41,656 nt of DNA from Alphaproteobacteria bacterium. GTDB lineage: Bacteria; Pseudomonadota; Alphaproteobacteria; Geminicoccales; Geminicoccaceae. How positions within the stretch are numbered: position 1 is the first letter of the stretch; every line of letters starts with the position of its first letter. Location of the stretch: the NCBI GenBank assembly GCA_030431615.1, contig JAUIID010000019.1, forward strand, positions 1 through 41,656, written 5' to 3'. Under the pieces are notes generated by a model. The model worked only from the letters and a program-made list of their open reading frames with translations, made no database searches and was not told where the DNA came from. A program made the position numbers and the translations under genes. This document shows positions 1 to 41,656 of the stretch, one piece after another.

Positions 1-43
1 GAGTCGGCTCCTGACCGGTTCTTCAACCAGAAGGAGAAGACCC

Positions 44-412
44 ATGCGTATCCTGCTCGCCGCCGCGGCCCTGGTCGCGCTCTCTGCGGGTGCGGCCTCG
101 GCCGAACCCGTGAAGCTCGACGAGGCCGCACTCGGTGATGTGGCCGGCGGGTTGTCGATCGGCTTCGGGCCGATCGACATCGGAGTGGCCAACGTCATCA
201 CCACTCCGGTCCTGGTCGACACCAGCCTCACCAACGATCTCACCAACAACATCAGCAACAACTTCGACCTGGACCTCGATTCCCAGGTGGGTACCGCCCT
301 GGCGGTCAACACCAACGCGGTCATCGCCGCGTTCTCCGAGAACGTCGCCGGAATGGGCACCGGAGTCTCCGCTCTGGACTTCACTACCGGCGCAGCCGGC
401 GTCGCTCCCTAG
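44..412 (+). CDS. Small exported Asn-rich protein with Sec signal plus double-glycine leader; putative fibre subunit
   Basis: 122 residues. Residues 1-20 form a Sec signal peptide ending ASA|EP. It is followed directly by LDEAALGDVAGG (residues 25-36), which has the spacing of a double-glycine leader recognised by C39 peptidases. The remaining 86 residues are rich in Asn, Val, Ala, Gly and Thr and contain no Lys, Arg, Cys or Trp, a composition typical of self-assembling secreted proteins. An AAGGAG ribosome site sits about 8 bases before the ATG. It is the first gene of an operon with a similar protein, a C39 peptidase and an outer-membrane barrel. By analogy with Pseudomonas FapB/FapC I infer an exported amyloid-like subunit or nucleator; a secreted peptide or bacteriocin-like product is the alternative. 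No sequence family was recognised from the mature part. Confidence 0.75.
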   Translation: MRILLAAAALVALSAGAASAEPVKLDEAALGDVAGGLSIGFGPIDIGVANVITTPVLVDTSLTNDLTNNISNNFDLDLDSQVGTALAVNTNAVIAAFSENVAGMGTGVSALDFTTGAAGVAP

Positions 413-433
413 CACGCTGCGTCGAACTTGAAA

Positions 434-465
434 GGCGCTCCCTGGGCCTCGGCCCCGGGGGCGCC
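434..465 (+). terminator. Intercistronic hairpin between the two small exported-protein genes
   Basis: Arms 434-448 and 451-465 pair over about 15 positions with one G-U pair and one mismatch around a 2-base centre. The downstream stretch is pyrimidine-rich (TCCTTCCTCC) but has no true T-run. It could be a partial terminator or an mRNA-stabilising stem that makes the first gene's product more abundant than those of the genes after it. Confidence 0.5.
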
Positions 466-508
466 TCCTTCCTCCCCACCATCCGGAACTCGATCGGAGC
501 GACAGAAG

Positions 509-955
509 ATGCGTGCCATGAACCTGCTCTTCGCCGGCATGCTCGTCGTGCCGGGGATGCTGCTGCCCCAGACCGGCCACGCCGAGCCCAGGCCGCTCAA
601 CGACGAAGCGCTTGGCGAAGTCACCGGTGGTCTCTTCGACGTCTACGTCGTGATGCCGGTCGTCGTCGTGCACAACAACAACAACGCGGTCGCCACCGGC
701 ATTCATTCGCAAAACGTGACCGCCGATGCCGTTGCCAACGTGGCGGTCAATCCAGTCATCAACATCGAGCCGACGGACATGATCGGCACCATGGCGCCAG
801 TGGTCGTCAATGCGCCACTTGTCGGCGGCATCGCCGGTCCGGAGGTCATTGCCCCGGCCATCGGCGGCTCGGCCGTTGCCGCCGAGGTCATCAATGCCGT
901 GCCCACCTGGGTGCCCTGGGCCGCCGAGCTGCGCGGCTCGCTGGGGGTGAGATGA
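509..955 (+). CDS. Second small exported protein with Sec signal plus double-glycine leader; putative fibre subunit
   Basis: 148 residues from the ATG at 509, preceded by GGAG about 10 bases upstream; an in-frame ATG three codons later is an alternative start. A signal peptide (about residues 1-25, ending GHA|EP) is followed by LNDEALGEVTGG (residues 30-41), clearly the same leader as in the gene before it. The mature part holds a run of four Asn residues and many short Val/Ala/Asn/Gly segments. It has no Lys or Cys, and Arg occurs only near the C-terminus. Its stop overlaps the start of the C39 peptidase gene (ATGA), so the two are translationally coupled. I infer a second substrate of that peptidase and of the downstream barrel, probably a fibre subunit. 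Confidence 0.72.
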   Translation: MRAMNLLFAGMLVVPGMLLPQTGHAEPRPLNDEALGEVTGGLFDVYVVMPVVVVHNNNNAVATGIHSQNVTADAVANVAVNPVINIEPTDMIGTMAPVVVNAPLVGGIAGPEVIAPAIGGSAVAAEVINAVPTWVPWAAELRGSLGVR

Positions 956-1605
956 GCACGCCCCAAGTGTGGCGCCGCCGCCTCCTCGCCGCCGGGGCGC
1001 TGGCGCTCGTCGCACTCGCCGCACCCGCCCGGGCCGATGTGTCGGAAGCCTACGTCAAGCGGGTCCGCACCTTCATCGAGATGCGCCAGGCCAATGTCGT
1101 GCTGCAGGAATGGGACCTGAGCTGCGGTGCCGCCTCGCTCGCCACGCTGCTGACCTACCAGCACGGCGATTCGGTGCCGGAGAAGGAGATCGCCATGGCC
1201 ATGCTCAAGGCGACCGAGGCCGACCTCGTCCGGCAGCGGCTGGGCTTCTCGCTCCTCGACCTGAAGCGCTACCTCGCCAACCGGGGCTATGTGGGCGACG
1301 GCTACGGCGAGGTGGCCGTCACCGACCTCGTCGACCTCGCGCCGGCCATCGTGCCCATCAGGATCCAGGCCGCCTACGACCATTTCGTCGTCTTACGCGG
1401 CCTGTCGAACGGTCGGGCGGTCCTCGCCGATTCCGCCTACGGCAACCGCACCATGCCGATCGGCGAGTTCCTCGACGTCTGGCAGGGCCGGGTCGCCTTC
1501 GTCGTCCGGCGTCCCGACGACCCGCCGCAGCAGAACCTGCTCGCCCTACGCGACGACGAGCTGCTCATCGTCCCGCCCGCAATGGTGCGCGCGGTGATGC
1601 ACTGA
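952..1605 (+). CDS. Stand-alone exported C39-family cysteine peptidase (FapD-like)
   Basis: 217 residues. An arginine-containing signal peptide (about residues 1-28, ending ARA|DV) predicts the periplasm. The C39 fold is intact: Gln52 and Cys58 in QEWDLSCGAAS give the oxyanion and nucleophile residues, His144 lies in YDHFVVL and Asp160 in LADSAYG. Unlike bacteriocin-exporter C39 domains there is no attached ABC transporter or membrane domain. C39 enzymes cut after double-glycine leaders, and such leaders are present in both upstream genes and in the barrel gene downstream. In Pseudomonas the equivalent FapD is a periplasmic C39 peptidase of the functional-amyloid system. The gene overlaps the preceding one by four bases. 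The family call is firm; the substrates are inferred. Confidence 0.88.
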   Translation: MSTPQVWRRRLLAAGALALVALAAPARADVSEAYVKRVRTFIEMRQANVVLQEWDLSCGAASLATLLTYQHGDSVPEKEIAMAMLKATEADLVRQRLGFSLLDLKRYLANRGYVGDGYGEVAVTDLVDLAPAIVPIRIQAAYDHFVVLRGLSNGRAVLADSAYGNRTMPIGEFLDVWQGRVAFVVRRPDDPPQQNLLALRDDELLIVPPAMVRAVMH

Positions 1606-1627
1606 GCGCGCCCAGGGAATTGCCGAC

Positions 1628-3088
1628 ATGCCCCCCAGCTTTCAGATGATCCCGCCCCGCGCACAACCGGCCGCACCGATCGCGTCGCCGAAGCTCTCAA
1701 GGCCAACGCGGCTGCTCATCACGACCGCGCTCTCCCTCTCACTCTGGTACGGCCTGGTCCAGGGCACTGCCCTCGGCTATGCCCAGCTCCGCGACCTGCT
1801 GGATGCGCCCGCGGAAGCGGCGCCGGGCCAGGCCTCGCGCGCGCCGGCACCAGCCCGATCCCCGGCAACCCGAGCCGCGCGCCCGGATGCCGATGCACTT
1901 CGTCAGGAGTACATCCGAAGGCTGAACGCCATCGACCCCGTCGTCACAGCCACCGTGCTCGCCCCCGATGCCGCAGCCAGCCGGGGCGATGCGCCGTCCG
2001 GGGGCGCCGTCCCGGGCAGTGTCGGAAGGCCCGCCGAAGCAATGCCGGCGCCGGCCGTCGACACGGAAGGTGACGCGGAGGGCGGCACGACGCGCGACAT
2101 CGTGCTCGGCATGCTGCAGGAGTTCGGCCTGGTCTCGAGCCGGTCCGGCGGGTCGCTGTCGGACAACCAGCTGGACGGCATTGTCGGTGGCCAGGCCGCA
2201 CCGGACGGGCTGGCCGCCGCTTCGGGCGCCGCCACCGAGGACGAGCCGGATCCGCAGCTCGACGCCCTCAACCGCGTGCTGGTGGAGGGAGGCGGCCTTC
2301 TGCTGCCGCCCTGGACGGTCGAGCTGCAGCCGGAAGGCCGCTACTCCTACAAGGGCGCCAATGGCCTGCTGATCACGCAGCAGAATGGCCAGAACAGCGT
2401 GATGGCGCACAGTGCCGACATCACGAAATACGAGGCAGCCATCACCGGACGCATGGGCCTGCCGTGGCACAGCCAGGTCGAGCTGCGCGTACCCTATACT
2501 CATGTCAGCGAGGAATCGTCGGTCGGCGCCAGCAACTCGGACAGCTCCAGCTCGCATGGACTGGGCGACATCGAGGTGGGTCTGTCGCACCAGTTGCTGC
2601 GCGAGAGCGGCTGGATCCCCGACATGATCGGCGAGATCCGCTATCGCGCCCCGACCGGCGACGACAATTTCGGCAATGACGCGCTGCCGGTCGGCTCCGG
2701 CTTCCATGGCGTCACCGGCCGCGTCACCTTCGTCAAGTCGCTCGATCCCGTGGTTTTCCTTGGCAGCGCCGGCTATACGGCGAACTTCGAGGACACCAAG
2801 GAGGGCTTCAAGATCGACCCTGGCGACAGCCTCGAGCTCGGGATCAATGCGATCCTCGCTGCCGGGCCGCGGGTGTCGCTGCGCACCGGGTTCGGCCTCG
2901 CCTTCACCAGCGAGGCCAAGGTCGACGGCGACAAGGTCAGCGGCTCGGACAGGACGGAGGGTGTGCTCAATGTCGGCGGCGCGGTCGTCCTGCCCGGCAA
3001 GAACCTGCTCGATCTCGGGGTGGGCGTTGGTGTCACCGAAGATGCCCCCGATGTCGCCGTTCGTTTGGCATTGACCCACCGCTTCTGA
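1628..3088 (+). CDS. Outer-membrane beta-barrel with long N-terminal extension and internal double-glycine motif (FapF-like)
   Basis: 486 residues. A hydrophobic segment at about 29-50 acts as signal or anchor. It is followed by a low-complexity Ala/Pro/Gly region and short helical stretches (LRQEYIRRLNAID; IVLGMLQEFGLV). LSDNQLDGIVGG at 177-188 is a third copy of the leader motif found in the two small proteins. From about residue 223 to the end there are amphipathic strands ending in ...ALTHRF with a terminal Phe, the usual outer-membrane barrel signature, similar to the Phenol_MetA_deg barrel family. About 264 residues would suit a 12-stranded barrel. FapF of Pseudomonas likewise has an N-terminal helical plug before its barrel and exports amyloid subunits. 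I infer an export pore processed by the upstream peptidase. Confidence 0.8.
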   Translation: MPPSFQMIPPRAQPAAPIASPKLSRPTRLLITTALSLSLWYGLVQGTALGYAQLRDLLDAPAEAAPGQASRAPAPARSPATRAARPDADALRQEYIRRLNAIDPVVTATVLAPDAAASRGDAPSGGAVPGSVGRPAEAMPAPAVDTEGDAEGGTTRDIVLGMLQEFGLVSSRSGGSLSDNQLDGIVGGQAAPDGLAAASGAATEDEPDPQLDALNRVLVEGGGLLLPPWTVELQPEGRYSYKGANGLLITQQNGQNSVMAHSADITKYEAAITGRMGLPWHSQVELRVPYTHVSEESSVGASNSDSSSSHGLGDIEVGLSHQLLRESGWIPDMIGEIRYRAPTGDDNFGNDALPVGSGFHGVTGRVTFVKSLDPVVFLGSAGYTANFEDTKEGFKIDPGDSLELGINAILAAGPRVSLRTGFGLAFTSEAKVDGDKVSGSDRTEGVLNVGGAVVLPGKNLLDLGVGVGVTEDAPDVAVRLALTHRF

Positions 3089-3182
3089 GGCGATAGAAAT
3101 CCCCTTTAGCCAACGATGCAGTCCTTAAAATCGGCGTGAGTAACAAATAGATAGGGTGACATAAAGGCCCAGGCTGCAGAAA

Positions 3183-4052
3183 ATGGCTCTTGATATCTTA
3201 TCCCAGCTCTTGCGACAGACGACGCGAACGAAGGATCGCTTCAATCGCGACCGTTTTCGCAATCTCGTGCACTATATATGCTGGGTCTGCGACAACCCGC
3301 GTACTCTGGGAGTCAAGCGGCTCGGGCGGGTGTTGTGGTACAGTGAGCGCAACGTCTACCTGGAAACCGGACGCTGGCTGAGTGGCGCCACCTATTTGCG
3401 CCAGCAGGGCGGCCCCCACCCGCGGCCACTGGAGCCGATGCTGCAGGAGCTGGAGGCCGGTGGTGCGATTGCCCGTCGCGTCGCCGACCGAAGCGACGAT
3501 TTCGACCTCCTGTTCGCGGTTCGGCGACCCGATCTCTCGCAGTTCAGGCCCGAAGAGATCAGCATCGTCGAGGCGGTGATCAGGGTGGTCTGCCTCGACG
3601 CGCGGGGCGCGGTCGCCCATCAGGCGGCGCATGACCAGGTCTGGCAGATCGCCAGGATCGGCGAGCCCCTGCCTTACTACACGGTGTTTGCCGGACGACC
3701 CGGTGACCTGCTGCCCGCCGATATCGACTGGGCGATGCGCACCATCCGGTCGCCGGCGAAGGACGAAACGGTGGACGCCTTCCACGAACTGGCGGAGCGG
3801 GCGAGCCCGAAGGTCGCGGACTGCCTGAAGCTGCAAGCGATCGAGGGCGTCCTCTGGCATCTCAATCACGATCCGACCATCGGCGTGTCCCTGCCCGTCA
3901 ACGATGCCTCCTGGTTCATCTACAAGCAGGCCGAGCACCAGCGGCTGCTGGTGCCGGAAGTGGCCGTCGTCTATCGCTTCGATGTGGAAGAGCTGCTGCT
4001 CGAGTCGTTGCGCATCGGCAGTGTCGACGACGTCGACGAAGATGATCTCTAG
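3183..4052 (+). CDS. Panacea (SocA-like antitoxin) domain protein with possible ParE-like C-terminal domain
   Basis: 289 residues. Residues about 25-178 match the Panacea/SocA pattern: a helical start, LGRVLWYSERNVYLETG followed by LSGATYLRQQGGPHP, and later WQIARIGEPLPYYTVF. Panacea domains are known as antitoxin or chaperone-like parts of toxin-antitoxin pairs and as ClpXP adaptors. The rest (about 195-277) runs FHELAERASPKVADCLKLQ, then NHDPTIGVSLP and VAVVYRFDVEELLLESLRI, which resembles the ParE/RelE toxin fold layout. That second assignment is only an inference. No separate partner toxin gene is adjacent. The 94-base gap before the gene is AT-rich and may hold its own promoter. The acidic tail is DDVDEDDL. 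Confidence 0.62.
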   Translation: MALDILSQLLRQTTRTKDRFNRDRFRNLVHYICWVCDNPRTLGVKRLGRVLWYSERNVYLETGRWLSGATYLRQQGGPHPRPLEPMLQELEAGGAIARRVADRSDDFDLLFAVRRPDLSQFRPEEISIVEAVIRVVCLDARGAVAHQAAHDQVWQIARIGEPLPYYTVFAGRPGDLLPADIDWAMRTIRSPAKDETVDAFHELAERASPKVADCLKLQAIEGVLWHLNHDPTIGVSLPVNDASWFIYKQAEHQRLLVPEVAVVYRFDVEELLLESLRIGSVDDVDEDDL

Positions 4053-4122
4053 CCCGGGGGTACCCCGGCGCACGAGCGGGCTTCCGTTGCGGCTTCCCTG
4101 ACCGGGCCCTCCCGGCCGATGG

Positions 4123-4851
4123 CTAGTTGGTCAGGTGGAGGCTCGCGTCGCTCGGCCTCTGCACCTGCTGACCGGTTTCCGACAGCATCTCCTTCGCCAG
4201 AAGTGCGGCGTGCGTCCGGTTCGTGGCGCCGAGCTTGCGCATGATATGGCGCATATGCACCTTGACGGTCGTCTCACAGATCTCGAGCTCGTAGGCGATG
4301 ATCTTGTTCGGCTTGCCTTCGCCGAGGCCGGCAAGAACCTCGATCTCCCGCGGCGTGAAGAAGTCGATTGCCAGATTGGCCTCCGGGCGATTGCGCGGAT
4401 CGGCCTGCGGACCGGACGTGGCGGGCGCGCCGGCGTTCGCCATGACCGGCGGAAAGGCCGTACCGCCGATCATCAGCAGCCGGAGGCACTGGATCAGCAG
4501 ATCCATGGACACGCTCGACGCCAGGTAGCCCTTGGCACCGAGCTGCATGGCTTCCGTGACGTCGTGCGCATCGAAGTCGTCGGTGACGATCAGGATAGGG
4601 ACGCCCGGCAAGGATTTCTCGATGGCGACGAAATCTTCCCGCAAGGCCGAATTCTTCGCGAGGCCGCCCCCGCCGAGCAGCAGGACCGCCGCCACGACGT
4701 CGCGATCGACGGCCGCCTCGCCCAGCAGTGCTTCCAGTGAGCTCACGGAGGCAGCGGGCCAGCTGGACGCCAGTGCCGCTTCCAGGCTGTGCCGCCACAG
4801 CACGCGACGGTCGGCTATGCAGATGCCAAACGGCTCAGTGAGCGAGGGCAT
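4123..4851 (-). CDS. LuxR/NarL-type transcription regulator with degenerate receiver domain
   Basis: 242 residues from the ATG at 4851; an in-frame TTG at 4890 would add 13 residues but gives no better domain start. The N-terminal half has receiver architecture (ICIADRRVLWRHSL; ILIVTDDFDAHDV; LGAKGYLASS). However, the phosphoacceptor Asp is missing, the segment reading AAVLLLGGGG, and the conserved Lys after GYL is replaced. The C-terminal half is a LuxR helix-turn-helix: FFTPREIEVLAGLGEGKPNK, then TTVKVHMRHIMRKLGATNRT. It is therefore probably phosphorylation-independent, as CsgD of the curli system is. It lies convergent to the Panacea gene and about 1 kb from the fibre operon. Control of that operon is a guess from position. 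Confidence 0.8.
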   Translation of the reverse strand: MPSLTEPFGICIADRRVLWRHSLEAALASSWPAASVSSLEALLGEAAVDRDVVAAVLLLGGGGLAKNSALREDFVAIEKSLPGVPILIVTDDFDAHDVTEAMQLGAKGYLASSVSMDLLIQCLRLLMIGGTAFPPVMANAGAPATSGPQADPRNRPEANLAIDFFTPREIEVLAGLGEGKPNKIIAYELEICETTVKVHMRHIMRKLGATNRTHAALLAKEMLSETGQQVQRPSDASLHLTN

Positions 4852-4989
4852 CCTTTGGCAGTCCTCGCACCTGGAGGCGACGGAAGGCAATCGAACAATC
4901 CCTGGTTGTTTTGCTGAGGCATCCTGTTCGCTTCTAAGTCATCCGTATCACGCACCTGAGAGCTTCGCAACCAGAACGCTTCCATCACG

Positions 4990-5015
4990 GTAGAATTGGA
5001 AGAGAAAAATTCTAC
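4990..5015. promoter_or_regulatory. Inverted repeat in AT-rich promoter region of the LuxR-type gene
   Basis: GTAGAATT at 4990-4997 and AATTCTAC at 5008-5015 form a perfect 8-base inverted repeat around 10 bases. It sits about 140 bases before the start codon of the LuxR-type gene in an AT-rich island. It could be an operator for a dimeric regulator. The binding protein is unknown. Confidence 0.4.
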
Positions 5016-5290
5016 TCGTCTGGAGAAGCAGGCGTTTTTCATGCGGACAGCAAATCGATGCTCCAAGTATTCGATCGATAATGTTAAAATCATCTCTTAG
5101 TTAACCTTGCAGCACGCGGCGAGTCACATCGCTCGACTGGGGAGTCGGCTTGGTGTCGGGACCAACACAGGCCATTCATTGACCGACCGGCCACTTGACG
5201 GGGGCAGCGCCCGGTCGTCCGATCCACCGAGAAAGTGAAGGCGGCAGGCGCCAATGACCGATCGAAGCGCCTTTCTCCGCCACGAGGATT

Positions 5291-5318
5291 TCCGCTGTAC
5301 GTCCCCCGGTACAGCGGA
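5291..5318 (-). terminator. Hairpin downstream of phnX
   Basis: TCCGCTGTAC (5291-5300) and GTACAGCGGA (5309-5318) are perfectly complementary over 10 bases around an 8-base loop. The hairpin is 90 bases past the phnX stop on the minus strand. There is no T-tract, so it may be a 3'-end stabilising stem or a Rho-assisted end rather than a classical intrinsic terminator. Confidence 0.4.
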
Positions 5319-5407
5319 GTGGTCCCGGGAGCAGTCGATCCGCTCCGCCTTGCGTCTGCCAACCGGCGCACAGTGGTGAGGTGTTGATGCCGCCTTGGGC
5401 GGCGCGG

Positions 5408-6217
5408 TCAGGGACGCTCGCCGCGCGCGAGCGCCCCTTCGATCTCGTCGATCACCGGCTCGAGGTCGGCCACGCTGTCGACGACCGCATGAGCACCGGC
5501 GCGGGTCAGCCGGGCATAGGCATCGGCACGCTGCGCCTCGAGCACCTCGGGCTCGAGCGCTGCGGTCTCCTCGGCGTTGTGGCCGAAGAGATTGCCGGTC
5601 ATCGCCACGCCCACGCTCCAGCAGCCGGCGTTCAGGCCTTCCTCGATCCCGACCTCGGTATCGTCGACCTTGACGACCCGCCAGGGCCGCTGGACCTCGA
5701 GGTCGAGGAAGGTGCGCCACATCATGAGCGGCGACGGACGGCCCTGGGAGAGGTCGCCGGCACAGACGAGGCTGTCGGGGGCGTAGCCCTGCTCGGCGGC
5801 GAGCGGCAGGAGTGGCGCCATGATCTCGCGGACATAGCCGGTCGTCGAGCCGATCCTGAGGCCGCGCGCGCGCAGGCGACGCACCGTGTCGGCGGCCCCC
5901 TCGATGAGCGTGGCATAGTCGGAGACGACGGCCACGTTCAGCGGGACGAACACCTCGTAGACCCGATCGACCTCGGCTTCGCCCGGCGCCTGGCCGTGGC
6001 GTTCCTGCCAGAGTGCGGCGACGCGCGGGGCTTCCAGGATCGCCTTGACGTGGTCGCGCTTGGCCACCCCCATCGGCCCGCGCGCCTCGGCGGTGGTGAT
6101 CTCGACACCGAATTCCGCGAAGGCACGCACGAAAGCACCCATGGGTGCCTGGCTGCCATGGTCGACCATGGTGCCGGCCCAGTCGAACACGACGGCCTCG
6201 AGACGGGAGCGGGTCAT
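5408..6217 (-). CDS. phnX: Phosphonoacetaldehyde hydrolase (phosphonatase)
   Basis: 269 residues, HAD superfamily. It cleaves the C-P bond of phosphonoacetaldehyde to acetaldehyde and phosphate, the final step of 2-aminoethylphosphonate degradation. The nucleophile motif is VVFDWAGTMVD near residue 10. The Schiff-base lysine characteristic of phosphonatases sits in GVAKRDHVKAI near residue 53, and the acidic motif VVKVDDTEVGIEEG lies near residue 180. Length is normal for the family. The start overlaps the stop of the upstream FAD oxidoreductase gene by one base, so the two are co-transcribed and coupled. No phnW transaminase is found nearby, so the aldehyde is probably supplied by that oxidoreductase or by enzymes encoded elsewhere. 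Confidence 0.93.
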   Translation of the reverse strand: MTRSRLEAVVFDWAGTMVDHGSQAPMGAFVRAFAEFGVEITTAEARGPMGVAKRDHVKAILEAPRVAALWQERHGQAPGEAEVDRVYEVFVPLNVAVVSDYATLIEGAADTVRRLRARGLRIGSTTGYVREIMAPLLPLAAEQGYAPDSLVCAGDLSQGRPSPLMMWRTFLDLEVQRPWRVVKVDDTEVGIEEGLNAGCWSVGVAMTGNLFGHNAEETAALEPEVLEAQRADAYARLTRAGAHAVVDSVADLEPVIDEIEGALARGERP

Positions 6218-7362
6218 CAGGTTCCTCCGAACAGTTCGGCAACGGTTTCCTCGCCGATGGCGAAGGCGGTGCTGGCGCCGGTGCCGCTCGTCACGATGAC
6301 GAGGCGGATCGCCGGGTCCGGTGCATCACGGATCATGAGCGCATGCGGCAGCGAGGCATAAGTGCCGGTCCAGCGCTCGACGACGCTGCTGTCCGGCAGC
6401 CGCAGCACGGCCCGCAGCTCCTCGAGGATGAGCTCATCGATGGCCTCGGCGCAAAAGGGATCCGGGCTCGACGCATAGGCGTGGCTGTCGCCGACGACAA
6501 GATCGCCGTCAACGCCCTGCACGACGATCAGGTGGATGCCATGCGCCAGATGCCCGGGCTGCTCCGCCGCGAGACGGGCCCTGAGCGGTCCTGCCGCGTC
6601 GAGCTCGCTGTAGCCCAGGTATCGGACGAGCGAGAGATCCGACATGACAGCACCGGGCAGCCGGAACCCGGCCGGCGGCCTGACCTTGAGCATGTGCAGC
6701 TTGCAGCGCGTGATGCCGAGTGCCCGGATGCGGTCCGCGAAGAGCGTCCTCAGGTCGTCGCCGGGGCAAACGACGATGCGTCCGGCGGTGAGCACGCCAG
6801 AGGTGGTCACGACACGGCCGGGCTCGACGTCCCGGACCTGCGTGCGCCAGTGGAAGGCGACGCCATGCGTCTCCTCCAGCCAGCGCGCCAGCTTGTGGAC
6901 GGCGAAGCGACTCTCGACCCGGCGCTCGTGCGGGCTCCAGAGTCCGCCGGCGAGCGGCCCCTCGGCAAGCACGCCACCGTATCGCGCCCGCACGGCATCG
7001 GCCGGCAGCAGCGTGCAGTCGGCGCCCATGTCGGTCGCCTCGAAGGCTTGGAGCACCGCCATCGCCTCGGGCCGCCGGGCCACGACGAGCAGGCCTTCCT
7101 GCTCGATGGGGATGCCGGCGGCCGCCGCAACCTCCTCCCAGACGTCGCGGGAGCGCATGGCGCGGCGCCAGCCCTCCCCCCGCTGCTGGCCGGTGACGGT
7201 GATGAAGCCGAAATTGCGGACCGAGGCACCGATGGCCCGGTCCTCGCGATCGATTACGGCCACGCTCAGACCACGTCGGACGGCGGCAAGCGCGTGGGCG
7301 AGTCCCACGATGCCGGCGCCAATGACGACGAGGTCGAAGTGACGGCTCACCTGCTTCGCCAC
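6217..7362 (-). CDS. FAD-dependent oxidoreductase of the phosphonate-associated family (TIGR03364-like)
   Basis: 381 residues from the GTG at 7362, preceded by GAGGAG at ideal distance; an ATG 54 bases upstream lacks such a site. The N-terminus is a dinucleotide-binding fold (FDLVVIGAGIVGLAHALAAV), followed by IGASVRNFGF and a C-terminal TGTYASLPHALMIRDAPDP and VTSGTGASTAF, as in the DAO family of amine oxidases. Members of this clade are typically encoded beside phnX and are thought to oxidise aminoethylphosphonate-type amines to phosphonoacetaldehyde. The direct overlap with phnX here supports that. The exact substrate (2-aminoethylphosphonate or an N-alkyl derivative) cannot be told from sequence. 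Confidence 0.85.
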   Translation of the reverse strand: MAKQVSRHFDLVVIGAGIVGLAHALAAVRRGLSVAVIDREDRAIGASVRNFGFITVTGQQRGEGWRRAMRSRDVWEEVAAAAGIPIEQEGLLVVARRPEAMAVLQAFEATDMGADCTLLPADAVRARYGGVLAEGPLAGGLWSPHERRVESRFAVHKLARWLEETHGVAFHWRTQVRDVEPGRVVTTSGVLTAGRIVVCPGDDLRTLFADRIRALGITRCKLHMLKVRPPAGFRLPGAVMSDLSLVRYLGYSELDAAGPLRARLAAEQPGHLAHGIHLIVVQGVDGDLVVGDSHAYASSPDPFCAEAIDELILEELRAVLRLPDSSVVERWTGTYASLPHALMIRDAPDPAIRLVIVTSGTGASTAFAIGEETVAELFGGT

Positions 7363-7456
7363 GCCCGGCTCCTCAAAAGCCCCCGGGACAGCACCGTATA
7401 GGGTAAGAGCATGCACATGGCCGCTGCCGCCTGGATCTGTCCGGCATCGTCCATGT

Positions 7457-7743
7457 TCAGTGCCGCGACCACGGCGAGCGTCGTCGTGGGCGCGTGGATG
7501 ATGATGCCGACACCGTCGTCATCGCGTTGACGAACGAATGGGCGGCAATGTCAAGGGCCGTCGGCAGCCGGACGCTTGAACCTGCCTCGAGCTCGCGGTG
7601 CAGATCGTCGGCCATCGCGGCGGCCGGAATGTCTGACCGGAGAACAGACTCTGCGGTTCTCACAGGGCGCGGGAGATGGCGGTGGACGAGGTCGGGTTCG
7701 ACGTGCATCTGACCAAGGCGGGCGCGTTGCTCGGCATCCATGA
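7457..7743 (-). pseudogene. Possible remnant of a GntR-type regulator
   Basis: The minus strand reads MADDLHRELEAGS, then VRLPTALDIAAHSFVNAMTTV. This resembles the winged-helix start of GntR regulators (a DLRRELAAG segment, then RLPTEA..LAARFGVNR.TV) with residues missing, after which the frame runs into low-quality sequence. No full effector domain follows. GntR regulators of the PhnF group often sit beside phosphonate genes, which makes a decayed regulator plausible. The call is tentative: the stretch could also be noncoding, and together with the rest of 7363-7811 it contains no intact gene. Confidence 0.33.
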
Positions 7744-7811
7744 CCCGGCCCGGGAGCGAACGACCCTGGGGACGGGCAAGGTCGCGGAGCGGGCGCCACC
7801 GGGAGGGAGTG

Positions 7812-8600
7812 ATGCGCAACAGCGAGGGCGAGGTCATGCCGACCCTGGCCGGCAGCGTGGCTGACGCCGGCGCGGATGGTGCCGCAGGCCGGTCGCGGAT
7901 CCGGCTGGAGCATGTCGAGCTTCTGATCTTCGATTGCGACGGCGTGCTGATCGACAGCGAGTCCATCGCCAGCCTGGCGATCTCCGAGGCCCTGCGGGAG
8001 TTCGGGGTCGAGATGACGCCGGAGGACGCGCATGCCTGCTTCACCGGCGGTTCGGCGGCGGACACGCGGGCCTATTGCCGCGACCGGCTGGGCATCACCG
8101 AGCTCGACGCGTTCGACGCGGTCTACACCAGGCGGCTCTACAGCGGGTTCCAGACGCTGCAGGAAATCGCGGGCATCGCCGATCTCCTGGGCGATCTCGA
8201 TTGTGCGCTATGCGTGGCCTCCAACAGCTCGCTCTATCGGCTGACGCGCAGCCTGGGCCGGCTCGGCATCTGGCAGGCCTTTGGCGGCCACGTCTTCAGC
8301 GCCGACATGGTCGCCCAGCCCAAGCCGGCGCCGGACCTGCACCTCCTCTGCGCGACGGAGCTGGGCGCCGACCCGGCCCGTTGCGTGGTGATCGACGACA
8401 GCTCGCATGGCGTCGAGGCCGCGCTGGCGGCCGGCATGGTGCCGATCGGCTTCGTCGAGCCCAACGACCCGCGGCCGAACCGGCCCGACGCGCTGCGCCG
8501 GCATGGTGCCCGGTTCGTCGCCGCAGGCAGCGACGAGCTGCGGGCGTGCCTGCGCGAGGCCGATGCGTGGCTCGGGGAGCGGCAGCGCCAGCGCGGCTGA
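7812..8600 (+). CDS. HAD-IA family phosphatase (beta-phosphoglucomutase-like)
   Basis: 262 residues from the ATG at 7812, which has GGGAGGGAG just upstream; longer in-frame starts lack this. Motif I is LLIFDCDGVLIDSES near residue 40. Motif II is CVASNSS, the lysine lies in VAQPKPAPDLHLL, and motif IV is CVVIDDSSHGVEAALAAGM. The cap domain sits between motifs I and II. This is a small-molecule phosphatase or phosphomutase of the subgroup that includes phosphonatase-like and phosphoglycolate-like enzymes. It is divergent from the phnX operon and upstream of an aminoethylphosphonate-class ABC importer, so a role in organophosphorus use is likely. The substrate is not predictable. Confidence 0.82.
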   Translation: MRNSEGEVMPTLAGSVADAGADGAAGRSRIRLEHVELLIFDCDGVLIDSESIASLAISEALREFGVEMTPEDAHACFTGGSAADTRAYCRDRLGITELDAFDAVYTRRLYSGFQTLQEIAGIADLLGDLDCALCVASNSSLYRLTRSLGRLGIWQAFGGHVFSADMVAQPKPAPDLHLLCATELGADPARCVVIDDSSHGVEAALAAGMVPIGFVEPNDPRPNRPDALRRHGARFVAAGSDELRACLREADAWLGERQRQRG

Positions 8601-8692
8601 GGGCAGCGACTGCGCGCGGCAGACAGGCAAGGCCGAATGCGCGAGCCCGCGCTCGATCGCGGTTGACTTTCGTTTTCCGCTCCGGTCCGATT

Positions 8693-8710
8693 GTGACAGA
8701 TTGATGACAA
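8693..8710 (-). promoter_or_regulatory. PHO box (PhoB binding site) upstream of the phosphonate-class importer
   Basis: GTGACAGATTGATGACAA matches the reverse complement of the classical PHO box (two 7-base repeats with an 11-base period) at 16 of 18 positions by eye. It lies 58 bases before the start of the binding-protein gene. Its orientation is opposite to the usual one relative to the downstream gene. It supports induction of the importer by phosphate starvation. Confidence 0.6.
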
Positions 8711-8767
8711 AGGCAACGGACCGGGCCATGCCGGAACCGTGCCGCAATCAGGGGGGCGAGAGCCGAC

Positions 8768-10018
8768 ATGATATCATCAGCTCGATACTGGCGTGCGACC
8801 GCGGGCGCTCTGGCACTCGCCTGCCTGGCGACACTGCCGGTGGCGACAATGGCTCAGGACGTGCCGCCCGAGACGGATGCCTGGCTGAAGGCCGCCGAGC
8901 TCGGCCCCTACGCGCCAGCGAGCGAGGACTGGGACGCCATCGTCGCCAAGGCCAAGGAAGAGGGCCGGGTCGTCGTCTATTCCGCGTCAGGGCGCATTGC
9001 GATGCTCGTCGACGCCTTCGCCGCGACCTATCCGGGCATTGAAGTGGAGGTGTTCGACCTCGGCTCGGTCAAGACGGTCGAGAAGACCATCCGCGAGCAG
9101 CAGGCCGGCATCTACAACGCCGACATCGTCACCACCGGCAATTCCGGCGCCGTCATCCACGAGATGCTGAACAAGGGGCTGATCTTCAACTACGTGCCGG
9201 AAGCCTACAAGGACCGCATTCCAGTCGAGAACCGCGAGCCGCTGCTGATCCGCATCAACGAGGCCATCGTCATCTACTACAATACCGAGGCCTATCCCGA
9301 CGCCCAGCCGGTGACCAACATCTGGGAACTGACCGAGCCCGAGTTCAAGGGCCGCGTCGGCGTCATCGACCCGATGTCGTCCGGCTCGAGCTTCATGGGG
9401 CTGGCGACCATCGTCCAGAACGCCGACGAGATGGCGGCGGCCTACAAGCGGCACACCGGCAATGACATCGAGCTCGGTGATGGCGTGCCCGATGCCGGCT
9501 ACGAGTTCGTCGCCCGCCTGCTGCAGAACGATCTGGTGATTTTCAAGTCGGGCTCGAAGCTGGTCGAGGCCTCCGGCACGCCGGGGCAGGAGAATCCCCT
9601 GATCGCCTTCGCCTACATGACCTACATCAGCAAGAACGAGTCCGACGGCTTCGTGAACGCCTACCTGGCCGATCTCGATCCTGCCGCCAAGTGGGTCTAT
9701 CCGACCTACACCGCCATCGCCAACCGGGCGCCCCATCCCAACGCGGCGAAGGTTCTCACGGCCTATCTCCTGGGAAGCCTGGAGCTGAACGAGTCCTCCG
9801 TCCTCGAGAAGCCCTTCACCGAGGGTGCCAGCATGGAGCTGCTGCAGGGGCTGGCGCCCTATTACGATCCGGGCTCGGTCAGCCCGCGCGACGACGTGCC
9901 CCTGCCGCCCGGCGGCGAAGCCTGGAGCGAGATGAAGGGCTGGACCGTGTCCGCCGACTTCATGCAGAGCGAGGGCCCGAAGCTGCGCGACTTCTGGCTG
10001 CTGCACGCCAGCCAGTAG
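8768..10018 (+). CDS. Periplasmic substrate-binding protein, Fe3+/2-aminoethylphosphonate class
   Basis: 416 residues. The signal peptide covers about residues 1-29 (ending MAQ). The mature protein has the AfuA/FbpA layout: EGRVVVYSASGRIAMLVDAF at the N-terminal lobe, then YNADIVTTGNSGAVIHEML, VIYYNTEAYP and FKGRVGVIDPMSSGSS. The gene is followed after 17 bases by an ATPase and then by a fused double permease, the standard layout of this importer class. Members carry ferric iron, spermidine-like compounds or 2-aminoethylphosphonate. The adjacent phnX operon and the PHO box upstream favour a phosphonate ligand. RBS: GGGGGCGAG before the ATG. Confidence 0.85.
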   Translation: MISSARYWRATAGALALACLATLPVATMAQDVPPETDAWLKAAELGPYAPASEDWDAIVAKAKEEGRVVVYSASGRIAMLVDAFAATYPGIEVEVFDLGSVKTVEKTIREQQAGIYNADIVTTGNSGAVIHEMLNKGLIFNYVPEAYKDRIPVENREPLLIRINEAIVIYYNTEAYPDAQPVTNIWELTEPEFKGRVGVIDPMSSGSSFMGLATIVQNADEMAAAYKRHTGNDIELGDGVPDAGYEFVARLLQNDLVIFKSGSKLVEASGTPGQENPLIAFAYMTYISKNESDGFVNAYLADLDPAAKWVYPTYTAIANRAPHPNAAKVLTAYLLGSLELNESSVLEKPFTEGASMELLQGLAPYYDPGSVSPRDDVPLPPGGEAWSEMKGWTVSADFMQSEGPKLRDFWLLHASQ

Positions 10019-10035
10019 CCGGCGCGGCGCCGTTC

Positions 10036-11133
10036 GTGGAGCAGATCGGCCTATCGGGCATTCGCAAGGCCTACGGCCGGGAGGTGGCGGTCCATGACCT
10101 GGACCTCACCATCCGGCCGGGCGAGTTCCTGACCATTCTCGGGCCTTCGGGCTGCGGCAAGACGACGACCCTGCGGGCCATCGCCGGCTTGGAGGAGCTG
10201 GACGACGGCGAGATCCATCTCGGCGAGCGGCTGGTTTTCTCGCGCCGCCGCGGGGTGGTCGTGCCGCCCGAGAAGCGCGGCGTCGGGCTGATCTTCCAGA
10301 GCTATGCGCTCTGGCCGCACATGACGGTCCAGCGCAACATCACCCTGGCGCTCGAGGAAAAGGGCCTGGGCAAGCCGGAGATCGAAGCGCGGGCGGCGCA
10401 GGCGCTCGAGACCGTGCAGATGACGGCACTCCGCGGGCGCTATCCGTCTGAGCTGTCCGGCGGCCAGCAGCAGCGGGTGGCGGTGGCGCGGATGATAGCA
10501 CTGCGGCCCAAGATCCTGCTCATGGACGAGCCCTTGTCGAATCTCGACGCCAAGCTGCGGCTGGACATGCGATCGGAGCTGCTGCAGCTGCACCGCGACC
10601 TCGGCTCGACGACGGTCTACGTCACCCACGACCAGGCCGAGGCCCTGACCCTTTCCGATCGCATCGTCGTCATGGACCGCGGCCGGGTGTTGCAGGAGGC
10701 GTCGCCCTACGAGATCTATCACCACCCGCGCAACCTCGTGGTGGCGGAGTTCATCGGCGAGCCGCGGATCAACCTCGTGCCCGGGACCCTCGTGCGCGAG
10801 GGTGACGCCCTGCACCTGGTCGGCGATGGCGTCAGGCTGCCGGCGGATCGCGCCCGGCAGGTCAGGGGCGAGCGGCTGACCGCCGCCGTCCGCCCCGAGA
10901 ACATCAGGCTGTCGACCACGCCGGTGGAAGGCTGGCAGGAGGCGCATCTGGATGACGTCCAGCCGACCGGCGCCACCACCATCCTCCAGGTCAGCGCCGG
11001 TGGCACCCGGCTCCGGCTGGTGCGACCGGGCTTTCTGCGCATCACGGCCGGCATCGCGCTCTGGATCAATTTCGACCCGGACACCATCGAGTTCTTCGAC
11101 CCTGATACCCAGGACAACGTGTCGGCGCCGTAG
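10036..11133 (+). CDS. ABC transporter ATP-binding protein (PotA/FbpC type) for the phosphonate-class importer
   Basis: 365 residues, starting at the GTG at 10036, 17 bases after the binding-protein stop. Walker A is GPSGCGKTTTL, the Q-loop lies in LIFQSYALWPHM, the signature is LSGGQQQRVAVARM, Walker B is ILLMDEPLSNLDAK, and the switch His is in YVTHDQAEAL. A C-terminal TOBE-type regulatory domain follows from about residue 235 (FIGEPRINLVPGTL; VRPENIRLS). It energises the adjacent double permease at the inner membrane. A longer frame extends upstream but only shadows the binding-protein gene. Confidence 0.92.
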   Translation: MEQIGLSGIRKAYGREVAVHDLDLTIRPGEFLTILGPSGCGKTTTLRAIAGLEELDDGEIHLGERLVFSRRRGVVVPPEKRGVGLIFQSYALWPHMTVQRNITLALEEKGLGKPEIEARAAQALETVQMTALRGRYPSELSGGQQQRVAVARMIALRPKILLMDEPLSNLDAKLRLDMRSELLQLHRDLGSTTVYVTHDQAEALTLSDRIVVMDRGRVLQEASPYEIYHHPRNLVVAEFIGEPRINLVPGTLVREGDALHLVGDGVRLPADRARQVRGERLTAAVRPENIRLSTTPVEGWQEAHLDDVQPTGATTILQVSAGGTRLRLVRPGFLRITAGIALWINFDPDTIEFFDPDTQDNVSAP

Positions 11134-11145
11134 CGTCGCGGGAAT

Positions 11146-12969
11146 ATGGCCGGCATGACCTCCCAGGCGATGGGGCAAAGGCTCCGCTATCACGGCTTTC
11201 GGCTGCGCAACCGGCCCGATCTGATCATCGGCTTCGTTTGCCTCGTGGCGCTTGCCTTCCTCGTGCTGGCGCCCCTGGCCGAGATCATCCTCGACGCGCT
11301 GACCCTGCAGCCCTACGACCTCGCCTACATTCCCGACGGCGTGGTCGGCTCGTTCAGCCTCTTCCATCTCGAGCGGGTGTTTGCCAGCCCGCTCTCGCCG
11401 GCGCTGTTTTTCCGGCCGCTGCTGAACAGCCTGGCCATCGGCTTCTGGGTGACCCTGATCGGGGTCAGCATCGGCACGCTCCTGGCCTGGCTGCTGGTCC
11501 GGACGGACATTCGCTGCAAGGGTCTGCTCGGCGCCCTGGTCGTCATCCCCTACATGATGCCGTCCTGGGTGATGGCGCTGGCCTGGATCAGTCTGTTCAA
11601 GAACGACCGCATCGGCGGCTCGCAGGGCTTCGTCGCCGGCTTCTTCGGGGTCAACCCGCCGGACTGGGTGTCCTACGGGTTCTTCCCCATCGTGGTGACC
11701 CTGGCGCTGCACTACTTCGCCTACGCCTACCTCCTGATGTCGGGTGCCCTGGCGACGGTCGATTCGGAGCTGGAAGAGGCGGGGGCGACCTGTGGCATGG
11801 GCCGCTGGAAGCGGTTGTGGCGGATCACCCTGCCGCTCCTGATGCCGGCCCTGGGCTCGGCCATCGTGCTGACCTTCATCCGCATCCTCGGCACTTTCGG
11901 CACGCCGGCCCTGCTTGGCCTGCCGGTACGCTTCTTCACCTTCGCGACCCAGATCTACGCCTCGATCAACGCGCGCAACAACGGCGACGCCTTCGTCCTG
12001 GCGCTGGTGCTGATCGTCATCGCCATCAGCTTCATCTGGATCAACAGCCGCATCATCGGGATCCGCAAGAGCTTCGTGACGCTGACCGGCAAGGGCTTTC
12101 GCCGGCGCGAGGTCCGGCTCGGCCTGTGGCGCCTGCCGCTGACCGTCGCGGTCGGCCTGTTCATCGCCTCGACCGTGCTCGTGCCGCTGGCGATCCTGCT
12201 CTGGGAATCGCTGACCCTGATGGCTGGCGACTACAGACTGGACAACCTGACCACCTACTTCTGGATCGGCCAGGGCAATGTCCGTCTGGCCTATGGCGAG
12301 TCCGGCGTGCTGCTCAATGACGGCATCCTCAGGGCCCTCTGGAACAGCCTGAAGCTCGGCATCCTGGCCGCCCTCTGCAACGGCGTGCTCGGCCTGCTGG
12401 TCGGCTACGCGGTGGTGCGCGGCCGCGGCTCGCGCCTGTCGAAGGCGCTCGAGGGCATCGCCTTCGCCCCCTACATCTTCCCGTCCATCGCGCTGGGCGC
12501 CATCTATATCGGCATGTTCTCGAGCCCGATCGGGCCGCTTCCCGCCCTCTATGGCACCTTCGCCATCCTCGTGCTGATCACGGTCGTCAAGAACCTGCCG
12601 TTCACCTCGCGCACGGGCATCGCGGCGATGCTGCAGATCGACAAGTCGATGGAGGAGGCGGCACGGGTGCTCGGCATCGGCTGGTTCCGCCGCATGGCCC
12701 GGATCATCGTGCCGCTGTCGATGAGCGGCCTCGTTTCGGGAATGCTGCTGACCTTCATCACCGCGATGCGCGAGCTGTCGCTCATCGTGCTGCTGCTCTC
12801 GCCCGCCAACATGGTCCTGACCGGGGTGATCTTCTACTATCAGGAGCAGGCCATGCCGCAGCACTCCAGCGCCGTGACACTCCTCCTCGTGCTGATCATC
12901 ATCCTCGTGAACGTGCTCGTGCGCCTCATCTCGCGCAGCGCCGGCGTCGGCGGGCTGAAGAACGGCTGA
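11146..12969 (+). CDS. Fused double-domain ABC permease for the phosphonate-class importer
   Basis: 607 residues with about 12 membrane helices, i.e. two permease domains in one chain, as in ferric-iron and aminoethylphosphonate importers. Each half has its ATPase-coupling EAA loop: EEAGATCGMGRWKRLWRITL in the first half and EEAARVLGIGWFRRMARIIV in the second. The gene starts 12 bases after the ATPase stop, so all three genes form one operon. No separate second permease is needed. The substrate is inferred from neighbours only. Confidence 0.9.
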   Translation: MAGMTSQAMGQRLRYHGFRLRNRPDLIIGFVCLVALAFLVLAPLAEIILDALTLQPYDLAYIPDGVVGSFSLFHLERVFASPLSPALFFRPLLNSLAIGFWVTLIGVSIGTLLAWLLVRTDIRCKGLLGALVVIPYMMPSWVMALAWISLFKNDRIGGSQGFVAGFFGVNPPDWVSYGFFPIVVTLALHYFAYAYLLMSGALATVDSELEEAGATCGMGRWKRLWRITLPLLMPALGSAIVLTFIRILGTFGTPALLGLPVRFFTFATQIYASINARNNGDAFVLALVLIVIAISFIWINSRIIGIRKSFVTLTGKGFRRREVRLGLWRLPLTVAVGLFIASTVLVPLAILLWESLTLMAGDYRLDNLTTYFWIGQGNVRLAYGESGVLLNDGILRALWNSLKLGILAALCNGVLGLLVGYAVVRGRGSRLSKALEGIAFAPYIFPSIALGAIYIGMFSSPIGPLPALYGTFAILVLITVVKNLPFTSRTGIAAMLQIDKSMEEAARVLGIGWFRRMARIIVPLSMSGLVSGMLLTFITAMRELSLIVLLLSPANMVLTGVIFYYQEQAMPQHSSAVTLLLVLIIILVNVLVRLISRSAGVGGLKNG

Positions 12970-13016
12970 GCCCGGCCCCGACGGCGACCGGCGCCGTGGT
13001 CTCTCCGGGCGGGCCG

Positions 13017-13826
13017 CTATCCGGCACCGGCTGGCAGGTCGCCACACGGGATCCAGCGTGAGGTCATGACATGCATGCCGGCCGCGTCGAGATCATGGAT
13101 GAAATACGAGAACGGCTCCGCCGAGGGGTGGATTGGCGCGTCGCCGAATGGCGGGTCGGCCGCGAACCGGCGCGCCGGGCTGCCAGCGATGAAGCAGTTG
13201 GTCCCACGCCAACACGCCGCGTAGGGCCTGTGGACATGGCCGCAGAGGATCGTCGGCCGCCGCGGCGCCGCCGCGAGGAGCGCGTCGAAGCGCTCCCGGT
13301 TGGCCAGCACCGAGATGGCGTCGAACTCGCGCAGGCCCGGCGCGAAGGGCGGGTGATGCATCACGATCAGCAGCGGCGGGCCCTGTCGGTCGTCGAGGGC
13401 ACGGGCCAATAGCCCGAGGGAGTCCGGGCATATCGCCCCCGTCACCTGCGCCTCGACGCAGGTGTCGATTCCGAGGACCCGCAACGCCCCGAGATCCACG
13501 AGGCGGCCCGAAATATCGCTCGCTCCGAGCAGGTCGGAGACCGCCTTGTGCCGCTGGAAGGCGGTCGGCCCGTCGTGATTGCCGGGCACGACGAAGAGCG
13601 GCAGGTCGAGAGGGGCGAACAGCCGCTCGAACCGCTGAAAGGACTCCGGCGCCGCGTCATCGGTCAGATCGCCGGAGACGACGACGAAATCCAGGCTACC
13701 GCGCAATCGCAGGAGATCGGCGCAGGTGCGTGCCGCCATCTCGAGGGCATGATCGTCGACCGCCGGGTTGGCTCGCGGGTCCGGGCACAGATGGAGATCG
13801 GAGAGATGGGCAAAACGCATGAGCAT
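13017..13826 (-). CDS. Calcineurin-like phosphodiesterase (GpdQ/CpdA-type)
   Basis: 269 residues with all five metallophosphoesterase motifs in order: FAHLSDLHL, VVSGDLTD, VVPGNHDG, VMHHPPF and LCGHVHRP. These bind the binuclear metal centre. There is no signal peptide, so the enzyme is cytoplasmic. The family includes cyclic-AMP phosphodiesterases and the glycerophosphodiesterase GpdQ. Its place as last gene of an Ugp-type import operon makes hydrolysis of an imported glycerophosphodiester the best guess. It starts 45 bases after the permease stop. Confidence 0.87.
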   Translation of the reverse strand: MLMRFAHLSDLHLCPDPRANPAVDDHALEMAARTCADLLRLRGSLDFVVVSGDLTDDAAPESFQRFERLFAPLDLPLFVVPGNHDGPTAFQRHKAVSDLLGASDISGRLVDLGALRVLGIDTCVEAQVTGAICPDSLGLLARALDDRQGPPLLIVMHHPPFAPGLREFDAISVLANRERFDALLAAAPRRPTILCGHVHRPYAACWRGTNCFIAGSPARRFAADPPFGDAPIHPSAEPFSYFIHDLDAAGMHVMTSRWIPCGDLPAGAG

Positions 13827-13871
13827 GATCCAACCGGTCAGACGGGCAGCATCCCTGCCGGTCCTCGATTA

Positions 13872-14684
13872 CTATTTGATGCCGGCGCGCATGAAGTTCG
13901 CGACGAACTGCCGCTGGAAGAAGATGAAGGCGATGATCAGCGGTGCCGTCGTCATCAGCGTGGCGGCGTTCACCAGCGACCACTCGACCCCGCTGTCCAC
14001 TGTCGCGAACACGCTCAGTCCCACCGTCACCGGCCGAACCTCGGGCGAGTTGGTGACGATCAGCGGCCAAAGGAAGTTGTTCCAGTGGAAGCTGATCGAG
14101 ACGAGAGCGTAGGCCAGGTAGACCGGGCGCGCCAGCGGCACATAGATGTCCCAAAGAACCCGCCAGGCGCCGGCCCCCTCGATCTGGGCAGCCTCGTCGA
14201 GCGATCTTGGAACGGTCATGAACGTCTGGCGCAGGAGGAAGATGCCAAATGCCGACGTGAGGTAGGGCAGTGCGATGCCGATGATCGTGTCCGTCAGGCC
14301 GATCGTCGCCAGCGTCAGGTAGTTCTCGACGATCAGGATTTCCGGCGAGATGAGCAGCTGCACCATTATCAGGGCGAACAGGAAGCCCGCCCATCTGAAG
14401 CGATAGCGCACGAAGGCGTAGGCGACGAGCGTGCACAGGATCAGGTTGGCGATCAGCACGGTGGTGATCAGGATCACCGTATTGATGAAGTAGACCGAGA
14501 AAGGCGCCGCCTGCCAGGCTCGAACGAAGTTGGCGAGGGTCAGGGGCGCATCCAATTGAAAGTTGGCGGAGTATTGTTCGGCGTGGAAGGCGGTCCACAC
14601 CGAGTACATGAAGGGCAGCCCCCAGATCGCCGCAAGCACGGCTGCCAGCGTGGCAAAAAGGATCCTGTTCAGGCTCCGGCTCAC
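13872..14684 (-). CDS. ABC permease, CUT1/UgpE-MalG type
   Basis: 270 residues with six predicted membrane helices and the EAA coupling loop DEAAQIEGAGAWRVLWDIYV. Its start overlaps the stop of the preceding permease gene (ATGA at 14681-14684). It forms the second half of the import channel with that permease and works with the ATPase at 17039-18103. CUT1 systems carry sugars, polyols, glycerol-3-phosphate or glycerophosphodiesters. The downstream phosphodiesterase points to the phosphate-containing substrates. Confidence 0.88.
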   Translation of the reverse strand: MSRSLNRILFATLAAVLAAIWGLPFMYSVWTAFHAEQYSANFQLDAPLTLANFVRAWQAAPFSVYFINTVILITTVLIANLILCTLVAYAFVRYRFRWAGFLFALIMVQLLISPEILIVENYLTLATIGLTDTIIGIALPYLTSAFGIFLLRQTFMTVPRSLDEAAQIEGAGAWRVLWDIYVPLARPVYLAYALVSISFHWNNFLWPLIVTNSPEVRPVTVGLSVFATVDSGVEWSLVNAATLMTTAPLIIAFIFFQRQFVANFMRAGIK

Positions 14685-15556
14685 TGGTAATGGGCCCTTC
14701 TGTTCAGGATCCAGAACTGAAAGATCGCCAGCACGCCGAGGATGGCCACCATCAGCACCGTCAAGGTCGCACCATAGGCGAAGTCGCGCTGACCGAAAGT
14801 GACAGTGTAGATGTAGTAGAGCAGGAGCGCGCTCGAGTTGTTCGGCCCCCCCTCGGTCATGACGATGACGTGATCGACGAGGCGGAATGCATTGATCAGT
14901 GCGTTCACCGCCACGAAGATGGTGGTCGGTCGGAGAAGCGGCAGCACCACGTCGAAGAAGACACGCACCGGGCCGGCGCCCTCGAGCCTTGCCGCGTCCT
15001 TCAGGTTCGCGGGAACCGCCTGGAGCGCCGCAAGATAGAAGATCATGAAGAGGCCGGCCTCCTTCCAGACGGCGACCGCCATCATCGAGGCCAGCGAGGT
15101 GTCCGTGCGACCGAGAAAGTTGATCGGCGCCACGCCGAAGATCCCGAGGATCTTCGAGGCGAGCCCAATGCCCGGCGCGTAGAAGAACAGCCAGATATTG
15201 GCGACGGCGATCATCGGCAGCATCGTCGGCATGAAGAACGACAGCCGCATCAGGGCGGTTCCGGGGAGCTTCGCGTTGACCAGGAGGGCCATGCAGATGG
15301 CGAGCACGATGGCCAGGGGAACCGTGCCCAGCGCATAAAGCGTGCTGTTGACGAGAACCTGGGCCAACCGGTCGTCCGCAAGCAGTGCCTGATAGTTCTC
15401 CAGCCCGACGAACCGCGACGGCCGGCGCGAGCTGGCGTTGTTCCAGAACGAGTTGAGGATGGCGCGCAGCGCAGGATAGTGCGTGAAGGCGACCAACAGG
15501 GCACAGGGCGCCACCAGCATGATGCAGGCGAGGCCCAGGGGCAGTCGCTTGTTCAT
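14681..15556 (-). CDS. ABC permease, CUT1/UgpA-MalF type
   Basis: 291 residues, six predicted membrane helices and an EAA loop (KDAARLEGAGPVRVFFDVVL). The segment RLVDHVIVMTEGGPNNSSAL is typical of UgpA-like permeases. It is translationally coupled to the following UgpE-type permease. It is separated from the binding-protein gene by 130 bases that include a strong hairpin, which may lower permease synthesis relative to the binding protein. Confidence 0.88.
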   Translation of the reverse strand: MNKRLPLGLACIMLVAPCALLVAFTHYPALRAILNSFWNNASSRRPSRFVGLENYQALLADDRLAQVLVNSTLYALGTVPLAIVLAICMALLVNAKLPGTALMRLSFFMPTMLPMIAVANIWLFFYAPGIGLASKILGIFGVAPINFLGRTDTSLASMMAVAVWKEAGLFMIFYLAALQAVPANLKDAARLEGAGPVRVFFDVVLPLLRPTTIFVAVNALINAFRLVDHVIVMTEGGPNNSSALLLYYIYTVTFGQRDFAYGATLTVLMVAILGVLAIFQFWILNRRAHYQ

Positions 15557-15635
15557 GGGCGCTTGTTCATGGCTCGGGGCGCCGGTTCATGGATCGTACG
15601 ACCTGCCGGCGCCGGCACAGGGAATTGCCGATCGG

Positions 15636-15666
15636 GCCCGGGCGCGCGCCCACCGCGCGCCCGGGC
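15636..15666 (-). terminator. GC-rich intercistronic hairpin after the binding-protein gene
   Basis: GCCCGGGCGCGCG (15636-15648) and its exact complement (15654-15666) form a 13-base stem with a 5-base loop, just past the binding-protein stop on the minus strand. It lacks a T-run, so it more likely stabilises the upstream mRNA or attenuates transcription into the permeases. Confidence 0.55.
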
Positions 15667-15686
15667 TTCGGTCGATCGGCCGCTCT

Positions 15687-16973
15687 TCAGCGGTAATCGG
15701 ACAGCACCGCGTCGGCCTTTTCCTGCGCGCCCTGGAGCGCCTCCGCCGGATCGACGCTGCCGGTGACGGCGCCCTCGATCGCGTCAACGAGATACTGCGT
15801 GACCTTGGCGCGCTGGAAGGTCGCGAACTCGCGCTGGGCATAGGGGAGCTGCTCGAGCGCCACCAGAGCCTGCGGCAGCTCGGCGACATAGGCCTGCATC
15901 TCCGGCGTCTCCCAGGCATCGGGCCGGGGCGCGACATAGCCCGTGGCGATGCTCCATTTGGCAGCGCTCTCGGGCGAGGTCATGAACTTGATGAAATCCA
16001 GCGCGGCGGCGCGCTCCTCGTCCGTCGTGTCCTTGAAGATGTAGAAATTGCCGCCGCCGGCCGGCGCGCCCGGGCCGTCACCGCCGGGCAGAAAGCCCAC
16101 GTTCCAGTCGAACGTCGCATTCTCGTTGACGAAGGCGAGATTGCCGGTCGAGGTCCACATCGAGGCGGTCTGGCCTTCGAGGAACGCCTTGGGGGTATCG
16201 CCCCAGGAAATGCCGCCGGGCGCCATTACCCCTTCCTCGGCCAGACTCAGGAGGAACTCCAGGGATGCCAGGCTCGCCGGGGTGTCGATCCGCGCCTCTG
16301 TGCCGGTCTCCGTGGACAGCACGTCGCCCTTGGAGACCACGAGCCCGCCGAACATCCAGGCGCCGCCGAGCCCGAGGGTCGGAATACGCGTGCCCCAGCG
16401 GGTCACGTTGCCGTTCGCGTCCTTGACGACGAGCTTCTTCCCCATCTCGATCATCTCGTCCCAGGTCGTGGGCGGGGCGTCCGGATCGAGGCCCGCTTCG
16501 CGGAAAGCGTCCACGTTGTAGTAGAAGACCGGGGTCGAGCGCTGGAAGGGAATGGCGTAGGTTTTGTCTTCGAACCGGGCGTCCTTCATGAAGCCCTCAT
16601 AGAAGCCGTCCATCCACGCCTTGTCCTCGTCCGAGGTGGCCAGGTCCGAGATCGGCAGGATCACGTCCTCCTCGATGAGGGTGAAGATGTCGATCGCCAG
16701 GAGGACTGCGACCGCCGGCGGCTGGCCGGCATGGGCCGCCGTCAGGGCCTTGGTCGTCGTCTCCTCGTAGTTGCCGGCATAGACGGCCTTGATGCTGTGC
16801 TGCGGATTGTTCGCGGCCCATTCATCGGTCAGCGCCTGGATGGTCGCCACCGCCGGCGCGTTCACGCCGACGGGAAAATAGAGCTCGATGTCGGCGGCGG
16901 CGGCCGACTTCGCGGCCGTGCCGGCGAGGGCGGCCGCGACCAGCGGTAGGGCTACTCTGTAGATCGCTTTCAT
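15687..16973 (-). CDS. Periplasmic solute-binding protein, UgpB/CUT1 type
   Basis: 428 residues from the ATG at 16973, which has GGAGAGGAG upstream; a longer frame adds a non-hydrophobic leader and is rejected. The signal peptide runs to about residue 26 (AAA|AD). The mature part has the extracellular solute-binding family 1 layout: WAANNPQHSIKAVYAGNYEE, then FYYNVDAFREAGLDPDAPP and TWDEMIEMGKKL, and near the end WSIATGYVAPR. This layout matches UgpB-like proteins, which bind glycerol-3-phosphate or glycerophosphodiesters, though sugar binding is possible. It is flanked by a hairpin on each side within the operon. Confidence 0.86.
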   Translation of the reverse strand: MKAIYRVALPLVAAALAGTAAKSAAAADIELYFPVGVNAPAVATIQALTDEWAANNPQHSIKAVYAGNYEETTTKALTAAHAGQPPAVAVLLAIDIFTLIEEDVILPISDLATSDEDKAWMDGFYEGFMKDARFEDKTYAIPFQRSTPVFYYNVDAFREAGLDPDAPPTTWDEMIEMGKKLVVKDANGNVTRWGTRIPTLGLGGAWMFGGLVVSKGDVLSTETGTEARIDTPASLASLEFLLSLAEEGVMAPGGISWGDTPKAFLEGQTASMWTSTGNLAFVNENATFDWNVGFLPGGDGPGAPAGGGNFYIFKDTTDEERAAALDFIKFMTSPESAAKWSIATGYVAPRPDAWETPEMQAYVAELPQALVALEQLPYAQREFATFQRAKVTQYLVDAIEGAVTGSVDPAEALQGAQEKADAVLSDYR

Positions 16974-16996
16974 TTCCTGGCTCCTCTCCTGAGTTC

Positions 16997-17030
16997 GAAA
17001 AATCCGCATGGGCTCTCCTGGCCCATGCGG
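16997..17030 (-). terminator. Intrinsic terminator or attenuator between the ATPase and binding-protein genes
   Basis: CCGCATGGGC (17004-17013) pairs exactly with GCCCATGCGG (17021-17030) around 7 bases. On the minus strand the stem is followed directly by ATTTTT. This is a classical Rho-independent signal lying inside the operon, 24 bases before the binding-protein start codon. The binding-protein gene may therefore have its own promoter or be controlled by read-through. Confidence 0.65.
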
Positions 17031-17038
17031 TCGATGCG

Positions 17039-18099
<1,061 letters not shown>

Positions 18100-18103
<4 letters not shown>

Positions 18104-18879
18104 GCCAGAACGAGCTCCATGCACGTGTTCCGCAATTGCGCGATGGTCTCGCCATCGACCTCCGTGGTGGTGATGACGCCATAGATCTCGTCGAAACTCG
18201 CGGTTCTCATGAAGGCCGTGGCCTTGAACTTGCGGTGGTCGGCCATGACGAAGATCTTGCGGGATACGGCGATCGCCTCCTTCTGGATCTGGCTGTAGCT
18301 CTCGTCGACAATGCTGATGGACCGCCGGCCGACATCGATGGCGGAGCAGCAAAGGAAGGCCCAGTCGAAGGACAGCGACCGCAGCGCCGTGACCGCCAGG
18401 ATACCTGCGAACGAATCGTTCAGCGGGCGATAGGCGCCACCGATCAGATAGAAGTGCTGGATGCGCTGCGACTGCAGCAGGTTGGCGACACCGAGCGAGG
18501 TGGTGGCATAGGTGCACCCCGGTCGCTTGTGGGCGTGCGCGGCCATGGCCAGCGCGGTGGTCCCGGCATCGAGGAAGACCACCTCGTTGCCGGCGAGCAG
18601 CTCTATCGCCGTGGCGCCGATGCGCTGCTTCTCCGCCGCACCGACCGCCTTGCGCTCCTCGTTCGACACGTCGACCATGACGTTCGAATTGATCGTGGCA
18701 CCGCCATGGGTTCGGGCGACCAGGCCACGCGCATCGAGCTCCTTCAGATCGCGCCTGATCGTCGCCTCGGACATGCCGAACTGATCGCACAAGTCACGCA
18801 TGCCGATCGCCCCACGCTCCTGGACGAGATCGACGATCTTCTTGCGGCGCACCGCGGCGAACTCGAAGTTTTGCGACAT
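18100..18879 (-). CDS. DeoR-family transcription repressor
   Basis: 259 residues. The N-terminal winged helix is VRRKKIVDLVQERGAIGMRD, then FGMSEATIRRDLKELDARGL and a THGGA hinge. The C-terminal DeoRC sensor domain has VFLDAGTTALAMAAH and FLCCSAIDVGRRS. DeoR proteins sense phosphorylated sugars or glycerol-3-phosphate (GlpR). As first gene of this operon it probably represses its own promoter and the transport genes until the phosphorylated catabolite appears. AT-rich sequence at about 18930-18985 upstream is the likely operator region. Confidence 0.88.
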
Positions 18880-18967
18880 ACCCTGAAACCGGCCGTCCCG
18901 AAGCGTCGCGGACCGGCCGCTCTCCCTGCATGACCGATCATGATTTAACGGAATCGCTCATAAACGA

Positions 18968-19234
18968 TCAAATTCGGTCGAACAAGAGCGAATCTTCCTC
19001 CGCGCGCATCGCCCAGTAGTCCATGGCACCGCAATGGTTGCTGCGACCGACGGCGGCCATGGCGATGCCGTGCTCGCCCGCCGCCCCGATCACCGTGCGC
19101 ATGGCGAGATCCATGGCGACCTGGCCCATGGCATTGGCCCCGTCGATGACGATGGCGGCACCCCTTTGCCGCTCGACCACCGGCACGGCCCGGGGATCGA
19201 CGCCGTCGGTGGCAAGCTTCCTCCGACATGCCAT
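18968..19234 (-). pseudogene. Fragment of a malate/L-lactate dehydrogenase (Ldh_2) family gene
   Basis: An 88-codon piece reads VDPRAVPVVERQRGAA, then VIDGANAMGQVAMDLAMRTV and VGRSNHCGAMDYWAM. These correspond to the N-terminal NAD-binding part of the Ldh_2 family, including the conserved GxSNHxGA catalytic-histidine motif. Full members have about 330-360 residues, so both the start and about two thirds of the C-terminus are missing. It ends inside the AT-rich region upstream of the DeoR gene. It is a remnant of a formerly larger gene and has no obvious function now. Confidence 0.62.
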
Positions 19235-19291
19235 GAGCTATCAGACAGGGCCAAGTGCAGCCCAGCACCGGCAGTATCGCCACGGCAGCGG

Positions 19292-20113
19292 CTAGGGGTT
19301 CGAGCAGGCTCGCCCGATCATCGAGGCGACCACCGGGCGTCGCGGTGATGGCGCGCCGGAGCGCCGCGGCCGGGACGACCGGAGTGGGCGACCATTGGCG
19401 GCGCCGATCGATGAACCGCCCTCGTCCTCGCTTGTCGGCGCCGTTGGCGGCACGAGCAGGGTGAGCTTCAGGCCCGGCGCACCATCCTCGAGCCGCAGCT
19501 CGCCACCGATGCTGAGTGCCAAAGCCCGCATCAGCCGCAGCCCGAGGCCGCCCGAGGTCGGCCCGTCGCCCCCGGCGGCCGATTGCAGGCCGCGCCCGTT
19601 ATCCTCGATCTCGACGACGAACCCGGCCCTCGCCGTTCCTCTCGCCCGGATCACCACCTTGCCCGACTCAGCCGCGCGGAAGGCGTGGCGGGCCACGTTG
19701 GTCACCGCCTCATGCACCAGGAGGGCCAGCGATTGCGCCCGTTTTCCGTCCAGGGGCAGCTCACCGACCTCGAGCTCCAGGGCGATCGGCCCCTCATCCG
19801 GCAGGATCACCGCCGCGGCCGAGTCGCGGATGAGCAGGCCCGCATCCACGTCGCCGCCCGAGCCCACGGCGTTGAGGCGCCGATTGAGCCCGGCAAGCAG
19901 CTCGACGCGCAGCGAGAGGTCATGGAGGCGCTCTCGCGTCTCCGCGTGCTCTGCCCTTCTGGCCTCCAGGTTCAGGAGACCCAGTATCGTCTGCAGCAGA
20001 TTTTCCGTCCGATGCCGCAGCTCGCTCAGCTCGAGCGAGGCCGGGCGGGTATCGTCGACCGGACGGTCGTGGGTATCGACACGAACATGTCGCGTCTCGC
20101 GCGGCTTGCGCAT
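19292..20113 (-). CDS. Soluble HisKA_2-type sensor histidine kinase without sensor domain
   Basis: 273 residues. The phosphorylated His lies in ELRHRTENLLQTILGLLNLE (about residues 31-50). The ATP-binding domain follows with an N-box (HEAVTNVARHAF) and G-box (VEIEDNGRGL; GGLGLRLMRALA). There is no membrane helix, PAS or GAF domain. The C-terminal 45 residues are Arg/Ser/Pro-rich and unstructured. HisKA_2 kinases commonly act on PhyR, and the phyR locus starts about 1 kb away, so it may feed into the general stress response. It is divergent from the Crp-type regulator. Confidence 0.82.
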   Translation of the reverse strand: MRKPRETRHVRVDTHDRPVDDTRPASLELSELRHRTENLLQTILGLLNLEARRAEHAETRERLHDLSLRVELLAGLNRRLNAVGSGGDVDAGLLIRDSAAAVILPDEGPIALELEVGELPLDGKRAQSLALLVHEAVTNVARHAFRAAESGKVVIRARGTARAGFVVEIEDNGRGLQSAAGGDGPTSGGLGLRLMRALALSIGGELRLEDGAPGLKLTLLVPPTAPTSEDEGGSSIGAANGRPLRSSRPRRSGAPSPRRPVVASMIGRACSNP

Positions 20114-20288
20114 GCTTCCTCCTGGCCCTGTCGATGCTGCCGCTTGCGTCTTGCGGCGGACGACGTGTAACCATCAATGCTTCGCACAGGCGCAAGTCCC
20201 GGTCCTTAACAAATGTTGTGGGCGATCGCTCATCCTGTTCCGGCGCGCGTCGTCTTTGGGAGACAAGACGTTGGCAAGACTCGAGCCG

Positions 20289-21023
20289 ATGAGCACCACC
20301 ACGCCCTGCCAGCGCTGCGCCTTGCGTGCCCTGCCTATCTATCGCCGTCTGAACGAGGCCGAGCTGGCATTCGTCGAGAAATTCAAGATCGGCGAGATGG
20401 AGGTGCAGGCCGGCAGCGACATCCTGCTGGCAGGAACGCACAGTGCCCATCTCTTCACCATCTATGACGGCTGGTGCTTTCGCTACGATCTCATGGAGGA
20501 TGGTGGACGGCAGATCCTCAGCCTGCTCCTGCCCGGCGACTTCATCGGCCTGCAGACCGAGATGCTGGGCACGATGCAGCACTCCGTGCAGTCATTGACA
20601 GATGTCCGTCTCTGCGTTTTCTCGCGCGAGCGCATCTGGACGATCTTCGAGCGCTTCCCGCAGCTTTCCTTCGACCTGACCTGGGCCGCGGCCTGTGGCG
20701 AACGGACCGTCGAGGTGGCTCTGGCCAATGTCGGGCGGCGCCCCTCCTTCGAACGGCTGGCCGCCCTGGTGATGCATCTCTATCGCCAGCTCGAGGGGCT
20801 GCGGCTGGTCAAGGACGGCACGATCCTCTGGCCGTTGACCCAGCAGCATATCGCCGACTTGCTGGGTCTTTCGACGGTACACGTCAATCGCGTGCTCAGG
20901 CGACTGATCAATTCCGGCCTGATCCGCCTCGACGGGCGCCGCCTGACGGTCGTCGATCCCGGTGCTCTGGCCGAGATCGCCGGCGTCGATCTGGAGAAGC
21001 CGCTGCGCCGGCCCCTCATCTGA
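20289..21023 (+). CDS. Crp/Fnr-family transcription regulator
   Basis: 244 residues from the ATG at 20289; a TTG 18 bases upstream (MARLEP...) is possible. The cyclic-nucleotide-binding fold spans about residues 20-140 (GSDILLAGTHSAHLFTIYDG; LLLPGDFIGLQTEML). The helix-turn-helix reads LTQQHIADLLGLSTVHVNRV, then LRRLINSGLIRLDGRRL. N-terminal cysteines (TPCQRCALR) are too few for a classical Fnr iron-sulfur cluster. This alphaproteobacterial subgroup often accompanies stress-response genes. Effector and targets are unknown. Confidence 0.86.
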   Translation: MSTTTPCQRCALRALPIYRRLNEAELAFVEKFKIGEMEVQAGSDILLAGTHSAHLFTIYDGWCFRYDLMEDGGRQILSLLLPGDFIGLQTEMLGTMQHSVQSLTDVRLCVFSRERIWTIFERFPQLSFDLTWAAACGERTVEVALANVGRRPSFERLAALVMHLYRQLEGLRLVKDGTILWPLTQQHIADLLGLSTVHVNRVLRRLINSGLIRLDGRRLTVVDPGALAEIAGVDLEKPLRRPLI

Positions 21024-21081
21024 GCTGGGCTCTGGGCTCGCGCCGGCAAAATGCTGCTGCTATAAGAAATGCCGGCGGGCC

Positions 21082-21106
21082 GGAACCTCCTCCCATCCTA
21101 GCGGTT
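21082..21106 (+). promoter_or_regulatory. EcfG-type promoter for nepR-phyR
   Basis: GGAAC at 21082-21086, 16 bases, then GGTT at 21103-21106. This fits the alphaproteobacterial general-stress sigma factor pattern GGAAC-N16/17-(C/G)GTT. It lies about 40 bases before the nepR start. EcfG control of its own regulators is the established arrangement. Confidence 0.68.
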
Positions 21107-21147
21107 CCAGCTTACCGAACCAGTGGCGGAGCTGTAGGCGAGATGTG

Positions 21148-21390
21148 ATGGGCAAGGTTGCGAAGGAGCCGGACAAGGCGACCCAGGGCCCGTCGGAGCA
21201 AGCCTTGAGCCGAAAACGCCGCTCCGCCAAGGATGTGGGCTTCGATCGGTGGCTCGGCAAGCAGCTGCACGCCATCTATGATCCGGTGCTCGACGAGGAG
21301 CTGCCCGAGGGGCTGCGCCAGCTGATCGACGGTTTCGAGCCGCGCGACTCGGGCGCTGCGGAAGAGAACGACGGAAAAGACAAGAAATGA
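21148..21390 (+). CDS. nepR: NepR anti-sigma factor
   Basis: 80 residues. The core FDRWLGKQLHAIYDPVLDEE, then LPEGLRQLIDGF (about residues 32-63), is the two-helix NepR sigma-binding motif. Both tails are charged and disordered, as is typical. NepR holds EcfG inactive until phosphorylated PhyR binds it (partner switching). It is followed after 51 bases by phyR and preceded by an EcfG-type promoter. The ATG at 21148 was chosen because the longer frame upstream overlaps the promoter. Confidence 0.9.
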   Translation: MGKVAKEPDKATQGPSEQALSRKRRSAKDVGFDRWLGKQLHAIYDPVLDEELPEGLRQLIDGFEPRDSGAAEENDGKDKK

Positions 21391-21441
21391 GGAACGATGC
21401 TGGCCGGCAGCCGCACGGCGAGAGGGTGGGAGGTTCCTGAG

Positions 21442-22263
21442 ATGACGGCAGGCGACAAGGGCCGTGAGATCGCGAGTGTGCTGCCGTTCCTGCGCCGCTA
21501 CGCCCGGGCGGTGACGGGCGATCAGGCATGCGGCGACCGGGACGTGGCAGCGGCCTTGACCGGGCTCGCACCGAAGCTCGCGGCCGGCCACAACGGGGAC
21601 TATCGGCTCGCCCTGTATCGGGCCCTGCACGAGACCTGGAGCAGCAACCGGTCGCCCGCCGAAGCCGCTGGTGATGCGCACGATTCCGACCTGCTCGATG
21701 CGACCGTCGTCCTCGAAACCAGGCTGCACGAGCTGGCGCCGCCCTTCCGCCAGGCCCTGCTGCTCGCCACGCTGGAGGAGTTCGATCGGTCGGAGGTGGC
21801 GCAGATCATGGCCGTGCGCGAAGAGCAGGTCGATGCGCTGCTTGACGAGGCCAAGACCGAGCTGCGCCGCCAGCCGCCGAGCCGGGTGCTCGTGGTCGAG
21901 GACGAGCCAGTGATCGCGCTCGACATCGCCACCTCGCTCGAGGGCAATGGGCACACCGTCGTCGGCATCGCGACCACCCATCGCCAGGCCGTGACGATGT
22001 CACGCCAGCACCACCCTGACCTGATTCTGGCCGACATCCGCCTCGCCGACGAGAGCTCGGGGCTGGAGGCCGTCCACGAGATCCTGAGCGAGGCCGAGCT
22101 GCCGGTCGTGTTCGTCACGGCCTATCCCGAGCGCCTGCTCACCGGCACGCGGCCTGAGCCGACCTTCCTCGTCACCAAGCCCTTCGACGCCGACACACTC
22201 GACATCACCATCTCCCAGGCCCTCGCGAGTGCCCGACGGAGGCGACGGGAGCAGCCGGCTTGA
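21442..22263 (+). CDS. phyR: PhyR general stress response regulator
   Basis: 273 residues from the ATG at 21442, with GGGAGG 8 bases upstream; an ATG 45 bases earlier lacks such a site. The N-terminal sigma-factor-like domain (about 1-145: VLPFLRRYARAVTGDQ; LHELAPPFRQALLLATLEEF) mimics EcfG and captures NepR. The C-terminal receiver (about 155-265) has VLVVEDEPVIALD, the phosphoacceptor Asp in LILADIRLAD, then VVFVTAYPERLLTG and FLVTKPF, typical of PhyR-class receivers. On phosphorylation it releases EcfG from NepR. Its stop overlaps the TTG start of the adjacent kinase gene. Confidence 0.93.
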   Translation: MTAGDKGREIASVLPFLRRYARAVTGDQACGDRDVAAALTGLAPKLAAGHNGDYRLALYRALHETWSSNRSPAEAAGDAHDSDLLDATVVLETRLHELAPPFRQALLLATLEEFDRSEVAQIMAVREEQVDALLDEAKTELRRQPPSRVLVVEDEPVIALDIATSLEGNGHTVVGIATTHRQAVTMSRQHHPDLILADIRLADESSGLEAVHEILSEAELPVVFVTAYPERLLTGTRPEPTFLVTKPFDADTLDITISQALASARRRRREQPA

Positions 22264-24074
22264 TCGCAGGCGACGTCGCCGACGAGCCGCCCAAGCGAAG
22301 AAGACGCTGGCGCCAGCCCGCCAGCCTCAAGGGTCGCATGGCCCTGCTGCTCGGGCTCGTGCTGATACCTCCCCTGCTCTATTCGCTCTACCAGACCGGC
22401 AGCGCCTATCTGGCGGATGAACAGGAGCAGGCAAGGAAGGCCGCCAGCCTGCTCGATGTCGTCGTGGCCTATCAACGCGAGGTCCTCGACGGCACACGTG
22501 GTCTCCTCGACACCCTGGCGGAAGATCGCAGCCTGCAGGCCGGTGGTCCCACGTGCAACAAGACCCTGGCCGACGTCACCCAGCAGAACCCGATCTACCT
22601 GAGCGTGGTAATCCTCGACGCCACCGGACTGATCCGCTGCAGCAGCCGGAACGACAGCGTCGGCATCAGCCTTGCCGATCGCGGCTACTTCAAGGAGCTG
22701 GTGCAGGGCGAGGACATGGTCGTCAGCGAGCGGATCATCGGGCGCGTCGGCCAGCGCGAGACCATCGTCATGGCCGAGGCGGTGCGCGATGCCACAGGCG
22801 TGCTCGAGTCGGTCATAGCGGTGGGTCTCGATCTCGCCGTCTTCACCCGGACGATGCGCGGCATGGATCTGCCGAACGGCACGGCGGTCCACATCTTCGA
22901 CGCCGAGGGAACGATCGTCGGGACGGAGCAGGACGAGTCCCTAGAGCGCCTGGGCTCGGCACCGAGCAGGATCGACCTGCACGCGCTGGCCGGGAGTCCG
23001 CGCGAAGTGGTCATGCTCGCCGGGCGCGACAATGCGCAGCGGCTCTTCATTTCGGCACCGATCGCCGAAGGCGCCCTCTTCGCGGTCGTCGGCTTCGCGG
23101 CACCGCCGCGCTGGGACTGGCTGGACCGCAAGCTGCTGATCGGCGTCCTCTCGCCGACGGTCATGCTGGCCTTGGCCGTGCTCGCCATCTGGATCGCCAG
23201 CGATTATCTCGTGAACCGTCATATCCGCACGCTCGTCGCCGCCACGCGAGCCTATGGCCGCGGCCGCGGGCCGCTCCAGCCAGACACGAGGGGGGCGCCG
23301 GAGGAGTTGAAGGAGCTCGCCGGCTCCTTTGCCGAGATGGCGGCCCGGATCGAGCATCGCGAACGAGAGCTGCGCAGCTCGCTCGAGCAGAAGGACATGA
23401 TGCTCCGCGAGATCCATCACCGGGTGAAGAACAACCTGCAGATCGTCACCAGCCTTCTGCGGCTGCGCGCCCGCAGCGCCGCCTCGGTGGAAGCCCGCCG
23501 GGTCATGGACGAGGCGCAGGTCCGCATACGCGCCCTGGCGCTGGTGCATCGCCATCTTTACGAGCAGCCTGCCGCCGAGAGCCTGCAGATCGACACGTTC
23601 GTGGAGGATCTCCTCGATTTCCTCGTCGAGCTCGGCACCGGCGACGATCGCGGCATCGCCTTTCAGACCAATCTGGCGCCGGTCGAGATCGCCTCCAGCC
23701 AGGCCATCGCGCTGGCCCTGTTCGTCACGGAGGCGGTCGGCAATGCACAGCTGCACGGTTTTCCCGGGGCCCATTCGGCACCGGAGGTGCGGATCGATTT
23801 TGCCGTGGACGGGGATGAGGCTACCCTCGAGGTCAAGGATAACGGTGTGGGCTTCGCGGTCGATGGAACAGACGAGACCGATGGGCCCGGTGGCATGGGA
23901 TTGCGGCTGATGCAGATGCTGGCCGGGCAGCTCGGTGGGCAATGCGTCGTCGAGCATCAGGCAGGCACGACGGTGGGGTTGACTTTTCCCCTGCTCAAAT
24001 CAGATGCAAAGGAACCGTCGAGCGAGGGAACCTTCGACGCTGCCGACCGTTGGGGCCTAACGGAGAACGTGTAG
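22260..24074 (+). CDS. Membrane HisKA_2-type histidine kinase, likely PhyR kinase
   Basis: 604 residues from a TTG at 22260 that overlaps the phyR stop and has GGGAG 8 bases upstream. Membrane helices lie at about 27-48 and 293-315 and enclose a periplasmic dCache-like sensor ([40 protein letters not shown]). A HAMP-like linker follows, then the phosphorylation motif [20 protein letters not shown]. The ATP-binding domain has [20 protein letters not shown] and [10 protein letters not shown]. Position and family match PhyK-type kinases that phosphorylate PhyR. The stimulus is unknown. Its 3' end contains the ecfG promoter. Confidence 0.88.
24027..24051 (+). promoter_or_regulatory. EcfG-type promoter for ecfG
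   Basis: GGAAC at 24027-24031, 16 bases, CGTT at 24048-24051: an exact match to the EcfG consensus. It lies inside the 3' end of the kinase gene and 34 bases before the ecfG start, indicating positive autoregulation. A second GGAAC at 24011 has no matching -10 element. Confidence 0.75.
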
Positions 24075-24085
24075 GGAGCAACCAC

Positions 24086-24721
24086 ATGACCATATTTCGC
24101 GATGACGTCGTAGCCTTGGTGCCGCATCTGCGGGCCTTCGCCCGCAGCCTCGCGGCTGGCGACGCGGCATTGGCCGACGACCTTGTGCAGGACACGATGG
24201 TCAACGCTCTGCAGGCGCAGCATCAGTTCCAGCCAGGCACCAATCTCAGGGCCTGGCTTTTTCGCATCCTGCGCAACCGCTTCTTGAGCATCAAGGCGCG
24301 CAAGTACCAGACCAGCGAGGTCTACGACGAGCATCTCGAGACCCGCTGGTCGGTGCCCGCCTACCAGGAGACCATGATCGAGATCGATGCGCTCAAGCGT
24401 GCTTTCGGGGCGCTGTCCGTCGCGCATCGGGAAATCCTGATCTACGCCGTGGTGCAGGAGCTGCCATACGAAGAAGTGGCAGAGATCTGCGGCTGCGCAG
24501 TCGGCACGGTGAAGAGCCGCGTCAACCGGGCCCGGGCGCTCATGAAGAAGATGCTGCTCGAGGACGAGCTGCCGGTGGACAAGGCGAAGGTGGTGCGCAA
24601 CGTCCCTGATCGCCTGCTCGAGCGACTCGTTCCCGACTCGGCGGAGCCCGGCGCGCACATGCATGGCGAGGACGGCGCCACCGACCCGAACTGGGCGGCG
24701 CGTCCGATGGGTCGCGCCTGA
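24086..24721 (+). CDS. ecfG: EcfG general stress response sigma factor
   Basis: 211 residues from the ATG at 24086 (GGGAG upstream). Region 2 contains [20 protein letters not shown] and [14 protein letters not shown]. Region 4 contains [20 protein letters not shown], then [19 protein letters not shown]. This is the standard EcfG form, followed by an extended C-terminal tail of about 40 residues. It directs RNA polymerase to GGAAC-N16-CGTT promoters when freed from NepR. It ends 24 bases before a strong bidirectional terminator. Confidence 0.93.
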
Positions 24722-24745
24722 CCAGCACGCTCTCCCCTGACAGCG

Positions 24746-24782
24746 AAAACCCCCGGACCATGTGGTCCGGGGGTTTTCTTTT
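24746..24782. terminator. Strong bidirectional intrinsic terminator
   Basis: AAAACCCCCGGACCA (24746-24760) and its exact complement (24763-24777) form a 15-base stem with a T-rich 3' side in both directions (TTTTCTTTT on the plus strand). It separates ecfG from the convergent csbD-type gene. Confidence 0.88.
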
Positions 24783-24791
24783 GGGGGGAAC

Positions 24792-24819
24792 TGCTGGCGC
24801 CCTTGCATGGGCGCCAGCA
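24792..24819 (-). terminator. Hairpin after the CsbD-type gene
   Basis: TGCTGGCGCCC (24792-24802) pairs exactly with 24809-24819 around a 6-base loop, 10 bases past the csbD-type stop on the minus strand. No T-run follows on its own; it works in tandem with the terminator beyond it. Confidence 0.5.
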
Positions 24820-24829
24820 TGGCGCAGGG

Positions 24830-25036
24830 TCAGAGCGGCTGCTGACGATCCTGCCAGTCCTTCACCTGCTTCTCGGCCTCGTCCCGGCTGATGCCGTAGG
24901 TCTTCTGGATCCGGCCGACGAACTGATCATAGTTGCCTTCGGCGACGTCCAGGTCGTCGTCAGTGAGCTTGCCCCACTGCTCCTGGGCCTTGCCGCGAAA
25001 GATCTTCCAGTTACCCTTGATGATGTCCCAGTTCAT
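24830..25036 (-). CDS. CsbD-family stress protein
   Basis: 68 residues: MNWDIIKGNWKIFRGKAQEQ, then WGKLTDDDLDVAEGNYDQFV and GRIQKTYGISRDEAEKQV. This is the full CsbD-like signature at normal length. CsbD proteins are small, acidic, abundant under general stress and of unknown mechanism. It lies 62 bases downstream of the PRC-barrel gene on the same strand, separated by a hairpin, and is probably co-transcribed with it. Confidence 0.9.
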   Translation of the reverse strand: MNWDIIKGNWKIFRGKAQEQWGKLTDDDLDVAEGNYDQFVGRIQKTYGISRDEAEKQVKDWQDRQQPL

Positions 25037-25059
25037 GGTCTTCCCTTCCTGAGGTAGGA

Positions 25060-25083
25060 GAGGCGCGGCACATGCCGCGCCTC
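25060..25083 (-). terminator. Intercistronic hairpin between PRC-barrel and CsbD-type genes
   Basis: GAGGCGCGGCA (25060-25070) and TGCCGCGCCTC (25073-25083) form an 11-base perfect stem. There is no T-run on the minus strand, so partial termination or RNA stabilisation is more likely than a full stop. Confidence 0.45.
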
Positions 25084-25098
25084 CGTTCGGTCTCGAGG

Positions 25099-26187
25099 TC
25101 AGTCGTTCATCACCCAGTTGCCATCGGCGTCCTGCTCGTAGGACGGCATGGCCTCGAGCTCTTCCTTGGTGGCGGAGACGGTGATCCGCTGCTCGCCGTC
25201 CACGGCAGCCATTTCCATCTCGGCTGCCGGCAGCGCGACCGTGTGCACGCCCATGCCGAGGAAGCCGCCTACATCGATGATCAGGCGCTGGATCGTGTTG
25301 TCCGACCCGATCTGCAGGTCGGCGACCTCACCGATACCGTCGCCATCGACGCCATAGACGGTCGACCCGAGGACGTCCTTCGCAGACATGTCACCCATCA
25401 TCATGTCGGCCTCGCCGGCCTGGTCCCAAGACCGATACTCGGTGTCGGCCATGACCGTCTCGGCGGGCTCCTCCGTCACGGCCGGGTCGTCGGCGGCCGC
25501 CGTCTCGGTCTGTTCGGGAGTGGTCCCCGGCATGACAGCCGGGCTCATCGGAGCGGCGACCCAGTAGTTCTCGTCGTCCCGCTCGAAAGCCGGCATGGCC
25601 TCGAGCTGCTCCTCGGTCACGTCGACCTGGGCGCGCAGAGCGCCGTCGGCGTCCATGAACTCGATCTCGTTCAGGTCGAGCGCCACCCGGTGCTCGCCCA
25701 TGCCGAGGAAGCCGCCGACATCCACCAGCACCTGGTGAACTTCGCCATCCTCGCTCAGCAGGAGATCGACCACCTCGCCGATCGACTCGTCGTTGACGTC
25801 GTAGACGGTGGCACCGACGATATCGTCCGTGGTCATCTCGTCCGGCAGGGTGATGCTGCCCGCGTCCGCATCCTGAACGGACTGGTAGCGCATCATCTCC
25901 GGCGGGGCCTCGGCAAGCGGCTGCTCCGTGGCCGCCTCGCCCTCCGTTTCGGCCGACGCGGTGTCAGGCGCCAACACGTCGCTGGACTGGGTGTCGGCAG
26001 ACTGCGTGGCGTCACCCTGGGAACTGGCCGGCACGTTGCCCTGCGCCTTCGTGTCACCATTCGGCGTGGCCTGCTCCTGAGTGGCGGCCGCCGGTGCCTC
26101 CGTCTGCGCCGCAAGCGGCCCACCGAAGCCGGCCGCAACGCCGATCAGGGCCATCGAGGCCACGGAGCTCATCAGGATCTTTTTCAT
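25099..26187 (-). CDS. Exported protein with two PRC-barrel domains
   Basis: 362 residues from the ATG at 26187, preceded by AAGGAGACC; a longer frame upstream is rejected. The signal peptide runs to about residue 27 (LAA|QT), then an acidic Ala/Thr/Glu-rich linker. Two PRC-barrel domains follow, at about 120-200 (DDIVGATVYDVNDESIGEVV) and 268-348 (KDVLGSTVYGVDGDGIGEVA). Both contain DVGGFLGMG-x-H-x-VAL and end in EELEAMP/EEQLEAMP, so they arose by internal duplication. PRC-barrels bind partner proteins or small ligands; exported ones in Alphaproteobacteria accompany stress genes. A weak EcfG-like element lies upstream. Confidence 0.85.
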   Translation of the reverse strand: MKKILMSSVASMALIGVAAGFGGPLAAQTEAPAAATQEQATPNGDTKAQGNVPASSQGDATQSADTQSSDVLAPDTASAETEGEAATEQPLAEAPPEMMRYQSVQDADAGSITLPDEMTTDDIVGATVYDVNDESIGEVVDLLLSEDGEVHQVLVDVGGFLGMGEHRVALDLNEIEFMDADGALRAQVDVTEEQLEAMPAFERDDENYWVAAPMSPAVMPGTTPEQTETAAADDPAVTEEPAETVMADTEYRSWDQAGEADMMMGDMSAKDVLGSTVYGVDGDGIGEVADLQIGSDNTIQRLIIDVGGFLGMGVHTVALPAAEMEMAAVDGEQRITVSATKEELEAMPSYEQDADGNWVMND

Positions 26188-26253
26188 CTTTGGTCTCCTT
26201 CTGGGTCCGGGACACCTGCCCCTGCGGCGCGGCATCCCCAACTGTACGCAATA

Positions 26254-26278
26254 ATCGAAGACCGCCCCCTCCGGTTCC
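26254..26278 (-). promoter_or_regulatory. Weak EcfG-like promoter for the PRC-barrel gene
   Basis: On the minus strand GGAAC, 16 bases, then CGAT (consensus CGTT, one mismatch). It lies about 67 bases before the PRC-barrel start codon. It is supported by perfect versions at neighbouring stress genes but is uncertain on its own. Confidence 0.38.
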
Positions 26279-26345
26279 GCTGCGGACGGAACAGAAACAT
26301 TAAAGAAAAGTGGCCAGCGCCTTTCTCGATCTACAAGAATCGGAC

Positions 26346-26374
26346 AAAAAAAGAGGCCGGCGAAAGCCGGCCTC
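26346..26374 (-). terminator. Intrinsic terminator of the DUF1328 gene
   Basis: GAGGCCGGC (26353-26361), loop GAAA, GCCGGCCTC (26366-26374), followed on the minus strand by seven T residues. It lies 30 bases past the DUF1328 stop and isolates it from the PRC-barrel gene. Confidence 0.85.
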
Positions 26375-26404
26375 AATTTGCCCAAGAATAACCGGAAGCG
26401 GCGC

Positions 26405-26584
26405 TCAGGCCACCGGCGGTGACCGGCCACGCACAACGTGGACGACAAGACTGATGACCAGCAGCGCCAGGAAGACGAAGAACAGCAGCTGTGCGATGCC
26501 AGCCGACGCGGAGGCGATGCCACCGAAGCCGAACACCGCGGCGATGATGGCTACAACGAAGAACACCAAGGCCCAATACAGCAT
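26405..26584 (-). CDS. DUF1328 (YtjA-like) small membrane protein
   Basis: 59 residues: [20 protein letters not shown], then [20 protein letters not shown], then a short basic tail. It contains two membrane helices separated by the Gly/Ala/Ser-rich turn typical of DUF1328. The ATG at 26584 has AAGGAG upstream. Function is unknown, though the family is stress-induced in several proteobacteria. An exact EcfG-type promoter lies upstream and an intrinsic terminator downstream, so it is a single-gene unit. Confidence 0.88.
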
Positions 26585-26667
26585 ACCTGTCTCCTTCCGG
26601 TCCGTCCCGCCATCCGTGCCGGTACAACTGGTCTCCGGACCCCGGCCCGGACGCGGGCTGCCTCATC

Positions 26668-26692
26668 AACGCCGCTCGAACGGCTCGGTTCC
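26668..26692 (-). promoter_or_regulatory. EcfG-type promoter for the DUF1328 gene
   Basis: On the minus strand GGAAC (26692-26688), 16 bases, CGTT (26671-26668): an exact consensus match about 84 bases before the start codon. Confidence 0.72.
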
Positions 26693-26781
26693 ACGGAAAG
26701 CGCGGCAGGGAAATCCGGGTTCGAAAGCCGGCTCTGGCGTGGCACACGCAGGACCGCTACTGATGGTCGGTGTGGACTTCA

Positions 26782-26806
26782 GGAACCGCGCATAAGCCCT
26801 GCTGTT
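26782..26806 (+). promoter_or_regulatory. EcfG-type promoter for the DUF883 gene
   Basis: GGAAC at 26782-26786, 16 bases, TGTT at 26803-26806, 37 bases before the start codon. It differs from CGTT only at the least conserved first position. It is divergent from the DUF1328 promoter. Confidence 0.62.
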
Positions 26807-26843
26807 TCATCCAGCGAAACAACCGGCTTGAAGGGGATCGACC

Positions 26844-27164
26844 ATGGCCGCACGTGATACCGACAGCGACAAGGATCTGGCGGCGCTCAGGGATGATCTG
26901 ACCCGCCTGCGGGAGGACATCGCCAGCATCAAGAGCACGATCGCCGGCATCGGCCGGCGGAGTGCCAACGAGGCGAAGGAGGCCGGCAGCGCCAAGCTCG
27001 GCGAGCTGCGCGACGAGCTGGAGCAGTTCGGTGACAACATGTACACGCGGGGCCATGATGCGCTGGCAGGCGTCGAGCGCACGGTCCATGATCGGCCGCT
27101 CACCAGCCTGCTCGCCGCCTTCGGCGTGGGCCTCATCATAAGCCGCATCCTGGATCGTCGCTGA
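26844..27164 (+). CDS. DUF883 (ElaB/YqjD-like) stress-associated membrane-anchored protein
   Basis: 106 residues. A charged coiled-coil region (LAALRDDLTRLREDIASIKS; AKLGELRDELEQFG) is followed by a short C-terminal hydrophobic anchor (LTSLLAAFGVGLIISRILD). This layout matches ElaB/YqjD proteins, which are inner-membrane-anchored and, in E. coli, associate with ribosomes in stationary phase. It is followed after 8 bases by a YqjE-like gene, the same order as yqjD-yqjE of E. coli. Confidence 0.8.
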   Translation: MAARDTDSDKDLAALRDDLTRLREDIASIKSTIAGIGRRSANEAKEAGSAKLGELRDELEQFGDNMYTRGHDALAGVERTVHDRPLTSLLAAFGVGLIISRILDRR

Positions 27165-27172
27165 GGGAACGA

Positions 27173-27535
27173 ATGCTTGCAGCTCTCCAGCCGATAGCGG
27201 CGCATCTGCGACAGGTGCGCCGCCAGCTCGTTTTCTGGGGCGCTGCGGCCTTGCTCGGCGGGCTGGCGATCATCTTCTTCGCCATGGCGTTCTACATGAG
27301 CCTGGCGCGACAGCTCGGTGAGCCGCTGGCAGCGGGGTTGCTCGGCACCGTCCTGGCGCTCGGCGCTCTCATTCTTTTCCTCATCGGCAAGGGGCGGTCG
27401 GCCAGCCGGCTTTACCGGGCCAGGGCGCCTGTCCCGCCGCAGGTCCCACCCCCGCCACGACCGATGGAATCGCTGCTGGTGGCCTTCGTGCTCGGAGTGA
27501 TCGACGAGCAATTCCGCCGTCGGCCGCGCCGCTAG
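27173..27535 (+). CDS. YqjE/holin-3-6 superfamily small membrane protein
   Basis: 120 residues with two membrane helices (FWGAAALLGGLAIIFFAMAF; LAAGLLGTVLALGALILFLI) linked by a short loop, and a Pro-rich basic tail. It matches the YqjE-like family that accompanies DUF883 genes. RBS GAGGGAAC precedes the ATG. Its stop codon overlaps the stop of the convergent 30-codon ORF in a shared CTAG. Confidence 0.72.
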   Translation: MLAALQPIAAHLRQVRRQLVFWGAAALLGGLAIIFFAMAFYMSLARQLGEPLAAGLLGTVLALGALILFLIGKGRSASRLYRARAPVPPQVPPPPRPMESLLVAFVLGVIDEQFRRRPRR

Positions 27536-27624
27536 ACCAGCACGGCCCTAGTCGCGTAGGCGATCGCGCCGACGACGCCAATTCCGAGCAGGTACAGCCC
27601 ACCGAACCACAGCCAGCGGCGCAT
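27532..27624 (-). CDS. Short membrane protein downstream of cydB (CydX/DUF2474-like position)
   Basis: 30 residues: MRRWLWFGGLYLLGIGVVGA, then IAYATRAVLV. It has one membrane helix with a positive N-terminus. The start overlaps the cydB stop by one base. Small single-helix subunits at this position (CydX, CydP, DUF2474) stabilise bd-type oxidases. Sequence resemblance is limited because of its size; the call rests on position and topology. Confidence 0.6.
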   Translation of the reverse strand: MRRWLWFGGLYLLGIGVVGAIAYATRAVLV

Positions 27625-28631
27625 CAGTGATAGCCGTCGGCGGGATCCACCTTGCCGCGGAACACCCAGTAGGAATAGGCCGTGTAGGCCAGGATCATCG
27701 GGATCAGGACGACGGCGCCCACCAGCAGGAACAGCAGCGAGCTGTCCGGTGCCGCGGCCTCGGCAATCGTCAGGGCGGGCGGCACGATGTTGGGATAGAA
27801 GCTGACCCCGAGCCCCGCATAGCAAAGAACGAAGATGGCCACGGTCGCCAGGAACGGCCGCAGATGATCCCCGTCGCGGCGCAGTCCCGTCCACAACTGC
27901 CAGACAGCGAGTGCCAGCAGGATCGGCACGATCGCACTCCAGGCGCCCGAGGGCCAGCCGAACCACCGCTCGAGATATTCGGGTCGCAGGAAAGGCGTGG
28001 CCAGGCTGACGGCACCGATCAGAACAATGAGCCCCGCCCCCAGCCACATGGCGAAGCGCCGCGCGCGTGCCAGCGTCTTGCCCTCGGTCTTGAGGATCAG
28101 CCAGGTGGCGCCGAGCAGGGCATAGCCGACGACGAGTGCGAGCGCCGTGAGGGCGGAGAAGGGCGTCAGCCAGTCCCAGTTGCCGCCGGCATAGGCCCGG
28201 CCCTCGACGGCAATGCCCTGCACCAGTGCGCCGAGCGCCATGCCCTGGGCGATCGCCGCGACGAGCGAGCCAGCCCAGAACCCGAACTCCCAGGCGCCCT
28301 GCATCCGCCTCGTGCGGTGCACGAACTCGAAGGCAACGCCACGAAAGATCAGCCCCAGCAGCATCGCGATGATCAGCGGGTAGAGTGCCGGCATCACGAT
28401 GGCATAGGCGAGCGGGAACACGGCGAAGAGCCCGCCCCCACCCAGCACGAGCCAGGTCTCGTTGCCGTCCCAGACGGGCGCTATGGTGTTCATCGCCAGA
28501 TGACGTTCCTCGCGGTCGGCAAGAAACGGAAAGAGGATGCCGATGCCCAGATCGAACCCGTCGAGCAGCACGTAGGCCAGCACGGCGAAGGCGATCAGCC
28601 CGGCCCAGATGAAGGGAAGGTCGATGGTCAT
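27624..28631 (-). CDS. cydB: bd-type quinol oxidase subunit II (cyanide-insensitive type)
   Basis: 335 residues, about eight to nine membrane helices. The N-terminus FIWAGLIAFAVLAYVLLDGF DLGIG and the following WDGNETWLVLGGGGLFAVFP are the CydB hallmarks. It pairs with CydA to form the quinol oxidase, whose haem groups are carried mainly by CydA. The gene overlaps the cydA stop by four bases. Confidence 0.94.
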   Translation of the reverse strand: MTIDLPFIWAGLIAFAVLAYVLLDGFDLGIGILFPFLADREERHLAMNTIAPVWDGNETWLVLGGGGLFAVFPLAYAIVMPALYPLIIAMLLGLIFRGVAFEFVHRTRRMQGAWEFGFWAGSLVAAIAQGMALGALVQGIAVEGRAYAGGNWDWLTPFSALTALALVVGYALLGATWLILKTEGKTLARARRFAMWLGAGLIVLIGAVSLATPFLRPEYLERWFGWPSGAWSAIVPILLALAVWQLWTGLRRDGDHLRPFLATVAIFVLCYAGLGVSFYPNIVPPALTIAEAAAPDSSLLFLLVGAVVLIPMILAYTAYSYWVFRGKVDPADGYH

Positions 28632-30049
28632 GAGCCAGTTGCCCCCACATGCGTCGCGGTCGGGCGGGCGGCCACGGGTGTGATGCCGGCAGCGCGCGTC
28701 GGGCCGATCTCGTCAATGTCCACGGCGTTCTGCGGCTCTTTGCTCATCAGCCGAAGCACGTAGTAGGTGCCGGAGCCGAAGACGAGGAAGTAGACGACGA
28801 TGAAGGCGGTCAGCGAAGCGCTGACGGCGGCGGCCTCCAGAGGGGCTGCGCTGTCGGCGGTCCGCAGCAGCCCGTAGACGGTGTAGGGCTGGCGGCCGAC
28901 CTCGGTGGTGATCCAGCCGCAGAGCACGGCGAGGAACCCGGATGGCGCCATCAGCACCGCTGCACGGTGGAGCCAGCGGGCTTCATGGAGCCGCCCCTTC
29001 CAACGTGCCCAGGCCGACCAGAGGCCGATCCCCAGCATGGCGAAGCCGACAGCGACCATGATGCGGAAGGTCCAGAAGATGAGCGCCGATGGCGGGCGTT
29101 CGTCCGTGGGAAAGGCATCGAGGCCCTGGATCGGGGTGTCGAGACTGTGCGTGAGGATCAGCGAGCCGAGGAGCGGTATCTCCAGCTTGTAGCGGGTCTC
29201 GCCCGCCGCATCGTCGGGCAGGCCGAACAGGACCAGCGGGGCGCGACCCTCGGGGAAGCTCTCGAAGTGGCCTTCCATGGCCGCGATCTTGGCTGGCTGG
29301 TGGGCTAACGTGTTGAGGCCGTGCAGGTCGCCCGCCAGGATCTGGATCGGCGTGACGATCAGGGCCATCCACATCGCCATCGAGAACATGATCGCGGCAC
29401 CGCGGTTGTCGCGATTGCGCAGCAGGTGCCAGGCACCGACCCCACCGACCACGAAGGCGGTGGTCAGGTAGGCCGCCAGCACCATGTGCACGAGGCGGTA
29501 GGGGAAGGACGGGTTGAAGATGATCAGCCACCAGTCCTCGGGCACGAACTGGCCGACATCGTTGATCGAGTAGCCTTGCGGAGTCTGCATCCAGCTGTTC
29601 ACGCTCAGGATCCAGAAGGCCGACATGAGCGTTCCGAGCGCGACGATGACCGTGGCGGCCATGTGCAGCCGGTCGCCGACCCGTTCACGGCCGAAGAGCA
29701 TGATGCCGAGGAAGCCGGCCTCGAGGAAGAAGGCCGACAGCACCTCGTAGCCCATCAACGGGCCGAGGACCGGGCCGGTCCTGTCCGAGAACACGGACCA
29801 GTTGGTCCCGAACTGGTAGGACATCACGATGCCGGAAACGACGCCCATGCCGAAGACTACGGCAAAGATCGTCTTCCAGTAGTCGAACAGGCGCCGATAG
29901 GCCTCGTCGCGCCGCCAGAGCCAGAGTCCGTTCAATACCGCCAGAAAGCTGGCCAGACCGATCGTGAAGGCGGGAAAGATGATATGGGCGGAGATGGTGA
30001 AGGCGAACTGGAAGCGCGCCAGATCGATTGCCGAAAAGCTGTCCAACAT
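28628..30049 (-). CDS. cydA: bd-type quinol oxidase subunit I (cyanide-insensitive type)
   Basis: 473 residues, about nine membrane helices. LARFQFAFTISAHIIFPAF contains the N-terminal haem-ligand region, and GYEVLSAFFLEAGFLGIMLF and WMQTPQGY are conserved CydA segments. It is shorter than E. coli CydA (522), lacking the long Q-loop insertion, which is typical of cyanide-insensitive oxidases (CIO). These oxidise ubiquinol and reduce oxygen without pumping protons and serve under low oxygen, cyanide or oxidative stress. It is first gene of a three-gene operon. Confidence 0.94.
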   Translation of the reverse strand: MLDSFSAIDLARFQFAFTISAHIIFPAFTIGLASFLAVLNGLWLWRRDEAYRRLFDYWKTIFAVVFGMGVVSGIVMSYQFGTNWSVFSDRTGPVLGPLMGYEVLSAFFLEAGFLGIMLFGRERVGDRLHMAATVIVALGTLMSAFWILSVNSWMQTPQGYSINDVGQFVPEDWWLIIFNPSFPYRLVHMVLAAYLTTAFVVGGVGAWHLLRNRDNRGAAIMFSMAMWMALIVTPIQILAGDLHGLNTLAHQPAKIAAMEGHFESFPEGRAPLVLFGLPDDAAGETRYKLEIPLLGSLILTHSLDTPIQGLDAFPTDERPPSALIFWTFRIMVAVGFAMLGIGLWSAWARWKGRLHEARWLHRAAVLMAPSGFLAVLCGWITTEVGRQPYTVYGLLRTADSAAPLEAAAVSASLTAFIVVYFLVFGSGTYYVLRLMSKEPQNAVDIDEIGPTRAAGITPVAARPTATHVGATGS

Positions 30050-30252
30050 GGCCCTGCCCGAAGCTCATCCGGCACTGCCGCATGCCGCGACACCACCCGT
30101 TGCATCGACTCCTGAACTATGCTGCGTTGCAACGAAGCCAACGCCGCACATTGCGGCAACGGCGCCATTCGTCATCGCAGGGTCAATGCGTCGCGCCGGG
30201 CAGCGCGCGAACGGCCGTTTCCCGGTTTCGGGCTGGCTGCGGTCGCTGGCGG

Positions 30253-30438
30253 TCAGCCGGCCGCGCGCGGCCCGGCCAGGAGCCAGATCAGCAGGCCGAT
30301 CACCGGCAGCAGCAAGATCAGCACGCTCCACAGCACCTTGGCACCGACGGAAGCGTTGCTTGAGAACACGTTCACGATCGCCCACACATCGGCGATCAGC
30401 ACGAGAAGGCCAATCAGGCCTCCGACCTCGATACCCAT
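30253..30438 (-). CDS. Small membrane protein with PLDc_N-like domain
   Basis: 61 residues: two hydrophobic helices (GGLIGLLVLIADVWAIVNVF; KVLWSVLILLLPVIGLLIWL) joined by SSNASVGA. This is the phospholipase-D N-terminal domain pattern (PLDc_N) found in short stress-related membrane proteins. GAGGAG precedes the ATG at 30438. An EcfG-type element lies about 70 bases upstream. It is the same strand as cydA but 200 bases before it, probably a separate transcript. Confidence 0.78.
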   Translation of the reverse strand: MGIEVGGLIGLLVLIADVWAIVNVFSSNASVGAKVLWSVLILLLPVIGLLIWLLAGPRAAG

Positions 30439-30505
30439 CTTTTTCTCCTCAATTGCGCCATGAAGGATGTGCCGGCGCCCCGTCTTATCCCCGCCACGAG
30501 GAATG

Positions 30506-30530
30506 AACCGGTCGGGCAAGAGGGAGTTCC
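30506..30530 (-). promoter_or_regulatory. EcfG-type promoter for the PLDc_N gene
   Basis: On the minus strand GGAAC (30530-30526), 16 bases, GGTT (30509-30506), the same form as the nepR promoter, with about 60 bases of leader before the start codon. Confidence 0.6.
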
Positions 30531-30604
30531 GGGATGCCGAGACCCGGTTGTATGGTTGCCCGAAGAAGCGGGCCGCCATGCCCGCAAGCCCGAGGGGAGG
30601 CGAG

Positions 30605-31684
30605 ATGCGTCTGGGTCTGTTCATGATGCCGCTGCACGGCATGCACCTGTCCTACACCGATATGTACGAGCAGGACCTTCAGGCGGTGCTGCATGCCGAC
30701 CGGCTCGGCTATGACGAGGTCTTCGTCGGCGAGCACTACTCGGCCAGGGTCGAGCCGATCTCGGATCCGCTGCAGTTCATGTCGGTCGCCCTGCCGCAGA
30801 CCAGGGACATCGTCTTCGGCACGGGCGTGCTCAACCTGCCGCATCATCATCCGGCCAAGGTTGCGGCCGACGTGGCGCTCTTCGACCACATGTCGCGCGG
30901 GCGCTTCGTCATGGGCATCGGGCCGGGCGGGCTCGCCTCCGATTTCGAGCTCTTCGGGACGACCGACCAGGACCGGGGTGCCATGATGGTCGAATGCATC
31001 GAGATGGTGCATGCGATCTGGGCGTCGAAGCCGCCCTATCGGCTGAACGGCCGGTTCTGGAACATCGAGCTGGCCGAGACTGTCCAGGACGATCTCGGCA
31101 TCGGCCCGATCCCGACACCCTTCCAGGAGCCCTTCCCGCCGATCGCCGTCTCGGCGATGAGCCCGCGCTCGGGCACGGCCCGCCTCGCCGGCGAGCGCGG
31201 CTGGTCCTGCATCAGCGCCAACTTCAACCCGACCGGGCACACGCGGACGCACTGGGAGGCCTATGCCGAGGGGGCGGCGCGCGCCGGCCGGCGGCCGGAC
31301 CGGGCAAGCTGGCGGGTTGCGCGGAGTATCCTCGTCACCGAAAGCGATGCCGAGGCGGAGGACTATCTCCTGAACCCGGCGAGCAGTCCCTATCGGTATT
31401 TCCACTATCTGCGCACGCAACTCGGCCGCGCCGGCCTCGTCCGTATCTTCAAGGACGATCCGGAGATGAGCGACGACGCCTGCACGGTCGAGCACTGCCT
31501 CGATGCCATGGTGATCGCCGGCAGCGCCCGGACCGTGACCGAGAAGCTCGCTGCAGTGGTGGAGGCGACCGGCGGCTTCGGCACTTTGCTCGCGACGTTC
31601 CACGAATGGGACGACGAGGCCTTGTGGCGACGCTCGATGGCGCTGCTCGCGAACGAGGTGATGCCGGCGCTGCGGCGGGTCTAG
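30605..31684 (+). CDS. LLM-class flavin-dependent monooxygenase
   Basis: 359 residues from the ATG at 30605 (GGGGAGGCGAG upstream). The bacterial-luciferase fold is evident: MRLGLFMMPLHGMH, HADRLGYDEVFVGEHYSA, TGVLNLPHHHPAKVAADVAL and FDHMSRGRFVMGIGPGGLAS. It probably uses reduced FMN and oxygen to hydroxylate or desulfurise an organic substrate. The subgroup resembles limonene/alkane-type monooxygenases; no flavin reductase is adjacent. Its stop overlaps that of the convergent dehydratase gene. Confidence 0.88.
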   Translation: MRLGLFMMPLHGMHLSYTDMYEQDLQAVLHADRLGYDEVFVGEHYSARVEPISDPLQFMSVALPQTRDIVFGTGVLNLPHHHPAKVAADVALFDHMSRGRFVMGIGPGGLASDFELFGTTDQDRGAMMVECIEMVHAIWASKPPYRLNGRFWNIELAETVQDDLGIGPIPTPFQEPFPPIAVSAMSPRSGTARLAGERGWSCISANFNPTGHTRTHWEAYAEGAARAGRRPDRASWRVARSILVTESDAEAEDYLLNPASSPYRYFHYLRTQLGRAGLVRIFKDDPEMSDDACTVEHCLDAMVIAGSARTVTEKLAAVVEATGGFGTLLATFHEWDDEALWRRSMALLANEVMPALRRV

Positions 31685-33384
31685 CTGCCCTTCAGGAAAC
31701 GGAAGTCGCAGCCCTCGTCGGCCTGCAGGATCTGTTCCTGGTAGAGCCGGTCGTGGCCACGCGCCGGCAGCGGTGGCGGCGGCGGCAGCGCCTGCCGGCG
31801 TTTCTCCAGCTCGGTGGGCTCGACCAGCAGATCCAGCTCGCGCCGCTCGACCGAGAGGCGGATGCGGTCGCCTGTCTCCACCAGCGCCAGAGGCCCGCCG
31901 GCGGCGGCGTCGGGGGCGATGTGCAGGATGATGGTGCCATAGGCGGTGCCGCTCATCCGGGCATCGGAGAGGCGGAGCATGTCCTTCACGCCGGCCCGGG
32001 CGAGCTTCTTCGGGATCGGCAGGTAGCCGGCCTCGGGCATGGCGGCCGGGCTGGTCGGCCCGGCGTTCTTGAGGACGAGGAGATCGTCCGGGGTCACATC
32101 CAGGTCCGGATCGTCGATGCGGGCCGAGAGATCCTCGAGCCCGTCGAAGACGACGGCCCTGCCCTCGTGCTCGAAGAGCCGGGGGTCGGCGGCCGAGCGC
32201 TTGAGCACGGCGCCCTTGGGAGCGAGCGAGCCGAAGAGGGCGACGAGCCCGCCCTTCGCGTGGATGGGATCGTCGATCGGGCGGATGACGGCGCGATCGA
32301 CCCAGGCATCGGCCATGGCCAGGCGCTCGCCCAGGGTCTCGCCGGTGACGGTGGGTACGTCCAGGTGCAGGAGGTCGCCGAGCTCGCGCATCACGGCCGG
32401 GAGGCCGCCGGCGGCGTGCAGGTCCTGCATGTAGTGGGCACCCGTCGGCTTCAGGTCGACGATGACCGGCGTGGTCTCGCTCAGCTCGTTGAACCGGCGC
32501 AGATCGAATTCGAGCCCGGCGCGGCCGGCGATCGCCGCCATGTGCAGCACGGCGTTGGTCGACCCGCCGATGGCGAGCAGCACGCGGAGCGCGTTCTCGA
32601 GGCTCTCCCGGGAGACCAGCTCGGCCATGGGCCGGCCCTTTTCGATCAGGGCGACGGCTGCGGCACCGGTCGCCTCGGCGAGCCGCAGGCGATCGGCGTC
32701 GACGGCCGGGATCGAGGCACCCATGGGCAGCATGAGGCCCATGGCCTCGACCAGCGACGCCATGGTGCTGGCCGTGCCCATCACGGCACAGGTGCCGGCG
32801 GTGGAGGCGAGCCGACGCTCGACCCGGTCGATCTCGTCGCCGTCGATCTCGCCGGCGCGGAAGCGGGCCCAGAAGCGGCGGCAGTCGGTGCAGGCACCGA
32901 GGCGCTCGCCGCGATGCATGGCGGTCGCCATGGGCCCCGTGACGAGCTGGATGGCGGGGCGGCCGGCGGAGATGGCGCCCATGATTTGGGCCGGCACGGT
33001 CTTGTCGCAGCCGCCGATGAGCACCACCGCGTCCATCGGCTGGGCGCGGATCATCTCCTCCACGTCCATCGACATGAGGTTGCGGAACTTGAGGCTGGTG
33101 GGGGTGAGGAAGCCCTCGCCGAGCGAGATGGTCGGGAAGTCGAGCGGCAGGGCGCCGGCGGCGAGCACGCCGCGCTTCACCGCCTCGATCAGCTCGGGCA
33201 CCAGGCGATGGCAGTTGTTGAAGCCGCTGGCCGAGTGGGCGATGCCGACCACCGGCTTGCCCAGGAGCTCGCGCGAGTAGCCCATCGAGCTCGCGAACGA
33301 GCGACGGAGATAGGCGCTGAACGCCGGATCGCCGTAATTGGTGAGGCCATTGGCCAGCCCCCGCTTGCCGCCGTCGTCGCTCAT
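31681..33384 (-). CDS. IlvD/Edd-family dehydratase, sugar-acid type
   Basis: 567 residues from the ATG at 33384. The three Fe-S cysteines lie in GGCDKTVPAQIMGA, GACTDCRRFWA and TAGTCAVMGTASTMASLVEA. The last motif is closer to pentonate/hexonate dehydratases (GTCxxMGTASTMA) than to dihydroxy-acid dehydratase. It also has IGGSTNAVLHMAAIAGRAG and SDARMSGTAYGTIILHIAPD. It probably dehydrates an aldonate such as arabonate or xylonate to the 2-keto-3-deoxy acid. It is convergent with the monooxygenase gene and has no pathway partner beside it. Confidence 0.85.
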   Translation of the reverse strand: MSDDGGKRGLANGLTNYGDPAFSAYLRRSFASSMGYSRELLGKPVVGIAHSASGFNNCHRLVPELIEAVKRGVLAAGALPLDFPTISLGEGFLTPTSLKFRNLMSMDVEEMIRAQPMDAVVLIGGCDKTVPAQIMGAISAGRPAIQLVTGPMATAMHRGERLGACTDCRRFWARFRAGEIDGDEIDRVERRLASTAGTCAVMGTASTMASLVEAMGLMLPMGASIPAVDADRLRLAEATGAAAVALIEKGRPMAELVSRESLENALRVLLAIGGSTNAVLHMAAIAGRAGLEFDLRRFNELSETTPVIVDLKPTGAHYMQDLHAAGGLPAVMRELGDLLHLDVPTVTGETLGERLAMADAWVDRAVIRPIDDPIHAKGGLVALFGSLAPKGAVLKRSAADPRLFEHEGRAVVFDGLEDLSARIDDPDLDVTPDDLLVLKNAGPTSPAAMPEAGYLPIPKKLARAGVKDMLRLSDARMSGTAYGTIILHIAPDAAAGGPLALVETGDRIRLSVERRELDLLVEPTELEKRRQALPPPPPLPARGHDRLYQEQILQADEGCDFRFLKGS

Positions 33385-33529
33385 CGTTGCCCGCCCTCTG
33401 CTGCTCGGTGAGTTCCAGCCGATTCGAGCCCGGTCCGCAAGGGTGCGGGTCCACGAGCCACGCCCGCGCCAAATCGCCATCAACTTGATCTCTCTCAAGC
33501 CGGCGTGCCACGGAACGTGTTGCAGTCCC

Positions 33530-33547
33530 GTGACAGTTCTGTGACGC
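33530..33547 (-). promoter_or_regulatory. Possible PHO box upstream of the Pit-type transporter
   Basis: GTGACAGTTCTGTGACGC has two TGAC repeats with an 11-base period, the same orientation as the box at 8693, but agrees with the PHO consensus at only about 14 of 18 positions. It lies 46 bases before the transporter start. The second repeat is weak. Confidence 0.35.
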
Positions 33548-33593
33548 GACGGCCGCGGCGGCACGTCGTGCAGCACCGATCGGAGGCGGAATC

Positions 33594-35168
33594 ATGGCGG
33601 CTGGCGTTCCGAACATCCGCAAGCTCGAGGACGCGCTGCTGGTCAACCGCGCCGAGCTCTTCCGCTTCGGCACCGCGGTGCTGTTCGTCATCGTCATCAT
33701 GATCTTCGCCGTCTCGCGCGGCGCCACAGGACCGCACGGCCTGCTCCTTGTCGCGGCGGCGATGATCGGCGGCTACATGGCGCTCAATATCGGGGCGAAC
33801 GACGTCGCCAACAATGTGGGCCCGGCGGTCGGCTCGCATGCCATCACGCTGACTGGCGCCATCATCATCGCCGCCTGCTTCGAGGCTGGCGGGGCCCTGA
33901 TTGCCGGCGGCGATGTCGTCGGCACCATCAAGAGCGGCATCATCGATCCGACGCTCATTCCGGATGCCAACACGTTCATCTGGCTGATGACCGGGGCCCT
34001 ACTGGCGGCTGCCCTCTGGCTCAACCTGGCGACCGCGCTCGGGGCACCGGTCTCGACGACGCACGCCATCGTCGGCGGCGTGCTGGGTGCCGGCATCGCC
34101 GCCGGCGGCTGGGGCATCGCCGACTGGCCCGAGGTCGGCCGGATCGCCGCGTCCTGGGTGATCTCGCCCTTGCTCGGCGGCGCCATCGCCGCCGCCTTCC
34201 TCTACGTCATCAAGCACCGCATCACCTACCAGGCCGACCTCATGGCTGCCGCCCGGCGGACGGTGCCGCTCCTCATCGCGCTGATGGCCTGGTCGTTCAC
34301 CACCTACATCCTGCTCAAGGGGCTGAAGCAGCTCTGGAGCGTGAGCTTCCCCACGGCCGCGATCATCGGCCTGCTGGTCGCTGGCCTGGCCTGGGTGGTC
34401 ATGCGCCGGCATGTGGCAGGCTCGGCGCCGCGGATCCCGAACACCAAGGACGGGGTCAACGAGCTCTTCACCGTACCCCTGATCTTCGCCGCGGCCCTTC
34501 TGAGCTTCGCGCATGGCGCCAACGATGTGGCGAATGCCGTGGGTCCGCTGGCCGCCATCAACGACGCCGTCATCTCGAACGGCGTCGTGACCACGGCGCA
34601 TATTCCCTTGTGGGTAATGCTGGTGGGTGCCGTCGGCATCGCGCTCGGCCTCGCCCTCTTCGGGCCGAAGCTGATCCGCACGGTCGGCTCGGAGATCACC
34701 GAGCTCGACCGGGCCCGCGCCTTCTGCGTGGCGCTCTCGGCGGCGATCACCGTCATCGTCGCCTCGCAGCTCGGCCTGCCGGTCAGCTCGACGCATATCG
34801 CGGTCGGCGGGGTCTTCGGTGTCGGCTTCCTGCGCGAGTACCTCAAGGTCAGCTATGCACGCATGATCGAGGAGATCAGGGAGCACCACGCCGACGAGGA
34901 CGCGGCGGCGGTCGAGGCCTTTCTCGCCCGCTTCGATGCCGCCACGGTGAGCGAGCGCCGGCTGATGCTGAGCCAGATGAAGGGCCAGTCGGGGGGCGCC
35001 ACCCTCCACAAGAAGGAACGCAAGGGCCTGCGCAACATCAACCGGATCGAGCTGGTCAAGCGCTCGTTGCTGTTGCGGATCGCCGCCGCGTGGCTGATCA
35101 CCGTGCCGGCGACCGCGATCGTGGGTGCGATGATCTTCTTCATGCTGCGGGGAGCGATGCTGCAGTGA
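33594..35168 (+). CDS. Pit-family inorganic phosphate transporter
   Basis: 524 residues, about ten to eleven membrane helices. The PHO4 repeats are clear: YMALNIGANDVANNVGPAVG, GAPVSTTHAIVGGVLGAG, and in the second half LLSFAHGANDVANAVGPLAA and LPVSSTHIAVGGVFGVGFL. The two GANDVAN motifs mark phosphate/cation symport. A cytoplasmic charged stretch (about 435-485) precedes a last helix. RBS GGAGGCGG is upstream. The stop overlaps the GTG start of the universal stress protein gene (GTGA). Confidence 0.93.
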   Translation: MAAGVPNIRKLEDALLVNRAELFRFGTAVLFVIVIMIFAVSRGATGPHGLLLVAAAMIGGYMALNIGANDVANNVGPAVGSHAITLTGAIIIAACFEAGGALIAGGDVVGTIKSGIIDPTLIPDANTFIWLMTGALLAAALWLNLATALGAPVSTTHAIVGGVLGAGIAAGGWGIADWPEVGRIAASWVISPLLGGAIAAAFLYVIKHRITYQADLMAAARRTVPLLIALMAWSFTTYILLKGLKQLWSVSFPTAAIIGLLVAGLAWVVMRRHVAGSAPRIPNTKDGVNELFTVPLIFAAALLSFAHGANDVANAVGPLAAINDAVISNGVVTTAHIPLWVMLVGAVGIALGLALFGPKLIRTVGSEITELDRARAFCVALSAAITVIVASQLGLPVSSTHIAVGGVFGVGFLREYLKVSYARMIEEIREHHADEDAAAVEAFLARFDAATVSERRLMLSQMKGQSGGATLHKKERKGLRNINRIELVKRSLLLRIAAAWLITVPATAIVGAMIFFMLRGAMLQ

Positions 35169-35659
35169 ACGGCACGATTCTCTGCGCCGTCGACTTCTCG
35201 CCCGACGCCGAGGCGGCGCTGCTCTGGAGCTGCGCCCAGGCAGAGCTGGCCGGGACCGGCCTGCTGCTCCTGCACGTCATCCATGATCCGGCCGCGAGCC
35301 CCGGCTTCTACCAGCGGCCCGACGACGGCTGGCTGCGCCCGCTGGCCGACGTGGCGGAGCAGATGCTGGCCGAGTTCCTCGACCGGCTCCGCCAGGAATA
35401 CCCGGACCAGGGACGGCTGAAGACGCTCGAGGCGCGGCTCGTGCCGGGCCTGCCGGCCGGTCGCATCGTCGAGGTCGCGAACGAGGTGGACGCGGTGCTC
35501 GTCGTGGTCGGCAGCCGCGGGCGGACAGGGCTGCCGCATATCCTGCTCGGCTCGGTGGCCGAGCGGGTGGTGCAGACGGCACCCATGCCGGTCGTCGTGG
35601 TCAAGCGGGCAGCCGCCGCGGCAGCCAATGACGACCAGGCCGATGGTGAGCCGACGTGA
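35165..35659 (+). CDS. Universal stress protein (UspA family)
   Basis: 164 residues from the GTG at 35165, which overlaps the Pit stop. One Usp domain: TILCAVDFSPDAEAALLWSC at the N-terminus and the ATP-binding motif VVVGSRGRTGLPHILLGSVA, then PMPVVVVKR at the end. The position between two phosphate transporters, coupled to both by overlapping codons, suggests a role in regulating or protecting phosphate uptake. Usp function itself is not specific. The longer frame upstream is a shadow of the Pit gene. Confidence 0.88.
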   Translation: MNGTILCAVDFSPDAEAALLWSCAQAELAGTGLLLLHVIHDPAASPGFYQRPDDGWLRPLADVAEQMLAEFLDRLRQEYPDQGRLKTLEARLVPGLPAGRIVEVANEVDAVLVVVGSRGRTGLPHILLGSVAERVVQTAPMPVVVVKRAAAAAANDDQADGEPT

Positions 35660-37335
35660 CGGTCGAGCTCGACCATTTCGCCCTCTGGACCGGGCTCTTC
35701 GGCGGCATGGCGCTCTTTCTCTACGGCATGGACCTCCTGACCGTGTCGCTCCGGCGTGCCGCCGGCGACCATCTCAAGGACCTACTCGGCCGGGTGACCC
35801 GCAACCGCTTTCTCGGCGCCGGGGTCGGCGCCCTGGTCACCGGCATCGTCAACTCGTCGACGGTGACCACGGTGATCCTGGTCGGCTTCATCTCCGCCGG
35901 CCTCATGTCGATGGCGCAGAGCGTGGCCGTCATCATGGGTGCGAATATCGGCAGCACCGTCACGGCCCAGATCCTGGCCTTCAACGTGAGCCGCTTCGCC
36001 TTGCCGATCCTGACCGTCGGGTTTCTGGTCGCCTTCGTGCCCAAGGGCGAACGCACGCGGGAGTTTGGCCGGATGCTGCTCGGCGCCGGCCTCGTCTTCT
36101 ACGGCATCGCCGTGATGAGCGAGGCGATGGCGCCGTTGCGCGCCTATCCGCCGTTCATCGACTTCATCAAGACGCTCTCGCATCCCCTGGCCGCAGCCCT
36201 GGCTGGAATGACCTTCACCGCCCTCGTCCATTCATCGGCGGCAACCACCGGTGTCGTGATCGTGCTGGCGGGCCAGGGTGTCATGTCGCTCGAGACGGCG
36301 ATCGCGGTGGCCCTCGGCGCTAATGTCGGCACCTGCGCCACCGCCGGGCTCGCGGCGATCGGCAAGCCGCGCGAGGCGGTTCGCGCCGCTCTCGTGCATG
36401 TGCTCTTCAACGTTGCCGGCGTCGCCATCTGGATCGGCTTCATCCCCGAGCTCGCCGAGATCGTGCGCGCCGTCTCCCCGACGGCCGCGAACCTGACCGG
36501 CTCGGCCAGGGCGGCGGCCGAGGCGCCGCGGCAGGTGGCGAACGCGCACACCATCTTCAACGTCGTCAACACACTGCTCTTCATCGGCTTCACCACGCAG
36601 ATCGCCCGGCTGGTCGAATGGCTGGTGCCCGACCGACCGCTCGGCGCCGACGAGCCGCTCATGCCGAAATTCCTCGACGACAATCTGCTCGGGACGCCGG
36701 CCATGGCCCTCGATGCCGCCCGACGCGAGATCGGCCGGATGGGCGCATATGTGGCCTTCATGCTCGAACGGGCCCTGCCGGCGGCGCTCTCGAGCTCGCG
36801 CCAGACGCTGCATGTGATCGAGGCGATGGACAAGCCGGTCGACCGGCTGCACCGCGAGCTGATCGCCTATCTCGGCCGCATCTCGGCAACGCCCCTCACG
36901 CCCGACCAGGCGCCGGTGCTGATGCATCTGGTCGCCATGACCAACGACCTCGAGCATCTCGCCGACCGCATCGCGACCGACATGACGACCTCGGCGCGAA
37001 AGCGGCTCGACGAGCGGGTGGTGATCGCCGGCGACGCCGCGAGCCGGATCGCCGGCTACCACGCGGAGGTCCTGCGGGCCCTGCGAGACGCAGTGGCGGC
37101 GGTGACGAGCGGCGACAGGGAGCTCGCCTCGACCGTGCGTTCGATGAAGCACGGGGTGAGCGACATGGCGAGCCAGATCAGCCGCGAGCGCTTCGGCCGC
37201 ATTCCCGGCGGCGCCGAGACCGTGGTGCGAGGCTATGTGCGCGAGGTCGAGCTGCTCGAGATCCTGGACGGCATCTTCAAGATCGCCCGGCGTATCGCCC
37301 GAACGCAGCTGGTGCCGGAACCGGAGACGGCCTGA
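35656..37335 (+). CDS. Na/Pi cotransporter family protein with PhoU-like C-terminal domain
   Basis: 559 residues from the GTG at 35656, overlapping the Usp stop. Two NptA repeats: GALVTGIVNSSTVTTVILVG with MGANIGSTVTAQILAF, and TFTALVHSSAATTGVVIVLA with ALGANVGTCATAGLAA. About eight membrane helices reach to residue 310. The C-terminal 200 residues are helical and PhoU-like (LHRELIAYLGRISATPLTP; NDLEHLADRIATDM). It probably exports or imports phosphate with sodium. It forms one coupled operon with the Pit transporter and Usp. Confidence 0.9.
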   Translation: MTVELDHFALWTGLFGGMALFLYGMDLLTVSLRRAAGDHLKDLLGRVTRNRFLGAGVGALVTGIVNSSTVTTVILVGFISAGLMSMAQSVAVIMGANIGSTVTAQILAFNVSRFALPILTVGFLVAFVPKGERTREFGRMLLGAGLVFYGIAVMSEAMAPLRAYPPFIDFIKTLSHPLAAALAGMTFTALVHSSAATTGVVIVLAGQGVMSLETAIAVALGANVGTCATAGLAAIGKPREAVRAALVHVLFNVAGVAIWIGFIPELAEIVRAVSPTAANLTGSARAAAEAPRQVANAHTIFNVVNTLLFIGFTTQIARLVEWLVPDRPLGADEPLMPKFLDDNLLGTPAMALDAARREIGRMGAYVAFMLERALPAALSSSRQTLHVIEAMDKPVDRLHRELIAYLGRISATPLTPDQAPVLMHLVAMTNDLEHLADRIATDMTTSARKRLDERVVIAGDAASRIAGYHAEVLRALRDAVAAVTSGDRELASTVRSMKHGVSDMASQISRERFGRIPGGAETVVRGYVREVELLEILDGIFKIARRIARTQLVPEPETA

Positions 37336-37357
37336 GGGCGTCGGCCTCGTCCGACGC

Positions 37358-37828
37358 TCACTCGACCTTGCCGAGGCGCTCCCAGTTGGCATCTGCCCTG
37401 GCGATCCTGGCGGCCCCGCCGTCGGCATCGGCAGCGATCTCGTCAACGAAGTTCTTGCTGTAGGCGAGATAGAGGCGGTCCTCGACGATCACCCAGGCTT
37501 CGGGGTCGATGGGTGCGCGCCAGCCCACCGACATGGCACCAGCGCAGAAGCCGCCATAGCGCGGGGCATAGCGACCCGGATCGGCAACAAAGAGTGCCCG
37601 GTGCTGGTCGCTGGCGAACAGCCAGCGTGCACCCTGCCAGGTCGCCTCGAACAAGGAGTTGCCCTTCACGGGGGCCGACTGGGTGAAATAGGCGACCGTG
37701 TCGTAGCCCTGAATCGCGATATTGCCATCGGTCGTGTTGATCGCCTCGGCGGCGGCCGCCGGAACCGCAAAGGCAGCAGCCAGTGCCAGCATGGCACTAC
37801 CGAGCATCGCTCGTCTGCAACCTTGCAT
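37358..37828 (-). CDS. Exported YHS-domain protein
   Basis: 156 residues from the ATG at 37828, which follows GGAGAGG; upstream in-frame ATGs (37843, 37888) lack a ribosome site. The signal peptide covers about residues 1-26 (AAA|EA). The YHS fold is IAIQGYDTVAYFTQSAPVKG, then ATWQGARWLFASDQHRALFV and YGGFCAGAMSVG. YHS domains bind metals such as copper in some proteins, but only one Cys is left in this domain. It is divergent from the cyclase gene and convergent with the Na/Pi cotransporter. Confidence 0.85.
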   Translation of the reverse strand: MQGCRRAMLGSAMLALAAAFAVPAAAAEAINTTDGNIAIQGYDTVAYFTQSAPVKGNSLFEATWQGARWLFASDQHRALFVADPGRYAPRYGGFCAGAMSVGWRAPIDPEAWVIVEDRLYLAYSKNFVDEIAADADGGAARIARADANWERLGKVE

Positions 37829-37938
37829 CACCCTCTCCATCATGCATGACGCATAAAAGGTGTTAGAGTCGCAGAGGAGGTGCTGCATGGCAAATCAAGG
37901 CTCTGTGACTGGCAGGGCCCGCTACCGGACGAACGGCC

Positions 37939-39831
37939 GTGCCTGAGCCCGGATCGCAGCCCGGCAGCGGGCCGGCGCCGAAGCGGAGGCTCGCCGCCAT
38001 CCTGCATGCCGACGTGGCCGGCTACAGCCGCAGCATGGGAGCCGACGAGGCCGGCACGCATGCCCGGCTGATGCAGCAGAGAGCCATCGTCGAGGATTGC
38101 GTCGCCCGGCACGAAGGGCGGGTCGTCGGCACCGCCGGGGATGCGGTTCTGGCCGAATTCTCGAGCGTTGTCGAGGCGTTGCAGGCCGCTGTCGAGATGC
38201 AGGCTGAACTCGAGGTGCAGGCTGCAGCCGAGCCGGCCGAGCATCGGCTGCCGCTCAGGATCGGGATCAATGTCGGCGATGTGATCGTCGACGGCGACGA
38301 CATCTTCGGCGATGGCGTCAATGTGGCGGCGCGCGTGCAGTCGCTGGCTGCAGCGGGCGGCATCGCCGTCTCGGGCACCGCGCGCGATCAGGTCGGAAAC
38401 CGGCTGGATCTCGCGTTTCACGATCTGGGCCTGCATCGGGTCAAGAACATCGAGGAGCCGATCCGGGTCTACGCCATTGATGCGACGCCAGGCCGAAGCC
38501 TGGTGCCTCGGCGGCGACCGATCCGGCGTGCGGCGATGCTGCTCCTGGCGCTCGTCGCGGTCGGCGCGCTCGCCCTCGCGGCAGTCTGGCTTTGGATGCC
38601 GGAGATCATGCCCTGGAGCCGGCAGGACCCGCCGCCGCCTTCCCTGGTCCAGGCGGGCCGACCGACCATCGCGGTGCTGCCGTTCGTGGATCGCAGCGGC
38701 GACCCGGACCAGGCCCATTTCAGCGATGGCGTGACCGAGGACGTGATCGCCGATCTCGGCCGTTTCTCGAGTCTTTTGGTCCTCTCCTGGAATGCCGTCG
38801 CACCCTACAAGGACCGGGCCATCACCCCCCGGCAGCTGAGCCAGGAACTGGACGTGCGCTATGTTGTGGGCGGCACCGTCAGACGCGAGGGCGATCGGCT
38901 GCGGCTCACGGTGCAACTCACCGATGCGACGCGCGGCGTCCTGCTCTGGTCGGAGCGCTATGACGAGCCGGTCGAGGACATCTTCGAGCTGCAGAACCGA
39001 ATCACACAGCAGGTCGTCGCCGCCCTCGCCGTCAATGTGACACAGCTCGAGCAGGAACGCGCCTTCGGGAAGCCGACCGCAGCGCTCGGTGCCTATGATC
39101 TCGTCCTGCGTGGCCGCGAGAAGCTGTACCGGGTCGAGCGTGGCGCCAATCTCGAAGCGCGGGCACTGTTCGAGCGGGCGCTGGCCCTCGATCCCCGCTA
39201 CGGCGATGCATTGGTCGGCATGGCCTGGACCCACATGAATGATATCAATTGGGGCTGGAGTGAATGGCCGGGTCGCGCCCTGGCCGCAGCCGATGAGCTG
39301 GCAGCCCGTGCCATCGAGCTCGACGAGCGCAATGCCGCGGCGCATGCGCTTCGTGCCGAGGTGCTGCGGTTTCATCGCAACATCGAAGCGGCCGAGCGGG
39401 AGATCAACCGGGCGATCGAGCTCAACCCCAACAATGCGACGGGCCATGCGCTGCGCGGCGCCATCCTGACGACGGCCGGGCGGCCCGAGGAGGCGGTGAC
39501 GGCACTCGAGCTGGCGCTGCGCCTCGATCCGCATCCACAGACGGCGTGGCTCGCCGATCTCGGCCTGGCCTACTACTTTCTGAGCCGGTATCAGGACGTC
39601 ATTGCCCTCTTCGAGCGCTACGACCAGCCGACCTACGAGGATCCGATGCCGCTGGCACTGCGGGCAGCAGCCTCTGCCCAGCTCGGCGACGAGGCGGCGG
39701 CGGCGCGGGCACTTGCCGCACTTCGACGGGTCAGTCCGTTCTTCGACGTGCGTTTCGTTGCCGCCAGCTTCGCTGATCCGGAGCAGGGCCGGCATCTGCT
39801 CGAGGGTCTGCGCAAGGCGGGGCTGGAGTAG
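37939..39831 (+). CDS. Class III adenylate/guanylate cyclase with TPR repeats
   Basis: 630 residues starting at GTG 37939. The cyclase domain (about 15-180) has the metal-binding Asp in LAAILHADVAGYSR, then VGTAGDAVLAEFSSV, INVGDVIVDGDDIFGDGVNV and AARVQ, with the catalytic Asn/Arg pair in VNVAAR. A membrane helix lies at about 195-217. A periplasmic TolB/FlgO-like domain follows (IAVLPFVDRSGDPDQAHFSD; ELDVRYVVGGTVRR), then TPR repeats from about 390. This is a common architecture in soil Alphaproteobacteria. It makes cAMP in response to unknown periplasmic cues and could supply the Crp-type regulator. Confidence 0.88.
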   Translation: MPEPGSQPGSGPAPKRRLAAILHADVAGYSRSMGADEAGTHARLMQQRAIVEDCVARHEGRVVGTAGDAVLAEFSSVVEALQAAVEMQAELEVQAAAEPAEHRLPLRIGINVGDVIVDGDDIFGDGVNVAARVQSLAAAGGIAVSGTARDQVGNRLDLAFHDLGLHRVKNIEEPIRVYAIDATPGRSLVPRRRPIRRAAMLLLALVAVGALALAAVWLWMPEIMPWSRQDPPPPSLVQAGRPTIAVLPFVDRSGDPDQAHFSDGVTEDVIADLGRFSSLLVLSWNAVAPYKDRAITPRQLSQELDVRYVVGGTVRREGDRLRLTVQLTDATRGVLLWSERYDEPVEDIFELQNRITQQVVAALAVNVTQLEQERAFGKPTAALGAYDLVLRGREKLYRVERGANLEARALFERALALDPRYGDALVGMAWTHMNDINWGWSEWPGRALAAADELAARAIELDERNAAAHALRAEVLRFHRNIEAAEREINRAIELNPNNATGHALRGAILTTAGRPEEAVTALELALRLDPHPQTAWLADLGLAYYFLSRYQDVIALFERYDQPTYEDPMPLALRAAASAQLGDEAAAARALAALRRVSPFFDVRFVAASFADPEQGRHLLEGLRKAGLE

Positions 39832-39900
39832 CGGGCAGGTGTCTTCGTGCGACGTCCGTGCCAATATTGGCGCCGGCAGGAATTGGGGAGCAAAAAATTC

Positions 39901-40200
39901 ATGAACGAGCGGGCCTTGCTGCATCTTGCGCCGGACGACAATGTGGCGGTGGCGCTACGGACGCTGGTGCCGGGCGAGTCGCTGGAGCTGGAGGGACGGC
40001 GGGTGACGGTAGGCGACGCCATACCGTTCGCCCACAAGATCGCCCTCGTGGCACTGCCCATGGGCTCCACCGTGACCAAGTACGGCGTCGCCATCGGCAG
40101 CACGACCGAACCGGTCGCTGCCGGCGCCCATGTGCACGTGCACAACCTGAAGAGCGACTACATCGTCAATCGCGAAGACTTCTTCGAGGCCGCATCATGA
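39901..40200 (+). CDS. UxaA/SuyA-type lyase small subunit (SAF domain)
   Basis: 99 residues forming one SAF domain: LAPDDNVAVALRTLVPGESL, then AIPFAHKIALVALPMGSTVT and KYGVAIGSTTEPVAAGAHVH, ending VHNL. This is the N-terminal domain of altronate dehydratase-type enzymes encoded as a separate gene. It overlaps the large subunit by ATGA. The split organisation is like the sulfolactate lyase SuyA/SuyB. The substrate could be a hexonate or sulfolactate. Confidence 0.85.
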   Translation: MNERALLHLAPDDNVAVALRTLVPGESLELEGRRVTVGDAIPFAHKIALVALPMGSTVTKYGVAIGSTTEPVAAGAHVHVHNLKSDYIVNREDFFEAAS

Positions 40201-41399
40201 CCAGCTCATCCATCCAGGCTTTCGCCCGCGCCGATGGCGGCAAGGGCATCCGCAACGTCGTGGTGGTGGCCTATCTCGTCGAGTGCGCGCACCACGTGGC
40301 GCGCGCCGTGACCGTGCCGTTCGAAGGGGACGGCGTGCATCTGATCGGCTTCGCCGGCTGCTACCCGAACGGCTATGCCGAGGAGATGATGGAGGCGCTG
40401 ACCACCCATCCGAACGTGGGGGCGGTGCTGCTGGTCTCGCTGGGCTGCGAGCAGTTCAATCGCCAGAAGCTGATGAAGCGGATCGAGGCGAGCGGCCGGC
40501 CGGTGGAGCTGCTGGTGATCCAGAAGGCCGGCGGCACGCGCAGCACGGTGGAGGCGGGGCGGGCCTGGGTCAGAGACCAGGTCGCGGCGCTCGACCGGGC
40601 ACCCAGGGTGCCCATGGGCCTCGACGAGCTGATCGTCGGCACGATCTGCGGCGGCTCGGACGGTACCAGCGGGCTCACCGCCAACCCGGCCATCGGCAAG
40701 GCGGCCGACATCCTGGTGGATGCCGGGGCCAGGGTGATGTTCGAGGAGCTGGGCGAGCTCTTCGGCTGCGAGGCGCACATGGCGGGCCGTGCGGCGACAC
40801 CTGAGCTGGGCCGGGCGATCCTCGAGGCCATGGACAAGAGCCGCCGGGTCTACGGCATGCTGGACCAGTCGAGCTTCGGCGGCGGCAACATCACGGGCGG
40901 GCTCAGCACGATCGAGGAGAAGTCGATCGGCGCCTACACCAAGAGCGGAACGCGACCGATCGTCGGCATGCTCAAGCCGGGCGTGAAGCCGAAGGCACCC
41001 GGGCTCTATCTCCTCGACATGATCGGCGACGGCCCGGTGCGCTGGGGCTTCCCGAACATCAACGACAATGCCGAGATCACCGAGATGATCGCCTCCGGTG
41101 CCCATCTCTCGCTCTTCTCGACCGGCCGCGGCTCGGTCGTCGGCTCCGCCATCTCGCCGGTGGTCAAGGTCTGCGCCAATCCCGAGACCTTTCGGCGGCT
41201 GACCGACGACATGGACGTCGATGCCGGGCGGATCCTCGAAGGCCGCGGCACGCTGGACGAGGTGGGCCGCGAGATCGTCGACCTCGTCGAGCGGGTGGCC
41301 GGCGGCGAGCCGACCAAGTCGGAGGCGCTCGGGCATCAGGAGTTCGTCCTGACCTACAAGAGCTTCGCCCCGCTCGGCCCGGCCTGCCTGCCGGCCTGA
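40197..41399 (+). CDS. UxaA/SuyB-type lyase large subunit
   Basis: 400 residues. Conserved UxaA C-terminal domain segments: AGCYPNGYAEEMMEALTTHP, LVSLGCEQFNRQKLM, LELLVIQ-type IQKAGGT, TICGGSDGTSGLTANPAIG and FEELGELFGCE. The Cys residues in GCYPN, GCEQ and ICGGSD are candidate metal ligands. Near the end are GLYLLDMIGDGP and FSTGRGSVVGSAISPVVKVC. It forms the catalytic unit with the SAF-domain small subunit. No sugar-acid or sulfonate genes follow within the window, so specificity remains open. Confidence 0.87.
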   Translation: MTSSSIQAFARADGGKGIRNVVVVAYLVECAHHVARAVTVPFEGDGVHLIGFAGCYPNGYAEEMMEALTTHPNVGAVLLVSLGCEQFNRQKLMKRIEASGRPVELLVIQKAGGTRSTVEAGRAWVRDQVAALDRAPRVPMGLDELIVGTICGGSDGTSGLTANPAIGKAADILVDAGARVMFEELGELFGCEAHMAGRAATPELGRAILEAMDKSRRVYGMLDQSSFGGGNITGGLSTIEEKSIGAYTKSGTRPIVGMLKPGVKPKAPGLYLLDMIGDGPVRWGFPNINDNAEITEMIASGAHLSLFSTGRGSVVGSAISPVVKVCANPETFRRLTDDMDVDAGRILEGRGTLDEVGREIVDLVERVAGGEPTKSEALGHQEFVLTYKSFAPLGPACLPA

Positions 41400-41656
41400 C
41401 CCGCGACCCTGGGGCGATTGCGCCGCATGGCGATGCTCGCGCGCCGACACCACATCGCGCGCAGCCAACCTCTCGGTCGAATGCATCGCCGCCACCATGG
41501 CGGAACGGGCCGGCCCCGGCTGCTGGACAAGCGGCGGTCACGCGGCTAGGCGATGGCTGCCGTCACCGAGAACCCGTTCAGTCGTCTTTTTGCCGTTGCA
41601 CCATGCGACGTGGCCGGCAAAGGCGGATGTGTTCTGATCGCTTGATTGACAGCTAG
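41400..41656. other. Terminal stretch without a supported gene
   Basis: Only very short frames occur, for example 30 codons from 41554. I see no coding or RNA signature. The next gene presumably lies beyond the window edge. Confidence 0.5.

What the first reader, a model, noticed from the sequence alone, without database searches (positions are those of the whole stretch)
44..3088. Minimal, divergent Fap-like export system: two tandem-leader small proteins, periplasmic C39 peptidase, outer-membrane barrel
Seen: two small proteins each with a Sec signal followed at once by a double-glycine leader, an exported stand-alone C39 peptidase with intact Cys58/His144/Asp160 and Gln52, and an outer-membrane barrel, all in one tight operon. 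Established: Pseudomonas Fap uses a C39 peptidase (FapD) and a barrel with N-terminal plug (FapF) to export amyloid subunits. Inferred: this is a minimal relative in an alphaproteobacterium with two substrates and no FapA or FapE. The substrates' lack of Lys and Cys and their Asn/Val/Gly richness suit fibre formation.
Basis: partly seen in the sequence, partly recalled or inferred. Interest (0 to 1): 0.88.

Follow-up and report, generated by a model that had tools for sequence, protein, structure and literature searches.

The report
Fap-like export with tandem-leader cargo
An alphaproteobacterium of the family Geminicoccaceae carries a relative of the Pseudomonas amyloid-export machine in which the small cargo proteins, and even the outer-membrane pore itself, bear a recognisable cutting signal for the dedicated protease, which makes the unknown target of this protease family directly testable.

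Summary
In detail: two small proteins with a Sec signal followed at once by a GG leader, an exported C39 peptidase and a barrel lie in one operon (44-3088). The barrel is FapF-like by sequence (E 2.5e-20) and fold (FapF Z 31, 1.7 Å, plug helix included). But it is not a 'minimal Fap': the window is a whole contig cut at its left end, and two close copies show a third small protein upstream. The C39 falls in a large clade apart from Fap and Fil. Of 80 relatives fetched genome-wide, 70 have Sec+leader ORFs (175 in 921 kb; 4 in 400 kb of control DNA). The window clade has something I found strictly in no other of 130 barrels: a perfect leader (LSDNQLDGIVGG) inside the barrel protein, just before its plug helix. 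Best mechanism: Sec export, periplasmic C39 cut, exit through the barrel; the same cut probably also frees the barrel from its N-terminal domain. Leader-like motifs also occur in canonical FapA and FapE, whose protease FapD has no known substrate. Closest published systems: Pseudomonas Fap, Fil, and Neisseria Nap (2025). Fibre formation is untested. New variant of a known kind.

The parts
44..412 (+). Cargo gene sp2 (122 aa): Sec signal, leader LDEAALGDVAGG (nt 116-151), mature 86 aa, acidic, no Lys/Cys
430..471 (+). Strong stem-loop between the two cargo genes, kept in both other copies
   Evidence: -32.1 kcal/mol, z -4.0; homologous hairpins in L011 and L115
509..955 (+). Cargo gene sp3 (148 aa): Sec signal, leader LNDEALGEVTGG (nt 596-631), mature 107 aa starting LFDVYVVMPVVVVHNNNNAV
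952..1605 (+). Exported stand-alone C39 peptidase (217 aa), catalytic Cys58/His144/Asp160, Gln52
1628..3088 (+). FapF-fold outer-membrane barrel (486 aa): conserved hydrophobic segment 25-55, variable linker, plug helix 209-220, 12-stranded barrel 231-486
2156..2191 (+). Leader motif LSDNQLDGIVGG inside the barrel protein (residues 177-188), predicted cut after Gly188
   Evidence: conserved in L115 as LSEIELDGIVGG
2252..2287 (+). Plug helix of the barrel (residues 209-220), identical in L115
3183..4052 (+). Gene of unknown function that follows the barrel also in L115; weak SocA/Panacea similarity; membership of the system uncertain
   Evidence: (E 0.0096, below cut-off)
4123..4890 (-). LuxR/NarL-type regulator, convergent; relatives beside about 30 of 94 related loci

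Best explanation
A two-step export system of the FapD/FapF kind. Cargo proteins cross the inner membrane by Sec; signal peptidase leaves a pro-leader of about 16 residues (EPxxLxDxxLxxVxGG). The periplasmic C39 peptidase recognises the leader (hydrophobic residues at -12, -7, -4) and cuts after GG. The mature peptides leave through the FapF-type barrel and most likely assemble on the outside. In this clade the barrel precursor carries the same leader in front of its plug helix, so the peptidase probably also cuts the pore free of its N-terminal domain. Shown: gene content, leaders and their conservation, linkage, folds. Inferred: cleavage, route, pore processing, extracellular assembly.
For: Leader directly behind a Sec signal in both cargo genes and in their copies; 175 such ORFs around 80 related C39 genes against 4 in 400 kb of control DNA; barrel adjacent in 75 of 80; catalytic residues intact; barrel fold with plug helix = FapF, Z 31.3; barrel-borne leader scores above all 360,363 control 12-mers and is a conserved island (75%) between linker stretches that are 22-40% identical. 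Published precedent: periplasmic FapD needs its active-site Cys for FapC secretion (PMC5557850).
Against: No cleavage, secretion or fibre has been measured. In Pseudomonas, mass spectrometry saw FapA to FapD unprocessed and the FapD substrate is unknown, so cutting of cargo in general is not established. The window's own cargo has too few relatives for a structure (pLDDT 32).
Confidence: 0.72

Rival explanations
1. Bacteriocin-like or lytic peptide system, as the Neisseria nap island: GG peptides processed by a C39 peptidase and exported by a FapF homologue act on sibling or other cells rather than form fibres.
For: nap couples GG peptides with a C39 (NapP) and a FapF homologue (NapF) (PMC11798529); the leaders are of the class II bacteriocin type; cargo is very diverse (62 clusters).
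Against: Nap peptides are cationic; the window's three mature cargo peptides are acidic (net -4, -8, -5) with no Lys; no immunity-like gene recognised next to them.
Confidence: 0.2
2. The peptidase acts only on the pore (or as a chaperone), and the leader-like segments of the cargo are docking sites that are not cut.
For: The barrel carries the best-scoring leader of all; FapD substrate unproven and FapA to FapD seen unprocessed in Pseudomonas.
Against: Leaders in cargo keep the small residues at -2/-1 (A/G then G) in nearly all of 175 cases, which a docking site would not need; most barrels of the group lack a leader.
Confidence: 0.12
3. The barrel is a hydrophobic-compound channel of the Phenol_MetA_deg/COG4313 kind that merely sits next to a peptidase and small exported proteins.
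For: Pfam names the barrel Phenol_MetA_deg; the COG4313 channel is the next fold (Z 26.6).
Against: FapF is nearer (Z 31.3, 26% identity, plug helix included); persistent linkage to C39 and leader cargo across classes and phyla.
Confidence: 0.05

Closest known systems
Pseudomonas Fap (FapA-F), PMC5557850
   Same: Periplasmic C39 peptidase, FapF-fold barrel with plug helix, small exported cargo in one operon; leader-like motifs also in FapA and FapE
   Different: C39 and barrel far below FapD/FapF cut-offs and in another clade; no FapB/FapC repeats; cargo with plain GG leaders; leader inside the barrel precursor
Fil 'putative pilus system' (FilA/B/C, NCBIfam NF050077-79)
   Same: FilA-type cargo with Sec signal + MDDAALSGVTGQ leader beside C39 and barrel; FilB is the best NCBIfam hit of the window C39
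   Different: C39 in a separate clade; leader ends in GQ, not GG; score far below the FilB cut-off
Neisseria nap island (NapA-C, NapP, NapF), PMC11798529
   Same: GG peptides + C39 peptidase + FapF homologue in one locus
   Different: Cationic peptides that promote autolysis; the window cargo is acidic; a Sec signal in front of the GG leader is not mentioned in the text read
Class II bacteriocin/microcin export (C39-ABC transporters)
   Same: Leader type and C39 chemistry
   Different: There the C39 domain is cytosolic and fused to an ABC transporter; here it is a separate exported protein and the cargo has a Sec signal in front of the leader

Membership tests
Pseudomonas-type Fap operon | FapD-family C39 above the curated cut-off | tested here: not met
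   92 bits against a cut-off of 330; own clade outside Fap
Pseudomonas-type Fap operon | FapF fold with plug helix | tested here: met
   Z 31.3 to 5o65 from model residue 210; the curated FapF family cut-off of 700 bits is not reached (72.5)
Pseudomonas-type Fap operon | FapB/FapC amyloid repeats (GNxGxNxxAGxxNQQxN) | tested here: not met
   absent from both window cargo proteins, present in a control FapC
Pseudomonas-type Fap operon | FapE present | tested here: inconclusive
   no match of NF058559 in the whole genome; the model does find FapE in two fetched Fap loci, but the assembly is incomplete
Pseudomonas-type Fap operon | Cargo forms amyloid fibres | not testable with these tools
   needs expression, staining and microscopy
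Fil system | FilB/FilC/FilA above curated cut-offs | tested here: not met
   FilB 114.7 of 475 bits, FilC 26.2 of 630; no FilA hit for the window cargo; separate clade
C39/FapF-type export with tandem-leader cargo (the clade described here) | Exported C39, FapF-fold barrel and Sec+leader cargo adjacent; C39 in the same clade | tested here: met
   (clade support 92 by SH-aLRT, quick search)
Neisseria nap island | NapP/NapF kinship and cationic lytic peptides | tested here: inconclusive
   C39 hits N. gonorrhoeae at 33% identity; window cargo acidic; Nap loci were not fetched

The most novel reading that the evidence does not exclude
The pore of this export system is itself a substrate of the cargo protease: an N-terminal domain, perhaps still anchored in the inner membrane by the conserved hydrophobic segment 25-55, is cut from the barrel at LSDNQLDGIVGG just before the plug helix, so that one peptidase both matures cargo and sets the pore. 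By extension the same leader type marks the unknown substrates of FapD (FapE, perhaps FapA).
Probability: 0.45. Interest if true: 0.78.

Novelty: new variant of a known kind. Interest (0 to 1): 0.63.

Why it matters
FapD is required for amyloid secretion in Pseudomonas, yet its substrate is unknown (PMC5557850, PMC6173800). Here is a widespread sister group whose cargo, and in one clade the pore, bear an unmistakable C39 leader behind a Sec signal, so the question what the periplasmic C39 cuts becomes a mutate-one-glycine experiment. The leader is also a search handle: it points to a large, mostly unannotated set of small secreted proteins (62 cargo clusters in 66 loci), some of them curlin-like.

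Tried and rejected
AlphaFold of sp3 with three sequences gave no structure. Profile comparison of sp3 with the curlin-like cargo matched only in the leader (probability 12.5), so no homology of the mature parts is claimed; the resemblance PVVVVHNNNNAV / PVIIIQIGNNNTAV is by eye. Pfam scans of 61 cargo proteins gave no consistent domain; one curlin-repeat hit at E 0.004. The matrix trained on the tandem-leader clade does not by itself pick the FapE site (best site in 7 of 27 FapE proteins), so FapE rests on its own family consensus. A first dN/dS for the C39 against C149 used a wrong frame and was redone as codon counts (29 synonymous, 20 nonsynonymous differing codons of 190). Literature searches for a Sec + double-glycine tandem leader found no description, within the open-licence papers held. 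The motif counts use a simple hydrophobicity rule for the signal, not a trained signal-peptide predictor.

Full report
The observation. The four genes are present at the stated coordinates. Small protein 44-412 begins MRILLAAAALVALSAGAASA|EPVKLDEAALGDVAGG|LSIGFG and small protein 509-955 begins MRAMNLLFAGMLVVPGMLLPQTGHA|EPRPLNDEALGEVTGG|LFDVYV (bars: predicted cuts, inferred). The C39 gene (952-1605) overlaps the second small gene by four bases; the barrel gene follows after 22 bases. The window is a complete contig (C244) of a 314-contig assembly, so the left end of the operon is missing.

Other copies. The same assembly holds a second, 88-96% identical copy at the end of contig C149: three tandem-leader genes (L011 4804-5118, 5160-5486, 5576-6022) and the start of the C39 gene. 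C149 ends in a 55-base string that also occurs in the window, and the window starts with a 28-base string present in C149, so the assembly broke at repeats; two loci or two strains cannot be told apart. A more distant paralogue on C150 (L012) has C39, barrel and three divergent tandem-leader genes. A contig binned as Thioalkalivibrio (L115) has the whole unit: sp1, sp2, sp3, C39 (67% identical), barrel (60%) and the next gene. Hence at least three cargo genes per unit. dN/dS of the small genes is 0.17-0.67. The nearest named relatives are Geminicoccaceae.

Peptidase. Pfam Peptidase_C39 7.8e-12; NCBIfam FilB 4.8e-33 and FapD 2.8e-26, both below cut-off. Cys58, His144 and Asp160 are invariant in ten homologues, Gln52 nearly so. 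There is no ABC transporter domain.

Barrel. PDB FapF E 2.5e-20. AlphaFold with 56 sequences gives pLDDT above 90 from about residue 210; best solved relative FapF 5o65, Z 31.3, 1.7 Å over 261 residues, the alignment starting in the plug helix (model 210, FapF 88); the COG4313 channel follows at Z 26.6 without that helix.

Leader in the barrel. Residues 177-188 read LSDNQLDGIVGG. A 12-position matrix trained on 148 leaders of other loci gives it 25.8 bits, more than any of 360,363 control 12-mers. Between window and L115 the linker stretches 111-150 and 189-208 are 22% and 40% identical, the motif 75% and the plug helix 100%. Among 130 barrel-bearing frames only these two have the strict motif at a sensible place (one further pattern match, in L042, is a coiled-coil stretch). 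The hydrophobic segment 25-55 is 68% identical, more than expected for a discarded signal peptide (inference). Rouse et al. speculated that FapD may cut FapF at the junction bearing GG motifs to yield a fragment like their crystallised one (PMC5557850); this clade shows a clear leader at the equivalent place.

Linkage. In the host family, 10 of 14 loci with both C39 and barrel show a Sec+leader neighbour under the first motif rule. A genome-wide scan with ten C39 sequences found at least 555 relatives; the best 80 came from alpha-, beta- and gammaproteobacteria, Desulfobacterota and Acidobacteriota. Of these, 75 have the barrel in the fetched stretch. Strict Sec+leader ORFs: 175 in 921 kb, in 70 of 80 loci, against 4 in 400 kb of control DNA from host-family genomes, none of the four with Asp at -6. 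The consensus is L[TS]DAQMDxV[TS]AG, mostly starting 3-5 residues after the signal-peptidase site.

Tree. C39 proteins fall into four groups: Fil (100), Fap and near-Fap (95), a second near-Fap group with RGGF-type FapE (91), and the tandem-leader group with the window (92; SH-aLRT values from a quick search). Window, C149 and L115 form a clade (99) beside most of that group (82). The supports at 91, 92 and 82 are moderate.

Cargo. 162 unique mature parts fall into 62 clusters; median length about 80; rich in Ala, Ser, Thr, Gly; 125 without Cys, 67 without Lys; 90 acidic, 61 cationic. The window-type three are acidic and lack Lys and Cys. In sp3 the first 23 mature residues LFDVYVVMPVVVVHNNNNAVATG are unchanged in L115 although the whole protein is 63% identical. 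One betaproteobacterial cluster reads QxNxSPVTVVQ...GNTAxVxSGN, curlin-like by eye, with one weak Pfam curlin hit.

Canonical Fap and Fil. FilA-type cargo has MDDAALSGVTGQ or a close variant as the best matrix site in 5 of 5. Pseudomonas-type FapA has LSDxD[IF]xx[IV]SSG as the best site in 5 of 6 proteins, and the sixth has LSDGDFASVASG at a lower rank; FapB, FapC and FapF show no site at a shared position. FapE has, directly behind its signal, PIELKDxE[LM]AxLRGRY in Pseudomonas-type loci and LxDxELxxxRGGF in relatives, in 27 of 33 loci examined, but the matrix does not single it out. Mass spectrometry by Rouse et al. lacked the N-terminal part of FapE but covered FapA throughout, which fits FapE cutting and speaks against complete FapA cutting.

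Regulation. A LuxR/NarL-type regulator (4123-4890, minus) has relatives beside about 30 of 94 loci. A strong stem-loop between sp2 and sp3 is kept in all three copies.

Known and new. Colocalised fapD-fapF genes in further phyla were reported in 2018 (PMC6173800), and the Neisseria nap island couples GG peptides with a C39 and a FapF homologue (PMC11798529). I found no description of the Sec + GG tandem leader as the mark of this cargo, nor of a leader inside the pore (open-licence papers only). I file it as a new variant of the C39/FapF export kind: it works like Fap; it is not Fap.

Noticed in passing
L075, L076, L077, L078, L113, L114 (canonical Fap loci): FapA carries LSDxD[IF]xx[IV]SSG and FapE carries PIELKDxE[LM]AxLRGRY directly behind the signal: candidate cutting sites of FapD, which were said to lack canonical C39 sequences.
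   Followed up: partly
window 430-471; L011 5504-5545; L115 about 752-785: Stable stem-loop between the second and third cargo genes in all three copies; may set their relative expression.
   Followed up: partly
window 4123-4890 minus and L012 2502-3335: LuxR/NarL-type regulators beside about a third of the related loci, often convergent with the barrel gene.
   Followed up: partly
L116, L119, L121, L124, L155 (Noviherbaspirillum, Keguizhuia, Herbaspirillum, Oxalobacteraceae): Tandem arrays of short cargo genes with curlin-like mature parts (QINISPVIIIQIGNNNTAVVYSGN), upstream of a barrel on the other strand.
   Followed up: partly
window 3183-4052: Gene of unknown function between barrel and regulator, found next to the barrel only in L115 besides; weak SocA/Panacea similarity.
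   Followed up: no
L079 (G141:C78) and L089 (G193:C11): Tandemly duplicated FapD-FapE units in near-Fap loci.
   Followed up: no
L011 (contig C149) against window 1-1522: Two 88-96% identical copies of the operon start in one assembly, broken at shared repeats: paralogues or strain mixture (contamination estimate 4.94%).
   Followed up: partly

Follow-up and report, generated by a model that had tools for sequence, protein, structure and literature searches.

Our main finding is that the outer-membrane barrel protein of the window (the whole stretch of 41,656 nucleotides analysed, which is an entire contig) carries a C39-type leader, LSDNQLDGIVGG, far from its N terminus; such leaders otherwise lie directly behind the signal peptide of secreted proteins encoded beside periplasmic C39 peptidases. 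The motif spans residues 177-188 of a 486-residue ORF (nucleotides 2156-2191, forward strand). A sequence-only reading of this DNA had placed it within 2155-2193 and likened it to the leaders of two small proteins encoded upstream, LDEAALGDVAGG and LNDEALGEVTGG; all three are present as described, and the embedded motif is stronger than that reading stated. On the basis of sequence, a structural model and analogy with the FapF pore of Pseudomonas, we lean slightly towards an explanation in which the neighbouring C39 peptidase cuts the pore after G188 and this cut shuts it.

The operon starts at position 44 of the window, with all genes on the forward strand. It opens with two small secreted proteins, one of 122 residues (44-412), in which a signal peptide is followed by the leader LDEAALGDVAGG (nucleotides 116-151), and one of 148 residues (509-955) with the leader LNDEALGEVTGG (596-631) in the same position. 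The C39 peptidase (217 residues, 952-1605), the barrel protein (1628-3088) and a gene with a weak SocA/Panacea match (3183-4052) come next. A 59% identical copy of the latter gene lies 3' of the barrel gene in one other locus, L057 (3380-4330), and none was detected in any of the other fetched loci searched. The start of the operon recurs with 88-96% nucleotide identity at G000:C149, 10800-12588 (L025); this copy includes a third leader protein (LDDGALGDVAGG), its C39 gene is interrupted by the contig end, and it is either a tandem copy or a strain variant. Genes for FapA, FapB, FapC and FapE were not found at the window operon, and neither small protein gave a match to the Fap models of NCBIfam at E values up to 1. 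As the NCBIfam scores of the other members also lie below the cut-offs, a Fap operon in the strict sense is ruled out, although the operon is a FapD/FapF-like secretion system.

The peptidase has a signal-peptide-like N terminus and matches Pfam Peptidase_C39 at 7.8e-12. Its best named match is the NCBIfam model FilB (4.8e-33; 114.7 bits, under the cut-off of 475 bits), and it matches FapD at 2.8e-26 (92.2 bits, under the equivalog cut-off of 330 bits). Gln52, Cys58, His144 and Asp160 are invariant among 32 aligned sequences, and PDB 6mpz, a double-glycine protease, is matched at 3.5e-5. We therefore assign it to the FapD/FilB type of C39 peptidases: like FapD, it is a Sec-exported C39 peptidase (signal peptide judged by eye) that keeps the catalytic Cys, His and Asp and adjoins a barrel gene, but it differs in its low score against the FapD model.

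The barrel protein is a distant FapF-type pore. NCBIfam FapF matches it at 2.9e-20 (72.5 bits, below the equivalog cut-off of 700 bits) and FilC does so weakly (4.6e-6), while Pfam recognises the Phenol_MetA_deg/FapF barrel fold (1.2e-13). A profile of 22 barrels, the window one included, finds the FapF crystal structure 5o65 at 5.7e-67, and FapF chains are the best PDB matches of the AlphaFold model (target-normalised TM 0.77-0.85; 23-25% identity in the structural alignment). A signal-peptide-like segment, RPTRLLITTALSLSLWYGLVQGTALGYA (residues ~25-52, nucleotides 1700-1783), was recognised by eye and is 68% identical in L057 over residues 25-55. Behind it, the model has a short helix (residues 86-102, 1883-1933) that aligns with the coiled coils of other barrels and represents a shortened one; no long heptad region was visible by eye. 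This helix continues into RLNAID at the place where FapF has R-h-x-x-h-E, reported as its trimerisation motif (PMC6173795).

The leader comes next, and is followed by a plug helix of high pLDDT (residues 209-220, 2252-2287), by GGLLLPP, of which GGLLL aligns with the plug region of FapF, and by the beta-barrel domain (residues 231-486, 2318-3085), delimited from Pfam, the AlphaFold model and the fold match. The plug helix thus precedes the first barrel strand, as in FapF, and the sequence-only reading was mistaken in setting the motif directly before the barrel, since the helix (~209-220) intervenes. Barrel domain and plug helix are predicted with high confidence, and residues 169-202, motif included, have a pLDDT under 50 and are predicted to be disordered. 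In the model, then, the leader between short helix and plug appears accessible to a periplasmic peptidase, and a cut at the predicted site, after G188, would leave 20 residues ahead of the plug helix.

The motif was scored with a 12-position profile of 157 leaders, from which those of L057, of the window operon and of the latter's near-copy L025 had been left out. The 157 are the members that entered the profile from a collection of 164 distinct 12-mers around related C39 genes; they were selected by a pattern and a crude signal-peptide filter, and the profile thus mirrors those selection criteria. The embedded motif scores 25.1, within the range of the training leaders (18.8 to 39.1), with no other segment of the barrel exceeding -10.8. 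Not one of 20,000 shuffles of the barrel reached 25.1 (the best scored 21.5 in one set and 22.7 in another), although for low-complexity linkers such shuffling is a weak null. The fetched loci contain 1,091 other ORFs of at least 250 residues; 22 of these score at least 15, and all 22 have a signal-peptide-like stretch directly before the motif, which makes them leader proteins themselves. On the strength of the shuffles and the ORFs we reject a chance match; we also reject a plain fusion between a leader protein and the barrel, because no signal peptide stands immediately before the embedded motif. The motif conforms to the C39 leader type (LxxxxLDxVxGG/AG) as represented by independent leaders, and fits this wider type better than do the leaders of its own operon (6.4 for the first small protein and 12.4 for the second), in which Gly replaces the Asp after the second Leu.

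This leader type is widespread, with a consensus near LxxxQMDxVTAG or its GG variant. Of the 70 C39 loci that span 8 kb or more, 65 contain at least one leader scoring 15 or more. The count is in part circular, many of these loci having served to train the profile; L025 was scored as lacking a leader, its visible leaders falling under the cut of 15, and the 179 C39 loci surveyed include overlapping copies of the same places. The survey also brought to light many small Sec-exported proteins (198 in 71 loci), a set apparently without a name, in which LxxxQMDxVTAG directly follows the signal peptide; they often stand several in a row beside C39/barrel genes (for example L058, L062, L064, L066, L089 and L119). 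Scans of 30 chosen leader proteins against Pfam and NCBIfam gave no convincing family match. In the titles and abstract openings of open-licence PMC articles, no description of the leader type, or of a leader within a barrel, was found, and the literal motif strings were unmatched. Since the combination of signal peptide and LxxxQMDxVTAG occurs near C39/barrel genes in many Pseudomonadota, it offers a handle for predicting processed substrates.

A scan of genome contigs yielded one close relative, L057 (SKNJ01000271.1), a 4.4-kb contig of a MAG labelled Thioalkalivibrio. Its gene order is that of the window: three leader proteins, C39 (67% identical), barrel (60%) and the Panacea-like gene. 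Of everything found, the Geminicoccaceae window is by far the nearest match to the L057 operon, whose presence in a Thioalkalivibrio bin reflects either horizontal transfer or misbinning. At the place of the motif the L057 barrel has LSEIELDGIVGG, with 9 of 12 residues identical; the changes are confined to leader positions 3-5, which vary among leaders too, and three of the nine kept residues use a different codon. Identity in the flanks is 24% (residues 113-150), 35% (151-176) and 44% (189-206), and the plug region is 93% identical (28 of 30 residues over 207-236). The sequence-only reading had called for an alignment of orthologues, expecting the motif to be kept while its flanks vary, and had named as contrary evidence a loss of the motif in close relatives that keep the peptidase. 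In the single orthologue L057 the peptidase and the motif are both there, the latter amid diverged flanks, a pattern that is suggestive of selection on the motif.

Among barrels at large, the embedded leader is a rare, lineage-specific addition at a recurring place. We surveyed ORFs of at least 250 residues matching any of six barrel queries at 1e-4, counted as distinct by their last 150 residues. The motif is absent from 154 of 157 such barrels (120 of the 123 that share a locus with a C39 gene), which rules it out as a general feature of FapF-like barrels and implies that C39 systems work without an embedded leader. Only three barrels score above 10: that of the window, L057 (17.6; reached by 2 of 20,000 shuffles) and L134 (17.2; reached by 1 of 20,000). 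The FapF-like barrel L134, from a Chromatiaceae MAG, has a long coiled coil; its LDEAALERVSAG comes after this coil, 40 residues before the plug. A quick tree of 122 barrel domains forces two origins of the embedded leader; judging by these sequences, L134 acquired its leader separately, in the same topological position, with the coiled coil on one side and the plug on the other.

Other Geminicoccaceae barrels have no leader and, in most cases, an ordinary coiled coil. The same genome holds a second C39 gene and FapF-like barrel (G000:C150:57333-59132; L026), again with an ordinary coiled coil and without embedded leader. When 385 genomes of the class were searched with the N-terminal half of the barrel, five weak matches turned up outside the genome itself, the strongest being a truncated 321-residue ORF in which only query residues 202-258 were matched and the best profile score was 6.7. 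Plasmids searched with the barrel gave 13 records at 23.9-30.0% identity, and phages searched with the C39 gave two Acinetobacter records. In CAKLQF020000038.1 (L249), a record labelled as an Acinetobacter phage, a C39/barrel locus is accompanied by pabB and his genes, and the sequence resembles host chromosome more than phage.

We propose that the two small proteins, exported by Sec, would be trimmed at their leaders by the periplasmic C39 peptidase and then exit through the barrel. Within the pore, a copy of this leader sits in the flexible stretch linking the short periplasmic coiled coil to the plug helix, and C39 would cut there too, after G188. This would remove the periplasmic gating region (residues ~53-188) and leave plug and barrel (189-486), which would correspond to the FapF-beta fragment that was crystallised; going by FapF, the plug would then be locked in and secretion would end. 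That the C39 peptidase cleaves the barrel seems to us reasonably probable, and this suggestion of the sequence-only reading is indirectly backed by the leader-type match, the conservation in L057, the disordered site and the second origin in L134; as a general rule for such barrels it does not hold, given the rarity of the motif. The released part would be smaller than the ~188 residues first supposed, about 136, assuming signal-peptide removal near residue 52, a position judged by eye. It is expected to stay in the periplasm, and nothing was found in favour of its being a third secreted product.

The direction of the effect depends on FapF. According to the published account, FapF-beta (FapF residues 83 to 406) inserts into the membrane and cannot support secretion, FapF without its periplasmic domain is the plugged form, and full-length trimers appear open compared with FapF-beta in single-channel recordings (PMC5557850). 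Cutting is expected to shut the window pore because the equivalent FapF truncation is the closed, secretion-dead form, and by this analogy closing, should cleavage occur, is quite likely. The sequence-only reading had considered the reverse, an opening of the pore; on that view the N-terminal extension would keep the plug in place until it is cut off, and its loss would set secretion going. The extension is indeed longer than, and unlike, those of the other aligned barrels, so that the gating logic could be reversed, but FapF sets the opposite precedent, and the plug helix, being C-terminal to the cut, would stay with the barrel. We therefore regard opening as improbable.

The leader might also serve for binding rather than for cutting, parking C39 beside the pore and bringing the trimming of cargo to the channel mouth, with the barrel left whole or cut only slowly. 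Its position in a periplasmic linker would suit such docking, as would the conservation of the helix part of the leader together with GG, and C39-like domains of type 1 systems are reported to act without cutting (PMC5557850). Pure docking, however, would need no cleavable GG, so that the exact GG in both close orthologues leans towards cleavage, the more so as two of the three small-protein leaders of L057 end in AG; L134, for its part, keeps AG. Docking appears unlikely. The rarity of the motif (3 of 157 barrels) could instead suggest a disused relic, a leader-like stretch brought in by recombination with a neighbouring small-protein gene, or mere coincidence. Against this stand the shuffles, the survival of the motif in L057, a barrel 60% identical overall in which the flanks have diverged and some kept residues use other codons, the two independent origins at the same place, and the missing signal peptide that a simple fusion predicts directly before the motif; we consider it very improbable.

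If cleavage does close the pore, the embedded leader might act as an off-switch through substrate competition, which would time and meter secretion; we put this forward as a speculation of low probability. Abundant leader-bearing cargo in the periplasm would occupy C39 and the pore would stay whole; once cargo is exhausted, C39 would cut the pore leader, the gating region would be lost, the plug would seat and the outer membrane would be resealed. Were this true, a single protease would mature the cargo, meter it and shut the gate.

The double-glycine leaders of C39-containing ABC exporters, of the bacteriocin type, follow the pattern L....L..[VI].GG. This pattern and the C39 fold (PDB 6mpz match) are common to the window system, but its peptidase is periplasmic and comes without an ABC transporter, and its leaders follow a Sec signal peptide, with one internal to the pore. 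In the Acinetobacter Fil locus (FilA, FilB and FilC in NCBIfam naming), FilB is the best match of the C39 peptidase and FilC a weak match of the barrel; in the Fil record the sequence MDDAALSAATGQ of the upstream protein is no more than leader-like (profile score -7.3), and the barrel is without the motif (best score -1.5).

The closest comparison is with Pseudomonas FapF (PDB 5o65, 5o67 and 5o68; PMC5557850, PMC6173795), which has the same type of barrel, likewise with a plug helix ahead of the first strand, a gene adjoining that of a periplasmic C39 peptidase and a coiled-coil-like helix upstream. In the window barrel the long coiled coil is reduced to a short helix, and the linker holds a recognisable leader, where FapF is described as having only GG/GA motifs (PMC5557850). 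The same source calls the target of FapD unclear, reports that its Cys38 is required (C38A abolishes secretion), and finds no canonical C39 sequences in Fap proteins, noting GG/GA motifs in FapE and ahead of the start of the FapF crystal construct. From such motifs in the disordered linker, Rouse et al. (2017) raised as a possibility that FapD cleaves FapF, a cut that would close the system (PMC5557850). FapD cleavage of FapF has thus been proposed before, and what the window barrel adds is a recognisable leader inside the pore. The window barrel fits that proposal better than FapF itself, because its site is such a leader, and a pore with a full, statistically solid copy of a cargo leader makes the idea directly testable with one protein pair.
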